Assembly: GCF_000621865.1 (NCBI RefSeq)
Contig: NZ_KK211359.1
Location: 1-64,000, forward strand
DNA from: Pseudobutyrivibrio sp. MD2005
GTDB taxonomy: Bacteria; Bacillota; Clostridia; Lachnospirales; Lachnospiraceae
Length of the DNA stretch: 64,000 nucleotides
Direction of reading: 5' to 3'
Position numbers and translations under genes: made by a program. This document shows positions 1 through 64,000 of the stretch, one piece after another. Under the pieces are notes generated by a model, which was given only the letters and a program-made list of their open reading frames with translations, was not told the origin of the DNA and made no database searches. Numbering within the stretch: the stretch's first letter is position 1; every line of letters starts with the position of its first letter.

Positions 1-262
1 ATACCGATTGCTCCACCATTATACAGCTAAGCAACAAGATGGATAATTCCTTACTGGCTGTAAGGGGTATTAACCATAAATATATTGTAGTAGAAAGTAT
101 CAATCATTTATTGGTGCTTTCTTTTTTTGAAATCATCCCCTAGGCATCCCCATGTGTTTGGTGGGGTGACCTATTCATCACATCAATTAAACAAACAGAC
201 GCCCATTGCTACCGAGTAGTGGGATTCACGTCATTCCTTTACCGTTAGGTCTTAGCAGGTGA
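1..262. other. left-edge intergenic stretch, no gene supported
   Basis: I see no convincing gene in this stretch. One frame is open from position 3 to a TAG at 143, but it runs through a terminator-like hairpin at about 95-131, so at most its first part could be the end of a gene beyond the window. A second terminator-like hairpin sits at about 232-283. The sequence between them (about 145-225) has no RNA gene or promoter that I can recognise. Confidence 0.5.
95..131 (+). terminator. intrinsic terminator
   Basis: AAAGTATCAAT pairs with ATTGGTGCTTT (two wobble pairs) around a CATTT loop, followed by a run of seven T. It would end a transcript entering from the left edge. Confidence 0.6.
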
Positions 263-283
263 AGGAATGGCGTATTTCTTTTT
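232..283 (+). terminator. terminator-like hairpin
   Basis: CGTCATTCCTTTACC pairs with GGTGAAGGAATGGCG (wobbles allowed), followed by a T-rich stretch. The right half (TTAGCAGGTG, then AGGA and TGGC, then T-rich) closely resembles the terminator at about 1557-1608. Its 3' edge overlaps codons that look like an SMR protein, so the hairpin may instead mark a junction of two sequences. Confidence 0.45.
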
Positions 284-370
284 CATGAAAAACTGTCGGT
301 TCCACAGGTCATATGTGTTATTCTTATTGTAGTTGGAATTGCAGGACTAAAGATTCTTGCAAAAGAATGA
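263..370 (+). pseudogene. 3' remnant of an SMR-family multidrug efflux gene
   Basis: The frame with codons starting at 308 encodes GVFLFHEKLS, then a hydrophobic helix VICVILIVVGIAGLKIL, and stops at 368-370. This is the pattern of the last loop and fourth membrane helix of small multidrug resistance transporters (about 105 residues when complete). Upstream the frame is closed by TGA at 260-262, and the first three helices are absent. I infer a truncated gene cut near a terminator-like hairpin. The family call rests on residue pattern only. The last 20 bases of the remnant belong to a 43-nt sequence repeated at 2535-2577. Confidence 0.55.
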
Positions 371-393
371 GAATAAAAGGGAGCAATATGACA
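351..393 (+). repeat. 43-nt direct repeat, copy 1
   Basis: This segment carries the last codons of the SMR remnant, the ribosome site (AAAGGGAG) and the first two codons of the Nudix gene. The same 43 nt recur at 2535-2577 with three mismatches. Here the ATG opens a real gene; in copy 2 it is followed after one codon by a stop. Confidence 0.9.
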
Positions 394-954
394 GAAGAGA
401 TTTTTGACATCGTAGATGAAAATGGGCAGCCTACAGGCGAGACAGTGACCAGATCAAAGGCACACGCTGAAGGCATTAGACATAGAACTGCTCACATATG
501 GGTGGTTCGTGAAAATGGTGATAAGACAGATGTTCTTTTACAGAAGAGAGCTATGAATAAGGATTCTTTTCCTGGCAGATACGACACTTCATCAGCTGGA
601 CATATTCAGGCTGGGGATGCGCCATTGGAATCTGCAGTTAGAGAACTATCTGAGGAGCTTGGTATTCAGGCGGATCCGGATGATTTGAAATTTGCAGGAA
701 CATTTCCAATTCAGTATGAAAAGGAATTCCATGGCAAGCCATTCAGGGACAATGAAATTGCATTCGTCTATGTCTATGATGAGGAAGTAGGAATCGATAA
801 CCTTACCATCCAAAAGGAAGAGCTGGACAGTGTAGAGTGGTTCGACCTAGAGGAAGTGTATCAGGCATGCCAGCCACCAAGGGATGAGAAGTTCTGCGTT
901 CCTATGGGCGGATTGGAGATAGTTCGTAAATACGGTAAGATAAGTAGAGGCTAA
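388..954 (+). CDS. Nudix hydrolase (IDI/YfcD-like)
   Basis: Predicted 188-residue Nudix enzyme that hydrolyses or isomerises a diphosphate-containing metabolite; the substrate is unknown. The start at 388 is chosen because AAAGGGAG lies just upstream and the family begins with a sequence like EEIFDIVDENG; the open frame extends to 313 but that part overlaps the SMR remnant. The Nudix box is at about residues 70-92, with RELSEELGI intact, but the usual first Glu (G-x5-E) is Asp here. HRTAHIWVV and the C-terminal half resemble isopentenyl-diphosphate isomerase-like Nudix proteins of the YfcD group. It is followed after 31 bases by a flavin reductase-like gene, which looks co-transcribed. Confidence 0.85.
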   Translation: MTEEIFDIVDENGQPTGETVTRSKAHAEGIRHRTAHIWVVRENGDKTDVLLQKRAMNKDSFPGRYDTSSAGHIQAGDAPLESAVRELSEELGIQADPDDLKFAGTFPIQYEKEFHGKPFRDNEIAFVYVYDEEVGIDNLTIQKEELDSVEWFDLEEVYQACQPPRDEKFCVPMGGLEIVRKYGKISRG

Positions 955-985
955 TAATCATTATAAAGAGAGGAGGATTACAACT

Positions 986-1546
986 ATGAGTAGAAAAGAT
1001 TTTGGGGCTAAGCCATTGAGCTATCCACAGCCAGTATGGATTATTGCAACTTACGATGAGAATGGTGTTCCTAACGCTATGAATGCAGCTTGGGGCGGCA
1101 TTAGTGAATCTAATGAAGTTTCTATTTGCCTATCTGTTGGACATAAGACTTGCAAGAATTTTGAGAAGACTGGAGCTTTCACAATCAGCATGGCTGACGC
1201 AGATCATGTGGCAGCATGTGATTATGTAGGTATTGCTTCCGGAAATAAGGATGAGGATAAATTTGCCAAAGCTGGATTTACAGCTGCAAAGAGTGCCAAT
1301 GTAAATGCACCTATTATCAATGAACTTGCTGTTTGTGTGGAATGCAGGGTAAAGAACTTTGACCACGACAGCTGCATCTTAAAGGGTGAGATTGTTAATG
1401 TAAGTGTTGATGAATCAGCTCTTACAGATGGCAAAGTAGATGTTAGCAAGGTTAAGCCTATCACATTTGATCCATTTAATAATGCGTATCTTGTTGTTGG
1501 TGAGAAGGTTGGCGATGCATGGAGCAGTGGAAAGAGTTTGATGTAA
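986..1546 (+). CDS. flavin reductase-like FMN-binding protein
   Basis: 186 residues. The N-terminal part (PLSYPQPVWIIATYDENGVPNAMNAAWGG) is typical of the flavin reductase-like split-barrel family, small cytosolic FMN-binding proteins that often act as NAD(P)H:flavin oxidoreductases. SVGHKTCKNFEKTGAFTISM continues the flavin-binding region. AGGAGG stands 9-10 bases before the ATG. It probably forms a two-gene transcript with the Nudix gene, ending at the terminator at about 1557-1608. The actual electron acceptor cannot be told from sequence. Confidence 0.85.
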   Translation: MSRKDFGAKPLSYPQPVWIIATYDENGVPNAMNAAWGGISESNEVSICLSVGHKTCKNFEKTGAFTISMADADHVAACDYVGIASGNKDEDKFAKAGFTAAKSANVNAPIINELAVCVECRVKNFDHDSCILKGEIVNVSVDESALTDGKVDVSKVKPITFDPFNNAYLVVGEKVGDAWSSGKSLM

Positions 1547-1556
1547 TGAAGAAGAT

Positions 1557-1608
1557 ATGCCACTCTTTTATTCCTGGTATTTAGCAGGTGGAGGAGTGGC
1601 TTATTTTT
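1557..1608 (+). terminator. intrinsic terminator
   Basis: GCCACTC pairs with GAGTGGC at the base of a hairpin, followed by TTATTTTTT. It shares the TTAGCAGGTG-AGGA-TGGC right half with the hairpin at 232-283, so the Nudix/flavin-reductase pair is bracketed by two related hairpins. Confidence 0.8.
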
Positions 1609-1694
1609 TAACATAAAGACTAATTAAGTAGAATCCAAGTAAAATCAAGGCTTTAAGCTGTCCAGTATAGAGAAATTAGAGAAAATTAATTATC

Positions 1695-1723
1695 TTGAAA
1701 AATTGTTGAAGTACATGTATTAT
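1695..1723 (+). promoter_or_regulatory. sigma-A-type promoter of the AbiEi-like gene
   Basis: TTGAAA, a 17-nt spacer, then TATTAT, ending 40 bases before the ATG at 1764. Confidence 0.6.
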
Positions 1724-1763
1724 AAAAGTGAAAAGTATAGTTTCAAATATGTGAGGTTGAGCT

Positions 1764-2381
1764 ATGATATATGATTACATAATTGAAAATTATAAAACAG
1801 GCGATCCAATTTTTCTTGATGAGCTACCTACAAAATCAAAGGATTACCTTAGGCAAGAGATGAAAAAGTTGGTGGACGAGGGTAAGCTTGAAAGATTATA
1901 TAATGGTGTTTACTATCGTTCATATATCACAATATTAGGTACTAAAGGGAAGATATCTGTTGATAGATTTATCGAAAAGAAATATTTATGTAGAAAAGGT
2001 AAGGTTTCTGGATATATCACTGGTCTTCAGCTAGTTAACAAATATGGATTTACTACACAAAATGCAGCTGTTATTGAGGTTTGTAGCAATGAGGCAACAA
2101 CTAAGCAACGTAAAATAGATATTGATGGAAATTCAGTTATTATTTATAAGCCGGTTGTAGAAATAAATGATACAAATAAAGCTGCTTTACAGTTCTTAGA
2201 TTTTATGACAGTTATTGATAAGTATAGTGAAATCTCTGGTATTGAGTATAGAAATAAACTTATTAGATTTGTTGAGAATATAAACTTGGATTTTAATCAA
2301 GTTAAAAAATATATTTCTTACTATCCTGATAAGGTTTATAAGAATATTTATAATGGAGGCTTGATGGGTGAGCTGGTATAA
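1764..2381 (+). CDS. AbiEi-like antitoxin (type IV TA/abortive infection)
   Basis: 205 residues. The N-terminal winged-helix part (IFLDELPTKSKDYLRQEMKKLVDEGKLERLYNGVYYR) matches the AbiEi antitoxin pattern: a short DNA-binding domain that represses its own operon, followed by an antitoxin domain that counteracts the AbiEii nucleotidyltransferase. The gene has its own promoter at 1695-1723 and GAGG before the ATG. It overlaps the next gene by 14 bases, as abiEi and abiEii normally do, but that partner is truncated. The antitoxin therefore looks like an orphan that may persist as a DNA-binding repressor. Confidence 0.75.
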   Translation: MIYDYIIENYKTGDPIFLDELPTKSKDYLRQEMKKLVDEGKLERLYNGVYYRSYITILGTKGKISVDRFIEKKYLCRKGKVSGYITGLQLVNKYGFTTQNAAVIEVCSNEATTKQRKIDIDGNSVIIYKPVVEINDTNKAALQFLDFMTVIDKYSEISGIEYRNKLIRFVENINLDFNQVKKYISYYPDKVYKNIYNGGLMGELV

Positions 2382-2580
2382 AAACTTTAAAGAAGAATGG
2401 CAAAAGATAATTGAGACGGTTGCTAGGGAAGCAAATAGAACAACACAGATGATTGAGAAAGATACAATTCAATCGATGTTTCTTAGGGAATTGTCAAAAG
2501 TAGATTTACCATTTGTATTTAAGGGTGGAACATCAGATTCTTGCAAAAGAATGAGTATAAAAAGGAGTAATATGACATAA
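2368..2580 (+). pseudogene. truncated AbiEii-like nucleotidyltransferase toxin
   Basis: The first 56 residues, ending in LPFVFKGGTS, match the start of AbiEii/AbiGii-type nucleotidyltransferases, where FKGGTS is the beginning of the catalytic motif (usually followed by LSK). At 2535 the sequence switches abruptly to the 43-nt repeat also found at 351-393, and the frame ends 14 codons later at 2580. Full-length relatives are about 250-300 residues, so the catalytic Asp residues and the rest of the fold are missing. The cut exactly at the repeat points to recombination. I regard it as inactive. Confidence 0.8.
2535..2577 (+). repeat. 43-nt direct repeat, copy 2 (junction scar)
   Basis: Matches 351-393 except for three bases. 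It contains a ribosome site (AAAAGGAG) and an ATG at 2572, but the reading is ATG ACA TAA, so the gene that began here has been removed. It forms the exact right-hand border of the truncated toxin gene. Confidence 0.9.
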
Positions 2581-2618
2581 GATTGCTCGAGGATGCTAAT
2601 AATAGGGGGTGACCGTTT

Positions 2619-2684
2619 ATGAGTTCTTTATTTGAGGATTTAAAGGAAGGTTTACAAGAAGCTATTGATTTTGAAAAAGGAAAA
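2619..2684 (+). pseudogene. N-terminal stub of an XRE-type regulator/antitoxin
   Basis: Behind a strong ribosome site (GGGGGTGA) lies MSSLFEDLKEGLQEAIDFEK and two more codons. This is how many small Clostridial XRE/HigA-like antitoxins begin, and it is not part of the PhzF fold. The stub runs in frame into the ATG at 2685. Either the PhzF protein has acquired a 22-residue N-terminal extension or translation reinitiates at 2685. The regulator family is inferred from the short N-terminus only. Confidence 0.5.
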
Positions 2685-3467
2685 ATGAAACAATATATTG
2701 TAGATGCATTTACAAATACACCTTTTGCAGGTAATCCAGCTGCAGTTTGCGTTATGGATAGCTGGCCATCAGAAGAATCAATGATGAAGCTGGCAATGGA
2801 AAATAATCTATCAGAAACAGCATTTATTGTTAAGGAAGAGCAGGGGTATCACTTGCGTTGGTTTACACCAGGTTCAGAGGTAGAACTCTGTGGGCACGCA
2901 ACTCTTGCATCTTCATTTGTAATCCTTAATTATTTCGATAAGGATTCGGACAAAGTCGAGTTTAATACTCTCAGTGGAAAGCTTATTGTAACAAGAAACG
3001 GCAATCTTTTAGAAATGAATTTTCCTACTTATGAACAGAAGGAAATCCCGGTTACGGATGAAATGGAAGAGGCTTATGGCGAGCGGCCAATAAAGGCACT
3101 TCTTGGACCAGACCTTCTGTGTATTTTTGAATCAGAAAATCAGATAAAAAATATGAACCCAGATCAGATGAAGCTTTCAAAGCTTCCAGGTCGTGGACAG
3201 AATGCCACAGCAAGAGGAAAAGATGTAGACTGTGTTTCGAGATCATTCTTCCCTAAACTACTTGTTGCGGAAGATCCAGTGTGTGGATCTGCTCATTGTC
3301 AGATAGCGGCATATTGGTCAGAGGTATTGAACAAAAAGGAAATTAGAGCGTATCAGGCTTCAAAGCGCGGTGGGTATTTATATTGCAAGCTAGAGGATAA
3401 TAATCGCATCGCAATTAGTGGAGAAGCTACGTTGGTTGCCATTTCGGAAATTGTAGCTACACTATAA
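2685..3467 (+). CDS. PhzF-family epimerase/isomerase
   Basis: 260 residues from the ATG at 2685, where the family start YIVDAFTNTPFAGNPAAVCV lies; an in-frame upstream ATG at 2619 would add 22 residues of foreign origin. PhzF proteins are two-lobed diaminopimelate-epimerase-like enzymes. Visible motifs are NLSETAF with the conserved Glu (about residue 45), ELCGHATLAS (about 67-77) and DPVCGSAHC (about 198-206). No phenazine genes are nearby, so a housekeeping or detoxifying isomerase role is more likely. AAAAAGG precedes the internal start. Confidence 0.85.
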   Translation: MKQYIVDAFTNTPFAGNPAAVCVMDSWPSEESMMKLAMENNLSETAFIVKEEQGYHLRWFTPGSEVELCGHATLASSFVILNYFDKDSDKVEFNTLSGKLIVTRNGNLLEMNFPTYEQKEIPVTDEMEEAYGERPIKALLGPDLLCIFESENQIKNMNPDQMKLSKLPGRGQNATARGKDVDCVSRSFFPKLLVAEDPVCGSAHCQIAAYWSEVLNKKEIRAYQASKRGGYLYCKLEDNNRIAISGEATLVAISEIVATL

Positions 3468-3503
3468 ATTAGACAGTACTTTACGGAGTAAAATATCAAA
3501 ATA

Positions 3504-3908
3504 ATGAAAACAGTAAAAGTTGTAGCAGCAGTAATATGTGATTCCATTGAAGAAAAGAATAAGATTTTTGCAACCGCAAGAGGGTATGGCGACTACAAAG
3601 GTGGCTGGGAATTCCCTGGTGGCAAAGTAGAAGAAGGGGAAACTTCTGAGCAAGCTCTTGTGAGAGAAATACAGGAAGAGCTTGCTACGCATATAGAAGT
3701 GGGGCCATTTATCGATACTGTCGAATACGATTATCCTACATTTCATCTTTCGATGGATTGCTTCTACTGTGAAGTGAGGGACGGAAATCTGGAGCTAAAA
3801 GAAGCTGAGGCTGCCAAGTGGTTAACTACAGACACCATTGATGATGTAGATTGGCTGCCAGCTGATGTTACGCTTATTGATAGAATTAAGAGGGATATGC
3901 AGAAGTGA
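3504..3908 (+). CDS. MutT-like Nudix hydrolase
   Basis: 134 residues with a textbook Nudix box: GGKVEEGETSEQALVREIQ followed by EEL (about residues 37-58). The size and the GWEFPGGK lead-in fit the 8-oxo-dGTP diphosphatase/CTP pyrophosphohydrolase group, which sanitises the nucleotide pool in the cytosol. The only ribosome site, GGAG, is about 16 bases from the ATG, farther than usual, so expression may be weak or coupled to phzF 36 bases upstream. The exact nucleotide substrate cannot be read from sequence. Confidence 0.85.
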   Translation: MKTVKVVAAVICDSIEEKNKIFATARGYGDYKGGWEFPGGKVEEGETSEQALVREIQEELATHIEVGPFIDTVEYDYPTFHLSMDCFYCEVRDGNLELKEAEAAKWLTTDTIDDVDWLPADVTLIDRIKRDMQK

Positions 3909-3976
3909 TGCATGGCAGTTATCTGCTAAAGAATAAACCTAAAGAGGACTGAATTGACTAGGAAGGAGTGGGGTAG

Positions 3977-4738
3977 GTGTACATAAATTTCAGAAGACAT
4001 TATCTTTCAAAGGCAATTTGTATATCAGCCATCGCAGGGTTAGCTGGGCAAGTTTTAAATGCTTTTTCCCGAATTATATTTAACTCCAATCCTTTAAGGC
4101 CTGATATGTTAAATAATAGCTTCTTTGGCGTTAGTATTATTATTCAGCTGATAGTGGTGCTTTTAATATTTTTGGTATTTCTTCATTACATTCGAAAAAT
4201 AAAACAGGCAATATACGTAATTGACGAGGATGATTTGGATGAAGTAGCTATGCTGCAGAAGAAATATATTCCAAATACAATTTCTACACTTAAAGGGGAA
4301 GCCATATACCAGCTGCTTGAGATTTGGGCTGTTATACTGATTTTTGTTCAGATTATTTCATTGGTTTCTAATTATGAGTATAAGAGATTCATTAGCGGTT
4401 TATATGAACTTTTACCCGTCTACTCAGCGGATAATGCAGTGACATTTGCAGAAATCTATAATTACACCCACGGGTTTAAATATATTGGAATGTTTTCTGC
4501 GATTATAATTGGGATATTTGTTACCGCTGTTTTTCTACAAGATCGCTTCTTGAAAATACTAGCCACTGTAATCACATTTATTTTTATTTTGGCTTTTATG
4601 GTATTTCAAATGGTGACTTTTGAAACACAGATTAAAATTATAAGCATTGTATGGACGGCTGTCATATATCATGGGTTGGAAACCCTTGGCCTGTTTGCAT
4701 TTTCATTGTATTTGGCAAAGCATTACAGGGGACTGTGA
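3977..4738 (+). CDS. six-helix membrane protein of unknown function
   Basis: 253 residues starting with GTG; AAGGAGTGGGG lies 7-15 bases upstream and no better ATG exists. Hydrophobic segments at about residues 12-30, 50-70, 110-130, 170-187, 190-210 and 225-245 suggest six membrane spans. A charged cytoplasmic stretch (IDEDDLDEVAMLQKKYIP) follows the second span. I do not recognise a family with confidence; the outline is somewhat like DUF2975 proteins. No neighbour suggests a function. Confidence 0.6.
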   Translation: MYINFRRHYLSKAICISAIAGLAGQVLNAFSRIIFNSNPLRPDMLNNSFFGVSIIIQLIVVLLIFLVFLHYIRKIKQAIYVIDEDDLDEVAMLQKKYIPNTISTLKGEAIYQLLEIWAVILIFVQIISLVSNYEYKRFISGLYELLPVYSADNAVTFAEIYNYTHGFKYIGMFSAIIIGIFVTAVFLQDRFLKILATVITFIFILAFMVFQMVTFETQIKIISIVWTAVIYHGLETLGLFAFSLYLAKHYRGL

Positions 4739-4813
4739 TCTTACACTATCAGATGATGAATGGGGTTAAGTAAGATAAATGTAGAGGGAGAATTGGAGTA
4801 ACTTCAAAGCTTG

Positions 4814-5776
4814 ATGAGAGACAAAACGTTATTAAAAAATAAATATATAGTGTGCTTTTTAGCTATAGTGTGCTGCCTTTTGTGGGGTAGCGCATTCCCT
4901 AGTATCAAGATAGGCTATAGGATGTTCGATGTGGAATCTTCGGATGCCATGTCACAGATTCTATTTGCAGGAATAAGATTTTTGCTTGCAGGGATACTTG
5001 CAATTATATTTGGCAGTATACTGCAGCGAAAAGTTCTGATGCCAAGGAAAGATACATTGGGAATGGTTTTTAAGCTTAGCATTTTTCAAACTATTCTTCA
5101 GTACTTTTTCTTTTACATGGGTCTTGCTCATGCATCTGGAGTAAAGTCTTCTATTATCAATGGAATGAGCACTTTCTTTGCGATATTGCTTGCATGTCTT
5201 GTAAGAAAACAGGAGCATTTAACGCGAGAGAAAGTAATAGGATGCTTTTTAGGTGCCATAGGTGTAATTACAGTTAGTCTGGCTGGTGGAAGTATAGATG
5301 GCGGCTTTTCTATAAATGGAGAGGGATTTATTCTTATTGCATCTATTTCCTATGCCATATCATCTGTTTTAATCAAGGAATATTCAGTTGTTGAAAATCC
5401 TGTAACCCTCAGTGGGTATCAATTTGTCATCGGCGGAGCAATTATGATTTTGATTGGTTTCATTGCCGGTGGTCGACTTCATCTGACTTCATATGCGTGG
5501 CTTCTTCTTATAGTTTATATGGCTTTGATTTCGTCAGTTGCATATTCTATATGGGGGATACTTTTAAAATATAATCCGGTGTCTTCGGTAACTATATATG
5601 GATTTACAAATCCTATTTTTGGAGCATTATTATCGGCTCTATTTTTAGGAGAGTGGAAAACAATTACTATCCGATATTTAGTAGCATTGGTGCTGGTAAG
5701 TTTGGGAATATACATTGTAAATATGGAAAAAGGTAATAACAAATTTACTCATATTGACAAAAGATATCAAACTTAA
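4814..5776 (+). CDS. EamA/DMT-family transporter
   Basis: 320 residues with about ten hydrophobic segments in two EamA repeats. LLWGSAFPSIKIGY near the N-terminus and SSVAYSIWGILLKYNPVSSVTIYGFTNPIFGALL in the second half are typical of drug/metabolite exporters in the inner membrane. The frame can also start at a TTG at 4811; GGAG is 12-15 bases upstream. Substrate unknown. Confidence is high for family and low for role. Confidence 0.85.
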   Translation: MRDKTLLKNKYIVCFLAIVCCLLWGSAFPSIKIGYRMFDVESSDAMSQILFAGIRFLLAGILAIIFGSILQRKVLMPRKDTLGMVFKLSIFQTILQYFFFYMGLAHASGVKSSIINGMSTFFAILLACLVRKQEHLTREKVIGCFLGAIGVITVSLAGGSIDGGFSINGEGFILIASISYAISSVLIKEYSVVENPVTLSGYQFVIGGAIMILIGFIAGGRLHLTSYAWLLLIVYMALISSVAYSIWGILLKYNPVSSVTIYGFTNPIFGALLSALFLGEWKTITIRYLVALVLVSLGIYIVNMEKGNNKFTHIDKRYQT

Positions 5777-5810
5777 TAATATATACCTAGTAATTCAGTA
5801 GGAAATAAAG

Positions 5811-5843
5811 CAGATGATGGAATGATGTCATCTGCTTGTTTCC
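5811..5843 (+). terminator. probable terminator between the EamA gene and tcdA
   Basis: GCAGATGA pairs with TCATCTGC, followed by TTGTTTCCTGTT, a modest T-rich tail. Confidence 0.5.
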
Positions 5844-5861
5844 TGTTAATAAGAGGTATTT

Positions 5862-6632
5862 ATGTTAAATCAGTTTTCAAGAACAGAGCTCCTTCTTGGC
5901 CAAGAAGCCATGGAGCAGTTACAGAATAAGAGAGTTGCAATTTTCGGAATAGGCGGCGTAGGCGGTTATGTATGCGAAGCCCTTGTTCGTACAGGAATCG
6001 GTCATTTTGATTTGATTGATGATGATAAAGTTTGTCTTACAAATCTTAACAGACAGATTATTGCCACTCGTTCCACAGTTGGAAAGCACAAGGTAGATGT
6101 GATGAAAGAGCGTATGCTCGATATCAATCCAAAGGCTGATATTACAGTGCATAAGTGCTTTTTCCTTCCAGAAAATGCAGATGATTTTGATTTCAAATCC
6201 TACGATTATGTAGTAGATGCTGTAGATACAGTTACAGCCAAAATAGAGATTATCATGAGATGTAAGAGGGATGATGTACCTGTAATCAGTTGCATGGGTG
6301 CAGGCAACAAGCTTGATCCTAGCCGATTCAGAGTTGCAGACATTTACAAGACCACCATGTGTCCTCTTGCAAAAGTGATGCGTCGTGAGATGAAAAAGCG
6401 TGGAGTAAAGAAGCTAAAGGTTGTATTTTCTGATGAAAAGCCAACCCGTCCTATTGAGGATATGGCAATCAGCTGCAGAACAAATTGTATCTGTCCACCA
6501 GGTGCAGAGCACAAATGCACAGAGCGTAGAGATATTCCTGGATCTATCGCTTTTACACCAGCTGTAGCAGGCCTTGTGCTTGCCAGCGAAGTCATAAAGG
6601 ATTTGTCTGATGGATTTGGAAGAGGATTATAA
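5862..6632 (+). CDS. tcdA: tRNA threonylcarbamoyladenosine dehydratase TcdA (YgdL/CsdL)
   Basis: 256 residues of the ThiF/E1-like family. TcdA uses ATP to dehydrate t6A37 of ANN-reading tRNAs into its cyclic form. The start LNQFSRTELLLGQEAMEQLQ, the nucleotide loop GIGGVGGYVCEALVRTGIG (about residues 30-48), DDDKVCLTNLNRQ and the VVDAVDTVTAKIEI stretch are all characteristic. A Cys-rich segment (CRTNCICPPGAEHKC) lies near residues 206-220. AGAGG precedes the ATG. It is closed by a strong bidirectional terminator shared with the minus-strand gene that follows. Confidence 0.92.
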   Translation: MLNQFSRTELLLGQEAMEQLQNKRVAIFGIGGVGGYVCEALVRTGIGHFDLIDDDKVCLTNLNRQIIATRSTVGKHKVDVMKERMLDINPKADITVHKCFFLPENADDFDFKSYDYVVDAVDTVTAKIEIIMRCKRDDVPVISCMGAGNKLDPSRFRVADIYKTTMCPLAKVMRREMKKRGVKKLKVVFSDEKPTRPIEDMAISCRTNCICPPGAEHKCTERRDIPGSIAFTPAVAGLVLASEVIKDLSDGFGRGL

Positions 6633-6634
6633 AG

Positions 6635-6664
6635 ACAGCGAGGCTTTATTGCCTCGCTGTTTTC
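6635..6664. terminator. bidirectional terminator
   Basis: Perfect ten-base stem ACAGCGAGGC / GCCTCGCTGT with a TTTATT loop, T run on the + side and A-rich flank on the other. It serves convergent tcdA (+) and the minus-strand cluster. Confidence 0.85.
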
Positions 6665-7059
6665 TAAACAATATCCCCTAGCACTTCCCCAAGAGAGAGT
6701 ACTGCATTTCTTACACATTCAGGGCATTCGCAGAGTACCTGACCACTGCTGATTCCCTTTAAGTCTTTACAAATAGTAGCGCCGCATTTGTCGTTGAATT
6801 TGGCTACGATTTCTTTGGAATATCTAGGTGTGCCAGCACCGTCTGTTATCATTCCGGCAGTCATTACTGCGCCGATTAGGGCACCGCAGGTGCTTTCCAT
6901 GCAGCCCATGCCTGCTGCAAAGCCAGCGGCAAGTTTAGATAGCTCTTCTGGAGCAATATCAATCTTGTCTTCAAATACTTTTAGCACTGACTGTGTGCAG
7001 TTGCACTGACCAGTTGCTTTTAAATTCGCTGCAAGAGCAGCTCTTTCTTCTAATGTCAT
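6664..7059 (-). CDS. C-GCAxxG-C-C family protein
   Basis: 131 residues of the C_GCAxxG_C_C family, small anaerobe proteins with spaced cysteines, thought to be redox- or metal-related. CNCTQSV, the central GFAAGMGCMESTCGALIGAVMTAG and the C-terminal CGATICKDLKG and CECPEC motifs are present. It is the last gene of a minus-strand cluster with an iron-sulfur membrane protein and a two-cluster ferredoxin, so I infer an electron-transfer or metal-sensing role with them. No enzymatic function is established from the sequence. Confidence 0.8.
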   Translation of the reverse strand: MTLEERAALAANLKATGQCNCTQSVLKVFEDKIDIAPEELSKLAAGFAAGMGCMESTCGALIGAVMTAGMITDGAGTPRYSKEIVAKFNDKCGATICKDLKGISSGQVLCECPECVRNAVLSLGEVLGDIV

Positions 7060-7071
7060 ATCAGACTCCTT

Positions 7072-7665
7072 TTACTTACTGTTTTTGTGTTCCTTTATTT
7101 TACATATGCCTTGAGTCATTGTGCCCATAGGGCAGAATGTGCACCAGGTTCTTTCTTTATATAGTACCATGACTATTAATCCAATCAAAGTGGAGGTGAG
7201 CATCAGGCTGTAAAAACCAAATGAGAATTGTGCGACCCAATCCGGGAAAATGCTTCCGGAGTACGCCCATTGCCATGGCAGCTTGAAAGTCCAAAATAGT
7301 TTGATAGCTTTGCGAAGCTCTGCGGCTCCGGAGAATACCAGATAGGTTTGAAAAATCATAGTTCCAAACATAGTGAGGAAGAATGCTAAAAAGCCGTATC
7401 TAAACCATTTAGAAGCAAGCCATCTTGGGGCAGGTTTCTTGCAAGAACATCCCAAGTTTCTTCCTAATACCCAAAACAGCTGGCCGCGGCCACACATATT
7501 ATTGCAGAACCATTTATTGCCGCCGACGATTGCAAAAATTAGTGGAAGAATAAAATCAATCATGCCGAGCCATGCGAATAATATGTTGAAAAATCCAAGG
7601 GCAAAATAAATAATGCTCCAAATCCATAAATAATTATACCAGTGATTTCGTTTTGTCTTTGCCAT
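7072..7665 (-). CDS. NapH/NosR-like iron-sulfur membrane protein
   Basis: 197 residues with about four to five membrane segments and two cysteine motifs: CNNMCGRGQLF (about residue 53) and CTFCPMGTMTQ (about 174). These resemble the CxxxCP-type motifs of polyferredoxin-like membrane proteins of the NapH/NosR/RdxA class, although each site here looks reduced. A further CSCKKPAPRW follows the first site. It starts one base after the ferredoxin gene stop, so the two are surely co-transcribed. Likely a membrane anchor or conduit for electrons from the ferredoxin. Confidence 0.75.
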   Translation of the reverse strand: MAKTKRNHWYNYLWIWSIIYFALGFFNILFAWLGMIDFILPLIFAIVGGNKWFCNNMCGRGQLFWVLGRNLGCSCKKPAPRWLASKWFRYGFLAFFLTMFGTMIFQTYLVFSGAAELRKAIKLFWTFKLPWQWAYSGSIFPDWVAQFSFGFYSLMLTSTLIGLIVMVLYKERTWCTFCPMGTMTQGICKIKEHKNSK

Positions 7666-7666
7666 G

Positions 7667-7861
7667 TTAGCCCCTTTCTTTCAATTCAATTGCTTCTGCG
7701 GGGCAGGCCTTTTTACATAGCCCGCAGCCTACACATATATCTTCATTCACCATGGCGTAGCAACCATTATGAATCCTAATTGCTTCTCTTGGACATTCCA
7801 AGGCACATACACCGCAGGCAACGCATATATTCTTATTTACATTTGCAAGTTTTTTTGCCAT
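7667..7861 (-). CDS. 2[4Fe-4S] ferredoxin
   Basis: 64 residues with two complete cluster motifs, CVACGVCALECP and CVGCGLCKKACP, each binding one [4Fe-4S]. The protein is longer than minimal Clostridial ferredoxins (about 55) because of a Lys-rich N-terminus. First gene of the three-gene minus-strand operon; AAAGGAAT precedes its ATG. It faces an HxlR regulator across a 130-base divergent promoter region, which suggests redox-responsive control of this operon. Confidence 0.9.
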   Translation of the reverse strand: MAKKLANVNKNICVACGVCALECPREAIRIHNGCYAMVNEDICVGCGLCKKACPAEAIELKERG

Positions 7862-7898
7862 ATCAAATTCCTTTTACATTTTATTTTTGTCTGCTAGC

Positions 7899-7952
7899 TT
7901 GACATACATCTGTAAGATATGTTTATTATAGGTGGTACGAAAAATATATCAA
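7899..7952. promoter_or_regulatory. overlapping divergent promoters, ferredoxin operon / hxlR
   Basis: Minus strand: TTGATA (complement of 7947-7952), 16-nt spacer, TATAAT (complement of 7925-7930), a strong match. Plus strand: TTGACA at 7899-7904 followed at a slightly long spacing (18-19 nt) by TTATTA/TATTAT near 7923-7929. The two cores overlap, so a regulator bound here would affect both directions; ACATA and TATGT form a loose dyad in between. Confidence 0.6.
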
Positions 7953-7991
7953 GTACGCAAGAAATATTAACCTAGTAAGGAAAAACTGACT

Positions 7992-8324
7992 ATGAAAAAA
8001 GAACCATTATGTGAAGAAATCGCTGGCGAGGGCTGCGGTTTAAAGAAAGTATTGAATATCGTTGGTGGCAAATGGAAGATAATGATTCTATGTGTCATTG
8101 ATAATAATGAAATTGCAAGGTATGGAGATTTGAGGCGCTCTGTTTATGGCATCACTAACACTATGCTGGCTCAATCACTTAAAGACTTAGAGGCAGATGG
8201 GCTGGTTTGCCGCACACAATACGATGAAATGCCGGTTAGAGTAGAATACACACTCACAGAAAAGGCCAAAAGCTTGATTCCCATTTTGCTACAGCTAAAA
8301 AAATGGGGAGAAGAGAATCTGTAA
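7992..8324 (+). CDS. HxlR-family transcriptional regulator
   Basis: 110 residues of the HxlR winged-helix family. CGLKKVLNIVGGKWKIMIL at the start, GDLRRSVYGITNTMLAQSLKDLEADGLVCR (recognition region) and EYTLTEKAKSLIPIL are the typical blocks. Two cysteines near the N-terminus (CEEIAGEGCGLKK) may sense thiol or electrophile stress, as shown for some relatives. It stands divergent to the iron-sulfur operon and before the OFA transporter, either of which may be its target. Confidence 0.88.
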   Translation: MKKEPLCEEIAGEGCGLKKVLNIVGGKWKIMILCVIDNNEIARYGDLRRSVYGITNTMLAQSLKDLEADGLVCRTQYDEMPVRVEYTLTEKAKSLIPILLQLKKWGEENL

Positions 8325-8428
8325 TTCCATTAAATGCAAAATTCGACAAGAAATGAGCAACAAGAAAAAATGATTTTCCATGGCCCTAAAATACAATTGT
8401 TTTAGTAATCAAAAATAGGAGAATCATT

Positions 8429-9667
8429 ATGAATTTAGACAAGAAAAGATGGATAGTCCTTTTTGCTGGATGTTTCATCAATCTATGCTTAGGCTCAATC
8501 TACGCCTGGAGCGTATTTTCATCTGCAATGGCAGATTATTTCAATGCATCACTTGGTATGAACGTTACACCTGGTGACCTGGCTATCGTATATACGATAG
8601 CAAACTCAGTGGGACCTATCACTATGATTTCAGGTGGTTGGTTCAATGATAAATTTGGCCCAAAGAAGGTCATTCTTGTAGGCGGAATTATGTGGGGGCT
8701 TGGAATGTTCCTTTCAGGATTTGCTACAAGTATAGGATTCTTAATTGTGACCTACGGAATTGTTGGAGGTCTTGGTCTTGGTATGGCTTATGGTAGCACA
8801 ATTTCTACTTGTGTTAAGTTCTTCCCTGATAAGAGAGGACTTATTGGTGGTGTGACCACAGCAGTTTATGGAATGAGTTCAGTTATTCTTCCTCCAATTG
8901 TAACAAAGGTTGTTGCTAGCTCAGATGCCACATTTGCTTTTAAAGCAGTAGGTATTGTGTTCCTTGTTCTTATTGCTGTATCCTGCATGTTTTTAGAGCA
9001 GTGCCCAGAGGGATACAAACCAGCAGGATGGGAGACAACTATGGCAGCAGGTGGTGCAGCACCTAAGAATCTTGATTGGAAGGGAATGCTTGCGACACCT
9101 GTTTTCTATATCATGTTATTCCTTTTAACTTGTGGAGCTTTTACAGGAATGATGGTTATCTCACAAGCATCATCAGTGGCTCAAAATATGATAGGCATGA
9201 CACCAGCTGCTGCAGGTATAGCGGTTTCTGTCCTTGCTCTATTCAATGCACTTGGTAGAATTGGCGCAGGAACACTTTCTGACAAGATTGGAAGAATCAA
9301 TACTCTTATGGTAGCATGTATTCTTGCTGTAGCAGGATTATTGTGCCTTTTCAATGCGGGAGCAGGTCAGGTTGGAATGTTTTATATAGGACTTTCAATT
9401 GTAGGTGTCAGCTTTGGTTCATTCATGGGAGTTTACCCAGGCTTTACAGCAGATCAGTTTGGTCCAAAGAACAATTCTGTAAACTATGGAATTATGTTCA
9501 TCGGATTTGCCCTTGCAGGATATTTTGGCCCACAGATTATGAGAAACACATTTGCCAACACTGGCTCATATGACAAGGCATTTCTTATTGCCTGTGTATT
9601 CTCTATCGTTGGTATAATGCTTGCCAATGCATACAGATTTCACACTAAAAAGAAGTCTTTGGATTAG
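8429..9667 (+). CDS. OFA-family MFS transporter
   Basis: 412 residues, about twelve membrane segments. The N-terminus WIVLFAGCFINLCLGSIYAWSVFSSAM and the GGWFNDKFGPKKVI loop identify the oxalate/formate antiporter group of the major facilitator superfamily. The second half has GRIGAGTLSDKIGR, the duplicated MFS loop motif. The group moves small carboxylates such as oxalate, formate, pyruvate or lactate across the inner membrane; the substrate here cannot be assigned. GGAG lies 9 bases before the ATG. Confidence 0.88.
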   Translation: MNLDKKRWIVLFAGCFINLCLGSIYAWSVFSSAMADYFNASLGMNVTPGDLAIVYTIANSVGPITMISGGWFNDKFGPKKVILVGGIMWGLGMFLSGFATSIGFLIVTYGIVGGLGLGMAYGSTISTCVKFFPDKRGLIGGVTTAVYGMSSVILPPIVTKVVASSDATFAFKAVGIVFLVLIAVSCMFLEQCPEGYKPAGWETTMAAGGAAPKNLDWKGMLATPVFYIMLFLLTCGAFTGMMVISQASSVAQNMIGMTPAAAGIAVSVLALFNALGRIGAGTLSDKIGRINTLMVACILAVAGLLCLFNAGAGQVGMFYIGLSIVGVSFGSFMGVYPGFTADQFGPKNNSVNYGIMFIGFALAGYFGPQIMRNTFANTGSYDKAFLIACVFSIVGIMLANAYRFHTKKKSLD

Positions 9668-9684
9668 ATATTTAATCTGAAATA

Positions 9685-9713
9685 TTGAGATTTTTGAAAG
9701 CCATTGTGATAAA
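9685..9713 (+). promoter_or_regulatory. possible tRNA-Pro promoter
   Basis: TTGAGA, 17-nt spacer, GATAAA, ending 14 bases before the tRNA. The -10 match is weak, but position fits. Confidence 0.4.
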
Positions 9714-9727
9714 ATCATAAATGGCAT

Positions 9728-9800
9728 CGGGGTGTGGCTCAGGTGGTAGAGCGCTACATTCGGGATGTAGAGGCCGCGCGTTCGAATCGCGTCACTCCGA
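9728..9800 (+). tRNA. tRNA-Pro (anticodon CGG)
   Basis: 73 nt, no encoded CCA. The acceptor stem CGGGGTG pairs with CACTCCG (one G-T), the anticodon stem CTACA/TGTAG holds loop TTCGGGA with anticodon CGG, and the T arm is GCGCG-TTCGAAT-CGCGT. It reads CCG. A terminator follows at once. Confidence 0.95.
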
Positions 9801-9807
9801 TTGAAGA

Positions 9808-9836
9808 AGAGTGGTACCTTTTGTACCGCTCTTTTT
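9808..9836 (+). terminator. tRNA-Pro terminator
   Basis: AGAGTGGTAC pairs with GTACCGCTCT (one G-T), loop CTTTT, then TTTT. Confidence 0.85.
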
Positions 9837-9857
9837 GTATGCCTTATAAATTAGATT

Positions 9858-9891
9858 TTACCTGTTGCCTCCAAAAAATTACCTCTTGTCC
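9858..9891 (+). promoter_or_regulatory. two-repeat LytTR operator
   Basis: TTACCTGTT at 9858 and TTACCTCTT at 9879 form nine-base direct repeats separated by 12 bases, the 21-base period typical of LytTR-domain binding sites. The similarity continues past each repeat (GCCTCCAAAA versus GTCCCAAAA). They lie 60-95 bases before the LytTR gene start, so autoregulation is likely. A small dyad ATAAC-TAG-GTTAT (9907-9919) follows. Confidence 0.6.
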
Positions 9892-9952
9892 CAAAATGTT
9901 GAGATTATAACTAGGTTATGTAAAATATAATCATAAGGAGGCGCCAATAGTT

Positions 9953-10414
9953 ATGAGAATAAACATTGACGTAGATAATTCGCTGAAAGAGGATAGAGTA
10001 ACTATTCATTGTCGTGAGATAACAGAAGAAATATTAGAGCTGCAGCGTCTGTTATCAACACAGATAAGTATAGGTCAAAAAATATCTGCCAGCATTGATG
10101 ATGTGGAGTATTACTTGGATTTGAAATCCATTATCTTCATGGAGTCAGATGGTAATTATATATCCATTCATACGGCGAACAATATTTACAGAAAAAGGCA
10201 AAAGTTATATGAATTGGAAGAAATTCTACCAAGAAGTTTTATTAGAGTTTCTAAATCAACAATTGTTAACACTGATTTAATTGTCTCAATAAAAAAGAAT
10301 ATCACTGGTGCTAGCGAAGTGAGTTTTAAAGGGTCTACCAAGCGGGCCTATGCATCAAGAAATTACATAAAATTATTAATTGAAATAATGGAAGAGAAGA
10401 GGTTAAAAAGATGA
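9953..10414 (+). CDS. LytTR-family DNA-binding regulator
   Basis: 153 residues with a LytTR domain (about residues 45-150): IIFMESDGNYISIHT, RRQKLYELE-type linker and FIRVSKSTIVNTDLIVSI. There is no receiver domain, so it is a stand-alone LytTR of the type that is often paired with a small membrane protein that controls it. GGAGG precedes the ATG. It overlaps the LiaF-like gene by four bases (ATGA), and I infer that the downstream membrane protein modulates it. Two LytTR-type repeats upstream suggest autoregulation. Confidence 0.88.
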   Translation: MRINIDVDNSLKEDRVTIHCREITEEILELQRLLSTQISIGQKISASIDDVEYYLDLKSIIFMESDGNYISIHTANNIYRKRQKLYELEEILPRSFIRVSKSTIVNTDLIVSIKKNITGASEVSFKGSTKRAYASRNYIKLLIEIMEEKRLKR

Positions 10415-11106
10415 AAGAAAATAATTATAAAAATATACTTAGAGGGGTAATAGTAATTGCGTTTGCAGTATGTTTATTACTGGATAATATTGGAATGTTT
10501 CCTAATTTGCCACTTGTGAAAATTGGTATTCTTTTAATTTTGTTTTATGTTTTTGCTGAAGCATTAAAAAAATTAAGCTTTGTTGGAATGACATTTCCCA
10601 TTGGGCTTGCCGCATGTTTGTTTACAACTGAACTTGGAATAAAAAACGCATCTATAGCAGTTATCATTTTGGTATCTGTATTAGTTGGAGTTGGCTTAGA
10701 ACTGATTTTTTCCAAGCCAAAAGAAAAGAAAAATCATTTTGAGAGGACAACTACATCATATTCTGAAGGAGAGGGCACATTTGATGTAGATAACAATATG
10801 GGGGCTAGAACAGAGTATATTCAGGTAAAGAATATTCGTCGTGGTAAAATAGATAATGCTCTTGGAAAAATGACTGTATATTTAAATGGTTCAACTGTAG
10901 ATCCCGATGGTGGTTTCATCGATATGGATAATGGCTTAGGTAAGCTTGTTGTTTATATTCCAAAGGAATTAAGAGTATCATTTGTTACAGATAATGGTTT
11001 AGGTAAAGTAAATATTCACGGTGAATCATCACATGATGAATCATTACCACTGTTAACAATTAAATTGGATAATGGACTAGGAGAAGTAGATATTTATTTT
11101 GAGTAA
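10411..11106 (+). CDS. LiaF-like membrane protein
   Basis: 231 residues: about four membrane helices (residues 8-105) of the LiaI/LiaF type, a charged linker, then a soluble beta-rich domain (about 125-231) with repeated DNGLGK/DNALGK turns, as in the cell wall-active antibiotic response domain (DUF2154). In Bacilli LiaF inhibits the envelope-stress LiaRS pathway. Here it is translationally coupled to a LytTR regulator instead, so a membrane-embedded inhibitor or sensor of that regulator is the natural inference. Confidence 0.78.
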   Translation: MKENNYKNILRGVIVIAFAVCLLLDNIGMFPNLPLVKIGILLILFYVFAEALKKLSFVGMTFPIGLAACLFTTELGIKNASIAVIILVSVLVGVGLELIFSKPKEKKNHFERTTTSYSEGEGTFDVDNNMGARTEYIQVKNIRRGKIDNALGKMTVYLNGSTVDPDGGFIDMDNGLGKLVVYIPKELRVSFVTDNGLGKVNIHGESSHDESLPLLTIKLDNGLGEVDIYFE

Positions 11107-11144
11107 AGTAAATATATTACTATTTTAAGGAGAAGTTGATTGTT

Positions 11145-12497
11145 ATGATAAATATATTTGCTGATAACACATTAAATATTGATGAATACAAGCCAGATAG
11201 CAGAGGTGTGGAAGCAGCCAAGAGGATATTTAAGATAGACAGGATTTGCATTATTGCAATGGTATTAAGTGAGATTCTTGCATACTATATTATGGTCAGC
11301 AGAAATTTCTTTGAGCTGTATTGTGTTTCGAAAGCCATTATTTATGTGGGGCTTTTTGTGTTATTGATATGGGCAGAAGTGATAATTCTGAATAGAAATA
11401 TCACAATGCGAAAGGTGAGCGGATTATCTGATCAAGAGAAGTTCGACTTCAATTATTATTGCTTGTATAAAAAGAAAAATATGAGCATTTGGGCTAGGAA
11501 TAATTATTTGGTGGCTTTAGCAATTAATTGTGCCCTGATGGGTTTAAAGGAAAAATGTAAGGATGCATTATCACTTATATCATACGAGTATAAGCCGCCA
11601 ATTCTAAATGTATTAAACGAATGGATTGAGTCAGAGGATGCTGTTATTGATAGAGCAAAAGTTGGTCCTAAGAAAAGGATAATCAATCCAATATGCTTTG
11701 CGCCACTGTTTTTAGTTTTGGATATTGGTGTGCTGACAGCATGTATTGATTATAATATCCTGCTGGCTCATGGCGCCACAAAGACCTTTATAGCAGCAAT
11801 GGGCTATATACAATCCGTAGCTTTTGTGGTGCTTGGTGCGTGGATTGCTGTAATGCTTATTGTGCAAACAGGTAAAAATACCACATTTGCTATTTTATTT
11901 AAGCTTAAAGCCACAGCGAAGATTATTATTGGAATAGTTGTTTTGTTGCTTTCTACTTATTCGGTAATTACCAATGAAGCATTACGCTATGGCCTTGAAC
12001 TAGATAAAGATGATGTAACGGATATATCTACAGTGGAAGATAATTTAGATGATTCGCTAGAAGATTACGACGATTATTATGAAGATGAATCTTTGTATGA
12101 AGAATATAAGGCAGATTATGAGGAGGCTTATCCTGAGGAGGAATATCCAGAGGAATCAGCTGATTATGAGCTTGATATCATGAATAAAATGATTATCCTG
12201 TGCAATTATCTTCAAAAAAATGGAGTGATTGATGATTTTTCTGTCGAGCTTGGGTATAATGCCAAAGGACGAGTCAAAGGAACAGTGGCTCAGGATGATG
12301 ATTATATCTATGTCTTATATGACAATGGAACCAAAAAGGATAAGCATGGAAATGACTGTATCGAGCTTGTTTTAGAGGCAGAGCCTCTTGATGAAAATGG
12401 CAATTCTTTGGGCCAGTCAGAAGCATCACTTAAGGGATTTTATTTAGTAGATCTAGAGTCCGGAGAGGTTACTGACGAACACAAGACACACTGGTAG
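11145..12497 (+). CDS. membrane protein with a very acidic cytoplasmic or surface region
   Basis: 450 residues from the ATG at 11145 (AAGGAG 12 bases upstream; a TTG at 11136 is too close to it). Two hydrophobic segments at about residues 40-85, three more at about 185-285, then a region very rich in Asp, Glu and Tyr (about 290-345, for example EEYPEESADYELD), and a folded C-terminal domain of about 100 residues (LQKNGVIDDFSVELGYN onward). I do not recognise the family. It follows the LytTR/LiaF-like pair by 38 bases and may belong to its regulon. Confidence 0.6.
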   Translation: MINIFADNTLNIDEYKPDSRGVEAAKRIFKIDRICIIAMVLSEILAYYIMVSRNFFELYCVSKAIIYVGLFVLLIWAEVIILNRNITMRKVSGLSDQEKFDFNYYCLYKKKNMSIWARNNYLVALAINCALMGLKEKCKDALSLISYEYKPPILNVLNEWIESEDAVIDRAKVGPKKRIINPICFAPLFLVLDIGVLTACIDYNILLAHGATKTFIAAMGYIQSVAFVVLGAWIAVMLIVQTGKNTTFAILFKLKATAKIIIGIVVLLLSTYSVITNEALRYGLELDKDDVTDISTVEDNLDDSLEDYDDYYEDESLYEEYKADYEEAYPEEEYPEESADYELDIMNKMIILCNYLQKNGVIDDFSVELGYNAKGRVKGTVAQDDDYIYVLYDNGTKKDKHGNDCIELVLEAEPLDENGNSLGQSEASLKGFYLVDLESGEVTDEHKTHW

Positions 12498-12517
12498 AAA
12501 AGAATTAGAGAGTAGTA

Positions 12518-13639
12518 ATGGAATCGGTTAAACACTTTATTAAAAATGAAATAGTGCTGTGTATAGCATTTCTTGTAGCTCTTTGCTCTTGCTTTATTAT
12601 AAAGCCGGGCAAAGAGTATCTTACGTATATAGACTTTAGAACACTCAGCATCCTTTTGATGCTGATGATTACAATGGCAGGCTTTCAAAGGCTAAATGTA
12701 TTTAGACAGATAGGTGAGATACTGGTGGCAAAAAGTAAATCCATCAGAGGTGTGGTGCTTATTCTTATAGGGCTTTGCTTTTTCTCAAGCATGTTCATTA
12801 CAAATGATGTGGCACTTTTGACATTTGTGCCATTTTCAATCATCACCTTATCAATATCAAATCGAAGAGATTTGTACATAAAGGTAATTGTGCTTGAGAC
12901 ACTTGCTGCAAATCTTGGTAGTATGCTGACACCTCTTGGCAATCCTCAAAATTTGTATTTATATTCACTGGCAGATATGGGGCTTGGCTCTTTTATAAAG
13001 CTGATGTTGCCATATAGCATATGTGCAGCTGTGCTTTTGATTTTAAGTGTTGTGATTTTTGTAAAGAGGGCACCAGCAGTTCTTTCTGGTGATAATAAGA
13101 GCGTCTTTAAGCGCACTGCAAGGGATAAAAGAATGCTTTTAATGTATGTATTCACATTTATCCTGGCACTGCTTGTAGTAAGCCGTCTTGTGCCTTATTA
13201 CATCGGAATGGCAATCGAGCTTGTGATAGTTATTGTCTTTGATAGAAGGATACTTAGAAAGCCAGATTATTCATTGCTTCTTACATTTATCTTTTTATTT
13301 ATATTTATTGGAAACGTAAAAAGGATTCCTGAGGTAAGCGCTTTCTTAGAATCGCTTATACGAATTAATGAAGTGTTGGTATCTATTGTGCTTAGCCAGT
13401 TTATCAGCAACGTGCCTGCGGCTATCCTTTGCTCAGGCTTTACAAAAGATATCCCAAAGATAATCGTAGGAACAAATCTTGGTGGTATGGGAACACTGAT
13501 TGCATCTATGGCATCCCTCATATCATTTAAGCAGTATTCGTATATAGATGGAGCCAGTAGCAAAAAGTACATACTTGAGTTTACTGTGTTCAATATAGTT
13601 TATTTAATAATAATGCTTTTATTTAGTTTTATATTGTAG
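12518..13639 (+). CDS. SLC13/ArsB-like anion permease
   Basis: 373 residues, about ten membrane segments, of the ion-transporter superfamily that includes citrate/arsenite permeases. ITNDVALLTFVPFSI (about residues 94-108) and NLGSMLTPLGNPQNLYLY (about 130-147) are the conserved re-entrant motifs; the partner motif in the second half is SNVPAAILCSGF with NLGGMGTLIASM. Substrate unknown; GNPQN favours the YbiR-like anion group. It follows the previous gene by 20 bases and precedes an SDR enzyme by 28. Confidence 0.8.
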   Translation: MESVKHFIKNEIVLCIAFLVALCSCFIIKPGKEYLTYIDFRTLSILLMLMITMAGFQRLNVFRQIGEILVAKSKSIRGVVLILIGLCFFSSMFITNDVALLTFVPFSIITLSISNRRDLYIKVIVLETLAANLGSMLTPLGNPQNLYLYSLADMGLGSFIKLMLPYSICAAVLLILSVVIFVKRAPAVLSGDNKSVFKRTARDKRMLLMYVFTFILALLVVSRLVPYYIGMAIELVIVIVFDRRILRKPDYSLLLTFIFLFIFIGNVKRIPEVSAFLESLIRINEVLVSIVLSQFISNVPAAILCSGFTKDIPKIIVGTNLGGMGTLIASMASLISFKQYSYIDGASSKKYILEFTVFNIVYLIIMLLFSFIL

Positions 13640-13667
13640 AAGATTGATTACATAAGAGGAGCGTTTT

Positions 13668-14426
13668 ATGAAGACAGCGTTAATAACAGGGGCTACATCA
13701 GGAATTGGCCTTGAGTTTGCAAGACAGCTTGCTAAAGAAGGCTACAGACTTATAGTTACAGGAAGACGTGAGGAGCGTCTTAAGGAACTGGAAGAAGAGG
13801 TGGATGTGCCTGTTAGGATAATCCCGGGAGATCTTAGTAAAAAGAAGTCATGCTTTGCTTTACTAGAGAAGCTTGAGGATGAAAAGATAGATGTATTTAT
13901 AAATAATGCAGGCTTTGGTTTGGCCGGAGCATTTGTGGAGACAGATATTGATAGAGAAATCTCTATGATAAAGGTCAACGACATAGCTATGCATATTTTA
14001 TTCAAGGGTATTCTTAAAAAGATGGTAGCAGAGGATGAGGGACGCATACTTAATGTGGCATCATCTGCAGGTCTTTTACCAGCAGGCCCTTATATGGCCA
14101 CCTACTATGCCAGCAAGGCCTATGTGACAAGCCTGACCCGTGCAGTGGCTGTGGAGCTAAAGCAGGCAGGCTCAAAGGTAAAGGTATCGGCTCTTTGCCC
14201 AGGCCCGGTTGATACAGAGTTTAATCAAAATGCAGACGTTGTGTTTGCCTTAAAGGGGATTACTCCTGAAAAGTGCGTTGCAGCAGCATTAAATGGCATG
14301 AAGAAAGGACGCACCATTATAGTGCCAGGATTTATGATGAGCGTCGTGATGGCTGCTCAGCGTTTGACACCAATGCCACTTCTTGTAAGGATTACAGGAC
14401 GTCAGCAAAAGAAGAAACTGGGTTAG
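13668..14426 (+). CDS. short-chain dehydrogenase/reductase
   Basis: 252 residues with a classical SDR fold: TGATSGIG cofactor loop (about residues 7-14), INNAGFGLAG (about 80-90), the catalytic Ser in VASSAGLLP and YxxxK as YYASK (about 144-148), then CPGPVDTEF. Arg residues after the first strand (TGRREER) favour NADP(H). Substrate unknown. AGAGGAG precedes the ATG. It is spaced 17 bases from surE. Confidence 0.88.
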   Translation: MKTALITGATSGIGLEFARQLAKEGYRLIVTGRREERLKELEEEVDVPVRIIPGDLSKKKSCFALLEKLEDEKIDVFINNAGFGLAGAFVETDIDREISMIKVNDIAMHILFKGILKKMVAEDEGRILNVASSAGLLPAGPYMATYYASKAYVTSLTRAVAVELKQAGSKVKVSALCPGPVDTEFNQNADVVFALKGITPEKCVAAALNGMKKGRTIIVPGFMMSVVMAAQRLTPMPLLVRITGRQQKKKLG

Positions 14427-14443
14427 TGCAGCAGGGAGACATT

Positions 14444-15163
14444 ATGAGAATACTTATTACAAATGATGATGGAATAGAATCAGACGGAATAATTCGCTTG
14501 GCCAAAGCGGCCAGGGAATTTGGTGAAGTATGGGTGGTGGCGCCTAAGACTCAAAGAAGTGCAGCGAGCCACAGCATTACACTTCACAATACAATCGATA
14601 TATATCCATGTAAGGATTTTCCGGTAGAGGGTGTTAAGGCATACTATTGCAGCGGCACCCCTGGAGATTGTGTAAGAGTGGGTGGCCTTAATGTTATGCC
14701 CGAAAAGCCTGATTTAGTTCTTTCAGGTATCAACTTCGGCTATAATGTGGCATCTGATATTCAGTATTCAGCCACAGCAGGCGCAGCATTTGAAGCTGCA
14801 TTTCAAGGTTATCATGCCATAGCCCTTTCAGAGGAAGCCTGTGACTGTCATGAGGTGACAGATAAATACATAAGCCAGATACTAAAGGAGCTTATTGATA
14901 CACCATTGGCACCAGGTATGATTCACAATGTTAATTTTCCTGGATGCAGCCTATCAGAGTGCAAGGGCATCCTATACGACAGAACAGTATCCCGTGGAAT
15001 GGTTTTTAGAGATACCTATGATGTGGTTGAAAAGCTTGAGGATAATGGCGTTCGTTATATGGTAAAAGGAGAGTATAACGAGGATAATGAGCCAGGCACC
15101 GATTTCAGAGCTATCACAGATAAATATGTTTCTGTGGGAGTAGTTAATAATATAGGCTTTTAA
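14444..15163 (+). CDS. surE: 5'/3'-nucleotidase SurE
   Basis: 239 residues starting at 14444, where MRILITNDDGIESDGI gives the universal SurE N-terminus with the metal-binding DD pair; GGGAG precedes it, and the open frame further upstream lies inside the SDR gene. APKTQRSAASHSITL, GTPGDCVRVG, LVLSGINFGYNVASDIQYSATAGAA complete the signature. SurE removes phosphate from nucleoside monophosphates and is linked to stationary-phase survival. Length is slightly under the usual 250. Confidence 0.93.
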   Translation: MRILITNDDGIESDGIIRLAKAAREFGEVWVVAPKTQRSAASHSITLHNTIDIYPCKDFPVEGVKAYYCSGTPGDCVRVGGLNVMPEKPDLVLSGINFGYNVASDIQYSATAGAAFEAAFQGYHAIALSEEACDCHEVTDKYISQILKELIDTPLAPGMIHNVNFPGCSLSECKGILYDRTVSRGMVFRDTYDVVEKLEDNGVRYMVKGEYNEDNEPGTDFRAITDKYVSVGVVNNIGF

Positions 15164-15166
15164 TGG

Positions 15167-15195
15167 TTGCTTTTTTCTGAAAATGGGTATATCAT
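15167..15195 (+). promoter_or_regulatory. promoter of the queuosine-precursor operon
   Basis: TTGCTT, 17-nt spacer, TATCAT, ending about 20 bases before the candidate riboswitch. Confidence 0.5.
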
Positions 15196-15213
15196 ACATA
15201 TGCTTTAAACTTA

Positions 15214-15262
15214 ATAGGACAGTTCGTTTGTACCATCCTGTCCCTAAACAAAACCAGGACTA
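15214..15262 (+). ncRNA. candidate preQ1 riboswitch aptamer (class I-like)
   Basis: AGGACAG pairs with CTGTCC(C) to form a P1 stem whose loop begins TTCG, followed by the A-rich tail CTAAACAAAACCAGGAC. GTTT in the loop can pair with AAAC in the tail to make the H-type pseudoknot expected of class I preQ1 aptamers. It lies between a promoter and an intrinsic terminator, ahead of a complete preQ1 operon. The call rests mostly on context plus this fold; I could not score it against a covariance model. Confidence 0.6.
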
Positions 15263-15279
15263 ATTATCATTAGATTATT

Positions 15280-15314
15280 AGACTGTAGGTATGCCATCTA
15301 CAGTCTTTTCTTTT
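15280..15314 (+). terminator. attenuator terminator before queD
   Basis: AGACTGTAG pairs with CTACAGTCT, followed by TTTTCTTTT, 35 bases before the queD start. It is the expected off-state expression platform of the candidate preQ1 riboswitch: bound ligand would favour termination. Confidence 0.75.
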
Positions 15315-15348
15315 GTGTAATTTCAGGTCCTGTTTCAGGAGGAATTCA

Positions 15349-15768
15349 ATGTATTATTTAACTGCAGAGGCGTCATTTGACGGAGCCCATTTTTTGGCAG
15401 GCTACCAGGGTAAATGTTCTAATTTGCATGGTCATAGATGGAGAGTGCTGGTGAAGATTAAAGCTGAAGAGCTTCAAGAGAGTGGTCAGCAGCGAGGAAT
15501 GGTTGTTGATTTTGGCGATGTAAAGGATGCTCTCAAGAAGGAAACAGATTTCTTTGATCACACTTTTATATATGAGGAAGGCTCACTTAAGGAAACTACA
15601 GTAGCTGCTCTTAAGGATGAGGATTTTCTTATGAGAGTTGTAGATTTCAGACCTACAGCAGAAAACTTTTCAAAATACTTTTTCGATAAGTTTGAAGAGT
15701 ATGGATTTAATGTAGCAGAGGTGACAGTTTACGAGACTCCAAATAACTGTGCCAGCTATAGCAGGTAG
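15349..15768 (+). CDS. queD: 6-carboxy-5,6,7,8-tetrahydropterin synthase QueD
   Basis: 139 residues from the ATG at 15349, preceded by AGGAGG; the longer frame from 15313 would begin inside the terminator tail. QueD converts dihydroneopterin triphosphate to CPH4. Zinc-binding His residues are in FDGAHFL and LHGH, with the catalytic Cys in GKCSNLHGH, and VYETPNNCASY at the end. First gene of queD-queE-folE-queC-queF. Confidence 0.94.
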   Translation: MYYLTAEASFDGAHFLAGYQGKCSNLHGHRWRVLVKIKAEELQESGQQRGMVVDFGDVKDALKKETDFFDHTFIYEEGSLKETTVAALKDEDFLMRVVDFRPTAENFSKYFFDKFEEYGFNVAEVTVYETPNNCASYSR

Positions 15769-15776
15769 GTGAGGAT

Positions 15777-16442
15777 ATGTCAGTATTTAATGTAGTAGAG
15801 AAATTCGTTAGCATAAATGGCGAAGGGCAGCACGCTGGAGAGCTTGCAGTATTTATTCGCCTTAGAGGCTGCAACCTTTGCTGTAGCTATTGTGATACCA
15901 GATGGGCTTGTACATCTGATGCACCAGCGACAGAAATGACTGAGGATGAGATTGTTCAGTATGTATTATCAACAGGGGTGAAGCGCGTTACCCTTACAGG
16001 TGGTGAGCCTCTTTTAGCTGATAACATAATGGACCTTTTGAAGGCCTTTGCAGCAGAGGATTTAAAAATTGAAATAGAAACTAATGGTAGTGTGGATATT
16101 CATGAATTTACAAAGATAGATAATCCACCAGCTTTTACACTTGATTACAAGCTTGCAGGCTCAGGCATGGAAGACAAAATGAATCTTACTAATTTTGATT
16201 GTCTTACATCAAAGGACACAGTAAAATTCGTATGCTCCAATGTGAATGAGCTTGATAAGGTTTGTGAGATAGTAGATAGATATCGTATATCCGATAAATG
16301 CACATGCTTAATCAGTCCTGTATTTGGAAAGATTGAGCCAGCGGATATGGTTGATTACATGATAAACCACAACAGAAATGATATTAGGCTTCAGTTACAG
16401 CTACACAAATTTATTTGGGATCCAAATAAGCGCGGAGTGTAG
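15777..16442 (+). CDS. queE: 7-carboxy-7-deazaguanine synthase QueE
   Basis: 221-residue radical SAM enzyme that rearranges CPH4 to CDG. The cluster motif is RGCNLCCSYCDT (CxxxCxxC, about residues 32-39), preceded by the substrate motif SINGEGQHAG, and followed by LTGGEPLL. It starts eight bases after queD stop. Confidence 0.94.
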   Translation: MSVFNVVEKFVSINGEGQHAGELAVFIRLRGCNLCCSYCDTRWACTSDAPATEMTEDEIVQYVLSTGVKRVTLTGGEPLLADNIMDLLKAFAAEDLKIEIETNGSVDIHEFTKIDNPPAFTLDYKLAGSGMEDKMNLTNFDCLTSKDTVKFVCSNVNELDKVCEIVDRYRISDKCTCLISPVFGKIEPADMVDYMINHNRNDIRLQLQLHKFIWDPNKRGV

Positions 16443-16457
16443 TGAGAAAGGAATAAT

Positions 16458-17030
16458 ATGGCTATCAACAAAGAACTTATAAAAGAAAGCATTAGAAATA
16501 TTATTATTGCTCTTGGGGATGATCCTGAAAGGGCTGGCCTTAAGGATACTCCAGATAGAGTTGCTCGCATGTACGAGGAAGTATTTGAGGGTATGAATTA
16601 CACAAATGATGAAATTGCTGATATGTTCAACAAGACATTCGACGAGGATTATTATGATGAAACCTCTCAGGATTTAGTTGTTGTAAAAGACATCGAGGTA
16701 TTTTCTTATTGCGAGCATCATCTTGCCCTTATGTACGATATGAAGGTCAGCGTTGCTTATATTCCAAACGGAAAAGTAATCGGACTTTCTAAAATCGCAA
16801 GAATCGCTGATATGGTTGCAAAGCGTCTACAGCTTCAGGAGAGAATTGGCAACGATATTGCAGAGGTTATCCAGAAGGTAACAGGCTCAGAGGATGTGGC
16901 TGTATTTATTGAGGCAAGCCACAGCTGCATGACAGCCAGAGGTATCAAAAATGCCAGTGCCAAAACTCATACACAGACACTTAGAGGTAGATTCAAAACA
17001 GATAGAGATTTGTTAAGTAGATTACTGTAG
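16458..17030 (+). CDS. folE: GTP cyclohydrolase I FolE
   Basis: 190 residues; makes dihydroneopterin triphosphate from GTP, here as the first step of deazaguanine synthesis and possibly for folate as well. Zinc ligands appear in [12 protein letters not shown] and in [21 protein letters not shown] and TLRGRF are conserved. AAAGGAAT precedes the ATG. Confidence 0.95.
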
Positions 17031-17039
17031 GAGAATAAA

Positions 17040-17726
17040 ATGAAAGCATTAGTTTTAGTTAGCGGTGGCTTAGACAGCACTACATGTCTGGCTCTTGCTG
17101 TAAAAGAATATGGTAGTGAGAATGTAATTGGATTGTCTATTTTTTACGGACAGCGCCATGATAAGGAAATCAAGGCTGCAGATGCAGTTTGCGAACACTA
17201 TAAGGTAGAGCATATTACACTTGATTTATCTACTATGTTTCAGTTTAGTGATTGCACATTACTTCAGCATTCCGATGGAGAGATTCCAGAGGAGGATTAT
17301 GCATCACAGCTTGAAAAGACAGATGGCAAGCCTGTAAGCACTTATGTGCCATTTAGAAACGGATTGTTTTTATCAAGTGCAGCAGCTATCGCTCTTTCAA
17401 AGGGCTGCTCAAAGATTTACTATGGAGCACATGCGGACGATGCAGCAGGCAACGCATATCCAGATTGCTCAAGCGATTTCAATAATGCCATGAACAAGGC
17501 TATCTATGAGGGAAGTGGAAAGCAGCTTGAAATAGAAGCTCCTTTCATCGGTCTTAATAAAGCGGGAGTTGTAAAGCTTGGTCTTGAGCTTAATGTGCCA
17601 TACGAGCTTACATGGAGCTGCTACGAAGGTCACGATAAGGCTTGCGGAAGATGTGGCACATGCATCGATAGAATGAAAGCATTTGAGATTAACGGTACAA
17701 AAGACCCAATCAGTTACGAGGAATAA
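17040..17726 (+). CDS. queC: 7-cyano-7-deazaguanine synthase QueC
   Basis: 228 residues; ATP-dependent conversion of CDG to preQ0. The PP-loop is [14 protein letters not shown] at the N-terminus; the C-terminal zinc site is [15 protein letters not shown]. Nine-base gap from folE, with GGAG before the ATG. Confidence 0.95.
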
Positions 17727-17737
17727 GGAGAAATAAA

Positions 17738-18229
17738 ATGGCAGATAGAAAAGAAGAAGGAACACTTACACTTTTAGGAAATAAAAACAACGTATATCCA
17801 GATAATTATGCACCAGAGATGCTTCAGACATTCTTAAACAAGCATCCTGAAAATGACTATTTTGTAAAGTTCAACTGTCCAGAGTTTACATCACTTTGTC
17901 CAATCACAGGTCAGCCTGATTTTGCAAATATCATCATTTCTTATGTACCAGGTGAGAAGATGGTAGAGAGCAAGTCATTAAAGCTTTATTTATTCAGCTT
18001 TAGAAACCATGGTGATTTCCATGAGGATTGTGTAAACATCATCATGAAGGATTTGATTAAGCTTATGGATCCTAAATACATCGAGGTTTGGGGCAAGTTC
18101 ACTCCTAGAGGAGGAATCTCAATCGACCCATATTGCAACTATGGCAAGCCAGGTACAAAGTGGGAAGATGTTGCATGGCAGAGACTCACAAACCATGACA
18201 TGTATCCTGAAAAAGTAGATAACAGATAA
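17738..18229 (+). CDS. queF: NADPH-dependent 7-cyano-7-deazaguanine reductase QueF
   Basis: 163 residues, the short unimodular QueF form of Firmicutes, which reduces preQ0 to preQ1. [19 protein letters not shown] carries the active-site Cys, followed by [21 protein letters not shown] with the conserved Glu and His. Last gene of the operon; AAGGAG precedes the ATG. Its presence shows that the operon makes preQ1, the ligand of the candidate leader riboswitch. Confidence 0.95.
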
Positions 18230-18245
18230 AGAATTTTAAAACTGG

Positions 18246-18274
18246 TTTACCAAACGGGACTTCTTTGTTATAAT
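18246..18274 (+). promoter_or_regulatory. promoter of the asp23 gene
   Basis: TTTACC, 17-nt spacer, perfect TATAAT, ending 35 bases before the start codon. Confidence 0.65.
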
Positions 18275-18309
18275 TAATCTAGTTTTTCTTAGGCATTTAG
18301 GAGGCAGAT

Positions 18310-18687
18310 ATGGCAGAAAGTAAAAATTTTGTGATAAATGTTAATGGAGATGATTGCGTTAATATCTCTGAAGAGGTAGTAGGAATCATTGCTGGACTTG
18401 GTGCAGTTGAAGTTGATGGTGTAGAGTCATTAGTTGGAAATCTTACATCTGAAAGCATTTCAAAGGCTGGTCAGGGAAAGCTTGCTAAGGCAATTAGAGT
18501 TGTAGATAACGAGCCAGGTAAGATCATAGTTCGCATGGCTATTAATATGAAATATGGTTACGAAATTCCAAAGGTTAGTGGAATGGTTCAGGAAAAGGTT
18601 AAGTCAGCAGTTGAGACAATGACAGGCCTTGAAGTTACAGCTGTTGATGTACGTATTGCAACAGTTTCAGTTGCTTCTACTAACTAA
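18310..18687 (+). CDS. Asp23/Gls24 family protein
   Basis: 125 residues. VNISEEVVGIIAGLGAVEVDGVESLVG and RVVDNEPGKIIVRMAINMKYGYEIPKVSGMVQEKVKSAVETMTGLEVTAVDVRI are the family core, commonly found just upstream of nusB in Clostridia. Homologues are abundant small proteins that sit at the membrane or respond to alkaline and envelope stress; the exact role is not known. Own promoter and AGGAGG ribosome site. Confidence 0.9.
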   Translation: MAESKNFVINVNGDDCVNISEEVVGIIAGLGAVEVDGVESLVGNLTSESISKAGQGKLAKAIRVVDNEPGKIIVRMAINMKYGYEIPKVSGMVQEKVKSAVETMTGLEVTAVDVRIATVSVASTN

Positions 18688-18729
18688 CTCACAATTGTTT
18701 ATTTTTTATGCATGATAATGTATAATTAT

Positions 18730-18760
18730 GGGGTGCTATTTAACGTAGCACCCTTAATTA
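18730..18760 (+). terminator. stem-loop between asp23 and nusB
   Basis: GGGTGCTA pairs with TAGCACCC around TTTAACG. It is followed by TTAATTAG rather than a T run, so it may be a weak terminator or an mRNA-processing/attenuation structure in the nusB leader. Confidence 0.5.
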
Positions 18761-18793
18761 GTCTTAATCAATAGATTTTTAGGAGTAGTATTT

Positions 18794-19216
18794 ATGAATA
18801 GACATGAAATCAGAAAAGAAGTATTCAAGGCTGTATTTATGAATGAGTTTTATGACTCAGACGATATGAGCGGTGTTATCGGCACTTTCCTTGAAGGCAG
18901 AGACAATGCTGAGGAAGAAGACTTAGCTAAGAACAACAAGACTGCCGAGGACGAAGAATACATCAAGACAAAGGCAGAGGATATTAGCAGTAAGATTACA
19001 GAAATCGATGCACTTATTAATAAGTCTGTTGATGGCTGGAAGACTACACGTATGGCTAAGGTAGATCTTACACTTATCCGTCTTGCTTTATACGAAATCA
19101 AATACGAGAATATTCCAGTGGGAGTTGCCATTAATGAGGCTGTTACTTTAGCAGATGAATTTGGCTCAGACAGCTCAGCTGGATTTGTTAATGGAGCACT
19201 TGCGAAGTTAGTCTAA
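18794..19216 (+). CDS. nusB: transcription antitermination factor NusB
   Basis: 140 residues, all-helical. NRHEIRKEVFKAVFMNEF at the start and KTTRMAKVDLTLIRLALYEIKYENIPVGVAINEAVTLADEFGSDSSAGFVNGALAK are diagnostic. NusB binds boxA RNA with NusE to assemble the rRNA antitermination complex. It carries an acidic insert (EEEDLAKNNKTAEDEEYIKTKAED) around residues 38-62. Its TAA shares one base with the xseA ATG. Confidence 0.93.
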   Translation: MNRHEIRKEVFKAVFMNEFYDSDDMSGVIGTFLEGRDNAEEEDLAKNNKTAEDEEYIKTKAEDISSKITEIDALINKSVDGWKTTRMAKVDLTLIRLALYEIKYENIPVGVAINEAVTLADEFGSDSSAGFVNGALAKLV

Positions 19217-20421
19217 TGAACAAAAATGTATATAGTGTATCACAGGTAAATACATATATTGAGCGTATGTTTGCCGATGATTTTATGCTTGGAAACCTTT
19301 CCCTTAGTGGGGAGGTTTCTAATTGCAAATACAATCATACAGGGCACATTTATTTTACTCTTAAGGATGAAAAGAGTGCCATTTCCTGTGTGATGTTTGC
19401 TGGTAAGCGTCCAAAGGGCCTTAAGTTTCAGATGAAGGACGGAGATAAGGTCGTTGTTACTGGATACGTGGGCATCTACGCAGTTGCTGGTAAGTATCAG
19501 GTGTACGCTAGTGAAATAGAGCTTGCCGGTGTAGGTGATTTGTACCAGAGGTTTGAGGCGCTTAAGCAGGAGTTGGAAGAAAGGGGCATGTTCGACCCTA
19601 TGTATAAAAAGCCACTTCCAACACATGCCATGAAAATCGGTATCATCACTGCATCTACAGGAGCAGCTGTTCACGATATCATTCGTGTTTCCAAGACCAG
19701 AAATCCTTTTGTGCAGCTTATCCTTTATCCTGCGCAGGTACAGGGAGAGGCAGCAGCCCCTTCTATTATTTCCGGTATTAATTGTCTGGATGCAATGGGG
19801 CTTGATGTGATTATCGTAGGTCGAGGCGGTGGTTCCATAGAGGATTTATGGGCTTTCAACGAGGAAGCTGTGGCAAAGGCAATCTTTAATTGCGAGACAC
19901 CAATCATTTCTGCTGTGGGCCATGAGACAGATTTTACCATTGCAGATTTCGTGGCAGATAAAAGAGCGGCTACACCTTCACAGGCGGCAGAGCTTGCTAA
20001 TTTTGTTTACGACGATTTTTACCGAACAATCGAAAGATACTCGGATAAGTTGAATAGAGGGCTTGATTACAAAATCAACAACCTCACAACACAGCTTGAA
20101 AATTACAAGCTCAGGCTTAATGCACTTCGTCCAGAGAACAAAATCAAATCAAACGAAGAGAAGCTGAAAATGCTTTATCAACGAATAGATAGTTTGATGC
20201 ATTCGAAGCTTGAAAGATACGAAAACAGACTGATAGCAATATCCGGCAGACTGGATGGTCTATCACCTGCTAAAAAGCTTTCTACAGGATTTGGTTATGT
20301 TACAGATGCTAGTGGTAAGCGGGTAGATTCAGTTCAACAATTAAGTGTTGGTGATGATATCGTCCTTAGAATTAAGGATGGCGTAATCAATAGTCAGGTT
20401 ACAGGTCTCACCAGCAATTAA
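19216..20421 (+). CDS. xseA: exodeoxyribonuclease VII large subunit XseA
   Basis: 401 residues. N-terminal OB fold (VYSVSQVNTYIERMFADDFMLGNLSLSGEVSNCKYN), then the catalytic domain with ITASTGAAVHDI, IIVGRGGGSIEDLWAFNEE and SAVGHETDFTIADFVADKRAATPS, and a coiled-coil C-terminus that recruits XseB. With XseB it degrades single-stranded DNA. One-base overlap with nusB. Confidence 0.95.
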   Translation: MNKNVYSVSQVNTYIERMFADDFMLGNLSLSGEVSNCKYNHTGHIYFTLKDEKSAISCVMFAGKRPKGLKFQMKDGDKVVVTGYVGIYAVAGKYQVYASEIELAGVGDLYQRFEALKQELEERGMFDPMYKKPLPTHAMKIGIITASTGAAVHDIIRVSKTRNPFVQLILYPAQVQGEAAAPSIISGINCLDAMGLDVIIVGRGGGSIEDLWAFNEEAVAKAIFNCETPIISAVGHETDFTIADFVADKRAATPSQAAELANFVYDDFYRTIERYSDKLNRGLDYKINNLTTQLENYKLRLNALRPENKIKSNEEKLKMLYQRIDSLMHSKLERYENRLIAISGRLDGLSPAKKLSTGFGYVTDASGKRVDSVQQLSVGDDIVLRIKDGVINSQVTGLTSN

Positions 20422-20432
20422 CAGGAGATAAA

Positions 20433-20657
20433 ATGGAAGAAAACAAGACAAATACAATCGAAGAAAGCTTTGAAGCACTTGAAGAGATTATCACAAAGCT
20501 TGAATCGCCAGATGTTACTTTAGATGAATCATTCGCTTTGTACAAAAGCGGAATGGAAGAGCTACAGAGTGCAAATGCTAAAATAGAACAGACCAAGAAA
20601 GCTGTTATGGCTATTGCGAAAGACGGCGGACTTGAGGTGTTTGAAGAGGAAGAATAA
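20433..20657 (+). CDS. xseB: exodeoxyribonuclease VII small subunit XseB
   Basis: 74 residues. SFEALEEIITKLESPDVTLDESFALYKSGMEEL is the standard small-subunit helix pair that binds the XseA coiled coil. AGGAG precedes the ATG, and the stop is immediately followed by the ispA ATG. Confidence 0.94.
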   Translation: MEENKTNTIEESFEALEEIITKLESPDVTLDESFALYKSGMEELQSANAKIEQTKKAVMAIAKDGGLEVFEEEE

Positions 20658-21560
20658 ATGGGAACTGATGTAAAGAGCCAGCTTGCTGAAAGAGCAGCAG
20701 AGGCTGAAAAAATAGTTGCAGGTTTTCTACCTGAAGTTACTGGAATGCAGAGCACCATTTTCGAGGCTATGGAATATAGCATTATGGCAGGTGGCAAACG
20801 CCTTCGTCCAGTATTAATGAATGAGACATTCAAGCTTTTTGATGGCAAGGGTGAAGCAATCAATTATTTCATGGCAGCCATCGAAATGATTCATACATAT
20901 TCTTTGGTTCACGACGATTTGCCAGCCATGGATAATGACATGCTCCGTCGCGGCAAGCCTACCACTCACGCAAAGTTTGGCGATGCGATGGGAGTGCTTG
21001 CAGGAGATGCACTTTTAAATTTTGCATTTGAGACGGCAATATCAGCTTTTGAAGCAAAAGATGCAGATGTGAGCAGAATAAAAGTCGCACTTCAGATTCT
21101 GTCTAAGAAGGCTGGCGTCTTTGGTATGATAGGCGGTCAGGTTGTTGATGTGGAATCTGAAAAGAAGCAGCTTGAAATCACTGAAGAAAAGATTGATTTC
21201 ATATACGAGCTAAAGACTGGCGCATTGATTGAAGCTGCAATGGAGATAGGTGCAGTACTTGCCGGGGCTTCAGATGAGCAAATTGCCACAATCGAAGCAA
21301 TCGCTTCTAAAATTGGCATGGCCTTTCAGATTCAGGATGACATCCTTGATATCGAAGGTGACGAGGCAGTGCTTGGCAAGCCAATCGGCTCAGATGAGCG
21401 CAACGAAAAAGCTACTTACGTGACATTTGCAGGAATAGAAAAATCAAAAGAAGAGGTAAAACGTCTCACAGACGAAGCAATAGATATGCTAAGCAAGCTT
21501 CCTTATGAAAATGCTTTCCTTAAGGATTTATTAGCTTATCTCGTTTACAGAGACAATTAG
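20658..21560 (+). CDS. ispA: farnesyl diphosphate synthase IspA
   Basis: 300 residues, a trans-prenyltransferase that condenses IPP with DMAPP/GPP. First Asp-rich motif HDDLPAMDNDMLRRGKPT (about residues 84-101), GGKRLRP before it, second motif IQDDILDIEGD. Start codon directly follows xseB stop, so translation is coupled. Next to dxs, which feeds the same MEP pathway. Confidence 0.94.
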   Translation: MGTDVKSQLAERAAEAEKIVAGFLPEVTGMQSTIFEAMEYSIMAGGKRLRPVLMNETFKLFDGKGEAINYFMAAIEMIHTYSLVHDDLPAMDNDMLRRGKPTTHAKFGDAMGVLAGDALLNFAFETAISAFEAKDADVSRIKVALQILSKKAGVFGMIGGQVVDVESEKKQLEITEEKIDFIYELKTGALIEAAMEIGAVLAGASDEQIATIEAIASKIGMAFQIQDDILDIEGDEAVLGKPIGSDERNEKATYVTFAGIEKSKEEVKRLTDEAIDMLSKLPYENAFLKDLLAYLVYRDN

Positions 21561-21565
21561 TAATT

Positions 21566-23428
21566 ATGGTTCTTGATAAGATAAAGCAGCCAAATGATAT
21601 AAAGAATCTTACAAAGGAGGAGATTGAAGCTCTTCCAGCTGAGATTCGCACATTTTTAATTGATCACCTGTCTAAAACGGGTGGTCATTTAGCATCTAAT
21701 CTTGGTACAGTAGAGCTTACAATCGCCCTACATTTACTTTTAGATTTTCCTAAGGATAAGCTAGTGTGGGATGTAGGCCATCAGGCTTATACACACAAGA
21801 TTCTTACTGGAAGAGCAGATGAGTTCGATCATCTTCGCCAGTACGGAGGCCTCAGTGGTTTCCCTAAGAGAGCAGAGAGCGACTGTGATAGCTTTGATAC
21901 TGGTCACAGCTCAACATCTTTATCTGCGGCATTAGGATATTGCATGGCCCGTGATTTATCTGGAGATGATTACAAAGTGGCTGCGGTTATTGGTGATGGT
22001 GCCCTTACAGGCGGCCTTGCTTACGAGGCTTTGAATAATGCATCACGCCTTAAGAAATCTAATTTTCTTATTATTTTAAATGATAACGAAATGTCTATTT
22101 CAAAGAATGTTGGTGGTATGTCTACCAACCTTGAAAGACTTCGTACAAGCTCTAAGTATGTTGGGCTTAAGAATAACGTGCTTAATTCTCTTGAATCCTG
22201 GCCAAATGGCGAGAAAATCATCAGAAAGATTCGTAGCACTAAAAATGGAATAAAGTCCCTCATGGTGCCTAATATGGTCTTTGAGGACTTAGGAATAATG
22301 TATCTTGGTCCTGTTGATGGACACAACATCAAGGCTATGCTTGAGACATTCAAGATGGCTATCAATATCGATGGCCCGGTGCTTGTCCATGTTATTACTA
22401 AAAAGGGTAACGGATACGAGCCAGCTGAGCGTCATCCATCACGTTTCCACGGTACAGATATATTTGAAATCGAAACAGGACTTCCAAAGCGAAATCCAAA
22501 TCCAGGCTATACAGATGTATTCTCTACAGTAATGCGAAAGATGGGAGATAGAAATCCTGAGGTTGTTGCCATTACAGCTGCTATGGCAGAAGGGGCCGGT
22601 CTCAAGCGATTTAGAAATATGTTCCCAGACAGGTTCTTTGATGTAGGTATTGCAGAGGAGCATGCTGTTACATTTGCGGCAGGTCTGGCTTTAGGTGGTC
22701 GCACACCTGTGTTTGCTGTGTACTCATCATTCTTGCAGCGTGCATACGATCAAATCCTAGAGGACGTTTGCTTGCAGAACCTTCATGTTGTTTTTGCAAT
22801 AGATAGAGCTGGTCTTGTAGGTGCAGATGGAAGCACACACCAGGGAATATTTGATGTGTCATTCCTCACATCAATGCCAAACATGACTGTTATGGCTCCT
22901 AAGAACAAATGGGAGCTTTCAGATATGATGAAATACGCAGTAGGCGAGCACAAAGGGCCAATAGCAATCAGATATCCTAGAGGCGAGGCTTACTGTGGCC
23001 TGAAGGAGCAACGTGCTCCAATTGAGCTTGGCAAGGCCGAGGAAATAAAATCAGGCTCAAAGGTAATGCTATTAGCATTGGGCTCTATGGTAAAGAAGGC
23101 CGAAGAAGTAGAGGCGCTTCTTCAGGAAAAGGGAATCGATGCTGGTATTTGTAATGCAAGATTTGCAAAGCCTCTTGATAAAGCTTACCTGGATGGCATC
23201 AAGAATCAATACGATATGATTGTCACCATGGAAGAAAACGTTGTGACAGGTGGTTTTGGCGAGCATGTTCAGGCATATCTTTATGATAATGGCTTTAAGG
23301 GCAAGGTTCTTAAGATTGCTGTACCAGACGAGTTTGTCAGACACGGAAGTGTTACTTTATTGTTTAAGGAGCTCAAGATGGATGCAGAGTCCATTGCAGA
23401 GCGAGTATTAAAAGCTTTAGGAAATTAA
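21566..23428 (+). CDS. dxs: 1-deoxy-D-xylulose-5-phosphate synthase Dxs
   Basis: 620 residues, thiamine-diphosphate enzyme for the first MEP-pathway step (pyruvate + glyceraldehyde 3-phosphate). The TPP motif is GDGALTGGLAYEALNNA (about residues 140-157); LASNLGTVELTIALH, DVGHQAYTHKILTGR and DRAGLVGADGSTHQGIFDVSFL are typical. Five bases from ispA. In OLE-RNA bacteria the OLE RNA is, as I recall, encoded between these two genes; there is no room for it here. Confidence 0.95.
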   Translation: MVLDKIKQPNDIKNLTKEEIEALPAEIRTFLIDHLSKTGGHLASNLGTVELTIALHLLLDFPKDKLVWDVGHQAYTHKILTGRADEFDHLRQYGGLSGFPKRAESDCDSFDTGHSSTSLSAALGYCMARDLSGDDYKVAAVIGDGALTGGLAYEALNNASRLKKSNFLIILNDNEMSISKNVGGMSTNLERLRTSSKYVGLKNNVLNSLESWPNGEKIIRKIRSTKNGIKSLMVPNMVFEDLGIMYLGPVDGHNIKAMLETFKMAINIDGPVLVHVITKKGNGYEPAERHPSRFHGTDIFEIETGLPKRNPNPGYTDVFSTVMRKMGDRNPEVVAITAAMAEGAGLKRFRNMFPDRFFDVGIAEEHAVTFAAGLALGGRTPVFAVYSSFLQRAYDQILEDVCLQNLHVVFAIDRAGLVGADGSTHQGIFDVSFLTSMPNMTVMAPKNKWELSDMMKYAVGEHKGPIAIRYPRGEAYCGLKEQRAPIELGKAEEIKSGSKVMLLALGSMVKKAEEVEALLQEKGIDAGICNARFAKPLDKAYLDGIKNQYDMIVTMEENVVTGGFGEHVQAYLYDNGFKGKVLKIAVPDEFVRHGSVTLLFKELKMDAESIAERVLKALGN

Positions 23429-23429
23429 T

Positions 23430-24227
23430 ATGAAAGAAAGACTAGACATTGTATTAGTAGATAGGGGATTTGCTCCATCACGTGAAAAGGCCAAAACCAT
23501 GATTATGGAAGGCAATGTTTTTGTAAAAGGAAATCGCGAGGATAAAGCAGGTACCAAAATCGACGTAGACGCAGATATAGAAATCCACGGCCAGCAGCTT
23601 AAGTATGTAAGCCGCGGTGGTCTTAAGCTTGAAAAGGCTATGACACATTTCGATATCAGCCTTGAAAACAAGGTATGTATGGATATCGGCGCATCCACAG
23701 GCGGATTTACAGATTGCATGCTTCAAAACGGAGCATCAAAGGTATTTTCGGTTGATGTAGGTTATGGTCAGTTTGCATGGAAGCTTAGACAGGACCCTAG
23801 GGTTGTGTGCATGGAAAAGACTAATATCCGTTACGTCACACCAGAAGACATAGGTGAGCCACTTGATTTCGCCTCTGTTGATGTATCTTTTATCAGCCTT
23901 ACAAAGGTGCTTGGCCCAGCCAAGGCTTTGCTTGCTGAGGATGCTGAAATGGTTTGTTTGATTAAGCCACAGTTTGAAGCCGGCAGAGAAAAGGTTGGTA
24001 AGAAGGGTGTTGTAAGAGACCCAGCGGTACATGAAGAAGTAATTAACAAAATCGTTGATTTTGTTAGAGAGATAGGATTTACGGTTCTTCATTTGGAGTT
24101 TTCTCCAATCAAAGGACCTGAAGGTAATATTGAGTATTTAATTCACATAGCTACAAAGGAAAAAATGGGGGAAGCTATTGATGTGCCAGCGGTAGTTAAA
24201 ATGGCTCATGACAGCTTAGACAAATAA
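23430..24227 (+). CDS. tlyA: TlyA-family rRNA 2'-O-methyltransferase
   Basis: 265 residues: N-terminal S4 RNA-binding domain (RLDIVLVDRGFAPSREKAKTMIMEGNVFVKG) and an FtsJ-like SAM domain with DIGASTGGFTDCMLQ and SVDVSFISLTKVL. Such enzymes methylate rRNA; the alternative hemolysin label comes from Mycobacterium and Brachyspira homologues. Starts one base after the dxs stop and overlaps the nadK ATG by one base. Confidence 0.93.
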   Translation: MKERLDIVLVDRGFAPSREKAKTMIMEGNVFVKGNREDKAGTKIDVDADIEIHGQQLKYVSRGGLKLEKAMTHFDISLENKVCMDIGASTGGFTDCMLQNGASKVFSVDVGYGQFAWKLRQDPRVVCMEKTNIRYVTPEDIGEPLDFASVDVSFISLTKVLGPAKALLAEDAEMVCLIKPQFEAGREKVGKKGVVRDPAVHEEVINKIVDFVREIGFTVLHLEFSPIKGPEGNIEYLIHIATKEKMGEAIDVPAVVKMAHDSLDK

Positions 24228-25072
24228 TGAAAAACTTTTTAATTGTTGCAAGGTCATTCAGTGATTTACACGAAAAATACATCAATCTCATTAGAGACTA
24301 CATCTCTGTTCACGGAGGCATGTGCATTCTTGATTTAGATACATGCTCAGATTTTTCTGAGGCTCCTGTTACAGTGGATGATAATATTGAGTGTATCATT
24401 ACCGTCGGTGGTGATGGTACAGTGGTTCGTGTTGCGCAAAATGTTACTAATCGAAAGGTGCCAATCGTAGGATTAAACTGCGGCCACTTGGGATATCTAT
24501 GTGATATGACAGTGGATAATGTTGAGCACTGCCTGGATCAGCTTCTTGACGACAGCTACAAGGTAGATGAGAGAATGATGCTTGAAGGTGACTGCAAAAA
24601 TGATCCAACACACAAATACATGGCTCTCAACGACATCGTAGTAACATCTGATGCTGCAGGTCTTTATGTCCTTAATCTGACAGTTAAAGTTAATGGAATA
24701 CCTCTTTATTCCCATAATTGTGACGGTCTTATCGTTTCAACTCCAACAGGCTCTACAGCCTACAATCTTTCTGCCAACGGGCCAATTGTCAGCCCACATG
24801 CAGATTGTATAGTCTTGACTCCAATCAATCCACATACACTTAATTCAAGGAGCATTATCCTTTCATCAAATGATATTGTTGAGGTTACTTTGGAGGCACG
24901 ACATGAGGAGGATGAACCTAAGGCCAATGTAATTTACGATGGAACTCTTAGACAGATTCTTAGAAAGGGAGAGTCGATTGAGATATATCGTTCGAAAGCA
25001 ACAAGCCACATGGCAATGCTTGAAAACGTCAATTTCCTTGAAAGAATCAGAGCACGAATGCAGGAGATATAA
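24227..25072 (+). CDS. nadK: NAD kinase NadK
   Basis: 281 residues. The GGDGT motif (TVGGDGTVVRVAQ, about residues 65-77) and the NE/D segment region (LNDIVVTS) are present, followed by DGLIVSTPTGSTAYNLSANGPIVSP, the signature of ATP-NAD kinases. Makes NADP from NAD. Its placement between tlyA and argR is the common Clostridial order. Confidence 0.93.
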   Translation: MKNFLIVARSFSDLHEKYINLIRDYISVHGGMCILDLDTCSDFSEAPVTVDDNIECIITVGGDGTVVRVAQNVTNRKVPIVGLNCGHLGYLCDMTVDNVEHCLDQLLDDSYKVDERMMLEGDCKNDPTHKYMALNDIVVTSDAAGLYVLNLTVKVNGIPLYSHNCDGLIVSTPTGSTAYNLSANGPIVSPHADCIVLTPINPHTLNSRSIILSSNDIVEVTLEARHEEDEPKANVIYDGTLRQILRKGESIEIYRSKATSHMAMLENVNFLERIRARMQEI

Positions 25073-25073
25073 T

Positions 25074-25529
25074 ATGAAGGTTGCAAGGCAAGCTAAAATA
25101 TTAGAATTGATTGTTAAAAATGAAATTGGTACTCAGGAGGAGCTTACAGCTCGACTTGAGGAAGCAGGCTTTAATGCTACACAGGCCACAGTTTCACGCG
25201 ATATTCGCGAGATGAAGCTTACTAAGGTGGCTGATGCTGCAGGAAAGCTTAGATATGTCGCCTTCAAGACAACAGAAGACGATATGAATGAGAAATATAT
25301 ACGCATTTTCCTTGATGGATTTTTATCTATGGACAATGCAGGTAATATATTAGTTATCAAAACTGTTTCTGGTATGGCTATGGCTGTTGCTGCGGCACTT
25401 GATCACATGGATTTACCAGAAATTGTTGGTTCTATTGCAGGTGATGACACTATAATGTGCGCAGTCAGAACACTTGATGACACAATAGCTTTAATGGGAA
25501 AGCTTAAAAAGCTAATTGAAAAAAGATAG
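25074..25529 (+). CDS. argR: arginine repressor ArgR
   Basis: 151 residues from the ATG at 25074 (AGGAG 8 bases upstream); the frame extends upstream only inside nadK. N-terminal winged helix (ILELIVKNEIGTQEELTARLEEAGFNATQATVSRDIREMKLTKV) and C-terminal oligomerisation/arginine-binding domain with AAALDHMDLPEIVGSIAGDDTIMCAVRT. Binds ARG boxes in the presence of arginine; argH at 33.6 kb is a plausible target. Confidence 0.94.
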   Translation: MKVARQAKILELIVKNEIGTQEELTARLEEAGFNATQATVSRDIREMKLTKVADAAGKLRYVAFKTTEDDMNEKYIRIFLDGFLSMDNAGNILVIKTVSGMAMAVAAALDHMDLPEIVGSIAGDDTIMCAVRTLDDTIALMGKLKKLIEKR

Positions 25530-25579
25530 GTGCAATTATTTTTTTACTATTGAGTGTAGACAAAGAAAGGGAGTATTAA

Positions 25580-27256
25580 ATGCTAGCAAGTTTACACGTT
25601 AAAAATTTAGCTCTTATTGACGAAGAGGAGATTGTATTTTCAAAGGGGCTCAACATTTTATCCGGCGAGACAGGTGCTGGTAAATCAATAATCTTAGGAG
25701 CGCTTCACTTAAGTCTTGGCGATAAGGCTTCAAAGGATGTTCTAAGAGATACGGATTCCGAAGCATTTGTAGAAGCGGTTTATCTTATTGATGATGAGGC
25801 TACAAAGCAGGCTTTGAGAGATATGGGCGTTGAACCATACGATGATGAAGTAATAATGAGCAGACGTATTACTGAATCACGAAGCGTAGGCAAGATAAAC
25901 GGAGAGCAGGTTCCTGCAGCTAAGATGAAGGAAGTAGGGGCACTTTTGCTTGATATCTACGGACAGAAGGAGCACCAGTCACTTCTCAACACAAAGCGCC
26001 ACATGGAGCTTCTTGATGAGTTTGCAAAGGCTGATATTGGCGACTTGAAATCAAAAATTGCCGCAAGCTTCAAGGAATACAAGGCTCTTACAGCTGAATT
26101 AGAAGAAGCCAAGAAAAGTGATGTTTCAAAGGAACGTGAAATCATTCTTCTTGATCATGAAATAAATGAAATCGAATCTGCCAATCTTAAAATAGGTGAA
26201 GATGAGGAGCTTGAAGACGAGTACAAGCGTCTTTCAAACTTCAGCAGAACTATGGAATACTTTGGCCGTGCTCACGAAGCAATGGCTGGCGATGGCGGTG
26301 TTTCTGATGCAATCAGTGCAGCTATATCGGATATACGATACATCGAAGGCATCGATGAAAAGGCATCAGATTTCCTAAGCATGCTCAACGATGCCGACAG
26401 CATCATTTCGGATTTTAACCGGGAGCTCTCAAGTTACATGGCTGATGCATCCTTCGATGCAGAAAGGTTCAATGAAGTAGAACTTCGCCTAAATGAAATC
26501 AATCGTTTAAAAGACAAATACGGCACTACCATAGAGCTCATCCTAGATGAACTTAAAAAGCGTCAGGACAAAAAAGCCAAATACGAATCCTTTGACGAGT
26601 ACCTAGCTGAGCTCAAGGCAAAGGTAGATGCTGCTACAAAAGAGTTATCGGCTCTTTGCGACAAGCTTTCAGACATACGAAAGAAGAAAGCCAAGGAACT
26701 CTCAGCCAAGATGGTAGAGGCTATGAGCGACCTCAACTTCCTTAACTCAGAATTTGATGTTAGCCTAAAGCGTCTTGACCATTTCACAGCAGATGGCATA
26801 GACGACGGAGAATTCGTAATCTGCACCAACCCTGGCGAGCCACTCAGACCACTTAAGGACATTGCATCCGGCGGTGAAATGAGCCGTATAATGCTTGCCA
26901 TCAAGACTGTACTGGCCTCAGGTGGCGGTATAGACACCCTCATCTTTGATGAAATCGATGCAGGAATCTCTGGCCGTACAGCCCAGGCTGTCTCAGAAAA
27001 ACTATCAACTGTTGCCGGCTCTCACCAGGTAATCTGCATTACACACTTACCACAGATTGCCGCAATGGCTGACACTCACTTCCTCATCGAAAAGAGTGTA
27101 GAAAATGGCCACACCATCTCCGGCATCAAGAAGCTCTACGACAACGAGTTAGTAGATGAGCTGGCCCGTATGCTTGGCGGTAGCGCCATCACCGAAGCCG
27201 TTCTCACCAACGCCAAGGAAATGCTGGAGTTGGCCCGCAAGTACAAGGAATCCTAA
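25580..27256 (+). CDS. recN: DNA repair protein RecN
   Basis: 558 residues, SMC-like ATPase acting in double-strand break repair. Walker A is GETGAGKSIILGAL (about residues 30-43), a long coiled-coil middle (about 155-370), then signature IASGGEMSRIMLAIK and Walker B TLIFDEIDAGISGRTAQAVSEKL. Last gene of the nusB-to-recN block; RBS GAAAGGGAG. The first giant hairpin element begins four bases after its stop. Confidence 0.95.
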   Translation: MLASLHVKNLALIDEEEIVFSKGLNILSGETGAGKSIILGALHLSLGDKASKDVLRDTDSEAFVEAVYLIDDEATKQALRDMGVEPYDDEVIMSRRITESRSVGKINGEQVPAAKMKEVGALLLDIYGQKEHQSLLNTKRHMELLDEFAKADIGDLKSKIAASFKEYKALTAELEEAKKSDVSKEREIILLDHEINEIESANLKIGEDEELEDEYKRLSNFSRTMEYFGRAHEAMAGDGGVSDAISAAISDIRYIEGIDEKASDFLSMLNDADSIISDFNRELSSYMADASFDAERFNEVELRLNEINRLKDKYGTTIELILDELKKRQDKKAKYESFDEYLAELKAKVDAATKELSALCDKLSDIRKKKAKELSAKMVEAMSDLNFLNSEFDVSLKRLDHFTADGIDDGEFVICTNPGEPLRPLKDIASGGEMSRIMLAIKTVLASGGGIDTLIFDEIDAGISGRTAQAVSEKLSTVAGSHQVICITHLPQIAAMADTHFLIEKSVENGHTISGIKKLYDNELVDELARMLGGSAITEAVLTNAKEMLELARKYKES

Positions 27257-27259
27257 GGG

Positions 27260-27959
27260 AGCCCGCGGCACCCTTGTACATAACTTGTTGTCGCCAGGCC
27301 CGGGCCACGCCCCCTGTTTAGAACAAGCTGTGCCAGGCCCCAGGTCACGCCCTGCCAGCAGATACAGGTGACATCGCCTTCGGCTTAAGATTATCTAGGC
27401 GCCAAGTGTCGCATTATTTATTGCGCGTGTTCTTTTGATTCTTTGCAATTAGCACGTTACAGTATGTTGGTCACAAACACACTAAACAAATAAATAAAGT
27501 CACCAATACAATCTTAGGAATAATTGCGTGATTTTGGAGTGAGCATAGAAAAATAGAAGCAGGTTTTGCAGTATATAGGTATGCGCTGCCACGGATGGCA
27601 GCGCAAGTGCGTAAGCGACACGACGTCGCATGGAGCACGGTACCTATATACTCAAAACCTGCTTCGTTATTTTTCTAAGCGAACGTAATATGAACGCAAT
27701 TATCCTAAGCATTGTTTGGTGACATTTTTATAATCTACAAGTGTTTGTGACCAACATACAGTAATGCTAAATTGCAAAACCAACAAAAGGACACGCGCTA
27801 AATGCTCCCTTTTGGCGCCAAGATAATCTAAAACCTCGCGAAATCGTCACCTGTATCTGCTGGCAGGGCGTGATCTTGGGCCTGGCACAGCGACAGAGTT
27901 TTAGGGGCGTGGCCCGGGGCCTGGCTTGTAGGTTGAGGGGGGCAGGGGTGCCGCGAGCT
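27260..27959 (+). repeat. giant hairpin element GHE-1 (candidate large structured RNA)
   Basis: A gene-free 700-base stretch whose left and right halves are complementary almost end to end. Outer pair AGCCCGCGGCACCC with GGGTGCCGCGAGCT; 39-nt stem 27334-27372 with 27846-27884 (two non-Watson-Crick positions, one a G-U); 473-nt core between these. In the core, 27462-27480 pairs exactly with 27741-27759, GAAGCAGG-type stems follow, and the apex carries hairpin GCGCTGCC/GGCAGCGC (loop ACGGAT, 27583-27604) next to a second hairpin GCGAC/GTCGC (27615-27629). The same core, loops and apex recur in GHE-2 and GHE-3. I find no convincing reading frame shared by copies. Function unknown. Confidence 0.9.
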
Positions 27960-27971
27960 AAAAAGTGGGGC

Positions 27972-28000
27972 TTGACTTGGGCGGCGTCAGTTGGTATATT
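27972..28000 (+). promoter_or_regulatory. promoter just past GHE-1
   Basis: TTGACT, 17-nt spacer, TATATT, 13 bases after the end of the element and upstream of the DUF5688 gene. Confidence 0.7.
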
Positions 28001-28065
28001 AATTTCTGCATGATTCTAAAGCATGCGATTATCTTTTAAATTTCCCCGAATGATGCCATTACCGT

Positions 28066-28707
28066 ATGGCAAACGAAAAATTTAATAATTCTAAGAATAG
28101 TATAGTGTTTAAGGTGATTAATAAGGAGAAGAATGCAGAGATTTTAGCGCAGGTACCTTATATGGAGTATTTGGATCTTGCGATTGTATTCTATATGGTA
28201 TTGCCTGGATATGAGTTTGAAGAAGAGAAGAAGGCAGCGCTTATCTTTAATGAAATTGCAGAGGTTTGGGATGTGACTGCGGCTGATTTGATGGAGGCAG
28301 CTAGTGTTAATACGCCAAGGATTATGGGACTTAAGATAGGCGGTATTCTTTCGACTATTGCTGATTATTTGCATGATGATAGCTTTAGTGAGATTGCCGA
28401 GATTGAAGATGAGAGTGTGCCACTTTATGTGGCTACAAATGAGATGGCTTTTAATGGGGCTGCCGTGATTCTTTATAAAGATATGCTAAAGGCTATGTCG
28501 GCCAAGCTGAAAGCGGATTTGTTTGTGATACCTTGTTCGGTGCATGAAGTTATTCTGGTGAAAGTAATAAAAGGCTGCCAGATGGACACCGAAGATCTCA
28601 AAAACATGATTTCATATGTAAATGAAAGCAGTGTTCCTGAAAATGATGTGCTGTCTGACAGCCTTTATTATTATTCTAGAGAAACAGATTCTCTTTGTAT
28701 TGCCTAG
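28066..28707 (+). CDS. DUF5688 family protein
   Basis: 213 residues. Blocks such as PLYVATNEMAFNGAAVILYKDML, VIPCSVHEVILVKV and SVPENDVLSDSLYYYSRETDSL match the DUF5688 proteins that are multi-copy in Lachnospiraceae and have no known function. This copy is shorter than many relatives, which often have a longer N-terminal part. No obvious ribosome site precedes the ATG at 28066, so translation may be weak or the transcript leader short. Its stop overlaps the convergent potD stop by four bases, leaving no room for a terminator. Confidence 0.75.
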   Translation: MANEKFNNSKNSIVFKVINKEKNAEILAQVPYMEYLDLAIVFYMVLPGYEFEEEKKAALIFNEIAEVWDVTAADLMEAASVNTPRIMGLKIGGILSTIADYLHDDSFSEIAEIEDESVPLYVATNEMAFNGAAVILYKDMLKAMSAKLKADLFVIPCSVHEVILVKVIKGCQMDTEDLKNMISYVNESSVPENDVLSDSLYYYSRETDSLCIA

Positions 28708-29771
28708 TAGGCTTTGAGCTTCTTCCAGAGAGTAGTGGTGTAATCTAAGGTTTCTGTGTCGTATGACTTGTATAGATCACATCTAGCTAGTGTCTCGTCT
28801 GTAGGGAAGACAGTTTCGTCTGCGAGTGTTTCTGCATCCTCGTGGCTGGCAACGGTGAGGTTAGGGGTGGCATACCAAACATATTCAAAGTTGGTGGTGG
28901 CTGCCTCTTCTTCACACATGAAGTCAATCCACTTCATAGCTGCATCGTAGTGCTTGCAGGTGCGTGGAACGAACCAGGAATCAATCCAAAGATTGCCGCC
29001 TTCCTTAGGAACAGTGTAGGCTAAGTCTTCGTTGTATTCCATACCCATTGCGGCTTCGCCGGAGTAGCATACAGCCATTGCGGCATCCTTGGAAACCATG
29101 CATTCGTAGGTCTCGTCCATGAGGTATGCGTATACGTATTTCTTTTCGTCGCAGAGCATATTGTATGCTTCGTCTAATTCTTCAGTGTTTGTAGTGTTGA
29201 TGTCGTAGCCCAGCATCTTGAGAGGTACCATAAAGGCATCACGCTGAGAATTGATCATGACGATTTGGTTTTTGTATGCTGGGTCCCATAGACAGTTCCA
29301 TGAGCTTACTGTTTCTTCATCAACCATTTTGGTGTTGTAAAGAATGCCGACAGTGCCGTAGAAATATGGAACTGTGTATTTGTGTGTAGGATCGAAAGCT
29401 TCGGATGCTTCGATGATTGTTGGGTCAATGTTTTTGTAGTTCTTAAGAGAACTGTAATCGATTGGGATTAGCTCGCCCTCTTTAGAGAGTGTCTCAATCA
29501 TGTAATCAGATGTGCAGATTACATCGTAGTTGATAGAACCAGCCTTGTATTTGGCGTACATGTCTTCAACTGACTCGTATTCTTCGTATTTAACGGTGAT
29601 GCCTGTTTCTTCCTGAAAACGCTTTAAAACATCTGCATCGATGTATTTGCCGTAGTTGAGGACAACAAGTGTGTCAGAGCTGCTGGCATCATTTCCACAT
29701 GCTGTGAAAGAGAAGCAACTAGTGAATGTCAGGCAAAGAAGGCTGAAAATTGTAATTATCTTTTTTCTCAT
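28704..29771 (-). CDS. potD: spermidine/putrescine-binding lipoprotein PotD
   Basis: 355 residues with a lipoprotein signal (hydrophobic segment then FTACGN, acylated Cys about residue 26). LVVLNYGKYIDADVLKRFQEETGITVKYEEYESVEDMYAKYKAG and DVICTSDYMIETL are typical of polyamine-binding proteins, which capture spermidine or putrescine outside the membrane for PotBC. Last gene of potABCD; starts overlap by four bases with potC. Confidence 0.92.
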   Translation of the reverse strand: MRKKIITIFSLLCLTFTSCFSFTACGNDASSSDTLVVLNYGKYIDADVLKRFQEETGITVKYEEYESVEDMYAKYKAGSINYDVICTSDYMIETLSKEGELIPIDYSSLKNYKNIDPTIIEASEAFDPTHKYTVPYFYGTVGILYNTKMVDEETVSSWNCLWDPAYKNQIVMINSQRDAFMVPLKMLGYDINTTNTEELDEAYNMLCDEKKYVYAYLMDETYECMVSKDAAMAVCYSGEAAMGMEYNEDLAYTVPKEGGNLWIDSWFVPRTCKHYDAAMKWIDFMCEEEAATTNFEYVWYATPNLTVASHEDAETLADETVFPTDETLARCDLYKSYDTETLDYTTTLWKKLKAY

Positions 29772-30556
29772 ACTCGAGCTGCCTCCTTCTTGTTTAGTCC
29801 TTTGAAATTGGTGGCAATCAGCATAATGAATGCTAATAAGAATAGCAGAGTAGAAAGTGCATATAATTCAGGCTGAATACCTTTTCTAAGCTCTGTGTAA
29901 AGCATTGTTGAAAGAGTGTTAACACCGGCGCCCTTTGTAAAGTAAGTGATTGTAAAATCATCAAGTGACATTGTAAGGGCCATTAAAAATCCTGAAAGGA
30001 CTCCAGGGAATATCTCTGGCCAGATTACTTTGTAAAATGCATAGGCAGGTGTAGCACCTAAATCCATGGCAGCCTCATAGCAGGCATCAGACATAGATTG
30101 AAGCTTTGGCAATACGTTAAAGATAACATAAGGTACTGAGAAAGCTATGTGAGCCAACACTACTGAAAGTTCACCGAGTGAAGTGAATCTTGTAAACAAA
30201 AGCATAAGTGAGATACCGGTAACTATATCTGCATTTAAAAGCGGAATATTGGTTGCGCCAAGCATGATAGCTACGTGTCTCTTTTTCATTCGATGGATAC
30301 CAATGGCTGCTGTTGTGCCAAGCAAAGTAGCAAGGATGCTAGATGAAAGTGTGATACGAAGTGTAGTCCAAAGTGCATCCATGATGGTATCGTTTGATGG
30401 TAAATTAAGGTACCACTGAATAGTGAACCCGCCCCAAACTGTACGTGACATAGAATTATTGAAGGATAAAACTATGAGAACGAGAATTGGTGCATATAAA
30501 AACAAAAATATTAATCCTAGGTATAGGAAAGAGGTGCCTTTTTTAATCTTAATCAT
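29768..30556 (-). CDS. potC: polyamine ABC permease PotC
   Basis: 262 residues, about six membrane helices. The EAA coupling loop reads YEAAMDLGATPAYAFYKVIWPEIFPGVLSG, and SLDDFTITYFTKG is the PotC-type motif. Overlaps potB by four bases. Confidence 0.92.
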   Translation of the reverse strand: MIKIKKGTSFLYLGLIFLFLYAPILVLIVLSFNNSMSRTVWGGFTIQWYLNLPSNDTIMDALWTTLRITLSSSILATLLGTTAAIGIHRMKKRHVAIMLGATNIPLLNADIVTGISLMLLFTRFTSLGELSVVLAHIAFSVPYVIFNVLPKLQSMSDACYEAAMDLGATPAYAFYKVIWPEIFPGVLSGFLMALTMSLDDFTITYFTKGAGVNTLSTMLYTELRKGIQPELYALSTLLFLLAFIMLIATNFKGLNKKEAARV

Positions 30557-31380
30557 ATAAGCATACCTCCATTCTCAGAATCATCAAGCTTGTTCATGAT
30601 GCTCATAGATGCAAGTACGAAGAGCATCAGAATAATAGAAAGACCAGAACCTAAATTCCAGTTTCTTGCAAGAGTAAATTCCTGCTCAATAACATTTCCG
30701 ATAAGAAGTACCTTTCCACCACCTAAGAGGTTGGAAACAACGAATGATGATAATGCAGGTACAAAAACCATTATGACACCTGAAAGAATACCATCACGTG
30801 AAAGTGGAAGAGTAATCTTGAAAAATGTATTAATCCAGCTAGAACCTAAATCGGCTGCTGCCTCGATAATGTCGTCGTTAATCTTTGAAAGTGAATTGTA
30901 AATCGGCAGAATCATGTATGGCAAAAAGTCGTAAACCATACCAAGAATAACGGCTGATTTAGTATATAAAATATGAATGGTAGGCAATCCTATGGCAGAA
31001 AGAATGTTGTTGAGTATTCCGTTGTTGGAAAGGATATTCTGCCAGGCAAGGATTCGAAGCATGAAATTCATCCACATAGGAAGGATAAATAGAAATACGA
31101 TGAATCCTTTGTTAGTGATTTTGAGATTGTGAAGTATCAAAGCCACTGGATACGCTAAAATAAGACAGACAACTGTTGTGATTAATGCTACCTGGATAGA
31201 AAGCCATAGCGATTTAAGGTGAACAGGGTCTGCAATAGCTATAAGGTTTTGGATTGTAAAATCACCTTCTGCGGTGGTGATAGCATAGCCGAGGATGTAG
31301 AACAAAGGTAGGATAGTACAAATTAGCACCCAGATGGCATAAGGTGTAGCTATAAAGCTAGTGCGAATTCTGTTAATCAT
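30553..31380 (-). CDS. potB: polyamine ABC permease PotB
   Basis: 275 residues, about six membrane helices, with EAA loop [30 protein letters not shown] and [17 protein letters not shown]. It dimerises with PotC to form the channel. Overlaps potA by eight bases. Confidence 0.92.
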
Positions 31381-32440
31381 CCTCCTTTAATACCTCCTCA
31401 TCCTCTGATTCTGGCTTGTTCATAATCTGAATGTTGAATGGAATGACATTGAGTGATACGTGCTGGCCAATTTCGAAGTATTTGGTAGTGTGTACCAGCC
31501 ATTCGTATTCGCCACACTGAACATCAAGCTCGTAGTGAACGCCTTTGAATAGGCAATCAGTGATAACACCGTCCATAAATCCCTTGCCAGGAGCGTCTAG
31601 CTCAACGTCCTCAGGACGAATAACAACGTCTACTGGCTTCATTGTGCCGAATCCCTTATCTACACAAGGAACCTGAACTCCAAGGAAGGATACGAGCTCA
31701 TCCTTAATCATGATTCCTTCGATGATATTACTTTCACCGATGAAATCCGCAACGAAGGCATTTTCCGGCTCGTTATAGATATCTTCAGGAGTACCAATCT
31801 GCTGGATGTAACCCTGGTTCATTACCACGATAGTGTCTGACATGGTAAGGGCTTCTTCCTGATCGTGTGTAACATATATAAATGTAATGCCCAGCTCCTG
31901 CTTAATCTTCATAAGCTCGTACTGCATGCTTTGGCGAAGCTTAAGGTCAAGGGCACCAAGTGGCTCATCTAAAAGAAGAACCTTTGGTTCGTTAACGATG
32001 GCGCGGGCAATAGCGATACGTTGCTGCTGACCGCCTGATAGAGAATCGATAGAGCGCTTCTCGAATCCATCAAGATTAACAAGCTTTAAGGCATATTTAA
32101 TCTTATCGTCGATATAATCCTTTGATTTCTTTTGGATCTTAAGTCCAAAGGCGATGTTTTCCTCGATTGTCATATGTGGAAATAGAGCATATTTTTGGAA
32201 AACGGTGTTGATTGGACGTAAGTTGGCTGGTAGAGCAGTGATGTCGTTGCCGTTAAGGAAAATCTTTCCTGAATCAGGCTTTTCAAAACCGCCTAATAAT
32301 CGTAGAGTGGTGGTCTTACCGCAGCCGGATGGGCCCAGTAATGTCACAAAGGAATTCTCCTTTACATAAAGATCTAGTTCATCAAGAACTAATTGCTTAC
32401 CATAGCTTTTTGAAACATGGTCGAACTGAATAAATTCCAA
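31373..32440 (-). CDS. potA: polyamine ABC ATPase PotA
   Basis: 355 residues. Walker [17 protein letters not shown] (about residues 36-51), signature [14 protein letters not shown] (about 135), Walker [12 protein letters not shown] and switch His in [11 protein letters not shown]-terminal TOBE-like domain (about 270-345) is typical of the MalK/PotA class. First gene of the operon. It begins 29 bases after tRNA-Thr on the same strand with no terminator in between, so it may share the tRNA transcript. Confidence 0.94.
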
Positions 32441-32469
32441 CGCATTAACCTCCTTTTATATATAAGAAG

Positions 32470-32542
32470 AGCTCCGAATCAGACTCGAACTGACGACCCC
32501 CTCATTACGAGTGAGGTGCTCTACCAACTGAGCTATCGGAGC
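32470..32542 (-). tRNA. tRNA-Thr (anticodon CGT)
   Basis: 73 nt on the minus strand. Acceptor GCTCCGA pairs with TCGGAGC; D arm TAGCTCAGTTGGTAGAGCA; anticodon stem CCTCA/TGAGG with loop CTCGTAA, anticodon CGT (reads ACG); T loop TTCGAGT. No encoded CCA. Confidence 0.95.
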
Positions 32543-32588
32543 AACAATGAAAGTGTAATATATTGGTTGAAAAAAATCAATGAAATTG

Positions 32589-32617
32589 TTGAGAAAATCC
32601 CGTGGTTTTATTATAAT
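32589..32617 (+). promoter_or_regulatory. promoter of the DUF/queH/argH transcript
   Basis: TTGAGA, 17-nt spacer, perfect TATAAT, 38 bases before the ATG at 32656. Confidence 0.75.
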
Positions 32618-32655
32618 GACACTTGTAAATTTTTTGATTAAAAGAGGAGCTAATT

Positions 32656-33000
32656 ATGGCAGATAATAAGAGAAATGTATCATCAATTAATGTTAAGGAA
32701 TTTTTCTCAAAGGAGTACTTTCCACTCCATTGTTTAATAGGGCTTGTTGTTTTGGCTGTGGCTGCCATGGTTGTTTCTATTGTGGTATTATCAATCAATC
32801 CTGTAGTTGCATGTCTTATGGTTGTACTTGAGGCAGGTCTTGCTGCATGTCTTAACAAAATCCCACTTTGGATTCATGGTCTTGTTTTTATTGCACAGAT
32901 CGTTTGTGGAATTATGGCATCACAGATCGTATTCATGGTAATCATGGCATTGATCTATGTTTTTGCTACAGCATTTTTATTTGTATGGACTAATAGATAA
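32656..33000 (+). CDS. small membrane protein of unknown function
   Basis: 114 residues: a soluble N-terminus of about 25 residues (VSSINVKEFFSKEYFPLHC), then about four hydrophobic segments. Strong promoter and AGAGGAG ribosome site. Its stop shares one base with the queH ATG. I do not recognise a family with a known function. Confidence 0.65.
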   Translation: MADNKRNVSSINVKEFFSKEYFPLHCLIGLVVLAVAAMVVSIVVLSINPVVACLMVVLEAGLAACLNKIPLWIHGLVFIAQIVCGIMASQIVFMVIMALIYVFATAFLFVWTNR

Positions 33001-33647
33001 TGAATAAGGTTAATTATCAAAAGGAATTAGATAAGTTAATTAACGAACTTGAAAAAGAAGGCCGCGTGCCTTCTTTATTACTACATAGCTGTTGTGGGCC
33101 GTGCAGTAGTTATTGCATCGAGTATCTGTCACAGTTTTTTTATGTTACGGTTTTTTACTACAATCCTAACATTTATCCAGACGATGAATACTATCACAGG
33201 GTAAAGGAGCAGCAGCGCTTTATAAATGCATTTCCTACTAAATATCCGGTGGAGTTTATTGAAGGCGATTATGATAAAGAGAGCTTCTATGAAATAGCTA
33301 AAGGATTGGAGCATGAGCCTGAAAAGGGAAGGCGTTGTCACAAGTGTTACGACCTTCGACTCAGACGCACGGCAGAGGTCGCAAAAGAAAAAAGCTTTGA
33401 CTTTTTTACAACAACGCTTACAATATCACCAATGAAAGATTCTCAGGTGCTCAATGAGATTGGCGATAGAATCGGTCAGGAGCTGGGCGTAAGCTGGCTG
33501 GTTTCTGATTTCAAAAAGAAGGAAGGCTACAAGCGAAGCACCGAGCTTTCCAAGGAATTTGATATGTACAGGCAGGACTATTGTGGCTGCGTGTATTCAT
33601 ATAATGAAAGGCAACAACAAATAAAGGCAAGAAACACGGAGGATTAG
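33000..33647 (+). CDS. queH: epoxyqueuosine reductase QueH
   Basis: 215 residues. The motifs LLLHSCCGPCSSYCIEYL, RRCHKCYDLRLRRTAEVA, TTTLTISPMKDSQVLN and YRQDYCGCVYS give the cysteine pattern of QueH (formerly DUF208), which carries a [4Fe-4S] cluster next to a mononuclear iron and reduces epoxyqueuosine to queuosine in tRNA. It replaces the cobalamin enzyme QueG in many anaerobes. It completes the route begun by the 15-18 kb operon; tgt and queA are not in the window. Confidence 0.92.
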   Translation: MNKVNYQKELDKLINELEKEGRVPSLLLHSCCGPCSSYCIEYLSQFFYVTVFYYNPNIYPDDEYYHRVKEQQRFINAFPTKYPVEFIEGDYDKESFYEIAKGLEHEPEKGRRCHKCYDLRLRRTAEVAKEKSFDFFTTTLTISPMKDSQVLNEIGDRIGQELGVSWLVSDFKKKEGYKRSTELSKEFDMYRQDYCGCVYSYNERQQQIKARNTED

Positions 33648-33649
33648 TT

Positions 33650-35029
33650 ATGGCACAGTTGTGGGGTGGAAGATTCACCAAAGCTACCGATCAAATGGTA
33701 TATGATTTCAATGCATCTATTGGCTTCGACCAGAAGCTTTTTGCACAGGATGTCAGAGGAAGTCGTGCCCATGTAAAGATGCTGGCCAAGGTAGGCGTTA
33801 TTACAGAAGGCGAAAGAGATGAAATACTTAAGGGACTTGATGGCATCGAGGCAGATGTTAATTCGGGAGCTTTAGAGATTACATCAGAATATGAGGATGT
33901 ACACAGCTTTGTAGAAGCTAATCTTATTGATAGAATTGGTGATGCTGGCAAGAAGCTTCATACAGGTCGTTCAAGAAATGATCAGGTTGCTCTTGATATG
34001 CGTCTCTACACTCGTGATGCGGTAGAGGATACTGCTGATGGGATTAAGCATTTACTTGAGACAATTCTTGGCATTATGGAAGAGCACATTGATACAATTA
34101 TGCCAGGTTTCACACATCTACAGAAGGCTCAGCCTATCACACTTGCTCATCATATGGGAGCATATTTTGAGATGTTCAAGCGTGACCTTCTTAGATTAAA
34201 AGATATCCGCGAAAGAATGAATTACTGTCCACTTGGCTCTGGCGCACTTGCCGGTACCACTTATCCGTTGGACAGAAACATGACAGCAGAGCTTTTGGAT
34301 TTCTATGGTCCTACAGTCAATTCAATGGATGGAGTTTCTGATAGAGATTATTTAATTGAGTTTTTATCAGCTCTTAGCATGATTCAGATGCACCTTTCAC
34401 GTTTCTCTGAAGAGGTTATCATCTGGAACAGTAATGAATACAGATTTGTTGAGATAGATGATGCTTACTCAACAGGCTCATCAATTATGCCACAGAAGAA
34501 GAACCCTGATATTGCAGAGCTTGTTCGTGGTAAGACAGGCCGTGTTTACGGTGCGCTTACATCCCTTCTTACAACTATGAAGGGCATTCCACTTGCTTAC
34601 AATAAGGATATGCAGGAGGATAAGGAGCTTGCTTTTGATGCTATGAAGACAGTGCAGGATTGTATTGTATTGTTTGATGGCATGCTTGCTACAATGTCAT
34701 TTAATAAGGACGTTATGGCAAACAGCGCAAAAAATGGCTTCACAAATGCGACAGATGCTGCTGATTATCTTGTAAACCATGGTGTTCCATTCAGAGATGC
34801 ACATGGTATTATTGGCCAGGTTGTTCTTTACTGTATCGATAAGGGCATTGCTATCGATGATATGTCTTTAGAGGAGCTTAAGGCTATTTCACCAGCTTTT
34901 GAAGAGGATATCTTTGAGGCGATTTCCATGGAGACTTGTGTAAACAAGCGTCTTACAATCGGTGCTCCAGGCCATGATGCAATGGTAAATGAAATTGCAA
35001 GTTGTAAGGAATTTATCGCTGCAAATTAA
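33650..35029 (+). CDS. argH: argininosuccinate lyase ArgH
   Basis: 459 residues. LWGGRFTKATDQMVYDFNASI, TGRSRNDQVALDMRLY, GFTHLQKAQPITLAHH, and the family signature GSSIMPQKKNPD with the flexible catalytic loop are all present. Last step of arginine synthesis, releasing fumarate. GGAGG ribosome site; two bases after queH stop. Confidence 0.95.
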   Translation: MAQLWGGRFTKATDQMVYDFNASIGFDQKLFAQDVRGSRAHVKMLAKVGVITEGERDEILKGLDGIEADVNSGALEITSEYEDVHSFVEANLIDRIGDAGKKLHTGRSRNDQVALDMRLYTRDAVEDTADGIKHLLETILGIMEEHIDTIMPGFTHLQKAQPITLAHHMGAYFEMFKRDLLRLKDIRERMNYCPLGSGALAGTTYPLDRNMTAELLDFYGPTVNSMDGVSDRDYLIEFLSALSMIQMHLSRFSEEVIIWNSNEYRFVEIDDAYSTGSSIMPQKKNPDIAELVRGKTGRVYGALTSLLTTMKGIPLAYNKDMQEDKELAFDAMKTVQDCIVLFDGMLATMSFNKDVMANSAKNGFTNATDAADYLVNHGVPFRDAHGIIGQVVLYCIDKGIAIDDMSLEELKAISPAFEEDIFEAISMETCVNKRLTIGAPGHDAMVNEIASCKEFIAAN

Positions 35030-35044
35030 ATTATTTTGAATAAT

Positions 35045-35090
35045 AAGCAAGGTTTTTGGTATTTTTATGCAAATTAACCTTGCTTTTTTT
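35045..35090 (+). terminator. argH terminator
   Basis: AAGCAAGGTT pairs exactly with AACCTTGCTT, followed by a T run. Its 3' arm doubles as the -35 of the asd promoter. Confidence 0.85.
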
Positions 35091-35107
35091 ATTTAATTTG
35101 ATATAAT
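35080..35107 (+). promoter_or_regulatory. asd promoter
   Basis: TTGCTT (inside the argH terminator 3' arm), 16-nt spacer, TATAAT. A small dyad GGACAAATGTCC (35120-35131) lies in the leader. Confidence 0.65.
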
Positions 35108-35167
35108 ACTTTTCAATGACGGACAAATGTCCGCGTGTGAAAAACAATGAATAAGGAGACATATGTA

Positions 35168-36253
35168 ATGAGCGAGAAATTAAAAGTCGGAATTCTTGGT
35201 GGTACAGGTATGGTTGGACAGAGATTTATTTCTCTTCTTGAGAACCATCCTTGGTTTGAGGTTACAACAATTGCAGCTAGCCCACGTTCAGCTGGACAGC
35301 GTTACGAGGATGCAGTAGGAGGCAGATGGAAGATGGATACTCCAATGCCAGCTGCAGTTAAGGATATTATTGTTAAGAATGTAAACGAAGTAGAAGAAGT
35401 AGCTAAGGAAGTTGACTTTGTATTTTCTGCTGTTGATATGTCTAAGGATGAGATTAAAGCAATCGAGGAGGCTTATGCTAAGACAGAGACTCCTGTTGTT
35501 TCAAACAATTCCGCACATAGATGGACACCAGATGTTCCTATGGTAGTTCCAGAAATTAATCCACAGCACATGGAAGTAATTGAGTTCCAGAAGAAGAGAC
35601 TTGGCACTACAAGAGGTTTTGTTGCGGTTAAGCCTAACTGCTCAATTCAGTCTTATGCTCCAGTTCTTACAGCATGGAAAGAGTTTGAGCCATACGAGGT
35701 AGTTGTTACAACATACCAGGCAATCTCAGGTGCAGGTAAGACATTTAAGGATTGGCCAGAGATGGAGCACAACATCATTCCTTTCATCTCAGGTGAGGAA
35801 GAGAAGTCAGAGAAGGAGCCACTTAGAATCTGGGGTAAGATCGAAGATGGCGTTATCGTTCCTGCTGATGATGTTAAAATTACAAGCCAGTGCATCCGTG
35901 TACCAGTATTAAACGGTCACACAGCAGCTGTATTCGTTAAGTTCAAGAAGCAGCCTACAAAGCAGCAGCTTATCGATGCAATCAACAACTTCTCAGGTGT
36001 ACCACAGGAGCTTCAGCTTCCTAGCGCACCAAAGCAGTTTATCCGTTACATGGAAGAGGATAACAGACCTCAGGTAGCACTTGATGTAGATTATGAAAAC
36101 GGAATGGGAATCAATGTTGGTCGTCTTCGCGAGGACAGCATTTATGATTGGAAGTTCGTAGGATTATCTCACAACACTGTTCGTGGTGCTGCAGGTGGTG
36201 CTGTTCTTTGCGCAGAGCTTCTTAAGGCACAGGGTTATATCACAAAGAAATAA
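35168..36253 (+). CDS. asd: aspartate-semialdehyde dehydrogenase Asd
   Basis: 361 residues from the ATG at 35168; AAGGAG lies inside the longer frame from 35147, so 35168 is preferred. NADP loop GILGGTGMVGQRFISLL at the N-terminus, active-site Cys in VKPNCSIQSY (about residue 155) and GHTAAVFV later. The length and the sequence type match the archaeal/fungal-like Asd group also seen in Clostridia. Shared step for lysine, threonine and methionine. Confidence 0.94.
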   Translation: MSEKLKVGILGGTGMVGQRFISLLENHPWFEVTTIAASPRSAGQRYEDAVGGRWKMDTPMPAAVKDIIVKNVNEVEEVAKEVDFVFSAVDMSKDEIKAIEEAYAKTETPVVSNNSAHRWTPDVPMVVPEINPQHMEVIEFQKKRLGTTRGFVAVKPNCSIQSYAPVLTAWKEFEPYEVVVTTYQAISGAGKTFKDWPEMEHNIIPFISGEEEKSEKEPLRIWGKIEDGVIVPADDVKITSQCIRVPVLNGHTAAVFVKFKKQPTKQQLIDAINNFSGVPQELQLPSAPKQFIRYMEEDNRPQVALDVDYENGMGINVGRLREDSIYDWKFVGLSHNTVRGAAGGAVLCAELLKAQGYITKK

Positions 36254-36277
36254 TTTAGTGTTTCAAATATAAAGCAT

Positions 36278-36322
36278 TAGCATTCTTACATATGTGAGCA
36301 TAGGTAAGGATGCTATTTTTTT
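36278..36322 (+). terminator. asd terminator
   Basis: TAGCATTCTTAC pairs with GTAAGGATGCTA (one wobble), followed by seven T. Confidence 0.85.
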
Positions 36323-36460
36323 GAAGTCTTTTATAATTCACGTTTTTGGAATAAATTAAAACTGAATAAAATTCTTTTTTAGTGTAGCGGACTAAAGTGA
36401 AATGTGTTATTATATTTGGCGTATAACTGAAAACGTGTAGATTCTTTAGGGAGAAATGTT

Positions 36461-37822
36461 ATGGTTACTAGAACAAACGAACTGAAAAAGCTTGACACAA
36501 TTTATCAAAAGAGTAGTAGTGATATTGTGCTTTTATATGGCAGGCTTGGCAGTGGTAAGGAGGCTTTGATAGACGATTTCACCACTGGAAAGCAGTACTT
36601 CTACTATAGAAGCCGTCAATGTTCTGATGCTAAACAGTTAAAGTATCTGGACGAACAGCTTTCTGCGGAATATGACAGGGCTGTTGATAGCGCATCTTTC
36701 GATGAATGCTTCAAGAAGTTCAGATCAAAGGACGGTTCAAAACTTGTAGTTGTTATTGATGAAGCGCAGTATGCTATCAAGAAGTCTAACGAGCTTTTGG
36801 CTAGCCTTATTTCTCTTAAAAATAAAAAGCTTTACCCTGGCAAGGTGATGATAATCATTGTAAGTTCATCTATTGTCTGGGCTGAAAATAATTTCCCTGA
36901 AATTGCAGGAAGTAGTGCAAATTCAGTAGACGAGACAATCAAGCTTGAAAATCTTTCATTCCTTGATGTGGTTAGAGCATTTCCTAGCTATTCTGTTGCT
37001 CAGTGCGTTAGCACATACGGTATCGTAGGTGGAGTATCAGAGTACTTAGACAGATGGAATGGTAAGAAATCCATAAAGGATAATGTTTGCGAAAACATTC
37101 TTACACCTACCGGATTTTTATATTCAGCTGCTGAAGGATATATTTCATCAGAACTCAGAGAGCTTTCATGCTACAACACAATTTTAGGTTCCATCGCATC
37201 TGGTAATGAAAAGCTTAATGATTTGTTCGAGGATACTGGTTATTCTCGTGCTAAGATTTCTGTTTACATGAAGAACCTAGCAGCATTTGATGTGGTTGAT
37301 AAGGTGGTATCCTTCGAAACAGGAGGATGGGATAACACTAAAAAGGGTATATACAGAATTGTGGATCCTTACGTTAATTTCTGGTTCACTTTTGTGTATC
37401 CGCATTTATCAGAGCTTATATCCTACACACCTGATAGATTTTACGATACTTTCATCGCACCAAAGCTAGATGAATATCTTGAATACTATTTTGTAAATGT
37501 TTGTAGAGAATACCTACATCTATTAAATATGGTTGGACAGCTTCCTATTAAGCTTACAAAGATTGGGACATGGCTTGGTAAGGAAGGCACCATAGATGTT
37601 ATAGGTCAAAGCTCTAACAGAGAAAACGTTGTGGGCATTTGCAACTGGACAGAAAAGAGCATGGGATATGATGCTTATGAAAAGCTTCTTGAATCTATGA
37701 AGCAGGCACGTATCTCAGCCAACACAATTTTCATGTTCTCCGCTACCAAATTTGATAGTAAATTAGTAGAACTTTCAAAAGAAAATAAATCTATTGTTTT
37801 GGTAGACATGACAGAACTGTAA
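36461..37822 (+). CDS. archaeal-type ATPase with DUF234 domain
   Basis: 453 residues. N-terminal P-loop VLLYGRLGSGKEALIDDF (about residues 23-40) and Walker B VVVIDEAQY (about 96-104), then a winged-helix part and a C-terminal nuclease-like DUF234 region (from about 300) with FWFTFVYPHLS and the GKEGTIDVIG and VGICNWTEKSMG strands. The family is abundant in anaerobes and its role is unproven. Single transcription unit with terminators on both sides. Confidence 0.8.
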   Translation: MVTRTNELKKLDTIYQKSSSDIVLLYGRLGSGKEALIDDFTTGKQYFYYRSRQCSDAKQLKYLDEQLSAEYDRAVDSASFDECFKKFRSKDGSKLVVVIDEAQYAIKKSNELLASLISLKNKKLYPGKVMIIIVSSSIVWAENNFPEIAGSSANSVDETIKLENLSFLDVVRAFPSYSVAQCVSTYGIVGGVSEYLDRWNGKKSIKDNVCENILTPTGFLYSAAEGYISSELRELSCYNTILGSIASGNEKLNDLFEDTGYSRAKISVYMKNLAAFDVVDKVVSFETGGWDNTKKGIYRIVDPYVNFWFTFVYPHLSELISYTPDRFYDTFIAPKLDEYLEYYFVNVCREYLHLLNMVGQLPIKLTKIGTWLGKEGTIDVIGQSSNRENVVGICNWTEKSMGYDAYEKLLESMKQARISANTIFMFSATKFDSKLVELSKENKSIVLVDMTEL

Positions 37823-37851
37823 TTGATATAATTTAATAGTTAATATTGTTT

Positions 37852-37887
37852 GAAGCCTTTGCATTTCATGCGAAGGCTTCGACTTTT
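37852..37887 (+). terminator. terminator after the ATPase gene
   Basis: GAAGCCTT pairs with AAGGCTTC, followed by GACTTTTG. A perfect 16-base palindrome TTAATTTTAAAATTAA (37889-37904) follows, just before the topB ribosome site. Confidence 0.75.
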
Positions 37888-37924
37888 GTTAATTTTAAAA
37901 TTAATTTTTAGGGAGTTTAGTGAT

Positions 37925-40900
37925 TTGGGAAAGAGTTTAATAATCACAGAGAAACCATCTGTTGCCCGAGACTTTGCGCGAGTTCTTAATGTGTCAGGCA
38001 ATCAAAATGGTTTTATTGAAAACAATCAATATGTCATAAGCTGGTGCTATGGACATCTGGTTCAGATGGTTTATCCAGAAGAGTATGACATTAAATATAA
38101 GAACTGGAATCTTGAGGATTTACCATTCTTACCTAAGGATTATAAGTACGGAGTTGTAGAGTCAGCAAAAGAACAATACAAGGTAGTCAATGGCCTTCTG
38201 CACAGAGAAGACATCGATACAGTCTATTGGGCAGGTGACTCGGGAAAAGAAGGACAGACAATCGAAGAGAACATCAGAAATTATGGTGGTGTTCGTGAAG
38301 GCATGACAGAGCTTCGTGTATGGATTGATTCTCAGACCGATGATGAAATTCTGCGTGGAATTAGAGAAGCAAAGCCTATGAGCGATTATGCAAAGCTGGG
38401 AGCTTCAGGCATAATGCGAACTATAGAAGATTATAGCTTAGGCATTAATTTCTCTAGAGCTTTATCTGTTAAATATGGAAGACTTATCAATGATGCAGCC
38501 GCAACTACAAGCTATTCTGCCATAGCAATTGGCCGAGTTATGACTTGTGTGCTTGGCATGGTTGTTGAGAGAGAAAGAGAAATCAGGAACTTCAACGAAG
38601 ATCCATTCTTTAAGGTTGTTGGTAAGTTTTCAGATGTTAATTTCCCTGCAGAGTGGAAGGCGATAGAAAAGTCAAAGTATTTTGAATCTCCACTTTTATA
38701 TGGGGATAAAGGAAATGGCTTTAAAGAAAGAGGTAGTGCTGAAAAGTTAATTGAAAAATTAATAAATAAGCCTGCTTCTATTACAGATAAGGATTGCGGC
38801 ATTTCTAAGAAGAAGGCACCATTGCTATTCAACTTAGCAGAGCTTCAGTCAGAATGTTCTAAGCGATTCAAGATTTCGCCGGCTCAGACTCTTGAAATCA
38901 TTCAGGAGCTATACGAAAAGAAGTACACTACATATCCTCGTACTGATGCAAGAGTACTTACAACAGCTGTTGCAAAGGAGATAAATAAAAACCTTAACAA
39001 GCTTCAATCCTATGGTCCTACTGCTAAATATGTACATGAGATTTTGGCAGATAGAAAGTATGTAGGCATTGAAAATACTAGCTATACAGACGATAGCAAG
39101 GTTACAGATCACTATGCAATCATTCCTACAGGACAGTGTAATGGCATAGAGAATCTTTCGGGTCTTAGCCAGAGAGTTTATGAATTGATAATCCGCAGGT
39201 TTCTGTCTATTTTTTATCCACCTGCAGAATATAAAAATGTTAAGGTTACAATCGGTATTGATTCAGAAAGCTTTTTTGCTGGAGCAAAACTTTTAGTTAA
39301 ACCAGGCTATTTGGAAATAGCTGGCATACCAAAGGCTAAGAATTCTGACAACACTGATAATGATGATGAATCTGAGGATGCAGAAGATGAGTTTTCAAAG
39401 GAAAAATTTGTTGAATTCATCGAAAAAGCCTCTATTGGAGATGCTATAGATGTAAATTGCTTCGAATTAAAAGAAGGCAAAACATCACCTCCAAAGCGAT
39501 ATACATCAGGTTCCTTGATTCTTGCAATGGAAAATGCAGGAAAGCTTATCGAAGATGAAGAGCTTCGTGAGCAAATCAAGACTACAGGTATCGGAACATC
39601 TGCTACTCGTGGTGAGATTCTTGAAAAGCTTGTAAGAATTGGATATCTTAATCAAAATAATAAGACCCAGGTCATCACCCCTGAAAAGCTTGGTGAAATG
39701 ATCTATGAAGTTGTGCTTCTTACAACACCTTCATTATTAAAGCCAGAGCAGACTGCAAACTGGGAGAAGGGGCTTGAAGGAATTATCAATGGAACAGTAG
39801 AGTTTACTGATTATAGACAAGAACTAGAGGATTACATTCGCAGTGAAACAAAAAATATGATAGAGCAGGATTTGACACAGACCATTGCTCTTAATATTAA
39901 TCAGTTTACTGGAAAGGATTCTAAGGGACTTGCTACAAGAAAGCCTTTAGGTATCAAATGTCCTAAGTGCGGAGGCGAACTTACAACTACATCATTTGGA
40001 TATGGCTGTAGTAATTATGCTAACGACGAAATTAAATGTAGATTTAGTATTGGACAAATCGCTGGTGTAGATCTGCCTGAGGAGCAGTTTAAAAAGCTTA
40101 TATTAGAGGGAAAGACAGACTTAATCGAAGGCTTCAAGAGCAAGTCTAATAAACCCTTTAAATCTGTTCTTAAGCTTGAAAAGAATGAGGATGGCGAGTT
40201 CAATGTAAGCTTTGATTTCTCTGAGACACCTACAGAATATGTTGAAGAATTAAAATGCCCTGTGTGCCAGGGAAGAATCGCTAAGACTGGCTATGGCTTT
40301 GCATGTGAGCATCGATTCCAGGAAGAGAATCAGTGTTACTTCTCAGTTGGCGAGATTGCAGGAAGAAAGATTTCCGAAGAGGAATTAACTTCTCTTATTA
40401 ATAATGGAATTACAGATGTTCTCACTGGGTTCAAATCTAAAACCAATCAAAAGTTTAGTGCTAAGATTCAGCTAAAGGAAAACGAAGAGGGCAAGAAGGT
40501 TCTCAGTTTCAATTTTGATGGTATAGAGGCTGAAAAGCTTGAGGGCTGCAAATGTCCAGATTGTGGTGGCGATATTCTTATTCGCCCTAGTGGATATGGT
40601 TGTGGCAATTTTAACGCTCAGGATGAAAACTCATGTAAGTTTTATATAGGAAAGACAATCGCTGGTAAAAATATTGGCGGTGGCGTTGTGACGGAGCTCT
40701 TACTTAAAGGCAAATCAGAAACTCTTAGAGGTTTCAAAGGAAAATCAGGTAAGAAATTTGACGCAAGGCTTGTGTTAAAGAAAAACGAAGAGACCGGTAG
40801 AACAGAAGTCGTATTTGATTTTGACGATGTGGAACCAAATTATCTTGCAGATGTAACATGCCCTGATTGTGGCAGCAAGATAATTAAAACTAACTTTGGG

Positions 40901-41728
40901 TTTGCCTGTGAGAAATATTTTGATCAGGAAAACAAATGCGGATTTGTTCTGGGGGAAATCGCTTCTAAGAAGCTTACAGATTCTGATGCCAAGGAGCTTT
41001 TGACAGAAGGTCATTCCAAAACTATCAGAGGCTTTAAGGGTAAGTCTGGTAAAAAGTTTGATGCATGTCTTATTCTTAAGAAAAATGAAGAGACTGGCAA
41101 AACAGAAGTGGCCTTTGATTTTGATAATGTAGAAGCCAAGGATATTAAAGATGTGGTATGTCCACTTTGTGGTGGCAAGATAGTAGTTACACCATTTGGA
41201 TATGGATGTAGTAATTATAAAAAGGATGATCCAGATAATTCCTGTGGCTTTAATCTGGGGCAGATTGCTGGCGTGAAGCTTAAAGAAGCTCAGGTTAAGG
41301 AGTTATTAAAAGACGGTATAACATCTACTATATCTGGCTTTAAATCAAAGAAGGGCACAAAGTTTGAAGCCAAGCTTGCTTTAAATAAGGATGAAACTGG
41401 GAAGGTATCTGGCGTAAAGTTTGTTTTTGAAGATGATGAAAAGGTTATGCCAAATCTGAAATGCCCAAGGTGCGAATCGCCGATAATTAAGAATCATTTT
41501 GGCTACCGATGCAAGAATAATGTCAGGGATAATGTTGACAGCTGTCCATTCTATGTTGGCAAGGTGGCAGGGGTAGATATACCTGAAGATCAGTTCATCA
41601 AACTAATTACAGAAAAGAAAACTGATGTCATATCTGGATTTTTGAGCAAAAAAGGTTTATTCTTTGATGCAAGGTTAAAACTGAATGATGAGTTCCGTAC
41701 GGAATTTGAATTCGATAATTATTCTTAA
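37925..41728 (+). CDS. topB: type IA DNA topoisomerase (TopB-like) with six C-terminal zinc-ribbon repeats
   Basis: 1267 residues from a TTG at 37925 (AGGGAG nine bases upstream); upstream in-frame sequence is a terminator and not coding. SLIITEKPSVARDFA carries the Toprim Glu; the usual DxDxE motif reads DSGKE (about residue 105), lacking the second Asp. The catalytic Tyr is in TTYPRTDARVL (about residue 336). From about residue 676 come six tandem repeats of about 98 residues, each with a CPxCGG-type knuckle, FGYGC, a C-x-F-x-IGxIAG stretch and GFKSKxGKKF. Usual topoisomerase III has about 650-750 residues with few such repeats. Relaxes or decatenates DNA by single-strand passage. Confidence 0.9.
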   Translation: MGKSLIITEKPSVARDFARVLNVSGNQNGFIENNQYVISWCYGHLVQMVYPEEYDIKYKNWNLEDLPFLPKDYKYGVVESAKEQYKVVNGLLHREDIDTVYWAGDSGKEGQTIEENIRNYGGVREGMTELRVWIDSQTDDEILRGIREAKPMSDYAKLGASGIMRTIEDYSLGINFSRALSVKYGRLINDAAATTSYSAIAIGRVMTCVLGMVVEREREIRNFNEDPFFKVVGKFSDVNFPAEWKAIEKSKYFESPLLYGDKGNGFKERGSAEKLIEKLINKPASITDKDCGISKKKAPLLFNLAELQSECSKRFKISPAQTLEIIQELYEKKYTTYPRTDARVLTTAVAKEINKNLNKLQSYGPTAKYVHEILADRKYVGIENTSYTDDSKVTDHYAIIPTGQCNGIENLSGLSQRVYELIIRRFLSIFYPPAEYKNVKVTIGIDSESFFAGAKLLVKPGYLEIAGIPKAKNSDNTDNDDESEDAEDEFSKEKFVEFIEKASIGDAIDVNCFELKEGKTSPPKRYTSGSLILAMENAGKLIEDEELREQIKTTGIGTSATRGEILEKLVRIGYLNQNNKTQVITPEKLGEMIYEVVLLTTPSLLKPEQTANWEKGLEGIINGTVEFTDYRQELEDYIRSETKNMIEQDLTQTIALNINQFTGKDSKGLATRKPLGIKCPKCGGELTTTSFGYGCSNYANDEIKCRFSIGQIAGVDLPEEQFKKLILEGKTDLIEGFKSKSNKPFKSVLKLEKNEDGEFNVSFDFSETPTEYVEELKCPVCQGRIAKTGYGFACEHRFQEENQCYFSVGEIAGRKISEEELTSLINNGITDVLTGFKSKTNQKFSAKIQLKENEEGKKVLSFNFDGIEAEKLEGCKCPDCGGDILIRPSGYGCGNFNAQDENSCKFYIGKTIAGKNIGGGVVTELLLKGKSETLRGFKGKSGKKFDARLVLKKNEETGRTEVVFDFDDVEPNYLADVTCPDCGSKIIKTNFGFACEKYFDQENKCGFVLGEIASKKLTDSDAKELLTEGHSKTIRGFKGKSGKKFDACLILKKNEETGKTEVAFDFDNVEAKDIKDVVCPLCGGKIVVTPFGYGCSNYKKDDPDNSCGFNLGQIAGVKLKEAQVKELLKDGITSTISGFKSKKGTKFEAKLALNKDETGKVSGVKFVFEDDEKVMPNLKCPRCESPIIKNHFGYRCKNNVRDNVDSCPFYVGKVAGVDIPEDQFIKLITEKKTDVISGFLSKKGLFFDARLKLNDEFRTEFEFDNYS

Positions 41729-41759
41729 GGAATTAAGATTACAAGAAAGGATAAAAAAT

Positions 41760-42428
41760 ATGGAACAGTGCAAAATTAAATCTATGTATAATTTAGATGA
41801 GACCATTGCGAAGGATTTATTTGATGGTAAGGAATATCCATGGGAAGTTCTTCCAGAGATTTCTGAGTTCATCAAGAAGCTTGGACCAACTCTTGATCCT
41901 GAAAAGTTTGAAAAGAGAGGGGAAGATATCTGGGTAGCAAAATCTGCAACAGTTTTTGATTCAGCATATCTTCACGGCCCACTTATTATCGATGAAGATG
42001 CTGAGGTACGTCAGTGTGCTTTCATTAGAGGCTCAGCTATCGTAGGTAAGAATTGTGTAGTTGGTAACTCTACAGAGCTAAAGAATGTTGTTTTATTTAA
42101 TAATGTTCAGGTTCCTCACTACAATTATGTTGGCGATTCTGTTTTAGGATACAAGTCACACATGGGCGCTGGTAGCATCACATCTAATGTAAAGCAGGAT
42201 AAGACATTGGTTGTTGTAAAAACTAGAGATGGAGAGAAAATTGAAACAGGATTAAAGAAATTTGGAGCTATGCTTGGCGACAATGTTGAAGTTGGCTGCA
42301 ATTCAGTTTTAAATCCTGGAACAGTTGTATGTCCACGTTCTAATGTTTATCCTCTTTCTCCAGTTCGTGGGGTAGTTGAGGCTGATAGCATTTTTAAGAG
42401 CCAGGATAATATCGTTAAAAAGAATTAA
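41760..42428 (+). CDS. left-handed beta-helix (hexapeptide) protein, nucleotidyl/acyltransferase-like
   Basis: 222 residues from the ATG at 41760 (AAAGGA nine bases upstream). After an N-terminal cap, hexapeptide repeats run from about residue 60 (IWVAKSATVFDSAYLHGPLIIDEDAEVRQCAFIRGSAIVGKNCVVG) to 195, as in the C-terminal half of GlmU-type and related sugar-nucleotide enzymes, but the nucleotidyltransferase half is missing. It resembles proteins annotated as UDP-GlcNAc pyrophosphorylase-related. The reaction is unknown. Confidence 0.75.
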   Translation: MEQCKIKSMYNLDETIAKDLFDGKEYPWEVLPEISEFIKKLGPTLDPEKFEKRGEDIWVAKSATVFDSAYLHGPLIIDEDAEVRQCAFIRGSAIVGKNCVVGNSTELKNVVLFNNVQVPHYNYVGDSVLGYKSHMGAGSITSNVKQDKTLVVVKTRDGEKIETGLKKFGAMLGDNVEVGCNSVLNPGTVVCPRSNVYPLSPVRGVVEADSIFKSQDNIVKKN

Positions 42429-42436
42429 AATTTTTT

Positions 42437-42468
42437 AAAGACTCATCTTTTAAAGGTGAGTCTTTTTT
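42437..42468 (+). terminator. intrinsic terminator
   Basis: AAAGACTCA pairs with TGAGTCTTT, then T run. Confidence 0.85.
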
Positions 42469-42521
42469 GGTATTATATTAATACTTATTGAAATTTTGTA
42501 CAAAATTAGGGAGGATACAAA

Positions 42522-43703
42522 ATGGGATTAATACAAGCATTCAAGGGCTCTGTTTCTGGAGAGCTCGCTAATCAATGGAAGGAATTATTCGTTTCAGATT
42601 CTATGTCTGCTGACACTCTTGTTAAGAGAGCTGATCACAAAGTTTCCGGAAGAAGCACAAATACAAAGGGTGATGCTGATGTTATTACAAAGGGTTCAGC
42701 TATTATCGTAAATGAGGGACAGTGTGCTCTTTTAGTAGATAGCGGAAGAATCATCGATGTAGCTGCTGAGGCAGGTGCATACGAGTGGGATGAGACCGGC
42801 TCTGCATCAATTTTCGCTGGCGATTTTGCTAACGTATTTAAGGAATTCGGTAGAAGATTTACTTTCGGTGGTGAAAAGCCAGTTCAGCAGAGAGTATATT
42901 TCATCAACACAAAAGATATTGTTGGATTAAAGTTTGGCACACCAAGCCCAATTCCATTTAGAATTCTTGACAACAACATCGGCCTTGATATGGATACTAC
43001 ACTTAAGTGCAATGGTAATTACAGCATGAAGGTTACAGATCCTACTCAGCTTTATGTTAATTTGGCAGGAAATGTTAAGGACGAATACACAGTAGAAGAT
43101 ATTCAGGATCAGCTACGTGCTGAATTCATTCAGGCTCTTCAGCCTGCGCTTGGCAAGCTTACAGCTCTTGGTGTTAGACCATCAGCTATTCCTAGCTATA
43201 CAAAGGAAATGTCTGAAGCTATGAGTGAGGAGCTTGATCAGTCTTGGACAGATAAATATGGTCTTGCAATCACATCTGTTCAGATCCTTTCAACAATCAT
43301 CCCAGAGGATGACGCTGCAACTCTTAAAGAGCTTCAAAAGTCAGGAGCACTTCGTTCACAGGCTATGGCAGGAGCTACACTTGTTCAGGCCCAGGCAGAG
43401 GCAATGAAGAATGCAGCAAGCAATCCAAACGGAGCAGCTATGGGCTTTTTCGGAATGAACATGGCTATGCAGGCAGGTGGAGCAAATGCTGCAGATTTAC
43501 TTAGTGCAGGAGCAGCTGCAGGTGCAGCTATGAATCCTGGATTTAATCAGGGTATGCAACCACAGGGACAGCCACAGATGCAGCCACAGGCTGGAGCAGC
43601 ACCACAAGCTGGGGCAGCTCAGGCAGGCAGATGGTTCTGTCCAAATTGCGGCAATGAAAACTTTGGCAATTTCTGCGTAAACTGCGGAACAAAAAGACCT
43701 TAA
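42522..43703 (+). CDS. SPFH-domain protein with C-terminal zinc ribbon (YdjI-like)
   Basis: 393 residues. The SPFH/band-7-like domain spans about 30-260 (SAIIVNEGQCALLVDSGRIIDVAAEAGAYEW), followed by a Gly/Ala/Met and Gln/Pro-rich tail and a terminal zinc ribbon CPNCGNENFGNFCVNC. This is the layout of B. subtilis YdjI, which works with YdjG and YdjH at the membrane and recruits PspA. Here the three homologues lie together but no pspA is seen in the window. AGGGAGG precedes the ATG. Confidence 0.85.
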   Translation: MGLIQAFKGSVSGELANQWKELFVSDSMSADTLVKRADHKVSGRSTNTKGDADVITKGSAIIVNEGQCALLVDSGRIIDVAAEAGAYEWDETGSASIFAGDFANVFKEFGRRFTFGGEKPVQQRVYFINTKDIVGLKFGTPSPIPFRILDNNIGLDMDTTLKCNGNYSMKVTDPTQLYVNLAGNVKDEYTVEDIQDQLRAEFIQALQPALGKLTALGVRPSAIPSYTKEMSEAMSEELDQSWTDKYGLAITSVQILSTIIPEDDAATLKELQKSGALRSQAMAGATLVQAQAEAMKNAASNPNGAAMGFFGMNMAMQAGGANAADLLSAGAAAGAAMNPGFNQGMQPQGQPQMQPQAGAAPQAGAAQAGRWFCPNCGNENFGNFCVNCGTKRP

Positions 43704-43725
43704 ATATAAATCAGGAGAATAATGT

Positions 43726-45306
43726 ATGGCAACAATGTATCCCTGTCCAAGTTGCGGTGGACAGTTGGTTTTTTCGCCATCGAAGCAGAAGTTAAAGTGT
43801 AAATCATGCGGAAATTTAACTGATGCGGATAGTTATAATGGTAGTGATAGGGTGAGCATTTCTTCCATCACTACCAATGTATATTCATGTCCAACATGCG
43901 GCGGCGAAATTCAATTAATAGACAACGATGGTATGGAATTTTGTCCATTTTGCGGTAATCAGGCAACAATGGAAGAGCATTTTTCTACTGAAGGTGCTCC
44001 TAAATATATCTTACCTTTTGCGATTGGTAAGAAGGCTGCTAGAAACAGCTATCAAAAATATGCAGGTAAGATTTCCTATGCACCAGAAGGATTAGATAAC
44101 GAAGAGAACATCAATAAGATGGTAGGGCTTTATGTCCCTTACAATGTGTATGAGTACAGTGTAAATGACACTATTGAGTACAAAGGAACACATAGCTATT
44201 CTAGAGGCTCATACGACTACACTGATTACGCTAACATTAATGCTAATGTAGATATTCAGAATCTAAAGGTTCCATTTGATGCATCTCAATCTTTGGATGA
44301 TACAGTTTCAGAGCAGATTGAGCCTTTCCCTTCAGCACAGATTAGAGACTTTAATCCTAATTATCTGGCTGGTTTCTATGTTGAGAATTCAACAGTTGAT
44401 TCTGATTTATATGTAGAAGACTCAGTAGATAAGGCTGCAGATTATCTTTATAAAAAGGTAGTTGATGATGCTAAAGGCTATGAGCCTGATGGACGTTCTG
44501 CAAAGCTTATCAAAGAAAGGCTTAAATCAGATTTAGTTGGATGTGGTGTTGGTGGCGCCTATTTCCCAATTTACTTCATGACCACCAAATATAATGATAG
44601 AGTTGCATATTCTATAGTAAACGGAGCATCTGGCGCAGCTTACATGGATATGCCTATTGAAAAAAGTAAGATGTTCAAGGGCGGATTGATGGCATCTGGC
44701 ATCACATTCGTGATATTGTTTTTGTTTTCGCTTATTGCTAATACAATTATCAATATCAAGAGCATGTGTGGCTTTGGAGCATTAATATCAGCAGTTATAG
44801 CTTACACTGGCGCATATCTTGCTAATGCTTCTTACCGCAAGGATAATCACTTGGATGATAAGGGCTTCTATCAAAATAGAGACTCCGTTCAAAAGAAGAA
44901 GGTTAAAGTTAAAAAGAAAAATGGCCAGATATTTATAATGCTTCCTATATTTCTGATGGGTGGCCTATTGTTTGGTATCTTTTCATTTGGCTCAAAGATT
45001 ATATCTATTATCGCTACACTTGGTTATCCAGTCAGCGTTGTTCTTATTATAATGGCGCTATTTAAAATCCATAAAGGCAAGAAGAAGGTATTACTTCTTG
45101 GTATGTTAGGCTGGATTGCTTCTATCGTTATAAGATTTATGAATATGGTAAATGATATTTATTACTATGGAGCGCTTGCAATTGCGTTCATCGTAATTCT
45201 CTTATCTATTACTGAGATGGTAAATACATATAATGTATTTGCAACACGTCCATCTCCTCAATTCTTAAAGAAAGGAGGCGGACTCGACAGTGTTAAAGAA
45301 CAATAA
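43726..45306 (+). CDS. zinc-ribbon membrane protein (YdjG-like)
   Basis: 526 residues. Three CxxC knuckle pairs near the N-terminus (CPSCGG, CKSCG, CPTCGG with CPFCG) form two zinc ribbons; a soluble middle domain (about 90-310) follows; then about five to six membrane segments (about 325-505). Matches the YdjG type. Its last 17 bases overlap the next gene, whose ribosome site (AAAGGAGG) is inside this one. Confidence 0.8.
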   Translation: MATMYPCPSCGGQLVFSPSKQKLKCKSCGNLTDADSYNGSDRVSISSITTNVYSCPTCGGEIQLIDNDGMEFCPFCGNQATMEEHFSTEGAPKYILPFAIGKKAARNSYQKYAGKISYAPEGLDNEENINKMVGLYVPYNVYEYSVNDTIEYKGTHSYSRGSYDYTDYANINANVDIQNLKVPFDASQSLDDTVSEQIEPFPSAQIRDFNPNYLAGFYVENSTVDSDLYVEDSVDKAADYLYKKVVDDAKGYEPDGRSAKLIKERLKSDLVGCGVGGAYFPIYFMTTKYNDRVAYSIVNGASGAAYMDMPIEKSKMFKGGLMASGITFVILFLFSLIANTIINIKSMCGFGALISAVIAYTGAYLANASYRKDNHLDDKGFYQNRDSVQKKKVKVKKKNGQIFIMLPIFLMGGLLFGIFSFGSKIISIIATLGYPVSVVLIIMALFKIHKGKKKVLLLGMLGWIASIVIRFMNMVNDIYYYGALAIAFIVILLSITEMVNTYNVFATRPSPQFLKKGGGLDSVKEQ

Positions 45307-46036
45307 AATAATTTTAGCATTCATGCTTGGTCTGGCTCTATTGCTTCCTATGAAAGTAGATGCTGAGCCTTCATATTCTAATGTGTATTTGTTTGATGAG
45401 GCATCTATTCTCAGTTCTTCAGAAGAAGAGGATATAGTGGAATACTTAGAGACTCTAGACGATGATATTAATTATTTGGTTATCACTTATGATGATTCGG
45501 ATTTTGGAAGTGATACAGATGAAATGCTTGAAGCGTATTATGACGCTTACTTTTCAAAATATGATGATGGCATTGCCTTTGCTGTGGATATGTATAATCG
45601 CGAGATATACATTTCTGGTTATGGTGATATTCAATATAAAATTACAGATGCTGATGCTTATGATATTACTGACAATGCCTACAAGTTTGCTGCGAAAGAA
45701 GATTACTATAATTGCATCATAAAAGCTATGAACCAGGCAGACACCCTTGTTAACAAAGGCTTTATCTTAAGACCTATGAAATATCTAGTTTTAATGTTCT
45801 TATCGTTAATAATTGGTTATTTGTTTGCGTTCTATAAAGCGATGCTTCAAAGAGCTAATATCAAGATGACAACATCCTACGAAGATATGCTTTTGACTGG
45901 AGCGAATATTGCTTCTGGTGTAACTGTTTACAATACCATTAAAAGTCGTCATAGCTCATCTTCCTCAGGTGGAGGTGGCGGAAGCTCTGGCGGCGGAGGT
46001 GGCGGAGGCCACTCAGGAGGCGGTCACAGCTTCTAA
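45290..46036 (+). CDS. TPM-domain protein (YdjH/YgcG-like)
   Basis: 248 residues starting with GTG (AAAGGAGG eight bases upstream). Signal peptide (residues 1-25, ending VDAEP), extracytoplasmic TPM domain (about 28-150, YLFDEASILSSSEEEDIVEYLE), one membrane segment (about 165-185), then a cytoplasmic tail ending in a long Gly/Ser run and GGHSGGGHSF. This is the usual TPM-Gly-tail layout. Third member of the YdjI-YdjG-YdjH-type set. Confidence 0.85.
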   Translation: MLKNNKIILAFMLGLALLLPMKVDAEPSYSNVYLFDEASILSSSEEEDIVEYLETLDDDINYLVITYDDSDFGSDTDEMLEAYYDAYFSKYDDGIAFAVDMYNREIYISGYGDIQYKITDADAYDITDNAYKFAAKEDYYNCIIKAMNQADTLVNKGFILRPMKYLVLMFLSLIIGYLFAFYKAMLQRANIKMTTSYEDMLLTGANIASGVTVYNTIKSRHSSSSSGGGGGSSGGGGGGGHSGGGHSF

Positions 46037-46043
46037 ACATTAT

Positions 46044-46070
46044 GGCAGGACCATTGGCCCTGCCTTTTTT
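46044..46070 (+). terminator. terminator of the ydjIGH-like operon
   Basis: GGCAGG pairs with CCTGCC (inner CCA/TGG pair extends it), then TTTTTT. Confidence 0.85.
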
Positions 46071-46152
46071 GATGAAAAAGGATGATATTTTTTTAACAAA
46101 TTGCAAAAGAGTACTTTACTAAGTGACTAGAAAGTGAGAAAATGTAATCAAT

Positions 46153-46170
46153 AACGTCCAAAGTGACGTT
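46153..46170 (+). promoter_or_regulatory. inverted repeat, possible operator
   Basis: AACGTC and GACGTT form a perfect dyad around CAAAGT, 70 bases before the NifU-like gene. No protein can be assigned to it. Confidence 0.45.
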
Positions 46171-46239
46171 TCATAATTGTGGCATTAATGTAGTAGCAAT
46201 ATATTAATGGTATTCACGAACGAAGAAAGGAGTTCTACA

Positions 46240-46932
46240 ATGATTTACACAAAAGAAGTAGAAAACATGTGTCCTGTAGCAAAGGGCGCAAAGCATGAAC
46301 CAGCTCCTATCCCTGAGGAGGGAAAATGGGTACACGCTAAGCAGATTTCTGACATTAGCGGTTTCACACATGGTGTTGGCTGGTGTGCTCCACAGCAGGG
46401 TGCCTGCAAATTATCTTTAAATGTTAAGAATGGTGTTATCGAGGAAGCACTTGTTGAGACAATTGGTTGTTCAGGTATGACACATTCAGCAGCTATGGCT
46501 GCAGAGATTCTTCAGGGAAAGACAATCCTTGAGGCTCTTAATACAGACCTTGTTTGTGACGCTATCAACACAGCTATGAGAGAGCTTTTCCTTCAGATCG
46601 TTTACGGACGTACACAGTCTGCATTCTCTGATGACGGACTTGCAGTTGGTGCTGGTCTTGAGGATCTTGGAAAGGGTCTTCGTTCACAGGTTGGTACAAT
46701 GTACGCAACAAAGGAAAAGGGCGTTCGTTACCTTGAGATGGCTGAAGGCTATGTAACAGGTATCGCTCTTGATGCTGATAACGAAGTTATCGGTTACCAG
46801 TTTGTTTCTCTTGGAAAGATGACAGACTTCATTAAGAAGGGTGATGATCCTAACACAGCATGGGAGAAGGCAAAGGGCCAGTACGGTCGTGTTGACGATG
46901 CTGTTAAGATTATCGATCCACGTCAGGAATAA
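46240..46932 (+). CDS. NifU-like iron-sulfur cluster scaffold (GGGtGRT partner)
   Basis: 230 residues from the ATG at 46240 (AAAGGAG upstream; the longer frame to 46207 has no ribosome site). GWCAPQQGACKLSLNV, VETIGCSGMTHSAAMAAEILQGK and LVCDAINTAMRELFLQIVYGR place conserved Cys residues as in a NifU/IscU-type fold. The protein is annotated in relatives as an iron-sulfur scaffold and is almost always next to a GGGtGRT protein, as here. Codon choice is strongly biased to a few codons, which suggests high expression. Confidence 0.85.
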   Translation: MIYTKEVENMCPVAKGAKHEPAPIPEEGKWVHAKQISDISGFTHGVGWCAPQQGACKLSLNVKNGVIEEALVETIGCSGMTHSAAMAAEILQGKTILEALNTDLVCDAINTAMRELFLQIVYGRTQSAFSDDGLAVGAGLEDLGKGLRSQVGTMYATKEKGVRYLEMAEGYVTGIALDADNEVIGYQFVSLGKMTDFIKKGDDPNTAWEKAKGQYGRVDDAVKIIDPRQE

Positions 46933-46953
46933 TTATAGAAAGGAGAAACAATA

Positions 46954-47964
46954 ATGTCTTTATTTGAATCATACGAAAGAAGAATTGATCAGATCAATGC
47001 AGTTCTTAATCAGTACGGTATCAGCTCAATCGAAGAAGCTGAGAAGATTACTAAGGACGCTGGTCTTGATGTATACGAGCAGGTAAAGAAGATTCAGCCT
47101 ATCTGCTTCGAGAACGCTTGCTGGGCTTACACTGTAGGTGCTGCAATCGCTATTAAGAAGGGTTGCCGTAAGGCTGCTGATGCAGCTGCAGCAATCGGAG
47201 AGGGCCTTCAGGCTTTCTGTATTCCAGGTTCAGTTGCTGACCACCGTAAGGTAGGTATTGGCCATGGTAACCTTGGAAAGATGCTCCTTGAGGAGGAGAC
47301 AGAGTGCTTCTGTTTCTTAGCAGGTCACGAGTCATTTGCTGCTGCTGAAGGTGCTATCGGTATCGCTGAGAAGGCTAACAAGGTTCGTCAGAAGCCTCTT
47401 CGCGTTATCCTTAACGGTCTTGGAAAGGACGCTGCACAGATTATTTCTCGTATCAACGGTTTCACATTTGTTGAGACAAAGTACGATTACAAGGAAGCTA
47501 AGCTTAACATCGTTTCTGAGAAGGCATACTCAAACGGTCTTCGTGCAACAGTTAAGTGCTACGGCGCTGATGATGTTCAGGAAGGTGTTGCTATCATGCA
47601 CCATGAGAACGTAGGTGTTTCTATCACAGGTAACTCTACAAACCCTACTCGTTTCCAGCATCCAGTAGCTGGTACATACAAGAAGGAATGTATCGACCTT
47701 GGTAAGAAGTACTTCTCAGTTGCTTCAGGTGGTGGTACAGGACGTACACTTCACCCAGATAACATGGCAGCAGGTCCTGCTTCATACGGTATGACAGATA
47801 CTCTTGGACGTATGCACTCAGATGCTCAGTTCGCTGGTTCATCTTCAGTTCCTGCACACGTTGAGATGATGGGTCTTATCGGTATGGGTAACAACCCAAT
47901 GGTAGGTGCTACAGTTGCTGTAGCCGTATCAGTTGAGGAAGCTGCTACTGCTGGTAAGTTCTAA
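46954..47964 (+). CDS. GGGtGRT family protein (PF14057)
   Basis: 336 residues. The name-giving motif is FSVASGGGTGRTLHPDNMAAGP (about residues 250-270), with GHESFAAAEGAIGIAEKANKVRQKPLRVILNGLGKDAAQIISRINGF earlier. Family function is unknown; it pairs with the NifU-like scaffold across anaerobes, which suggests an iron-sulfur or radical-type metabolic role. Conserved Cys are in CFENACW and CFCFLAG. Like its partner it uses highly biased codons. AAAGGAG precedes the ATG. Confidence 0.9.
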   Translation: MSLFESYERRIDQINAVLNQYGISSIEEAEKITKDAGLDVYEQVKKIQPICFENACWAYTVGAAIAIKKGCRKAADAAAAIGEGLQAFCIPGSVADHRKVGIGHGNLGKMLLEEETECFCFLAGHESFAAAEGAIGIAEKANKVRQKPLRVILNGLGKDAAQIISRINGFTFVETKYDYKEAKLNIVSEKAYSNGLRATVKCYGADDVQEGVAIMHHENVGVSITGNSTNPTRFQHPVAGTYKKECIDLGKKYFSVASGGGTGRTLHPDNMAAGPASYGMTDTLGRMHSDAQFAGSSSVPAHVEMMGLIGMGNNPMVGATVAVAVSVEEAATAGKF

Positions 47965-48010
47965 ATTACATTTTTGGGGAAGCTGAAAGCTTTCACAAAA
48001 TTGTACTGGA

Positions 48011-48050
48011 GGGCTCAAATCTCCGAAGGAGATTTCTTTTAAATGAGCCC
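48011..48050 (+). terminator. stem-loop after the GGGtGRT gene
   Basis: GGGCTCA pairs with TGAGCCC, enclosing an inner hairpin AATCTCC/GGAGATT followed by TCTTTTAAA. Either hairpin could contribute to 3' end formation or transcript stability. Confidence 0.55.
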
Positions 48051-48071
48051 GACTGTCATTGTTTTATTCAA

Positions 48072-48751
48072 AGCCCTCGGCATAGCCGAGGGCTTTTTTG
48101 ATGCACCCACATGGGCCCCGCCTGTATACACTATAACCCAGCCCCAGTAGGGAGCTCGTGGCCTGTGGGGACTAGGAACATCGCCTGCGGCTTAAGATTA
48201 TCTAGGTGCCAAGTGTCGCATCATTTATTGTGCGTGTTCTTTAAATTCTTTGCAATCCGGAGACGGCTGTGCGCATAATACAGACACACACTACTTATTA
48301 ATAAGTTACCAATACAATCTTAGAACTAATTGCGTGATTTTGGAGTGAACCTAGAAAAATAGAAGCAGGTTTTGAAATATATAGGTAGGCGCTGCCATGG
48401 ACGGCAGCGCAAGTGCGTAAGCGACAGGACGTCGCATGGAGCACGGTACCTAGATATTCAAAACCTGCTTCGTTATTTTTCTTGGAGAACGGAGTATGAA
48501 CGCAATTAGTCTAAGCATTGTTTGGTAACTAATATTTTACATATAAGTGTCTGTATTATGCGTACAGCCGCCGCCGGATTGCAAAACCAATTAAAGTACA
48601 CGCACTGAATGCTCCCTTTTGGCACCAAGATAATCTAAAGCCTTGCGAAATCGTTCCTAGTCCCCGCAGGCCACGGGCTCCCTACTGGGGCTGGATTCGA
48701 AATCTACGCGGGGTCCATGTGGGGGCGGGGGCATAGGGCTAGCCGAGGGCT
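48072..48751 (+). repeat. giant hairpin element GHE-2 (candidate large structured RNA)
   Basis: A 680-base gene-free element with the same architecture as GHE-1. Outer stems include CCACATGG with CCATGTGG, and a 42-nt uninterrupted stem 48138-48179 with 48653-48694 whose only imperfections are two G-U pairs. The core between the stems is 473 nt, the same length as in GHE-1. Within it 48272-48287 pairs exactly with 48547-48562, and the apex has GCGCTGCC/GGCAGCGC (loop ATGGAC, 48389-48410) plus hairpin GCGAC/GTCGC. Core bases are largely identical to GHE-1, while the outer and mid stems are unrelated in sequence but still paired. No coding frame is conserved. Confidence 0.9.
48073..48099 (+). 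terminator. strong terminator at the left edge of GHE-2
   Basis: GCCCTCGGC pairs with GCCGAGGGC around ATA, then TTTTTT. Its left arm (48072-48081) is also complementary to GCCGAGGGCT at 48742-48751, the far right end of GHE-2, so two pairings compete. Confidence 0.9.
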
Positions 48752-48752
48752 C

Positions 48753-48781
48753 TTGTAATTTAGGTGGATTATTGGTATACT
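48753..48781 (+). promoter_or_regulatory. promoter abutting GHE-2
   Basis: TTGTAA, 17-nt spacer, TATACT, starting two bases after the end of the element and 50 bases before the aldolase start. Confidence 0.65.
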
Positions 48782-48831
48782 ATAGGCACTTTAATACTTT
48801 TAATCACTAAAGTGAATGGAGGACTAGAAAG

Positions 48832-49809
48832 ATGAAAAAAGAGATATCCAAGCTTTTGGAAGTGAGGGAGAGCGTAAGGGTTGTGGACGCAACATTGCGA
48901 GATGGAGGATTGGTAAATGATTTTTATTTTACTGATGAGTTCGCAAAGGCTCTTTATTTGACTAATGTGAAGGCTGGGGTTGACTATATGGAAATGGGGT
49001 ATCGTGCTGATAAGGAGCAATTCGATGTAGATAAATTCGGCCCATGGAAGTTTTCATCAGATGAATATATTAGAAAAATTGTGGGTGATAATGATACTGA
49101 CCTTAAGATTGCTATTATGGCGGATGTAGGAAGATGTAATTATAAAGAGGATATTCACCCTAAGGCTGAAAGTCCGGTAGATTTGATTCGTGTTGCAACA
49201 TATCTTCATCAGTTGCCAGGTGCAGTTCAAATGATAGAGGATGCTGCAAAGAAGGGATACGAGACCACTTGTAACATTATGGCTATTTCAACAGCTTCAA
49301 TGGAAGATATTAAGTCGGCGTTAGATATTGTCTGCCAGACACCTATTTCATGTATTTATATAGTTGATAGCTATGGTTCATTATATCCAGAGCAGACAGA
49401 GCGTATTGCGGATATGTATTATGAAATTGCTTCTAAGTACGGTAAGAAAGTGGGTATGCATGCTCATGATAACCAGAAGCTTGCATTTGCCAATACAATC
49501 GAAGCTTGTGGAGATATGGTAGATTATCTTGATGCAACATACTGCAGCATGGGACGTGGAGCAGGAAATTGTGCAATGGAGCTTTTGCTTGGATTCCTTA
49601 AGAATCCTAAGTATAAAGAGAGATATGCCATTAAGTTTGTTGAGGATTATATGCTTCCTCTTAAGGAGCAGGGTGTTGTTTGGGGATATGATATGCAGTA
49701 TTTGACAACAGGTCTTTTGAATCAGCATCCTAGAACAGCAATCCAGTTTACAAAGGATGGCAGAAAGGATTATTTTGCATTCTATCAGGAGATGCAAAAT
49801 ATCGATTAA
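48832..49809 (+). CDS. HMGL-like/DRE-TIM aldolase family protein
   Basis: 325 residues. VVDATLRDGGLVNDF is the DRE-TIM metal-binding start (Asp, Arg), MHAHDNQKLAFANTIEA supplies the HxH metal ligands (about residue 205), and ATYCSMGRGAGNCAMELLLGFL resembles the end of 4-hydroxy-2-oxovalerate aldolase/homocitrate synthase-type barrels. Substrate unknown; proteins of this kind often sit in surface-sugar gene clusters, and a glycosyltransferase lies next door. Its stop overlaps the convergent glycosyltransferase stop by four bases. Confidence 0.8.
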   Translation: MKKEISKLLEVRESVRVVDATLRDGGLVNDFYFTDEFAKALYLTNVKAGVDYMEMGYRADKEQFDVDKFGPWKFSSDEYIRKIVGDNDTDLKIAIMADVGRCNYKEDIHPKAESPVDLIRVATYLHQLPGAVQMIEDAAKKGYETTCNIMAISTASMEDIKSALDIVCQTPISCIYIVDSYGSLYPEQTERIADMYYEIASKYGKKVGMHAHDNQKLAFANTIEACGDMVDYLDATYCSMGRGAGNCAMELLLGFLKNPKYKERYAIKFVEDYMLPLKEQGVVWGYDMQYLTTGLLNQHPRTAIQFTKDGRKDYFAFYQEMQNID

Positions 49810-50963
49810 TGGATTGCCTTTGTAATTAAATCGGCGATATTAGCCCAGGTGTGTTTTGAATTTGCGATTTCAAAGCCGCCTTGGGCTATTTTTTTAAGCT
49901 GTGAAAGGTTATCAAGGCTACGGTCTACTTTGTCTGCCACCTGATTTAAGTGATCTAAGTCGTAGAATAATATGTTTTCGTTGTCTTTGTATTCTTCAAG
50001 TAAGAGAGTGGTTGGGTCTGTTAGAGAAACGGCTCCGTTTAGCTGGGCGGAAAAGACTCTGTCATGGCTGCCGGCTTTAAAATTAGGCATTATATTTACG
50101 GATATTTTTGCTTTTGAAAATACTGTAAATGTCAGGTTGAATGGGATTTCCCTGTGCAGTGTGGCATTCTTCAAATCCAGCTCTTCCCAAAGGGCACCAA
50201 AGATGTCAAAGGAATGCTGGCATTTGTCCAGGTTTAATACCAGATTTTTCCTGTTGATGCAGCGCACGTAAGCATCCGCAAGGTAAAATGACTGCGTGTG
50301 CAGTGGTAAGTCAGAATTGATGTAATCGTAGATTTCGTTTTCAGCTAAGGTTGTGACAGCATCTTCTATTGTAAGAGTGCTGTCAGCTGTCATCATATCT
50401 ATTAATTCGTAGACGTTTTTGGCGAGAAAATCCGGCATTTTATTTATGGCTGTTTCCAAGCGCGTAGGGTCGGTGTAAGTGCCAGATAATAATATATCGT
50501 ATTGACGATTTTCAAAATCATCCCAATTGATGGAGTCGTGGCCAAAGGCCAGCTCACCAGTCATAGGTGTAACTAAAACTGATTTAATGTGAGGGTAGTA
50601 TTTTAAAATGTAATCCTTGTGCTTTGAATCAAGGCAGATTACATGAAAGTTTTCTATTTTGTGTTTTAGTGAATCGTGGTGATATAGGGGATGGTCAAGA
50701 ATGATGTCGAAAAATGGGGCATCCACATGATTTAAGAAGTAGGAATCATCGTCCATAAGTGCTCTAGGTAAGTCGGAGTTAAAATCAATCATTGCATCGA
50801 AATGAGTACCTACGTAACGCTCTAAATCATCAAGGGCATCCTCATCTACTTTGAAGTACTCAACACTGTGGCCAAGTTTAGTGAGGGCATTGCCTAAGGC
50901 ATCTCCAAAATAAAGGTAGGAATTGTAGCATACAGTTTTCATTTCAAAGATAAGAAATTTCAT
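49806..50963 (-). CDS. CgeB/DUF3880-type glycosyltransferase
   Basis: 385 residues. The N-terminal half (MKFLIFEMKTVCYNSYLYFGDALGNALTKLGHSVEYF, then DAMIDFNSDLP and DAPFFDIILDHPLYHH) resembles DUF3880, and the C-terminal half (SKAKISVNIMPNFKAGSHDRVFSAQLNGAVSLTDPTTLLLEEYKD) is the Glyco_trans_1_2 domain of CgeB-like maturation proteins. Likely cytosolic and acting on a surface glycan or flagellin-type acceptor; donor and acceptor unknown. Confidence 0.78.
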   Translation of the reverse strand: MKFLIFEMKTVCYNSYLYFGDALGNALTKLGHSVEYFKVDEDALDDLERYVGTHFDAMIDFNSDLPRALMDDDSYFLNHVDAPFFDIILDHPLYHHDSLKHKIENFHVICLDSKHKDYILKYYPHIKSVLVTPMTGELAFGHDSINWDDFENRQYDILLSGTYTDPTRLETAINKMPDFLAKNVYELIDMMTADSTLTIEDAVTTLAENEIYDYINSDLPLHTQSFYLADAYVRCINRKNLVLNLDKCQHSFDIFGALWEELDLKNATLHREIPFNLTFTVFSKAKISVNIMPNFKAGSHDRVFSAQLNGAVSLTDPTTLLLEEYKDNENILFYDLDHLNQVADKVDRSLDNLSQLKKIAQGGFEIANSKHTWANIADLITKAIH

Positions 50964-51075
50964 ATTTTTAGCTCCCGTTTAACCCCTATTAATAAAGAAT
51001 CGTTCACAAAAATTTTATCATATTTAATTCTCACTATGTTATACTTTTTATATGAATTCTAACTAGGGGGAGACT

Positions 51076-51732
51076 ATGATTAAAGCGGCAGCATACAATT
51101 GTGAAGCACTACAGAATCCTTTCATTTTTGATGAGGTGTACAGCTTGATTAGTCCGCAACGCAGAGAGCATGTCGATCAGGCTAAGACACTTAAAGGAAA
51201 ATGTGAGAGGCTGGGTGCTGCGCATCTTTTGGAGAAGCTTCTTTGGGAAAATCATATACAAAGACCCTATGTGTATAGCACCACATCGCAGGGAAAGCCA
51301 ATGTTCATTCAACCTAAGAATGTTGACTTCAGCATTTCTCATTCTAATTATTTCGCAGTAGCAGCAATTTCAGATAAGCCGGTAGGGATTGATGTGGAAC
51401 GCATCCGTCCGTACGATAGAGATTTGGTTAAGCGTTTCTTTACCAAATATGATTTAGAATACCTGGATTCCATCAAAAAGTCCGAGGTAGATAAAAAGTT
51501 TACTGAGGTTTGGACCTTCAAGGAGGCTACCTGTAAAATGATGGACAGGCCATTGATGCAGATTCTTCAGTGGGTAGATTATAGCGAATACTGTGATTTT
51601 GAGAAGGGTAATAGATACTGGACGAAGCAAGGTTTTGAGTTCAGAGATTTCTATATTACATTATGTTACGAGGATAAAAGACAATCCATTCAAATGGGAC
51701 TTTATAATCCTTATGATGGAAAATATTATTAA
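51076..51732 (+). CDS. 4'-phosphopantetheinyl transferase (Sfp-like)
   Basis: 218 residues. VGIDVERIRP (about residue 98) and FTEVWTFKEATCKMMDRPL (about 142) are the two metal/CoA-binding motifs of the Sfp superfamily, with FSISHSNYFAVAAIS before them. It attaches phosphopantetheine to carrier proteins; no carrier gene is adjacent. AGGGGGAG precedes the ATG. Confidence 0.88.
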   Translation: MIKAAAYNCEALQNPFIFDEVYSLISPQRREHVDQAKTLKGKCERLGAAHLLEKLLWENHIQRPYVYSTTSQGKPMFIQPKNVDFSISHSNYFAVAAISDKPVGIDVERIRPYDRDLVKRFFTKYDLEYLDSIKKSEVDKKFTEVWTFKEATCKMMDRPLMQILQWVDYSEYCDFEKGNRYWTKQGFEFRDFYITLCYEDKRQSIQMGLYNPYDGKYY

Positions 51733-51760
51733 TATTCCTCATAGTTGTGAATTATTGATA

Positions 51761-51788
51761 TTGACATATCAAATGATTGTGATAGAAT
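51761..51788 (+). promoter_or_regulatory. ilvN promoter
   Basis: Perfect TTGACA, 16-nt spacer, TAGAAT. A small hairpin CAAAGCACT/AGTGTTTTG lies in the leader (about 51808-51829). Confidence 0.7.
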
Positions 51789-51850
51789 TCTAAATAGTTT
51801 CGTACTTCAAAGCACTAAAGTGTTTTGGATTATAGTTATAGGAGATTTTT

Positions 51851-52351
51851 ATGGAGTCTAAAAAAGTTCTTTCAATACTAGTAGAAAATACACCAGGTCT
51901 TACAAGTCGTATTTCGGGCTTATTTTCACGTAGAGGATACAATATAGATAGTTTCTCAGCTGGAGTTACAGCTGACCCTAGATATACAAGAGTTACAATT
52001 GTCACACATGGTGATGAGATGATTCTTGAGCAGATTGAAAAGCAGGTTTCAAAGCTTACTGAAGTAGTTGATCTCAAAGTTTTGGAGCATGGACAGTCTG
52101 TTAAAAGAGAGCTTATGCTGGTTAAGATTTCAGCTAGAAATAATGATAGACAGGATGTACTTACAATTGTGGAGATTTTCCATGGCAAGGTTGTAGATGT
52201 CACTCATGATTCAATGATTCTAGAGCTTACAGGAAATCAGGATAAGCTGGAAGCATTTTTAGATATGCTAGGAGACTATGATATTCTTGAGCTTGCACGT
52301 ACAGGTCTTACAGGCCTTACACGTGGCTCAGAGGACGTAGTTATATTATAA
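51851..52351 (+). CDS. ilvN: acetolactate synthase small subunit IlvN
   Basis: 166 residues. ACT domain at the N-terminus (KKVLSILVENTPGLTSRISGLFSRRGYNIDSFSAG) and the C-terminal IlvN domain (LVKISARNNDRQDVLTIVEIFHGKVVDVTHDSMILELTGNQDKLEAFLDML). It confers valine feedback inhibition on the catalytic subunit. The large-subunit gene is not in the window; ilvC follows by 18 bases. Confidence 0.93.
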   Translation: MESKKVLSILVENTPGLTSRISGLFSRRGYNIDSFSAGVTADPRYTRVTIVTHGDEMILEQIEKQVSKLTEVVDLKVLEHGQSVKRELMLVKISARNNDRQDVLTIVEIFHGKVVDVTHDSMILELTGNQDKLEAFLDMLGDYDILELARTGLTGLTRGSEDVVIL

Positions 52352-53398
<1,047 letters not shown>

Positions 53399-53454
53399 TT
53401 ATAGTGGAAAGCCCTAATTGCCGTAGGCGATTTAAATGGGTTACTGACCTTATA

Positions 53455-53493
53455 AAAAAGCCACCGAAAACTTTTAGTTTTTGGTGGCTCTTA
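53455..53493. terminator. bidirectional terminator between ilvC and the AP2-like gene
   Basis: GCCACCGAAAAC pairs with GTTTTTGGTGGC, flanked by A-rich and T-rich sequence suited to both directions. Confidence 0.8.
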
Positions 53494-53502
53494 TATTAAG
53501 TG

Positions 53503-54312
53503 CTAAGCATCACGGAAATTCTTGTTTCTGAAGAATTTATATAGATGAGAAGATATTTTAATTTCAGTATATACATCAGCATATTCTCTTGGTGAATACT
53601 CAGTGATGTAGTTGATAGGAAAAGATTTTGTCATGCCTCTGGCCCTGCACAAATCTACAGCTTTATTATAGGCAATGGCAGCGGTAGCTTCGTTGTTGTA
53701 TCGGCCCACAATGAAATCACCATTTAGATGAATTTTTGCTGCGTATATTATTTTTCCTTTTTTCTCTTCTTTATATACTCCGTGATATTTATTTACTACT
53801 ACAATGTTTGAATACCTAAAATCAGTATCGTCACCGTTGGCAAACTGATAATCACGGCCTTTTACGCTATAGGGCTTGATTCCGTAGCGACCAAGGATGT
53901 TGTATTGCATTCCGTAGTCGTTTACAAACATGTGACCACCTCGATTTTGAATCTTGTGGCTGGAGTAGTAGAACAAATCATCATTATCAAATTTTAGAAT
54001 AGTGGATTTATCCAAGTAATAGAGAAAATAGCTTTTCTGTAGGTAGATTGGATTTTTTATATATATGCCATTATCTCTAAAATTGATAAGGGTTATGCAT
54101 TTTTCGAAGGAAAGTGTATGTATGTTTTGAAGCAGATTATCAAGGGTGATGGTGCTATCTTTAATTAATAGTCTTGCTTCATCATAAGCTTTTGTGCAAT
54201 CAGATTCAGCGTTAAAGCTACCGATACTGATGTGCTTACCGCTGTAGGTTATGCTACCACGGTAGTAAGATCTGCCATCTTTGCGAGTGGCTACGCTAAC
54301 GCCTGGTTTCAT
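53503..54312 (-). CDS. AP2-like DNA-binding domain protein
   Basis: 269 residues from the ATG at 54312 (AAAGGAGG nine bases upstream); a longer frame to 54339 ignores this site. Two AP2/ERF-like modules are visible: residues about 3-50 (GVSVATRKDGRSYYRGSITYSGKHISIGSFNAESDCTKAYDEA) and about 180-230 (YHGVYKEEKKGKIIYAAKIHLNGDFIVGRYNNEATAAIAYNKA). The middle region (about 60-175) has no family I recognise and no HNH endonuclease motif. Likely DNA binding; target unknown. AP2 proteins in bacteria are often spread with mobile DNA, but no such DNA is adjacent. Confidence 0.7.
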   Translation of the reverse strand: MKPGVSVATRKDGRSYYRGSITYSGKHISIGSFNAESDCTKAYDEARLLIKDSTITLDNLLQNIHTLSFEKCITLINFRDNGIYIKNPIYLQKSYFLYYLDKSTILKFDNDDLFYYSSHKIQNRGGHMFVNDYGMQYNILGRYGIKPYSVKGRDYQFANGDDTDFRYSNIVVVNKYHGVYKEEKKGKIIYAAKIHLNGDFIVGRYNNEATAAIAYNKAVDLCRARGMTKSFPINYITEYSPREYADVYTEIKISSHLYKFFRNKNFRDA

Positions 54313-54400
54313 AGAGCTTTGCCTCCTTTTCCATAACATTAGTTTACACTATTGGGAAGGAGAAAATATTAAATTTGTGTGAATAAAAAAGGGTGTATTT

Positions 54401-55132
54401 ATGACTTTGGATTTGAAAAATACAAAGAAAAAAATCTTTGTAGAAGGTGTAAGAGACGGTGTTCCAATTGGTTTGGGATACTTTGCAGTGGCCTTCTCTC
54501 TAGGCATAATTGCAAGACAAGCGGGGTTAAATCCTATTCAAGGATTTATCAATTCAATGCTTAATCATGCAAGTGCAGGAGAGTATGCTGTTTATAGCAT
54601 AGTAAAAGAAGGGGCAACATATGTAGAAATGGCTATAATGACTCTCATCGTTAATGCTAGATATCTGCTTATGTCCACAGCTCTTAGCCAAAAGTTTGAT
54701 TCAAAAACCTCAATTCTTCATAGAGTATTGGTGGCCTTTGGCGTTACAGATGAACTGTTTGCCATCACTATAAAAAGGCCTGGAGTTATAGCTCCGCTAT
54801 ACAATTATGGTGCATTTGCCATTGCGGCACTTTGTTGGTCTCTTGGAACAGCATTTGGAATTGTAGCAGGAGAACTGATGCCAATCAGAGCAGTGTCTGC
54901 TTTATCAGTTGCATTATATGGAATGTTTCTTGCTTGCATTATGCCGGAAGCCAGAAAGCGCAGAATTGTTGCAGTATTGATTATTATTAGCTTTGTACTT
55001 AGCTACATAGCTGCACGTTTGCCGATGCTTTCAAATGTTTCAAGCGGTACCAAGACAATTATTCTTACAGTTGTAATAGCATCAGCTGCAGCGATTGCAT
55101 TCCCAAGACCGGAGGAAGAGGATGATGAGTAA
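54401..55132 (+). CDS. azlC: branched-chain amino acid exporter large subunit AzlC
   Basis: 243 residues, about six to seven membrane segments. GVRDGVPIGLGYFAVAFSLGIIARQAGLNPIQGFINSMLNHASAGEYAVYSIV is the AzlC core. With AzlD it exports leucine/isoleucine/valine or analogues, which fits its position after ilvNC. Overlaps azlD by 11 bases. Confidence 0.9.
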   Translation: MTLDLKNTKKKIFVEGVRDGVPIGLGYFAVAFSLGIIARQAGLNPIQGFINSMLNHASAGEYAVYSIVKEGATYVEMAIMTLIVNARYLLMSTALSQKFDSKTSILHRVLVAFGVTDELFAITIKRPGVIAPLYNYGAFAIAALCWSLGTAFGIVAGELMPIRAVSALSVALYGMFLACIMPEARKRRIVAVLIIISFVLSYIAARLPMLSNVSSGTKTIILTVVIASAAAIAFPRPEEEDDE

Positions 55133-55427
55133 TACATACATTTATATATTGGTTGCTGCCATTGTTAGTACTATAATCCGAGTACTTCCAGTGACAGTTT
55201 TTAGAAAGAATATTAAAAACAGATTTGTACGCTCTTTTCTATATTATGTACCTTTTGTTACATTGGCTGTTATGACGTTTCCTGCAATTATTGATGCTAC
55301 ACAAAGCAAGATATCAGGAATTCTGGCTCTTGTATGTGGCACTTTGGCAGCCTGGTTCAATATGAGCTTATTTAAGGTAGCTTGTATCTGCTGTGCAGTG
55401 GTATTTATTGCCGAGTTTTTTGTATAA
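55122..55427 (+). CDS. azlD: branched-chain amino acid exporter small subunit AzlD
   Basis: 101 residues; two adjacent ATG codons (55122, 55125) follow GGAGG by 6 and 9 bases. About four membrane helices, with IIRVLPVTVFRKNIKNRFVRSFLYYVPFVTLAVMTFPAI typical of AzlD. Confidence 0.9.
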   Translation: MMSNTYIYILVAAIVSTIIRVLPVTVFRKNIKNRFVRSFLYYVPFVTLAVMTFPAIIDATQSKISGILALVCGTLAAWFNMSLFKVACICCAVVFIAEFFV

Positions 55428-55452
55428 TGGGTATTATATGTAACAATTCGAT

Positions 55453-55479
55453 AAAAAAGGCTCTATAGAGTCTTTTTTT
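55453..55479 (+). terminator. azlCD terminator
   Basis: AAAAAAGGCTC pairs with GAGTCTTTTTT (one wobble) around TATA, then T run. Confidence 0.8.
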
Positions 55480-55605
55480 ATTGTGTAGAATTTCTAAGAT
55501 AGAAAATAGAATTTTATATTTTAAACAAAAAAAGTAACTGATAGAATCAAATCATAGTAAAAAACGGCAACATAAGTTGCTAGCGAAACAGGAGGAGAAG
55601 AAAAC

Positions 55606-56757
55606 ATGAAAAAACGCGTTCTTGGGGTTTTACTAACAGCCGTTATGGCTATGGGAATGTTCGCTGGTTGTGGACCTGCTGATACAGGAGCACCTGCTGG
55701 GGATGCAGGCACAGCTCAGACAGCAGATTCGGGGGATACATCTACACCAGCAAACCCTAATGGCAAGAGAGTTGCAGTAGCAATGCCTACTCAGTCATCA
55801 GAAAGATGGATCAATGATGGTAATAACATGAAGGAGAAGCTTGAAGCTCTCGGTTACGAAGTAGATTTGCAGTATGCTGAAGATGACGTACAGGCTCAGG
55901 TTTCTCAGATTGAGAACATGATCGCAGCTGGTGCTGATTGCTTAGTTATCGCAGCTGTAGATTCATCAGCTCTTGTAAATGTAGAGCAGCAGGCAAAGGA
56001 TGCTGGTATTCCTATCATCGCCTATGACAGACTTTTAATGGATACAGATGCTGTTTCATATTATGCAACATTCGATAACAAGGGTGTTGGTACAGCAATC
56101 GGTAAGTACATTGAGGATGCTAAGGATCTTAAGAATGCTAAGGCAGACGGAAAGTCTTACACAATCGAGTTCTTCATGGGTTCACCAGATGATAACAACG
56201 CTGTAATGCTTTATGACGGACTTATGGAAGTACTTCAGCCATACCTTGATGATGAAGTATTAGTTTGTAAGTCAGGTAGAACATCATTTGATGATACATG
56301 TATCTTAAGATGGTCTCAGGAAACAGCTCAGCAGAACTGTGAGAACTACTTAACAGGTTTCTATGCAGATGAAAAGCTTGATATCTGTGCAACAGCTTTT
56401 GATGGTTTTGCTTATGGTTGTAAGGCAGCTCTTGAAGGTGCTGGATATAAGGTTGGCGAGGATTGGCCACTTATCACAGGACAGGATGCAGAGCTTATGG
56501 CAACAAAGAACATCATCGCAGGTTCTCAGACAATGTCTATCTACAAGGATACACGTCTCCTTGCAGACAAGTGCGTAACAATGGTACAGGCAGTTCTTGA
56601 AGGCGGCGAGCCAGAAATCAACGATACAGAGCAGTATGACAATGGTAAGAAGGTAGTTCCTTCATATCTATGTACACCTGTTGCAGTTGATAAAGACAAC
56701 TACAAAGAAATCATTGTAGATGGTGGTTACTACACAGAGGAACAGCTTGCTGAATAA
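55606..56757 (+). CDS. multiple-sugar-binding lipoprotein (ChvE-like)
   Basis: 383 residues. Lipoprotein signal with acylated Cys in MFAGCGPAD (about residue 22), a short Gly/Ala/Thr-rich linker, then a periplasmic-binding fold of the ribose/ChvE class: VAVAMPTQSSERWINDGNNMKEKLEALGYEVDLQYAEDD, AAVDSSALVNVEQQAKDAGIPIIAYDRLLM and ITGQDAELMATKNIIAGSQTMSIYKD. It captures aldoses such as arabinose, xylose or galactose outside the membrane for the following ABC genes. AGGAGGAGA precedes the ATG. Confidence 0.9.
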   Translation: MKKRVLGVLLTAVMAMGMFAGCGPADTGAPAGDAGTAQTADSGDTSTPANPNGKRVAVAMPTQSSERWINDGNNMKEKLEALGYEVDLQYAEDDVQAQVSQIENMIAAGADCLVIAAVDSSALVNVEQQAKDAGIPIIAYDRLLMDTDAVSYYATFDNKGVGTAIGKYIEDAKDLKNAKADGKSYTIEFFMGSPDDNNAVMLYDGLMEVLQPYLDDEVLVCKSGRTSFDDTCILRWSQETAQQNCENYLTGFYADEKLDICATAFDGFAYGCKAALEGAGYKVGEDWPLITGQDAELMATKNIIAGSQTMSIYKDTRLLADKCVTMVQAVLEGGEPEINDTEQYDNGKKVVPSYLCTPVAVDKDNYKEIIVDGGYYTEEQLAE

Positions 56758-56789
56758 GATTTAGCACAATGCATTAGATGTTTACACAA

Positions 56790-56820
56790 GTGGCGACTTG
56801 CAAGAGTCGCCACAGTTTTT
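56790..56820 (+). terminator. intercistronic stem-loop after the sugar-binding gene
   Basis: Perfect nine-base stem GTGGCGACT/AGTCGCCAC with loop TGCAAG and T run AGTTTTT, only 15 bases before the ATPase start. Such partial terminators raise binding-protein output over the membrane components. Confidence 0.75.
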
Positions 56821-56834
56821 AAAAGGAGAAGATT

Positions 56835-58394
56835 ATGTCAGATTACATCTTGGAAATGAAACATATTATTAAAGAGTTTTCTGGAGTAAGAGCCCTTGAT
56901 GATGTTAATCTGCAGGTTAAAAAGGGAGAGATACACGCTCTTTGTGGAGAGAATGGTGCTGGAAAATCAACTTTGATGAACGTTTTGTCTGGTGTTTATC
57001 CATATGGAAGCTACGAGGGAGACGTTGAGTATCACGGAGAGGTTTGTAAATTCCATAACCTGAGAGATTCAGAGGCAAAAGGAATAGTTATTATTCACCA
57101 GGAACTTGCACTTAGTCCACTTCTTTCTATAGCAGAAAACGTATTCTTAGGAAACGAGCAGCTTTCTATGAAAGGTGTTATAGATTGGACAAAGACTAGA
57201 CAAAAAGCTCAGGAAATGTTGGCTAGAGTTGGCCTTGAAAATGAAAATGTCAATGCGCCTGTTAATTCACTTGGTGTTGGCAAACAGCAGCTTATAGAAA
57301 TTGCAAAAGCAATGGCTAAAAAGGTAGAGCTTCTTATTTTGGATGAGCCTACTGCAGCCTTAAATGATGAAGAATCTAAAAAACTTTTGGACATCATGTT
57401 GGAGCTTAAGAGACAGGGAATTACCTGTATTATTATTTCACATAAGCTAAATGAGATTAGCTATGTTGCAGACGCAGTTACCGTAATTAGAGATGGTAAA
57501 ACAATTGAAACACTTGTTAAAGGTGTTGATGATTTCTCTGAGGATAGAGTTATTAAGGCCATGGTTGGTCGAGAGCTTACTAATCGATATCCAGTAAGAG
57601 AAGGCGTTACTATTGGTGATACAATTTTCGAAGTAAAGAACTGGAATGTGTATCATCCAGATGATCCTGACAGACAAGTTCTTAAGGATATTAATATCGA
57701 AGTTAAGGCAGGAGAGGTTGTTGGCTTAGCCGGACTGATGGGTGCAGGTCGTACAGAATTTGCAATGAGTGTATTTGGTCACAGCTATGGACAGAAAATC
57801 TCAGGTACTGTAAAAATAAACGGCAAGGAAGTTCATCTTAATACAGTAAAGGATGCCATAAATAATAAGCTTGCATATGTTACAGAAGATAGAAAGACAA
57901 ACGGACTTATCTTAATCGGTGACATTAAAGAAAACATGGCTTTGGCAGCGCGACCTAAGTTCTTCTCAAAGCATGGCATTATCAACGGCAATGATGAGAT
58001 AGTAGCTGCTGAAGAATACAAAAAGAGAATTAACGTAAAAGCGAATTCCATTAACCAGGTTGTTGGATCACTTTCAGGTGGTAATCAGCAAAAGGTTGTA
58101 CTTGCAAAATGGATGCTTACCCAGCCAGACGTACTTATTTTGGATGAGCCAACAAGAGGTATCGACGTTGGTGCAAAATACGAAATATATTGCGTCATAA
58201 ATGATCTTGCGAGAGCAGGAAAGGCTGTAATTGTAATTTCTTCAGAAATGCCTGAAATCATTGGTACATGTGACCGTATATACGTTATCAATGAAGGTGA
58301 AATTGCTGGTGAGCTTTCAAGTGAGGAAGTATCACAGGAAAGAATTATGCAGTGCGTAATGGCACACAACAGAAAGGATGATGGAAATGAATAA
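56835..58394 (+). CDS. sugar ABC importer ATPase (MmsA/GguA-like)
   Basis: 519 residues with two ABC cassettes. First: Walker [17 protein letters not shown] (about 37-52) and Walker [13 protein letters not shown] (about 165). Second: a degenerate Walker [17 protein letters not shown] (about 300, the Lys replaced), signature [16 protein letters not shown] (about 413) and [19 protein letters not shown]. This asymmetry is usual for the carbohydrate class 2 (CUT2) family. The permease start lies inside its 3' end. Confidence 0.92.
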
Positions 58395-59553
58395 TAAAAG
58401 AGCTAATTTAGACATGAAACAATACGGCATGTTTATTGCCCTTATTGTAATTTATTTAATCTTTGCAATACTTACAGGTGGTAAAAACCTTACACCTATG
58501 AACATTAACAACCTTGTAATGCAGAACGGTTACGTAGTAATCCTTGCAATAGGTATGTTACTTTGCGTACTTACTGGTAACGTCGACCTGGGCGTTGGTT
58601 CAGTAGTAGCTTTATGTGGTGCCACAGCTGGTATCATGATGATGGACTACAAGATGAATATGTGGGTTGCTATTTTTGCAGCACTTGCAATTGGTCTCTT
58701 AGTAGGTATGTTTGCAGGCTTCTTCATCGCCTACTTAAGCATTCCTCCATTCGTTGTTACACTGGCTACAATGCTTATGGGTCGAGGCCTTACATACACA
58801 CTTTTACAGGCACAGACAAAAGGTCCTCTTCCTACAAACTACAACTTCATTGGAGCAGGCTTCCTTCCTACATACAAAATATTCTTTGGCGATGGAATCT
58901 TAGACTTAGTATCAATCGCAGTTGCAATTATTGCATCAGCTGCATTAATCTGGTCAGAGCTTAAGAGCATCAAGACAAAGAAGAAATACAACTTTGCATT
59001 AGCTCCAACATGGCAGACAATTCTCAAGCTTGGAATTATGCTTTTCATCATTTGGTTCTTCTTCTATAAATTAGCACGTTACAATGGACTTCCATTTGTA
59101 TTACTTATCATGGTAATCCTCATTGGAATCTATGCATTTATCACAACAAAGACAGTTGCAGGACGTCAAATCTACGCATTAGGTGGAAACAGAAAAGCAG
59201 CTAACCTTTCAGGTATCGATACAAACAAAGTATTCTTCTGGGTATACACAAACATGGGTGTACTTGCAGCAATCGCAGGTATCGTACTTTCAGCTCGTAA
59301 CGGATCATCTACACCAAAAGCTGGTGATGGTTTCGAAATGGATGCCATCGCATCTTGCTACATCGGTGGTGCAGCCGTTGCCGGTGGTTCAGGTACAATC
59401 CTTGGAGCAGTTGTCGGAGCCTTCGTAATGGGTATCCTCAACAACGGTATGTCCCTATTTGGATGGTCAACAGATATCCAAAAAATCGTAAAGGGTGCCG
59501 TACTCCTTGGTGCCGTTACAGTAGACGTACTTTCAAAGCGCAAGAAAAACTAA
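58381..59553 (+). CDS. sugar ABC permease (GguB-like)
   Basis: About 390 residues; ATG codons at 58378, 58381 and 58387 follow AAAGG, so the exact start is uncertain. About ten membrane segments; [50 protein letters not shown] and [37 protein letters not shown] are CUT2 permease blocks. Overlaps the ATPase gene. Followed at once by a terminator that is also the left edge of GHE-3. Confidence 0.92.
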
Positions 59554-59560
59554 AACTCAT

Positions 59561-59591
59561 CCCTGGGGCCACAGGCACCCAGGGATTTTTT
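59561..59591 (+). terminator. terminator of the sugar ABC operon
   Basis: CCCTGGG pairs with CCCAGGG, then ATTTTTT. The loop side contains GCCACAGGCACCC (59568-59580), which is exactly complementary to 60330-60342 at the far end of GHE-3. Confidence 0.85.
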
Positions 59592-60356
59592 ATGCCCGCC
59601 GCCCCGTGTTTGCCCGCTTCCCGCTATGCCAAGGCTTTTTGCGCCCACCGATTTATATTTGCTGCCGGCCTCTTGCCCTAGTGCTTGCCGCGCCCACGCT
59701 ATAGCTACACAATCACAAAATTTTGATTTTCTAAATACTGCATGTCGCGTTCTTTATTAGCAGGTGTTCTTTCGATTCTTTGCAATTCGTGGGTAAGTGT
59801 TTGTGCTGTGCTGACACGCACAGCTTTTATTAATTACTACCAAAGCAGATTTGCAGTATAATTGCATGATTTTGAAATGAACTTAGTAAAATAAGAAACA
59901 GGTTTTATAAAGTTTATATACGGGGTGCCATGGACGGCACCCCGAGCCTGATAGTGAAACGGACTGAACTTGAAGGCGGTATATAAACTTATAAAACCTG
60001 TTTCTTTAATTTTACTTAGTGAATGGAGTATGAATGCAATTATACTGCGAATCTGTTTGGTAGTAATGTTTGTACTTCATAGTGTCAGCACCGCAACAAA
60101 CACTTACCCACGAATGGCAAAACCAACGAAAGTACACCTGCAGAAAGCTCCATTTGCAGTATTAAGAAAATCTAAAATTTTGCTCAAATGATGTAGCTAT
60201 AGCGTTGGCGCGGCAAGCCACAGGGCAAGAGGCCGGCAGCCTCCAGGTTATGGTGGGCGCAAAAAAGTCTTGGGGTAGCGGGAAGAAGCGGGCATGAAGC
60301 TATGGGCGGTGGATTGGGAAACAAGGGGCGGGTGCCTGTGGCACATTGAGGGGTCT
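59561..60356 (+). repeat. giant hairpin element GHE-3 (diverged candidate structured RNA)
   Basis: Same plan as GHE-1 and GHE-2 but more diverged in sequence and slightly longer. Outermost pair 59568-59580 with 60330-60342; further GC-rich stem around 59612-59649 with about 60256-60297; 48-nt stem 59661-59708 with 60193-60240. Core 484 nt: 59788-59804 pairs exactly with 60096-60112; the loops TGATTTTGAAATGAAC and GAATGGAGTATGAA match those of the other copies; apex hairpin GGGGTGCC/GGCACCCC keeps the loop ATGGAC while most of its stem base pairs differ. The second apex arm is kept in outline only. No coding frame is supported. Confidence 0.88.
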
Positions 60357-60358
60357 TG

Positions 60359-60367
60359 TGCTAAGAT
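60359..60367 (+). promoter_or_regulatory. possible extended -10 promoter for the response regulator
   Basis: TGCTAAGAT fits a TGn-extended -10; no good -35 is seen. It lies just past GHE-3, as promoters do after the other two elements. Confidence 0.35.
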
Positions 60368-60399
60368 ATTCGTAACGGTTTTTTTAGGGAGAGGTTTTT

Positions 60400-62001
60400 A
60401 TGTATAATGTTATGCTTGTAGACGACGAGGAGGAAGTACGCGTCGCCATTGAAAAGAAGATTAATTGGCAGGAGCTGGGATTTCAGGTTATTGCTACGGC
60501 TGAGAATGGTCAGGATGCACTGGAGGTTGCGCTGGAGAAGCAGCCGGATGTTGTGATGACGGATATTAATATGCCGTTTATGAATGGGCTGGAGTTTTGT
60601 AAGCAGCTTAAGGCACAGCAGCCTGCTACAAAGGTGGTTATATTTTCTGGCTATGATGAGTTTGAGTATGCTAAGGAGGCCATAGAGCTTTCTGCTGAAG
60701 AATATATTTTAAAGCCAATCGATGCTGATGAGCTTTATAAGGTTTTTGCTCGTATCAAAGTGAGTTTGGATGATGAGCTGGATAAGATGAGGAATATTCA
60801 GAATCTGGAGAAGTATTACCAGGAGAGTTTTCCTTTTTTTAGAGAGCAGTTCCTTATTGGTTTGATAGAGGGCCATATAGAGCTTGATCGTATTTCTGAG
60901 ATTACGTCTGATTATGGTGAAGGCATCGAGGGGAATTTCTATGCTGTCGGCATTATAAAATTATCCTTTGATAAGAGTGAAAAAGTTAATAACGTGGATA
61001 GAAAGCTGCTTTCAGTTTCTTTGAATCAGCTAGCGAAGAAGAGCTTGGAAGGCTTTAATAATTATCATTGCATAAATTATCTGGGCAATGTTATTGTCCT
61101 TGGATGCTTTGAGAAGGAAGAGGAGTATCAGGGTTTTGTGGGTGAGCTCGATAAGATTTGTAAGATGTCGGCAAAGCTTATTGAGGTGCCAACAACTGCT
61201 GGTGCAGGTAATGTAGTTACAAGTCTAAAGGATTTGTTTAGTTCCTTTAAGTCGGCGAGAGATGCAGTGTCTTATCGTATTTTGTTTGATGAGAACCAGG
61301 CTATCTCTATTAATGATGTAGAGCCTCATCAGGCATCGGTGAATCTTTTCGAAAACGATAATGTTAATAATATTTTAAAGCAGATTAAGATTGGCTCTGA
61401 GGAAGATTTGAATCAGGCGATTCATGAGTTTTTTGAGGGGCTTTCACATAAGGGCATTGCAATTTATCAGTTGAAGCTTTCTATACTGGAAGCTTATTTT
61501 GAGGTGATAAAGCTTGCAAAATCCTATGATATTTCAGATATTGATATGTCTAATAAGGATGGGGATGTGCTTGTTATTTTAGATGAGTTCGATTCCTTTG
61601 ATACCATTGAAAAATGGTTCATTGATAAATGCTTCGCTATTCGCAAAGAGATTAATAAAACACGTTTGGATTCTACCAGTTTGCTGATAGATAAAGCTAA
61701 AGAGTTTATAGGGGAGCATTTTAGTGAGTCGGATTTGTCTGTTGATAGGCTTTGTTCACACTTAAATGTTAGTGCTAATTATTTTTCGGCGCTGTTTAAA
61801 AAGAGCACAGGGGATAGCTTTGTAACATATCTTACAAATATACGTATGAAAAAGGCGGTAGAGCTATTGGAGACTACAGATGAAAAGGCTTATATCATAG
61901 CGGGAATGATTGGATATGATGAGCCAAATTACTTTAGCTATGTATTTAAGAAGGCATATGGAATTTCACCTTCTAAATATCGTCAGCAAAGGGAGAGTTA
62001 A
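60400..62001 (+). CDS. YesN-type response regulator (receiver + AraC)
   Basis: 533 residues. Receiver domain (about 1-120): MLVDDEEEVRVAI, phospho-acceptor Asp in VMTDINMPFMNG (about residue 55), and the conserved Lys in YILKPIDADEL (about 105). A long middle region, then a C-terminal AraC-type pair of helix-turn-helices (about 430-530) with DRLCSHLNVSANYFSALFKKSTGDSFVTYLTNIRMKKAVELLETT and YDEPNYFSYVFKKAYGISPSKYR. Next to its kinase (one-base overlap) and the sugar ABC operon, which is the likely target. Confidence 0.93.
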   Translation: MYNVMLVDDEEEVRVAIEKKINWQELGFQVIATAENGQDALEVALEKQPDVVMTDINMPFMNGLEFCKQLKAQQPATKVVIFSGYDEFEYAKEAIELSAEEYILKPIDADELYKVFARIKVSLDDELDKMRNIQNLEKYYQESFPFFREQFLIGLIEGHIELDRISEITSDYGEGIEGNFYAVGIIKLSFDKSEKVNNVDRKLLSVSLNQLAKKSLEGFNNYHCINYLGNVIVLGCFEKEEEYQGFVGELDKICKMSAKLIEVPTTAGAGNVVTSLKDLFSSFKSARDAVSYRILFDENQAISINDVEPHQASVNLFENDNVNNILKQIKIGSEEDLNQAIHEFFEGLSHKGIAIYQLKLSILEAYFEVIKLAKSYDISDIDMSNKDGDVLVILDEFDSFDTIEKWFIDKCFAIRKEINKTRLDSTSLLIDKAKEFIGEHFSESDLSVDRLCSHLNVSANYFSALFKKSTGDSFVTYLTNIRMKKAVELLETTDEKAYIIAGMIGYDEPNYFSYVFKKAYGISPSKYRQQRES

Positions 62002-63818
62002 TGAAAAAATCCATTTTAAAGACGCAGATTTTAAGGGTCAAGAGGGCGTCAAAAAGGAGAAGTATACAGCTTATTATTTCTTTTTCTTTTACTATTGTCG
62101 CAATCATAAGCATGACTTTTATGGCCCTTGCTTTTTATAAAAACTTTATAAATGCTACCAGGCAAAATGCTATAGATAATAATAAGCAGATTGTTGCGCA
62201 GATGGGGTTAAATGTTAATTCGTATTTACGTAATATGATGGGCATATCTAACAGTATGTACTATAGCGTAATTAAGAATATGGATTTGACTAGCGATACC
62301 ATGACAAAAGAGATGGATATTTTGTATGAGGCTAATAAGGATGATTTGATTAGTATCGCCTGCGTATCTCAAGATGGTGCGCTTATTTCAGCTGCACCCA
62401 TTGCCACTAGAAAAGCTGGAGTAGATTTTACAGATCAGGACTGGTTTACAAGCAGTGAAGAGAAGTTTGAAAACTTCCATTTTTCTAAGCCACATGTCCA
62501 AAACATGTTTGAAAGTAGTAATTATAGATACTACTGGGTTGTATCTCTGAGTCGAAGTGTTGACCTTAATTTTATGGGGTACACCCGTCGCGGTACACTT
62601 CTTGTTGATATGAATTATTCTGCAATTGAGCAGATGTTTTCAAGAGTAAATGAAACAGGTACAGGTTATGTATATCTCATAGATTCTGATGGAGAGATTA
62701 TTTATCATCCAGCACAGAAAGCAATTTATGCAGGGCTTGTTAACGAGAATAATCTTGTGGCTGCCACATATGATGATGGCGATTACATAGAAGAGTTCGA
62801 GGGAGAAGAAAGAGCTGTTGTTGTAAAGACTGTGGGCTACACCGGATGGAAGATAGTTTCAGTTGTTCCTATAAATCAGCTGGGAGAACGATTCAATCAG
62901 CTTCGTGCATTCATGCTCATTATTATCACTGTTACAATCTTTTTGATTTTATTCGGTAATATTTTTATTTCAAAAATTGTGACAGACCCAATTCGAAAGC
63001 TTGAAGATTCCCTTAATACAATCGATGCTGGTGAATTGAATGAAGAGAGAATCTTTATTGGTGGATCTCATGAAATTAGGCATCTTGGAAGGACTATAAA
63101 ATCTTTGGTTGTTCAGATGCGTACCATGATGGACGAGAGAGTTGCTGAGCAAAAGGAAAAACGTAAATCCGAATTGAATGCACTGCAGGCTCAAATTAAT
63201 CCGCACTTTTTGTACAACACTTTGGATTCGATTGTATGGATGATAGAGGCTGAAAAATACCCAGAGGCGATTTCCATGATTACAAGCCTTGCGTCACTAT
63301 TTAGAATCAGTCTGAGTAAGGGAAATAACATCATCACTATTAAGGATGAAGTTACCCACGCCAAGAACTATTTGGCTATTCAAAAGGTGCGTTACAAGAA
63401 TAAGTTTGATGCCACAATAGATATTGATCCAGCAATTGAAAACTGCATCACAATCAAGCTCATTATCCAGCCGTTAATTGAAAATGCCATTTATCATGCC
63501 GTTGGAGATTTGTATGATGAGGGCTTGATAGAGATTAAAGGCTATGAAAAAGACGGTGATATCTATATTGAGGTTAAGGATAATGGTATGGGTATTCCAG
63601 AAGATAAGCTCAAAGATTTGCTGGTGGAAAAGACTCATTCCAGCAAGAAAGGTTCAGGTATAGGACTATGGAATATCAATCAGCGAATCAATCTTTATTT
63701 CAAGGAGGACTACGGTCTTAAACTGGAGAGCGAATTAGATGAAGGTACCACTGCAATTATTCATCTTCCTAAAATCACATACGAGGAATACATAGGAGGT
63801 GAAGAGAATGCGAAATAA
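62001..63818 (+). CDS. YesM-type sensor histidine kinase
   Basis: 605 residues. Membrane segment at about 30-50, extracellular Cache-like sensor domain (about 55-295), second segment (about 305-325), HAMP (about 325-380), then the His_kinase domain with phospho-acceptor in LNALQAQINPHFLYNTLDSI (about residue 400) and HATPase motifs LIENAIYHAV, VKDNGMGIPEDKL, GSGIGLWNI. Phosphorylates the adjacent YesN-type regulator. Its end overlaps the following gene by 11 bases. Confidence 0.93.
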   Translation: MKKSILKTQILRVKRASKRRSIQLIISFSFTIVAIISMTFMALAFYKNFINATRQNAIDNNKQIVAQMGLNVNSYLRNMMGISNSMYYSVIKNMDLTSDTMTKEMDILYEANKDDLISIACVSQDGALISAAPIATRKAGVDFTDQDWFTSSEEKFENFHFSKPHVQNMFESSNYRYYWVVSLSRSVDLNFMGYTRRGTLLVDMNYSAIEQMFSRVNETGTGYVYLIDSDGEIIYHPAQKAIYAGLVNENNLVAATYDDGDYIEEFEGEERAVVVKTVGYTGWKIVSVVPINQLGERFNQLRAFMLIIITVTIFLILFGNIFISKIVTDPIRKLEDSLNTIDAGELNEERIFIGGSHEIRHLGRTIKSLVVQMRTMMDERVAEQKEKRKSELNALQAQINPHFLYNTLDSIVWMIEAEKYPEAISMITSLASLFRISLSKGNNIITIKDEVTHAKNYLAIQKVRYKNKFDATIDIDPAIENCITIKLIIQPLIENAIYHAVGDLYDEGLIEIKGYEKDGDIYIEVKDNGMGIPEDKLKDLLVEKTHSSKKGSGIGLWNINQRINLYFKEDYGLKLESELDEGTTAIIHLPKITYEEYIGGEENAK

Positions 63819-64000
63819 CAAATTGTTGACAGCTTCATTCATAGCTCTTTTGGTTCTCATTATTATTGAATTATTCGTATATGCGAATTACAACAAGCTG
63901 ACAGAGGATGAGGTATCAATATCATTCGTGGTTACCGGTGATAATCTGGATGCCTGGGAGAATATGAAATCTGGTGCTCAAACAGCAGCGTTAGATAGAA
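63808..64000 (+). CDS. membrane-anchored sugar-binding protein, partial at window end
   Basis: The first 64 codons are present. RBS TAGGAGG precedes the ATG. One N-terminal hydrophobic segment (LLTASFIALLVLIIIELFVYAN) without a lipobox Cys, then VSISFVVTGDNLDAWENMKSGAQTAALDR, the start of a LacI/ribose-type periplasmic-binding fold. Translational coupling to the kinase suggests an anchored ligand sensor that works with the kinase, as in other YesM systems with a third binding-protein component. Truncated by the window edge. Confidence 0.75.
   Translation, partial: MRNNKLLTASFIALLVLIIIELFVYANYNKLTEDEVSISFVVTGDNLDAWENMKSGAQTAALDR

Follow-up and report, generated by a model that had tools for sequence, protein, structure and literature searches.

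Giant hairpins of Pseudobutyrivibrio as probable members of a MITE-like transposon family tipped by the TwoAYGGAY motif

Three giant hairpins, GHE-1, GHE-2 and GHE-3, found in a 64,000-nucleotide stretch of the Pseudobutyrivibrio sp. MD2005 genome (the whole stretch is hereafter the window), are most probably old members of a high-copy, non-autonomous (MITE-like) family of DNA transposons of Pseudobutyrivibrio, which would be served in trans by an IS66-type transposase, reshaped by recombination between the arms of each hairpin and possibly equipped with CsrA-binding loops. The feature is real and striking, but it is not a new class of RNA: the elements form a giant MITE-like family whose tip is a known RNA motif, TwoAYGGAY. 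Directly visible in the genomes are the number of copies, their ends, 8-bp duplications, empty sites, a transposon of a sister species that has an IS66-family transposase and agrees in its ends and duplication length, and a remnant of one end of that transposon in the genome of MD2005 itself (the home genome).

Read from the outside in, a full member would consist of a 14-bp terminal inverted repeat (TIR), GTTACYATTCACAG, a short non-pairing subterminal segment, a copy-specific and near-perfect stem of ~40-50 bp, a conserved imperfect stem of ~150 nt per side and the TwoAYGGAY tip. An IS66-type transposase acting in trans would spread these hairpins. The outer arms would stay paired by recombining or copying between themselves, rather than by selection on an RNA helix, and the same recombination would also flip the core with respect to the ends. 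On transcripts that read through an element, GGA hairpin loops may become exposed and bind CsrA.

With this reading the orphan Rfam family TwoAYGGAY gains a genetic context, that of a mobile element whose ends and duplication length are known and for which there is a candidate transposase, and the mobile-element context explains its many copies here. As far as the searched part of the literature shows, the transposon context of TwoAYGGAY, the ends, the duplication, the IS66-type parent and the concerted arms are new. A search for Pseudobutyrivibrio together with 'inverted repeat' gave no match; among the matches listed for MITEs, Rfam and Clostridia, none was relevant by its title and the beginning of its abstract; the searched part of the literature on IS66 and MITEs, including PMC9769881 and PMC3189936, held nothing on this hairpin family; and nothing relevant appeared among the matches listed for CsrA with MITEs or sponges.

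Three hairpins with a common core

The hairpins first described in the sequence-only reading are present where it placed them (Table 1), as near-perfect structures of 0.7-0.8 kb that pair with themselves nearly end to end and share a core and its internal loops. In an inverted-repeat scan the longest pair of arms flanking each core was 92-96% complementary. The core lengths given previously, 473, 473 and 484 nt, held for the first two elements, the same scan leaving 482 nt between the arms of GHE-3. Folded as single-stranded DNA, GHE-1 reached -251.7 kcal/mol, compared with -100.0 (sd 6.5) for 20 shuffles. Over 481 nt, identity between GHE-1 and GHE-2 is 82.5%; GHE-3, which represents a more diverged subfamily, is 68% identical to either over 425-440 nt.

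The description of these stretches as free of genes was borne out with one exception: no open reading frame (ORF) of at least 90 aa was found in them save one of 108 aa with a TTG start (59355-59681), which overlaps both the upstream gene and the beginning of GHE-3. Promoter-like sites around GHE-1, the only stretch scanned for them, numbered 3 against 1.9 expected, which is near chance.

Table 1 Positions and features of the window hairpins, of two-ended copies with perfect duplications and of the G043 transposon.
Feature	Sequence	Position	Strand	Remarks
GHE-1 (copy L024), giant-hairpin element	Window	27260..27959	+	Class without recognisable terminal GTTACYATTCACAG repeats; inverted arms; DNA fold z -23
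GHE-1 5' copy-specific outer arm	Window	27327..27372	+	96% complementary to 27846-27891
GHE-1 3' copy-specific outer arm	Window	27846..27891	+	Partner of 27327..27372
GHE-1 tip, Rfam RF01731 TwoAYGGAY	Window	27532..27691	+	cmscan 77.2 bits, E 2.4e-11; hairpin 1 loop CACGGATG
GHE-2 (copy L026), giant-hairpin element	Window	48072..48751	+	Inverted arms 48135-48179/48653-48697
GHE-2 tip, RF01731 TwoAYGGAY	Window	48338..48497	+	cmscan 75.8 bits; hairpin 1 loop CATGGACG
GHE-3 (copy L047), giant-hairpin element	Window	59561..60356	+	More diverged subfamily; inverted arms 59661-59709/60192-60240
GHE-3 tip, RF01731 TwoAYGGAY	Window	59871..60031	+	cmscan 61.9 bits
8/8 duplication flush with ends	L019 (home genome)			TAGGGATT
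8/8 duplication flush with ends	L031 (home genome)			AATAAATT
8/8 duplication flush with ends	L038 (home genome)			TCTTACTC
8/8 duplication flush with ends	L040 (home genome)			AAAAATCC
8/8 duplication flush with ends	L059 (G018)			ACTATTAT
G043 transposon, TIR	L228	663-676		1 mismatch; same ends as hairpin elements
G043 transposon, TIR	L228	3612-3625		Same ends as hairpin elements

The tip is a known RNA family with many copies

When the window was scanned against Rfam 15, five matches exceeded the family cut-offs, two tRNAs and the three tips, each of which is TwoAYGGAY (RF01731; gathering cut-off 43 bits); OLE, GOLLD, ROOL, HEARO and raiA had no match over their cut-offs in the window. An Rfam match was one of the outcomes that the sequence-only reading had itself named as refuting an undescribed large RNA. 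The elements resemble TwoAYGGAY RNA in their central ~160 nt, which score over the curated cut-off, and in carrying GGA hairpin loops on the sense strand. They differ from it in that the match spans just the inner part of elements of 0.6-0.8 kb, well beyond the 168 nt of the Rfam model, and in being multicopy and, in many cases, bounded by transposon ends. Rfam types the family as Cis-reg, and an excerpt of PMC2864571 marks it as probably RNA and probably not cis-regulatory.

Nor is this a family of three, as had been proposed. The home genome (3.09 Mb assembly) has 49 matches to RF01731, all 49 over the cut-off, and three further copies, L050, L052 and L056, were found by their ends, one halved and two broken by assembly gaps. 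Runs of N lie inside L027, L052, L056 and L092; palindromes seem to break assemblies, and copy numbers are therefore lower bounds. The three window copies do have the orientation of the neighbouring + strand genes, as claimed, but the rule fails genome-wide: in 48 of the 49 copies the upstream and downstream genes were +/+ in 15, -/- in 16, +/- in 11 and -/+ in 5, with one lacking a downstream call.

RF01731 was found in 24 of 41 genomes (the home genome included), all belonging to the same genus, of which 24 of 25 members carry it, and in none of 16 genomes from other families of the order; stricter filters were used in this search, so that its counts are lower bounds. Genomes of the genus hold 0 to 49 copies (1 to 49 where the family is present). 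Among 398 genomes sampled evenly across the phylum, with at most six candidates scored per genome, matches at E <= 0.001 occurred in 51 genomes and in 41 of 267 genera, 34 of the 51 genomes exceeding the family cut-off. Outside the genus, pairing continues for 25-98 nt past the model on both sides, beating shuffles, at 21 of 29 sampled loci; the remaining eight lack clear arms or align oddly, and three of these lie at contig ends, where the coordinates are unsure. Typical copies in the genus of the window pair over ~225 nt per side, and the giant form was seen in that genus only, as judged from the phylum sample and the 29 loci fetched outside it. The size of 0.6-0.8 kb therefore looks like an expansion in Pseudobutyrivibrio.

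Ends, target duplications and empty sites

Alignment of 48 copies from the home genome revealed a conserved core of ~480 nt and outer parts that are unlike one another. Beyond their copy-specific arms many copies end in GTTACCATTCACAG, a 14-mer that across the genus often reads GTTACTATTCACAG. At up to one mismatch the 14-mer occurs at 36 sites in the home genome, against 0 for a reversed-pattern control, and at 170 sites in 25 of 29 genus genomes, against 20 control sites. Both TIRs were recognised, at up to three mismatches, at 24 of the 77 loci from the home genome and the genus.

Five of these 24 two-ended copies are flanked by a perfect 8-bp target duplication (Table 1), and L037 matches at 7 of 8 positions, as does L052, one of the copies found by its ends. 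Identity between the two flanks shows its largest excess at a width of 8 (mean 0.56, compared with 0.32 for mismatched partners), with smaller excesses at widths 2 (0.38 vs 0.23) and 4 (0.44 vs 0.32). As in other bacterial MITEs, the elements are non-coding and multicopy, have TIRs and a target duplication of fixed length, and share their ends with a larger transposon; they differ in their unusual length, in their conserved RNA-motif tip and in copy-specific arms that evolve in concert.

The clearest empty site is the counterpart of L056 in G018, with flanks 94-96% identical, although the duplication letters of this copy agree at just 5 of 8 positions. GHE-1 is absent at the orthologous 3' side of its upstream gene in seven of eight relatives, and the eighth, G018, has a short relic there with letters of the tip and one TIR. 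GHE-2 is absent from G014, where ~300 bp separate the flanking genes; the remaining four genomes searched do not have its flanks next to each other. GHE-3 is missing from the orthologous intergenic stretch in G018, G014, G010 and G022, the site in G015 not being located. Taken together, the empty sites and duplications point to actual transposition of these elements, and the second option of the sequence-only reading, a mobile element based on a structured RNA, is well supported by the multiple copies, the TIRs, the duplications, the empty sites and the IS66-type transposon with the same ends described below. The starts of GHE-2 and GHE-3 adjoin terminator-like hairpins. A terminator-linked insertion of the window copies was considered and set aside, as relatives differ in sequence at those sites.

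The window copies themselves carry no recognisable TIR (10 matches in the window at up to three mismatches, 10.1 expected), so that their place in the family rests on homology of the core, and their boundaries are approximate. In the base of the core GHE-1 and GHE-2 are 79-89% identical, on the opposite strand, to a TIR-flanked 419-bp element of G001, and their tips are 76-81% identical to those of TIR-flanked copies. For GHE-3 the likeness to TIR-flanked copies is weaker, at 69-77%, with 82% over 45 nt in L094, and none of the three matched L092, the TIR-flanked element of G011. On the strength of this homology GHE-1 to GHE-3 are most readily placed in the transposon family as members that are old or have no ends. 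The 419-bp TIR-flanked element at L094 (30-448) joins the base of the GHE-1/GHE-2 core to a different apex, which suggests that the tips of these elements may be modular.

A candidate IS66-type parent

IS66 elements generate 8-bp target duplications and have GTAA termini. The family was chosen for its duplication length and was the sole transposase family searched; matches to its transposases occur in 19 of 29 genus genomes. One of them, a divergent member in G043, sits between TIRs that read ATTACTATTCACAG and CTGTGAATAGTAAC (Table 1), with CGCATAAA on both sides as a perfect 8-bp duplication. Its 581-aa protein matches PF03050 (E 8.3e-18) and NF033517 (183.2 bits, cut-off 180), and is accompanied by ORFs of 120 aa and 177 aa, the latter without a Pfam match. 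The transposase and the 8-bp duplication are those of the IS66 family, whereas PF03050 is matched at a low 65-68 bits (the other full-length copies of the genus reach 237-314), the TIR starts with GTTAC/ATTAC rather than GTAA, and the 177-aa ORF is an addition.

Past the TIR, the left end of the G043 transposon is also found at a solo TIR in the home genome (L051) and in G009 (L243), with 0 of 2000 shuffles as good; another solo TIR of the home genome, L055, is unlike the IS66 end past the TIR (264 of 2000 shuffles as good). Relatives of the G043 transposase were found in two of 29 genus genomes, namely G043 itself and G009, which has an 83-aa fragment. There were none in the home genome, so that the enzyme behind the fresh insertions there is not seen. 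In 20 fetched stretches no pair of inward-facing TIRs enclosed an open frame of at least 150 codons. The case for this parent rests on one intact element, and, given the shared ends and duplication length, an IS66-type transposon very probably mobilised the hairpins; this may have been one of the G043 type or a relative now lost or unassembled. Near these solo TIRs of the home genome we also observed arrays of the palindromes AAAGGTATAACC / GGTTATACCTTT (L051 1080-1330, reverse strand; L055 1500-1780).

GGA loops and a possible link to CsrA

TwoAYGGAY RNAs have been proposed, in an excerpt of PMC4333381, to be CsrA-binding sRNAs of Clostridia, and the idea of CsrA binding is therefore not new. 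It can be extended to a mobile CsrA decoy, which would spread as a transposon, give rise to transcripts that act in trans as CsrB-like sponges, offer one or two GGA loops per tip to a CsrA dimer and, through its copy load, shift motility and other traits under CsrA control. Beyond the published proposal, which favours it, this extension draws on the loops themselves: hairpin 1 carries GGA in its loop in 48 of 49 home-genome copies (mostly CATGGACG or CACGGACG) and in 26 of 28 genus copies, and, according to an excerpt of PMC4894983, apical hexaloops of the type CANGGANG are high-affinity CsrA/RsmE sites, adjacent loops being suited to a dimer. In other genera, three contig-end loci having been dropped, at least one sense GGA loop is present in 23 of 26 full-length copies, against 0 of 26 in antisense, and two such loops, spaced 27-39 nt, in 8 of 26. 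The covariance model itself favours GGA loops, however, so that these counts show consistency and are not independent proof. Hairpin 2 lacks a GGA loop in most home-genome copies, being CAGGACG in 10 of 49 and in 3 of 28 genus copies, and both the mixed orientation to genes and the near-chance number of promoter-like sites around GHE-1 also speak against a decoy.

CsrA (PF02599) was found in 49 of the 51 genomes with TwoAYGGAY, compared with 236 of the 347 others (Fisher p 4e-6), and in 39 of 41 genera with TwoAYGGAY, compared with 157 of 226 without (p 2e-4). Neither comparison is corrected for descent, and CsrA is common, occurring in 285 of the 398 phylum genomes; the two genomes with TwoAYGGAY that lack it are G225 and G279 (75% completeness). 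One home-genome copy (L043 1477-2500) has csrA as one neighbour and, as the other, a flaG-like gene belonging to a flagellar cluster, and it is located downstream of a fliW-like gene; the names other than csrA were read off translations. This position suits a decoy, but it may be due to chance given 49 copies, and among the matches listed L043 is the only one with csrA within 1 kb. The elements resemble CsrA-sequestering RNAs of the CsrB/RsmZ type in presenting GGA in the apical loops of stable hairpins. Where those RNAs offer many sites, however, a copy here offers one or two and spreads as a transposon, and its binding of CsrA is putative.

We regard the mobile decoy as a tentative idea, on balance unlikely. 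The most elaborate version, in which TwoAYGGAY, catalogued as an RNA of unknown function, is here the tip of a selfish hairpin that was multiplied by an IS66-type transposase to ~50 copies, had its arms reshaped by self-recombination and now titrates or exploits the CsrA-FliW motility switch through its GGA loops, appears doubtful to us. Placed in this mobile context, the published CsrA-sponge idea becomes a way to ask whether the sites of a global regulator can be carried and multiplied by a transposon.

Arms that differ between copies and match within them

The arms were compared in 43 of the 49 home-genome copies, six being dropped as truncated, gapped or at contig ends. At positions -205 to -163 the outer arm is 86% matched to its own partner, against 51-52% to other copies. 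In 42 of 43 copies the 5' arm is closer to its own 3' arm than to the 5' arm of any other copy, and for the 3' arm the closest sequence is likewise its own 5' partner in 39 of 43, whereas in the core stem the own partner is closest in 4 of 43, in either direction. Capture of the arms from local host sequence was not supported, since in two-ended copies the arms are enclosed by the TIRs. The subterminal segments are of two kinds, whose order about the core goes both ways: of 21 copies, 6 have one arrangement and 6 the other (9 unclear), L023 and L036 being weak at one end. These patterns suggest that the arms undergo inversion and copying between each other through arm-arm recombination. Arms that are unlike between copies and matched within them preserve a natural history of the survival and evolution of long palindromes in bacterial chromosomes.

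Alternatively, selection could act on the hairpin as DNA (a cruciform), for example because the transposase or replication needs it, and keep the outer arms complementary through ordinary compensatory mutations. Pairing at the level of DNA would fit the near-equal numbers of G-U and A-C mismatches (357 and 332 overall, p = 0.36), and in 19 pairs of related copies 50 of the 143 arm differences are compensated. The remaining 93 are not, which indicates that homogenisation of the arms is partial and that pairing is not strictly restored. Against selection on the hairpin, the two arrangements of core and ends find their simplest explanation in an inversion through the arms, and the arms have changed much faster than the core without ceasing to match. 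We consider this alternative unlikely as the main cause, and favour recombination between the arms.

A selected + strand RNA helix would give more G-U than A-C mismatches, and the lack of a consistent excess in the arms thus counts against one. In the home genome (47 copies) G-U and A-C mismatches numbered 85 and 80 in the outer arms and 140 and 122 in the core; in 28 genus copies they numbered 36 and 59 in the outer arms (p = 0.02) and 96 and 71 in the core stems (p = 0.06), all these p values being rough because the copies share ancestry. The same test was uninformative for the apex hairpins, hairpin 1 of the home-genome copies having 411 standard pairs, 1 G-U and 0 A-C. The undescribed large ornate RNA of the sequence-only reading, with its whole structure under selection, would account for the very stable fold, the conserved core and the genus-wide presence, but it is rejected as very improbable given the Rfam match of the tip, the near-equal mismatches, the mixed orientation, the duplications and empty sites, a copy number that ranges from 0 to 49 within the genus and a core that can face either way between the ends.

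Other repeats

In the stretch orthologous to GHE-3 (L138, L139 and L140), the terminator-like part holds a hairpin repeat of ~95 nt, AAGCGAAGC... / ...GCTTGTAG, which is seemingly nested in G014. A second family with TIRs consists of hairpins of 191-193 bp that end in GTTACTATTCACAG (L102 2644-2835; L099 2509-2701; L086 2863-3053). A duplication is not clear in these sister elements, six of which have flanks agreeing at 1-5 of 8 positions, and in the three copies read the stem of the 5' hairpin varies while the 3' half is alike.
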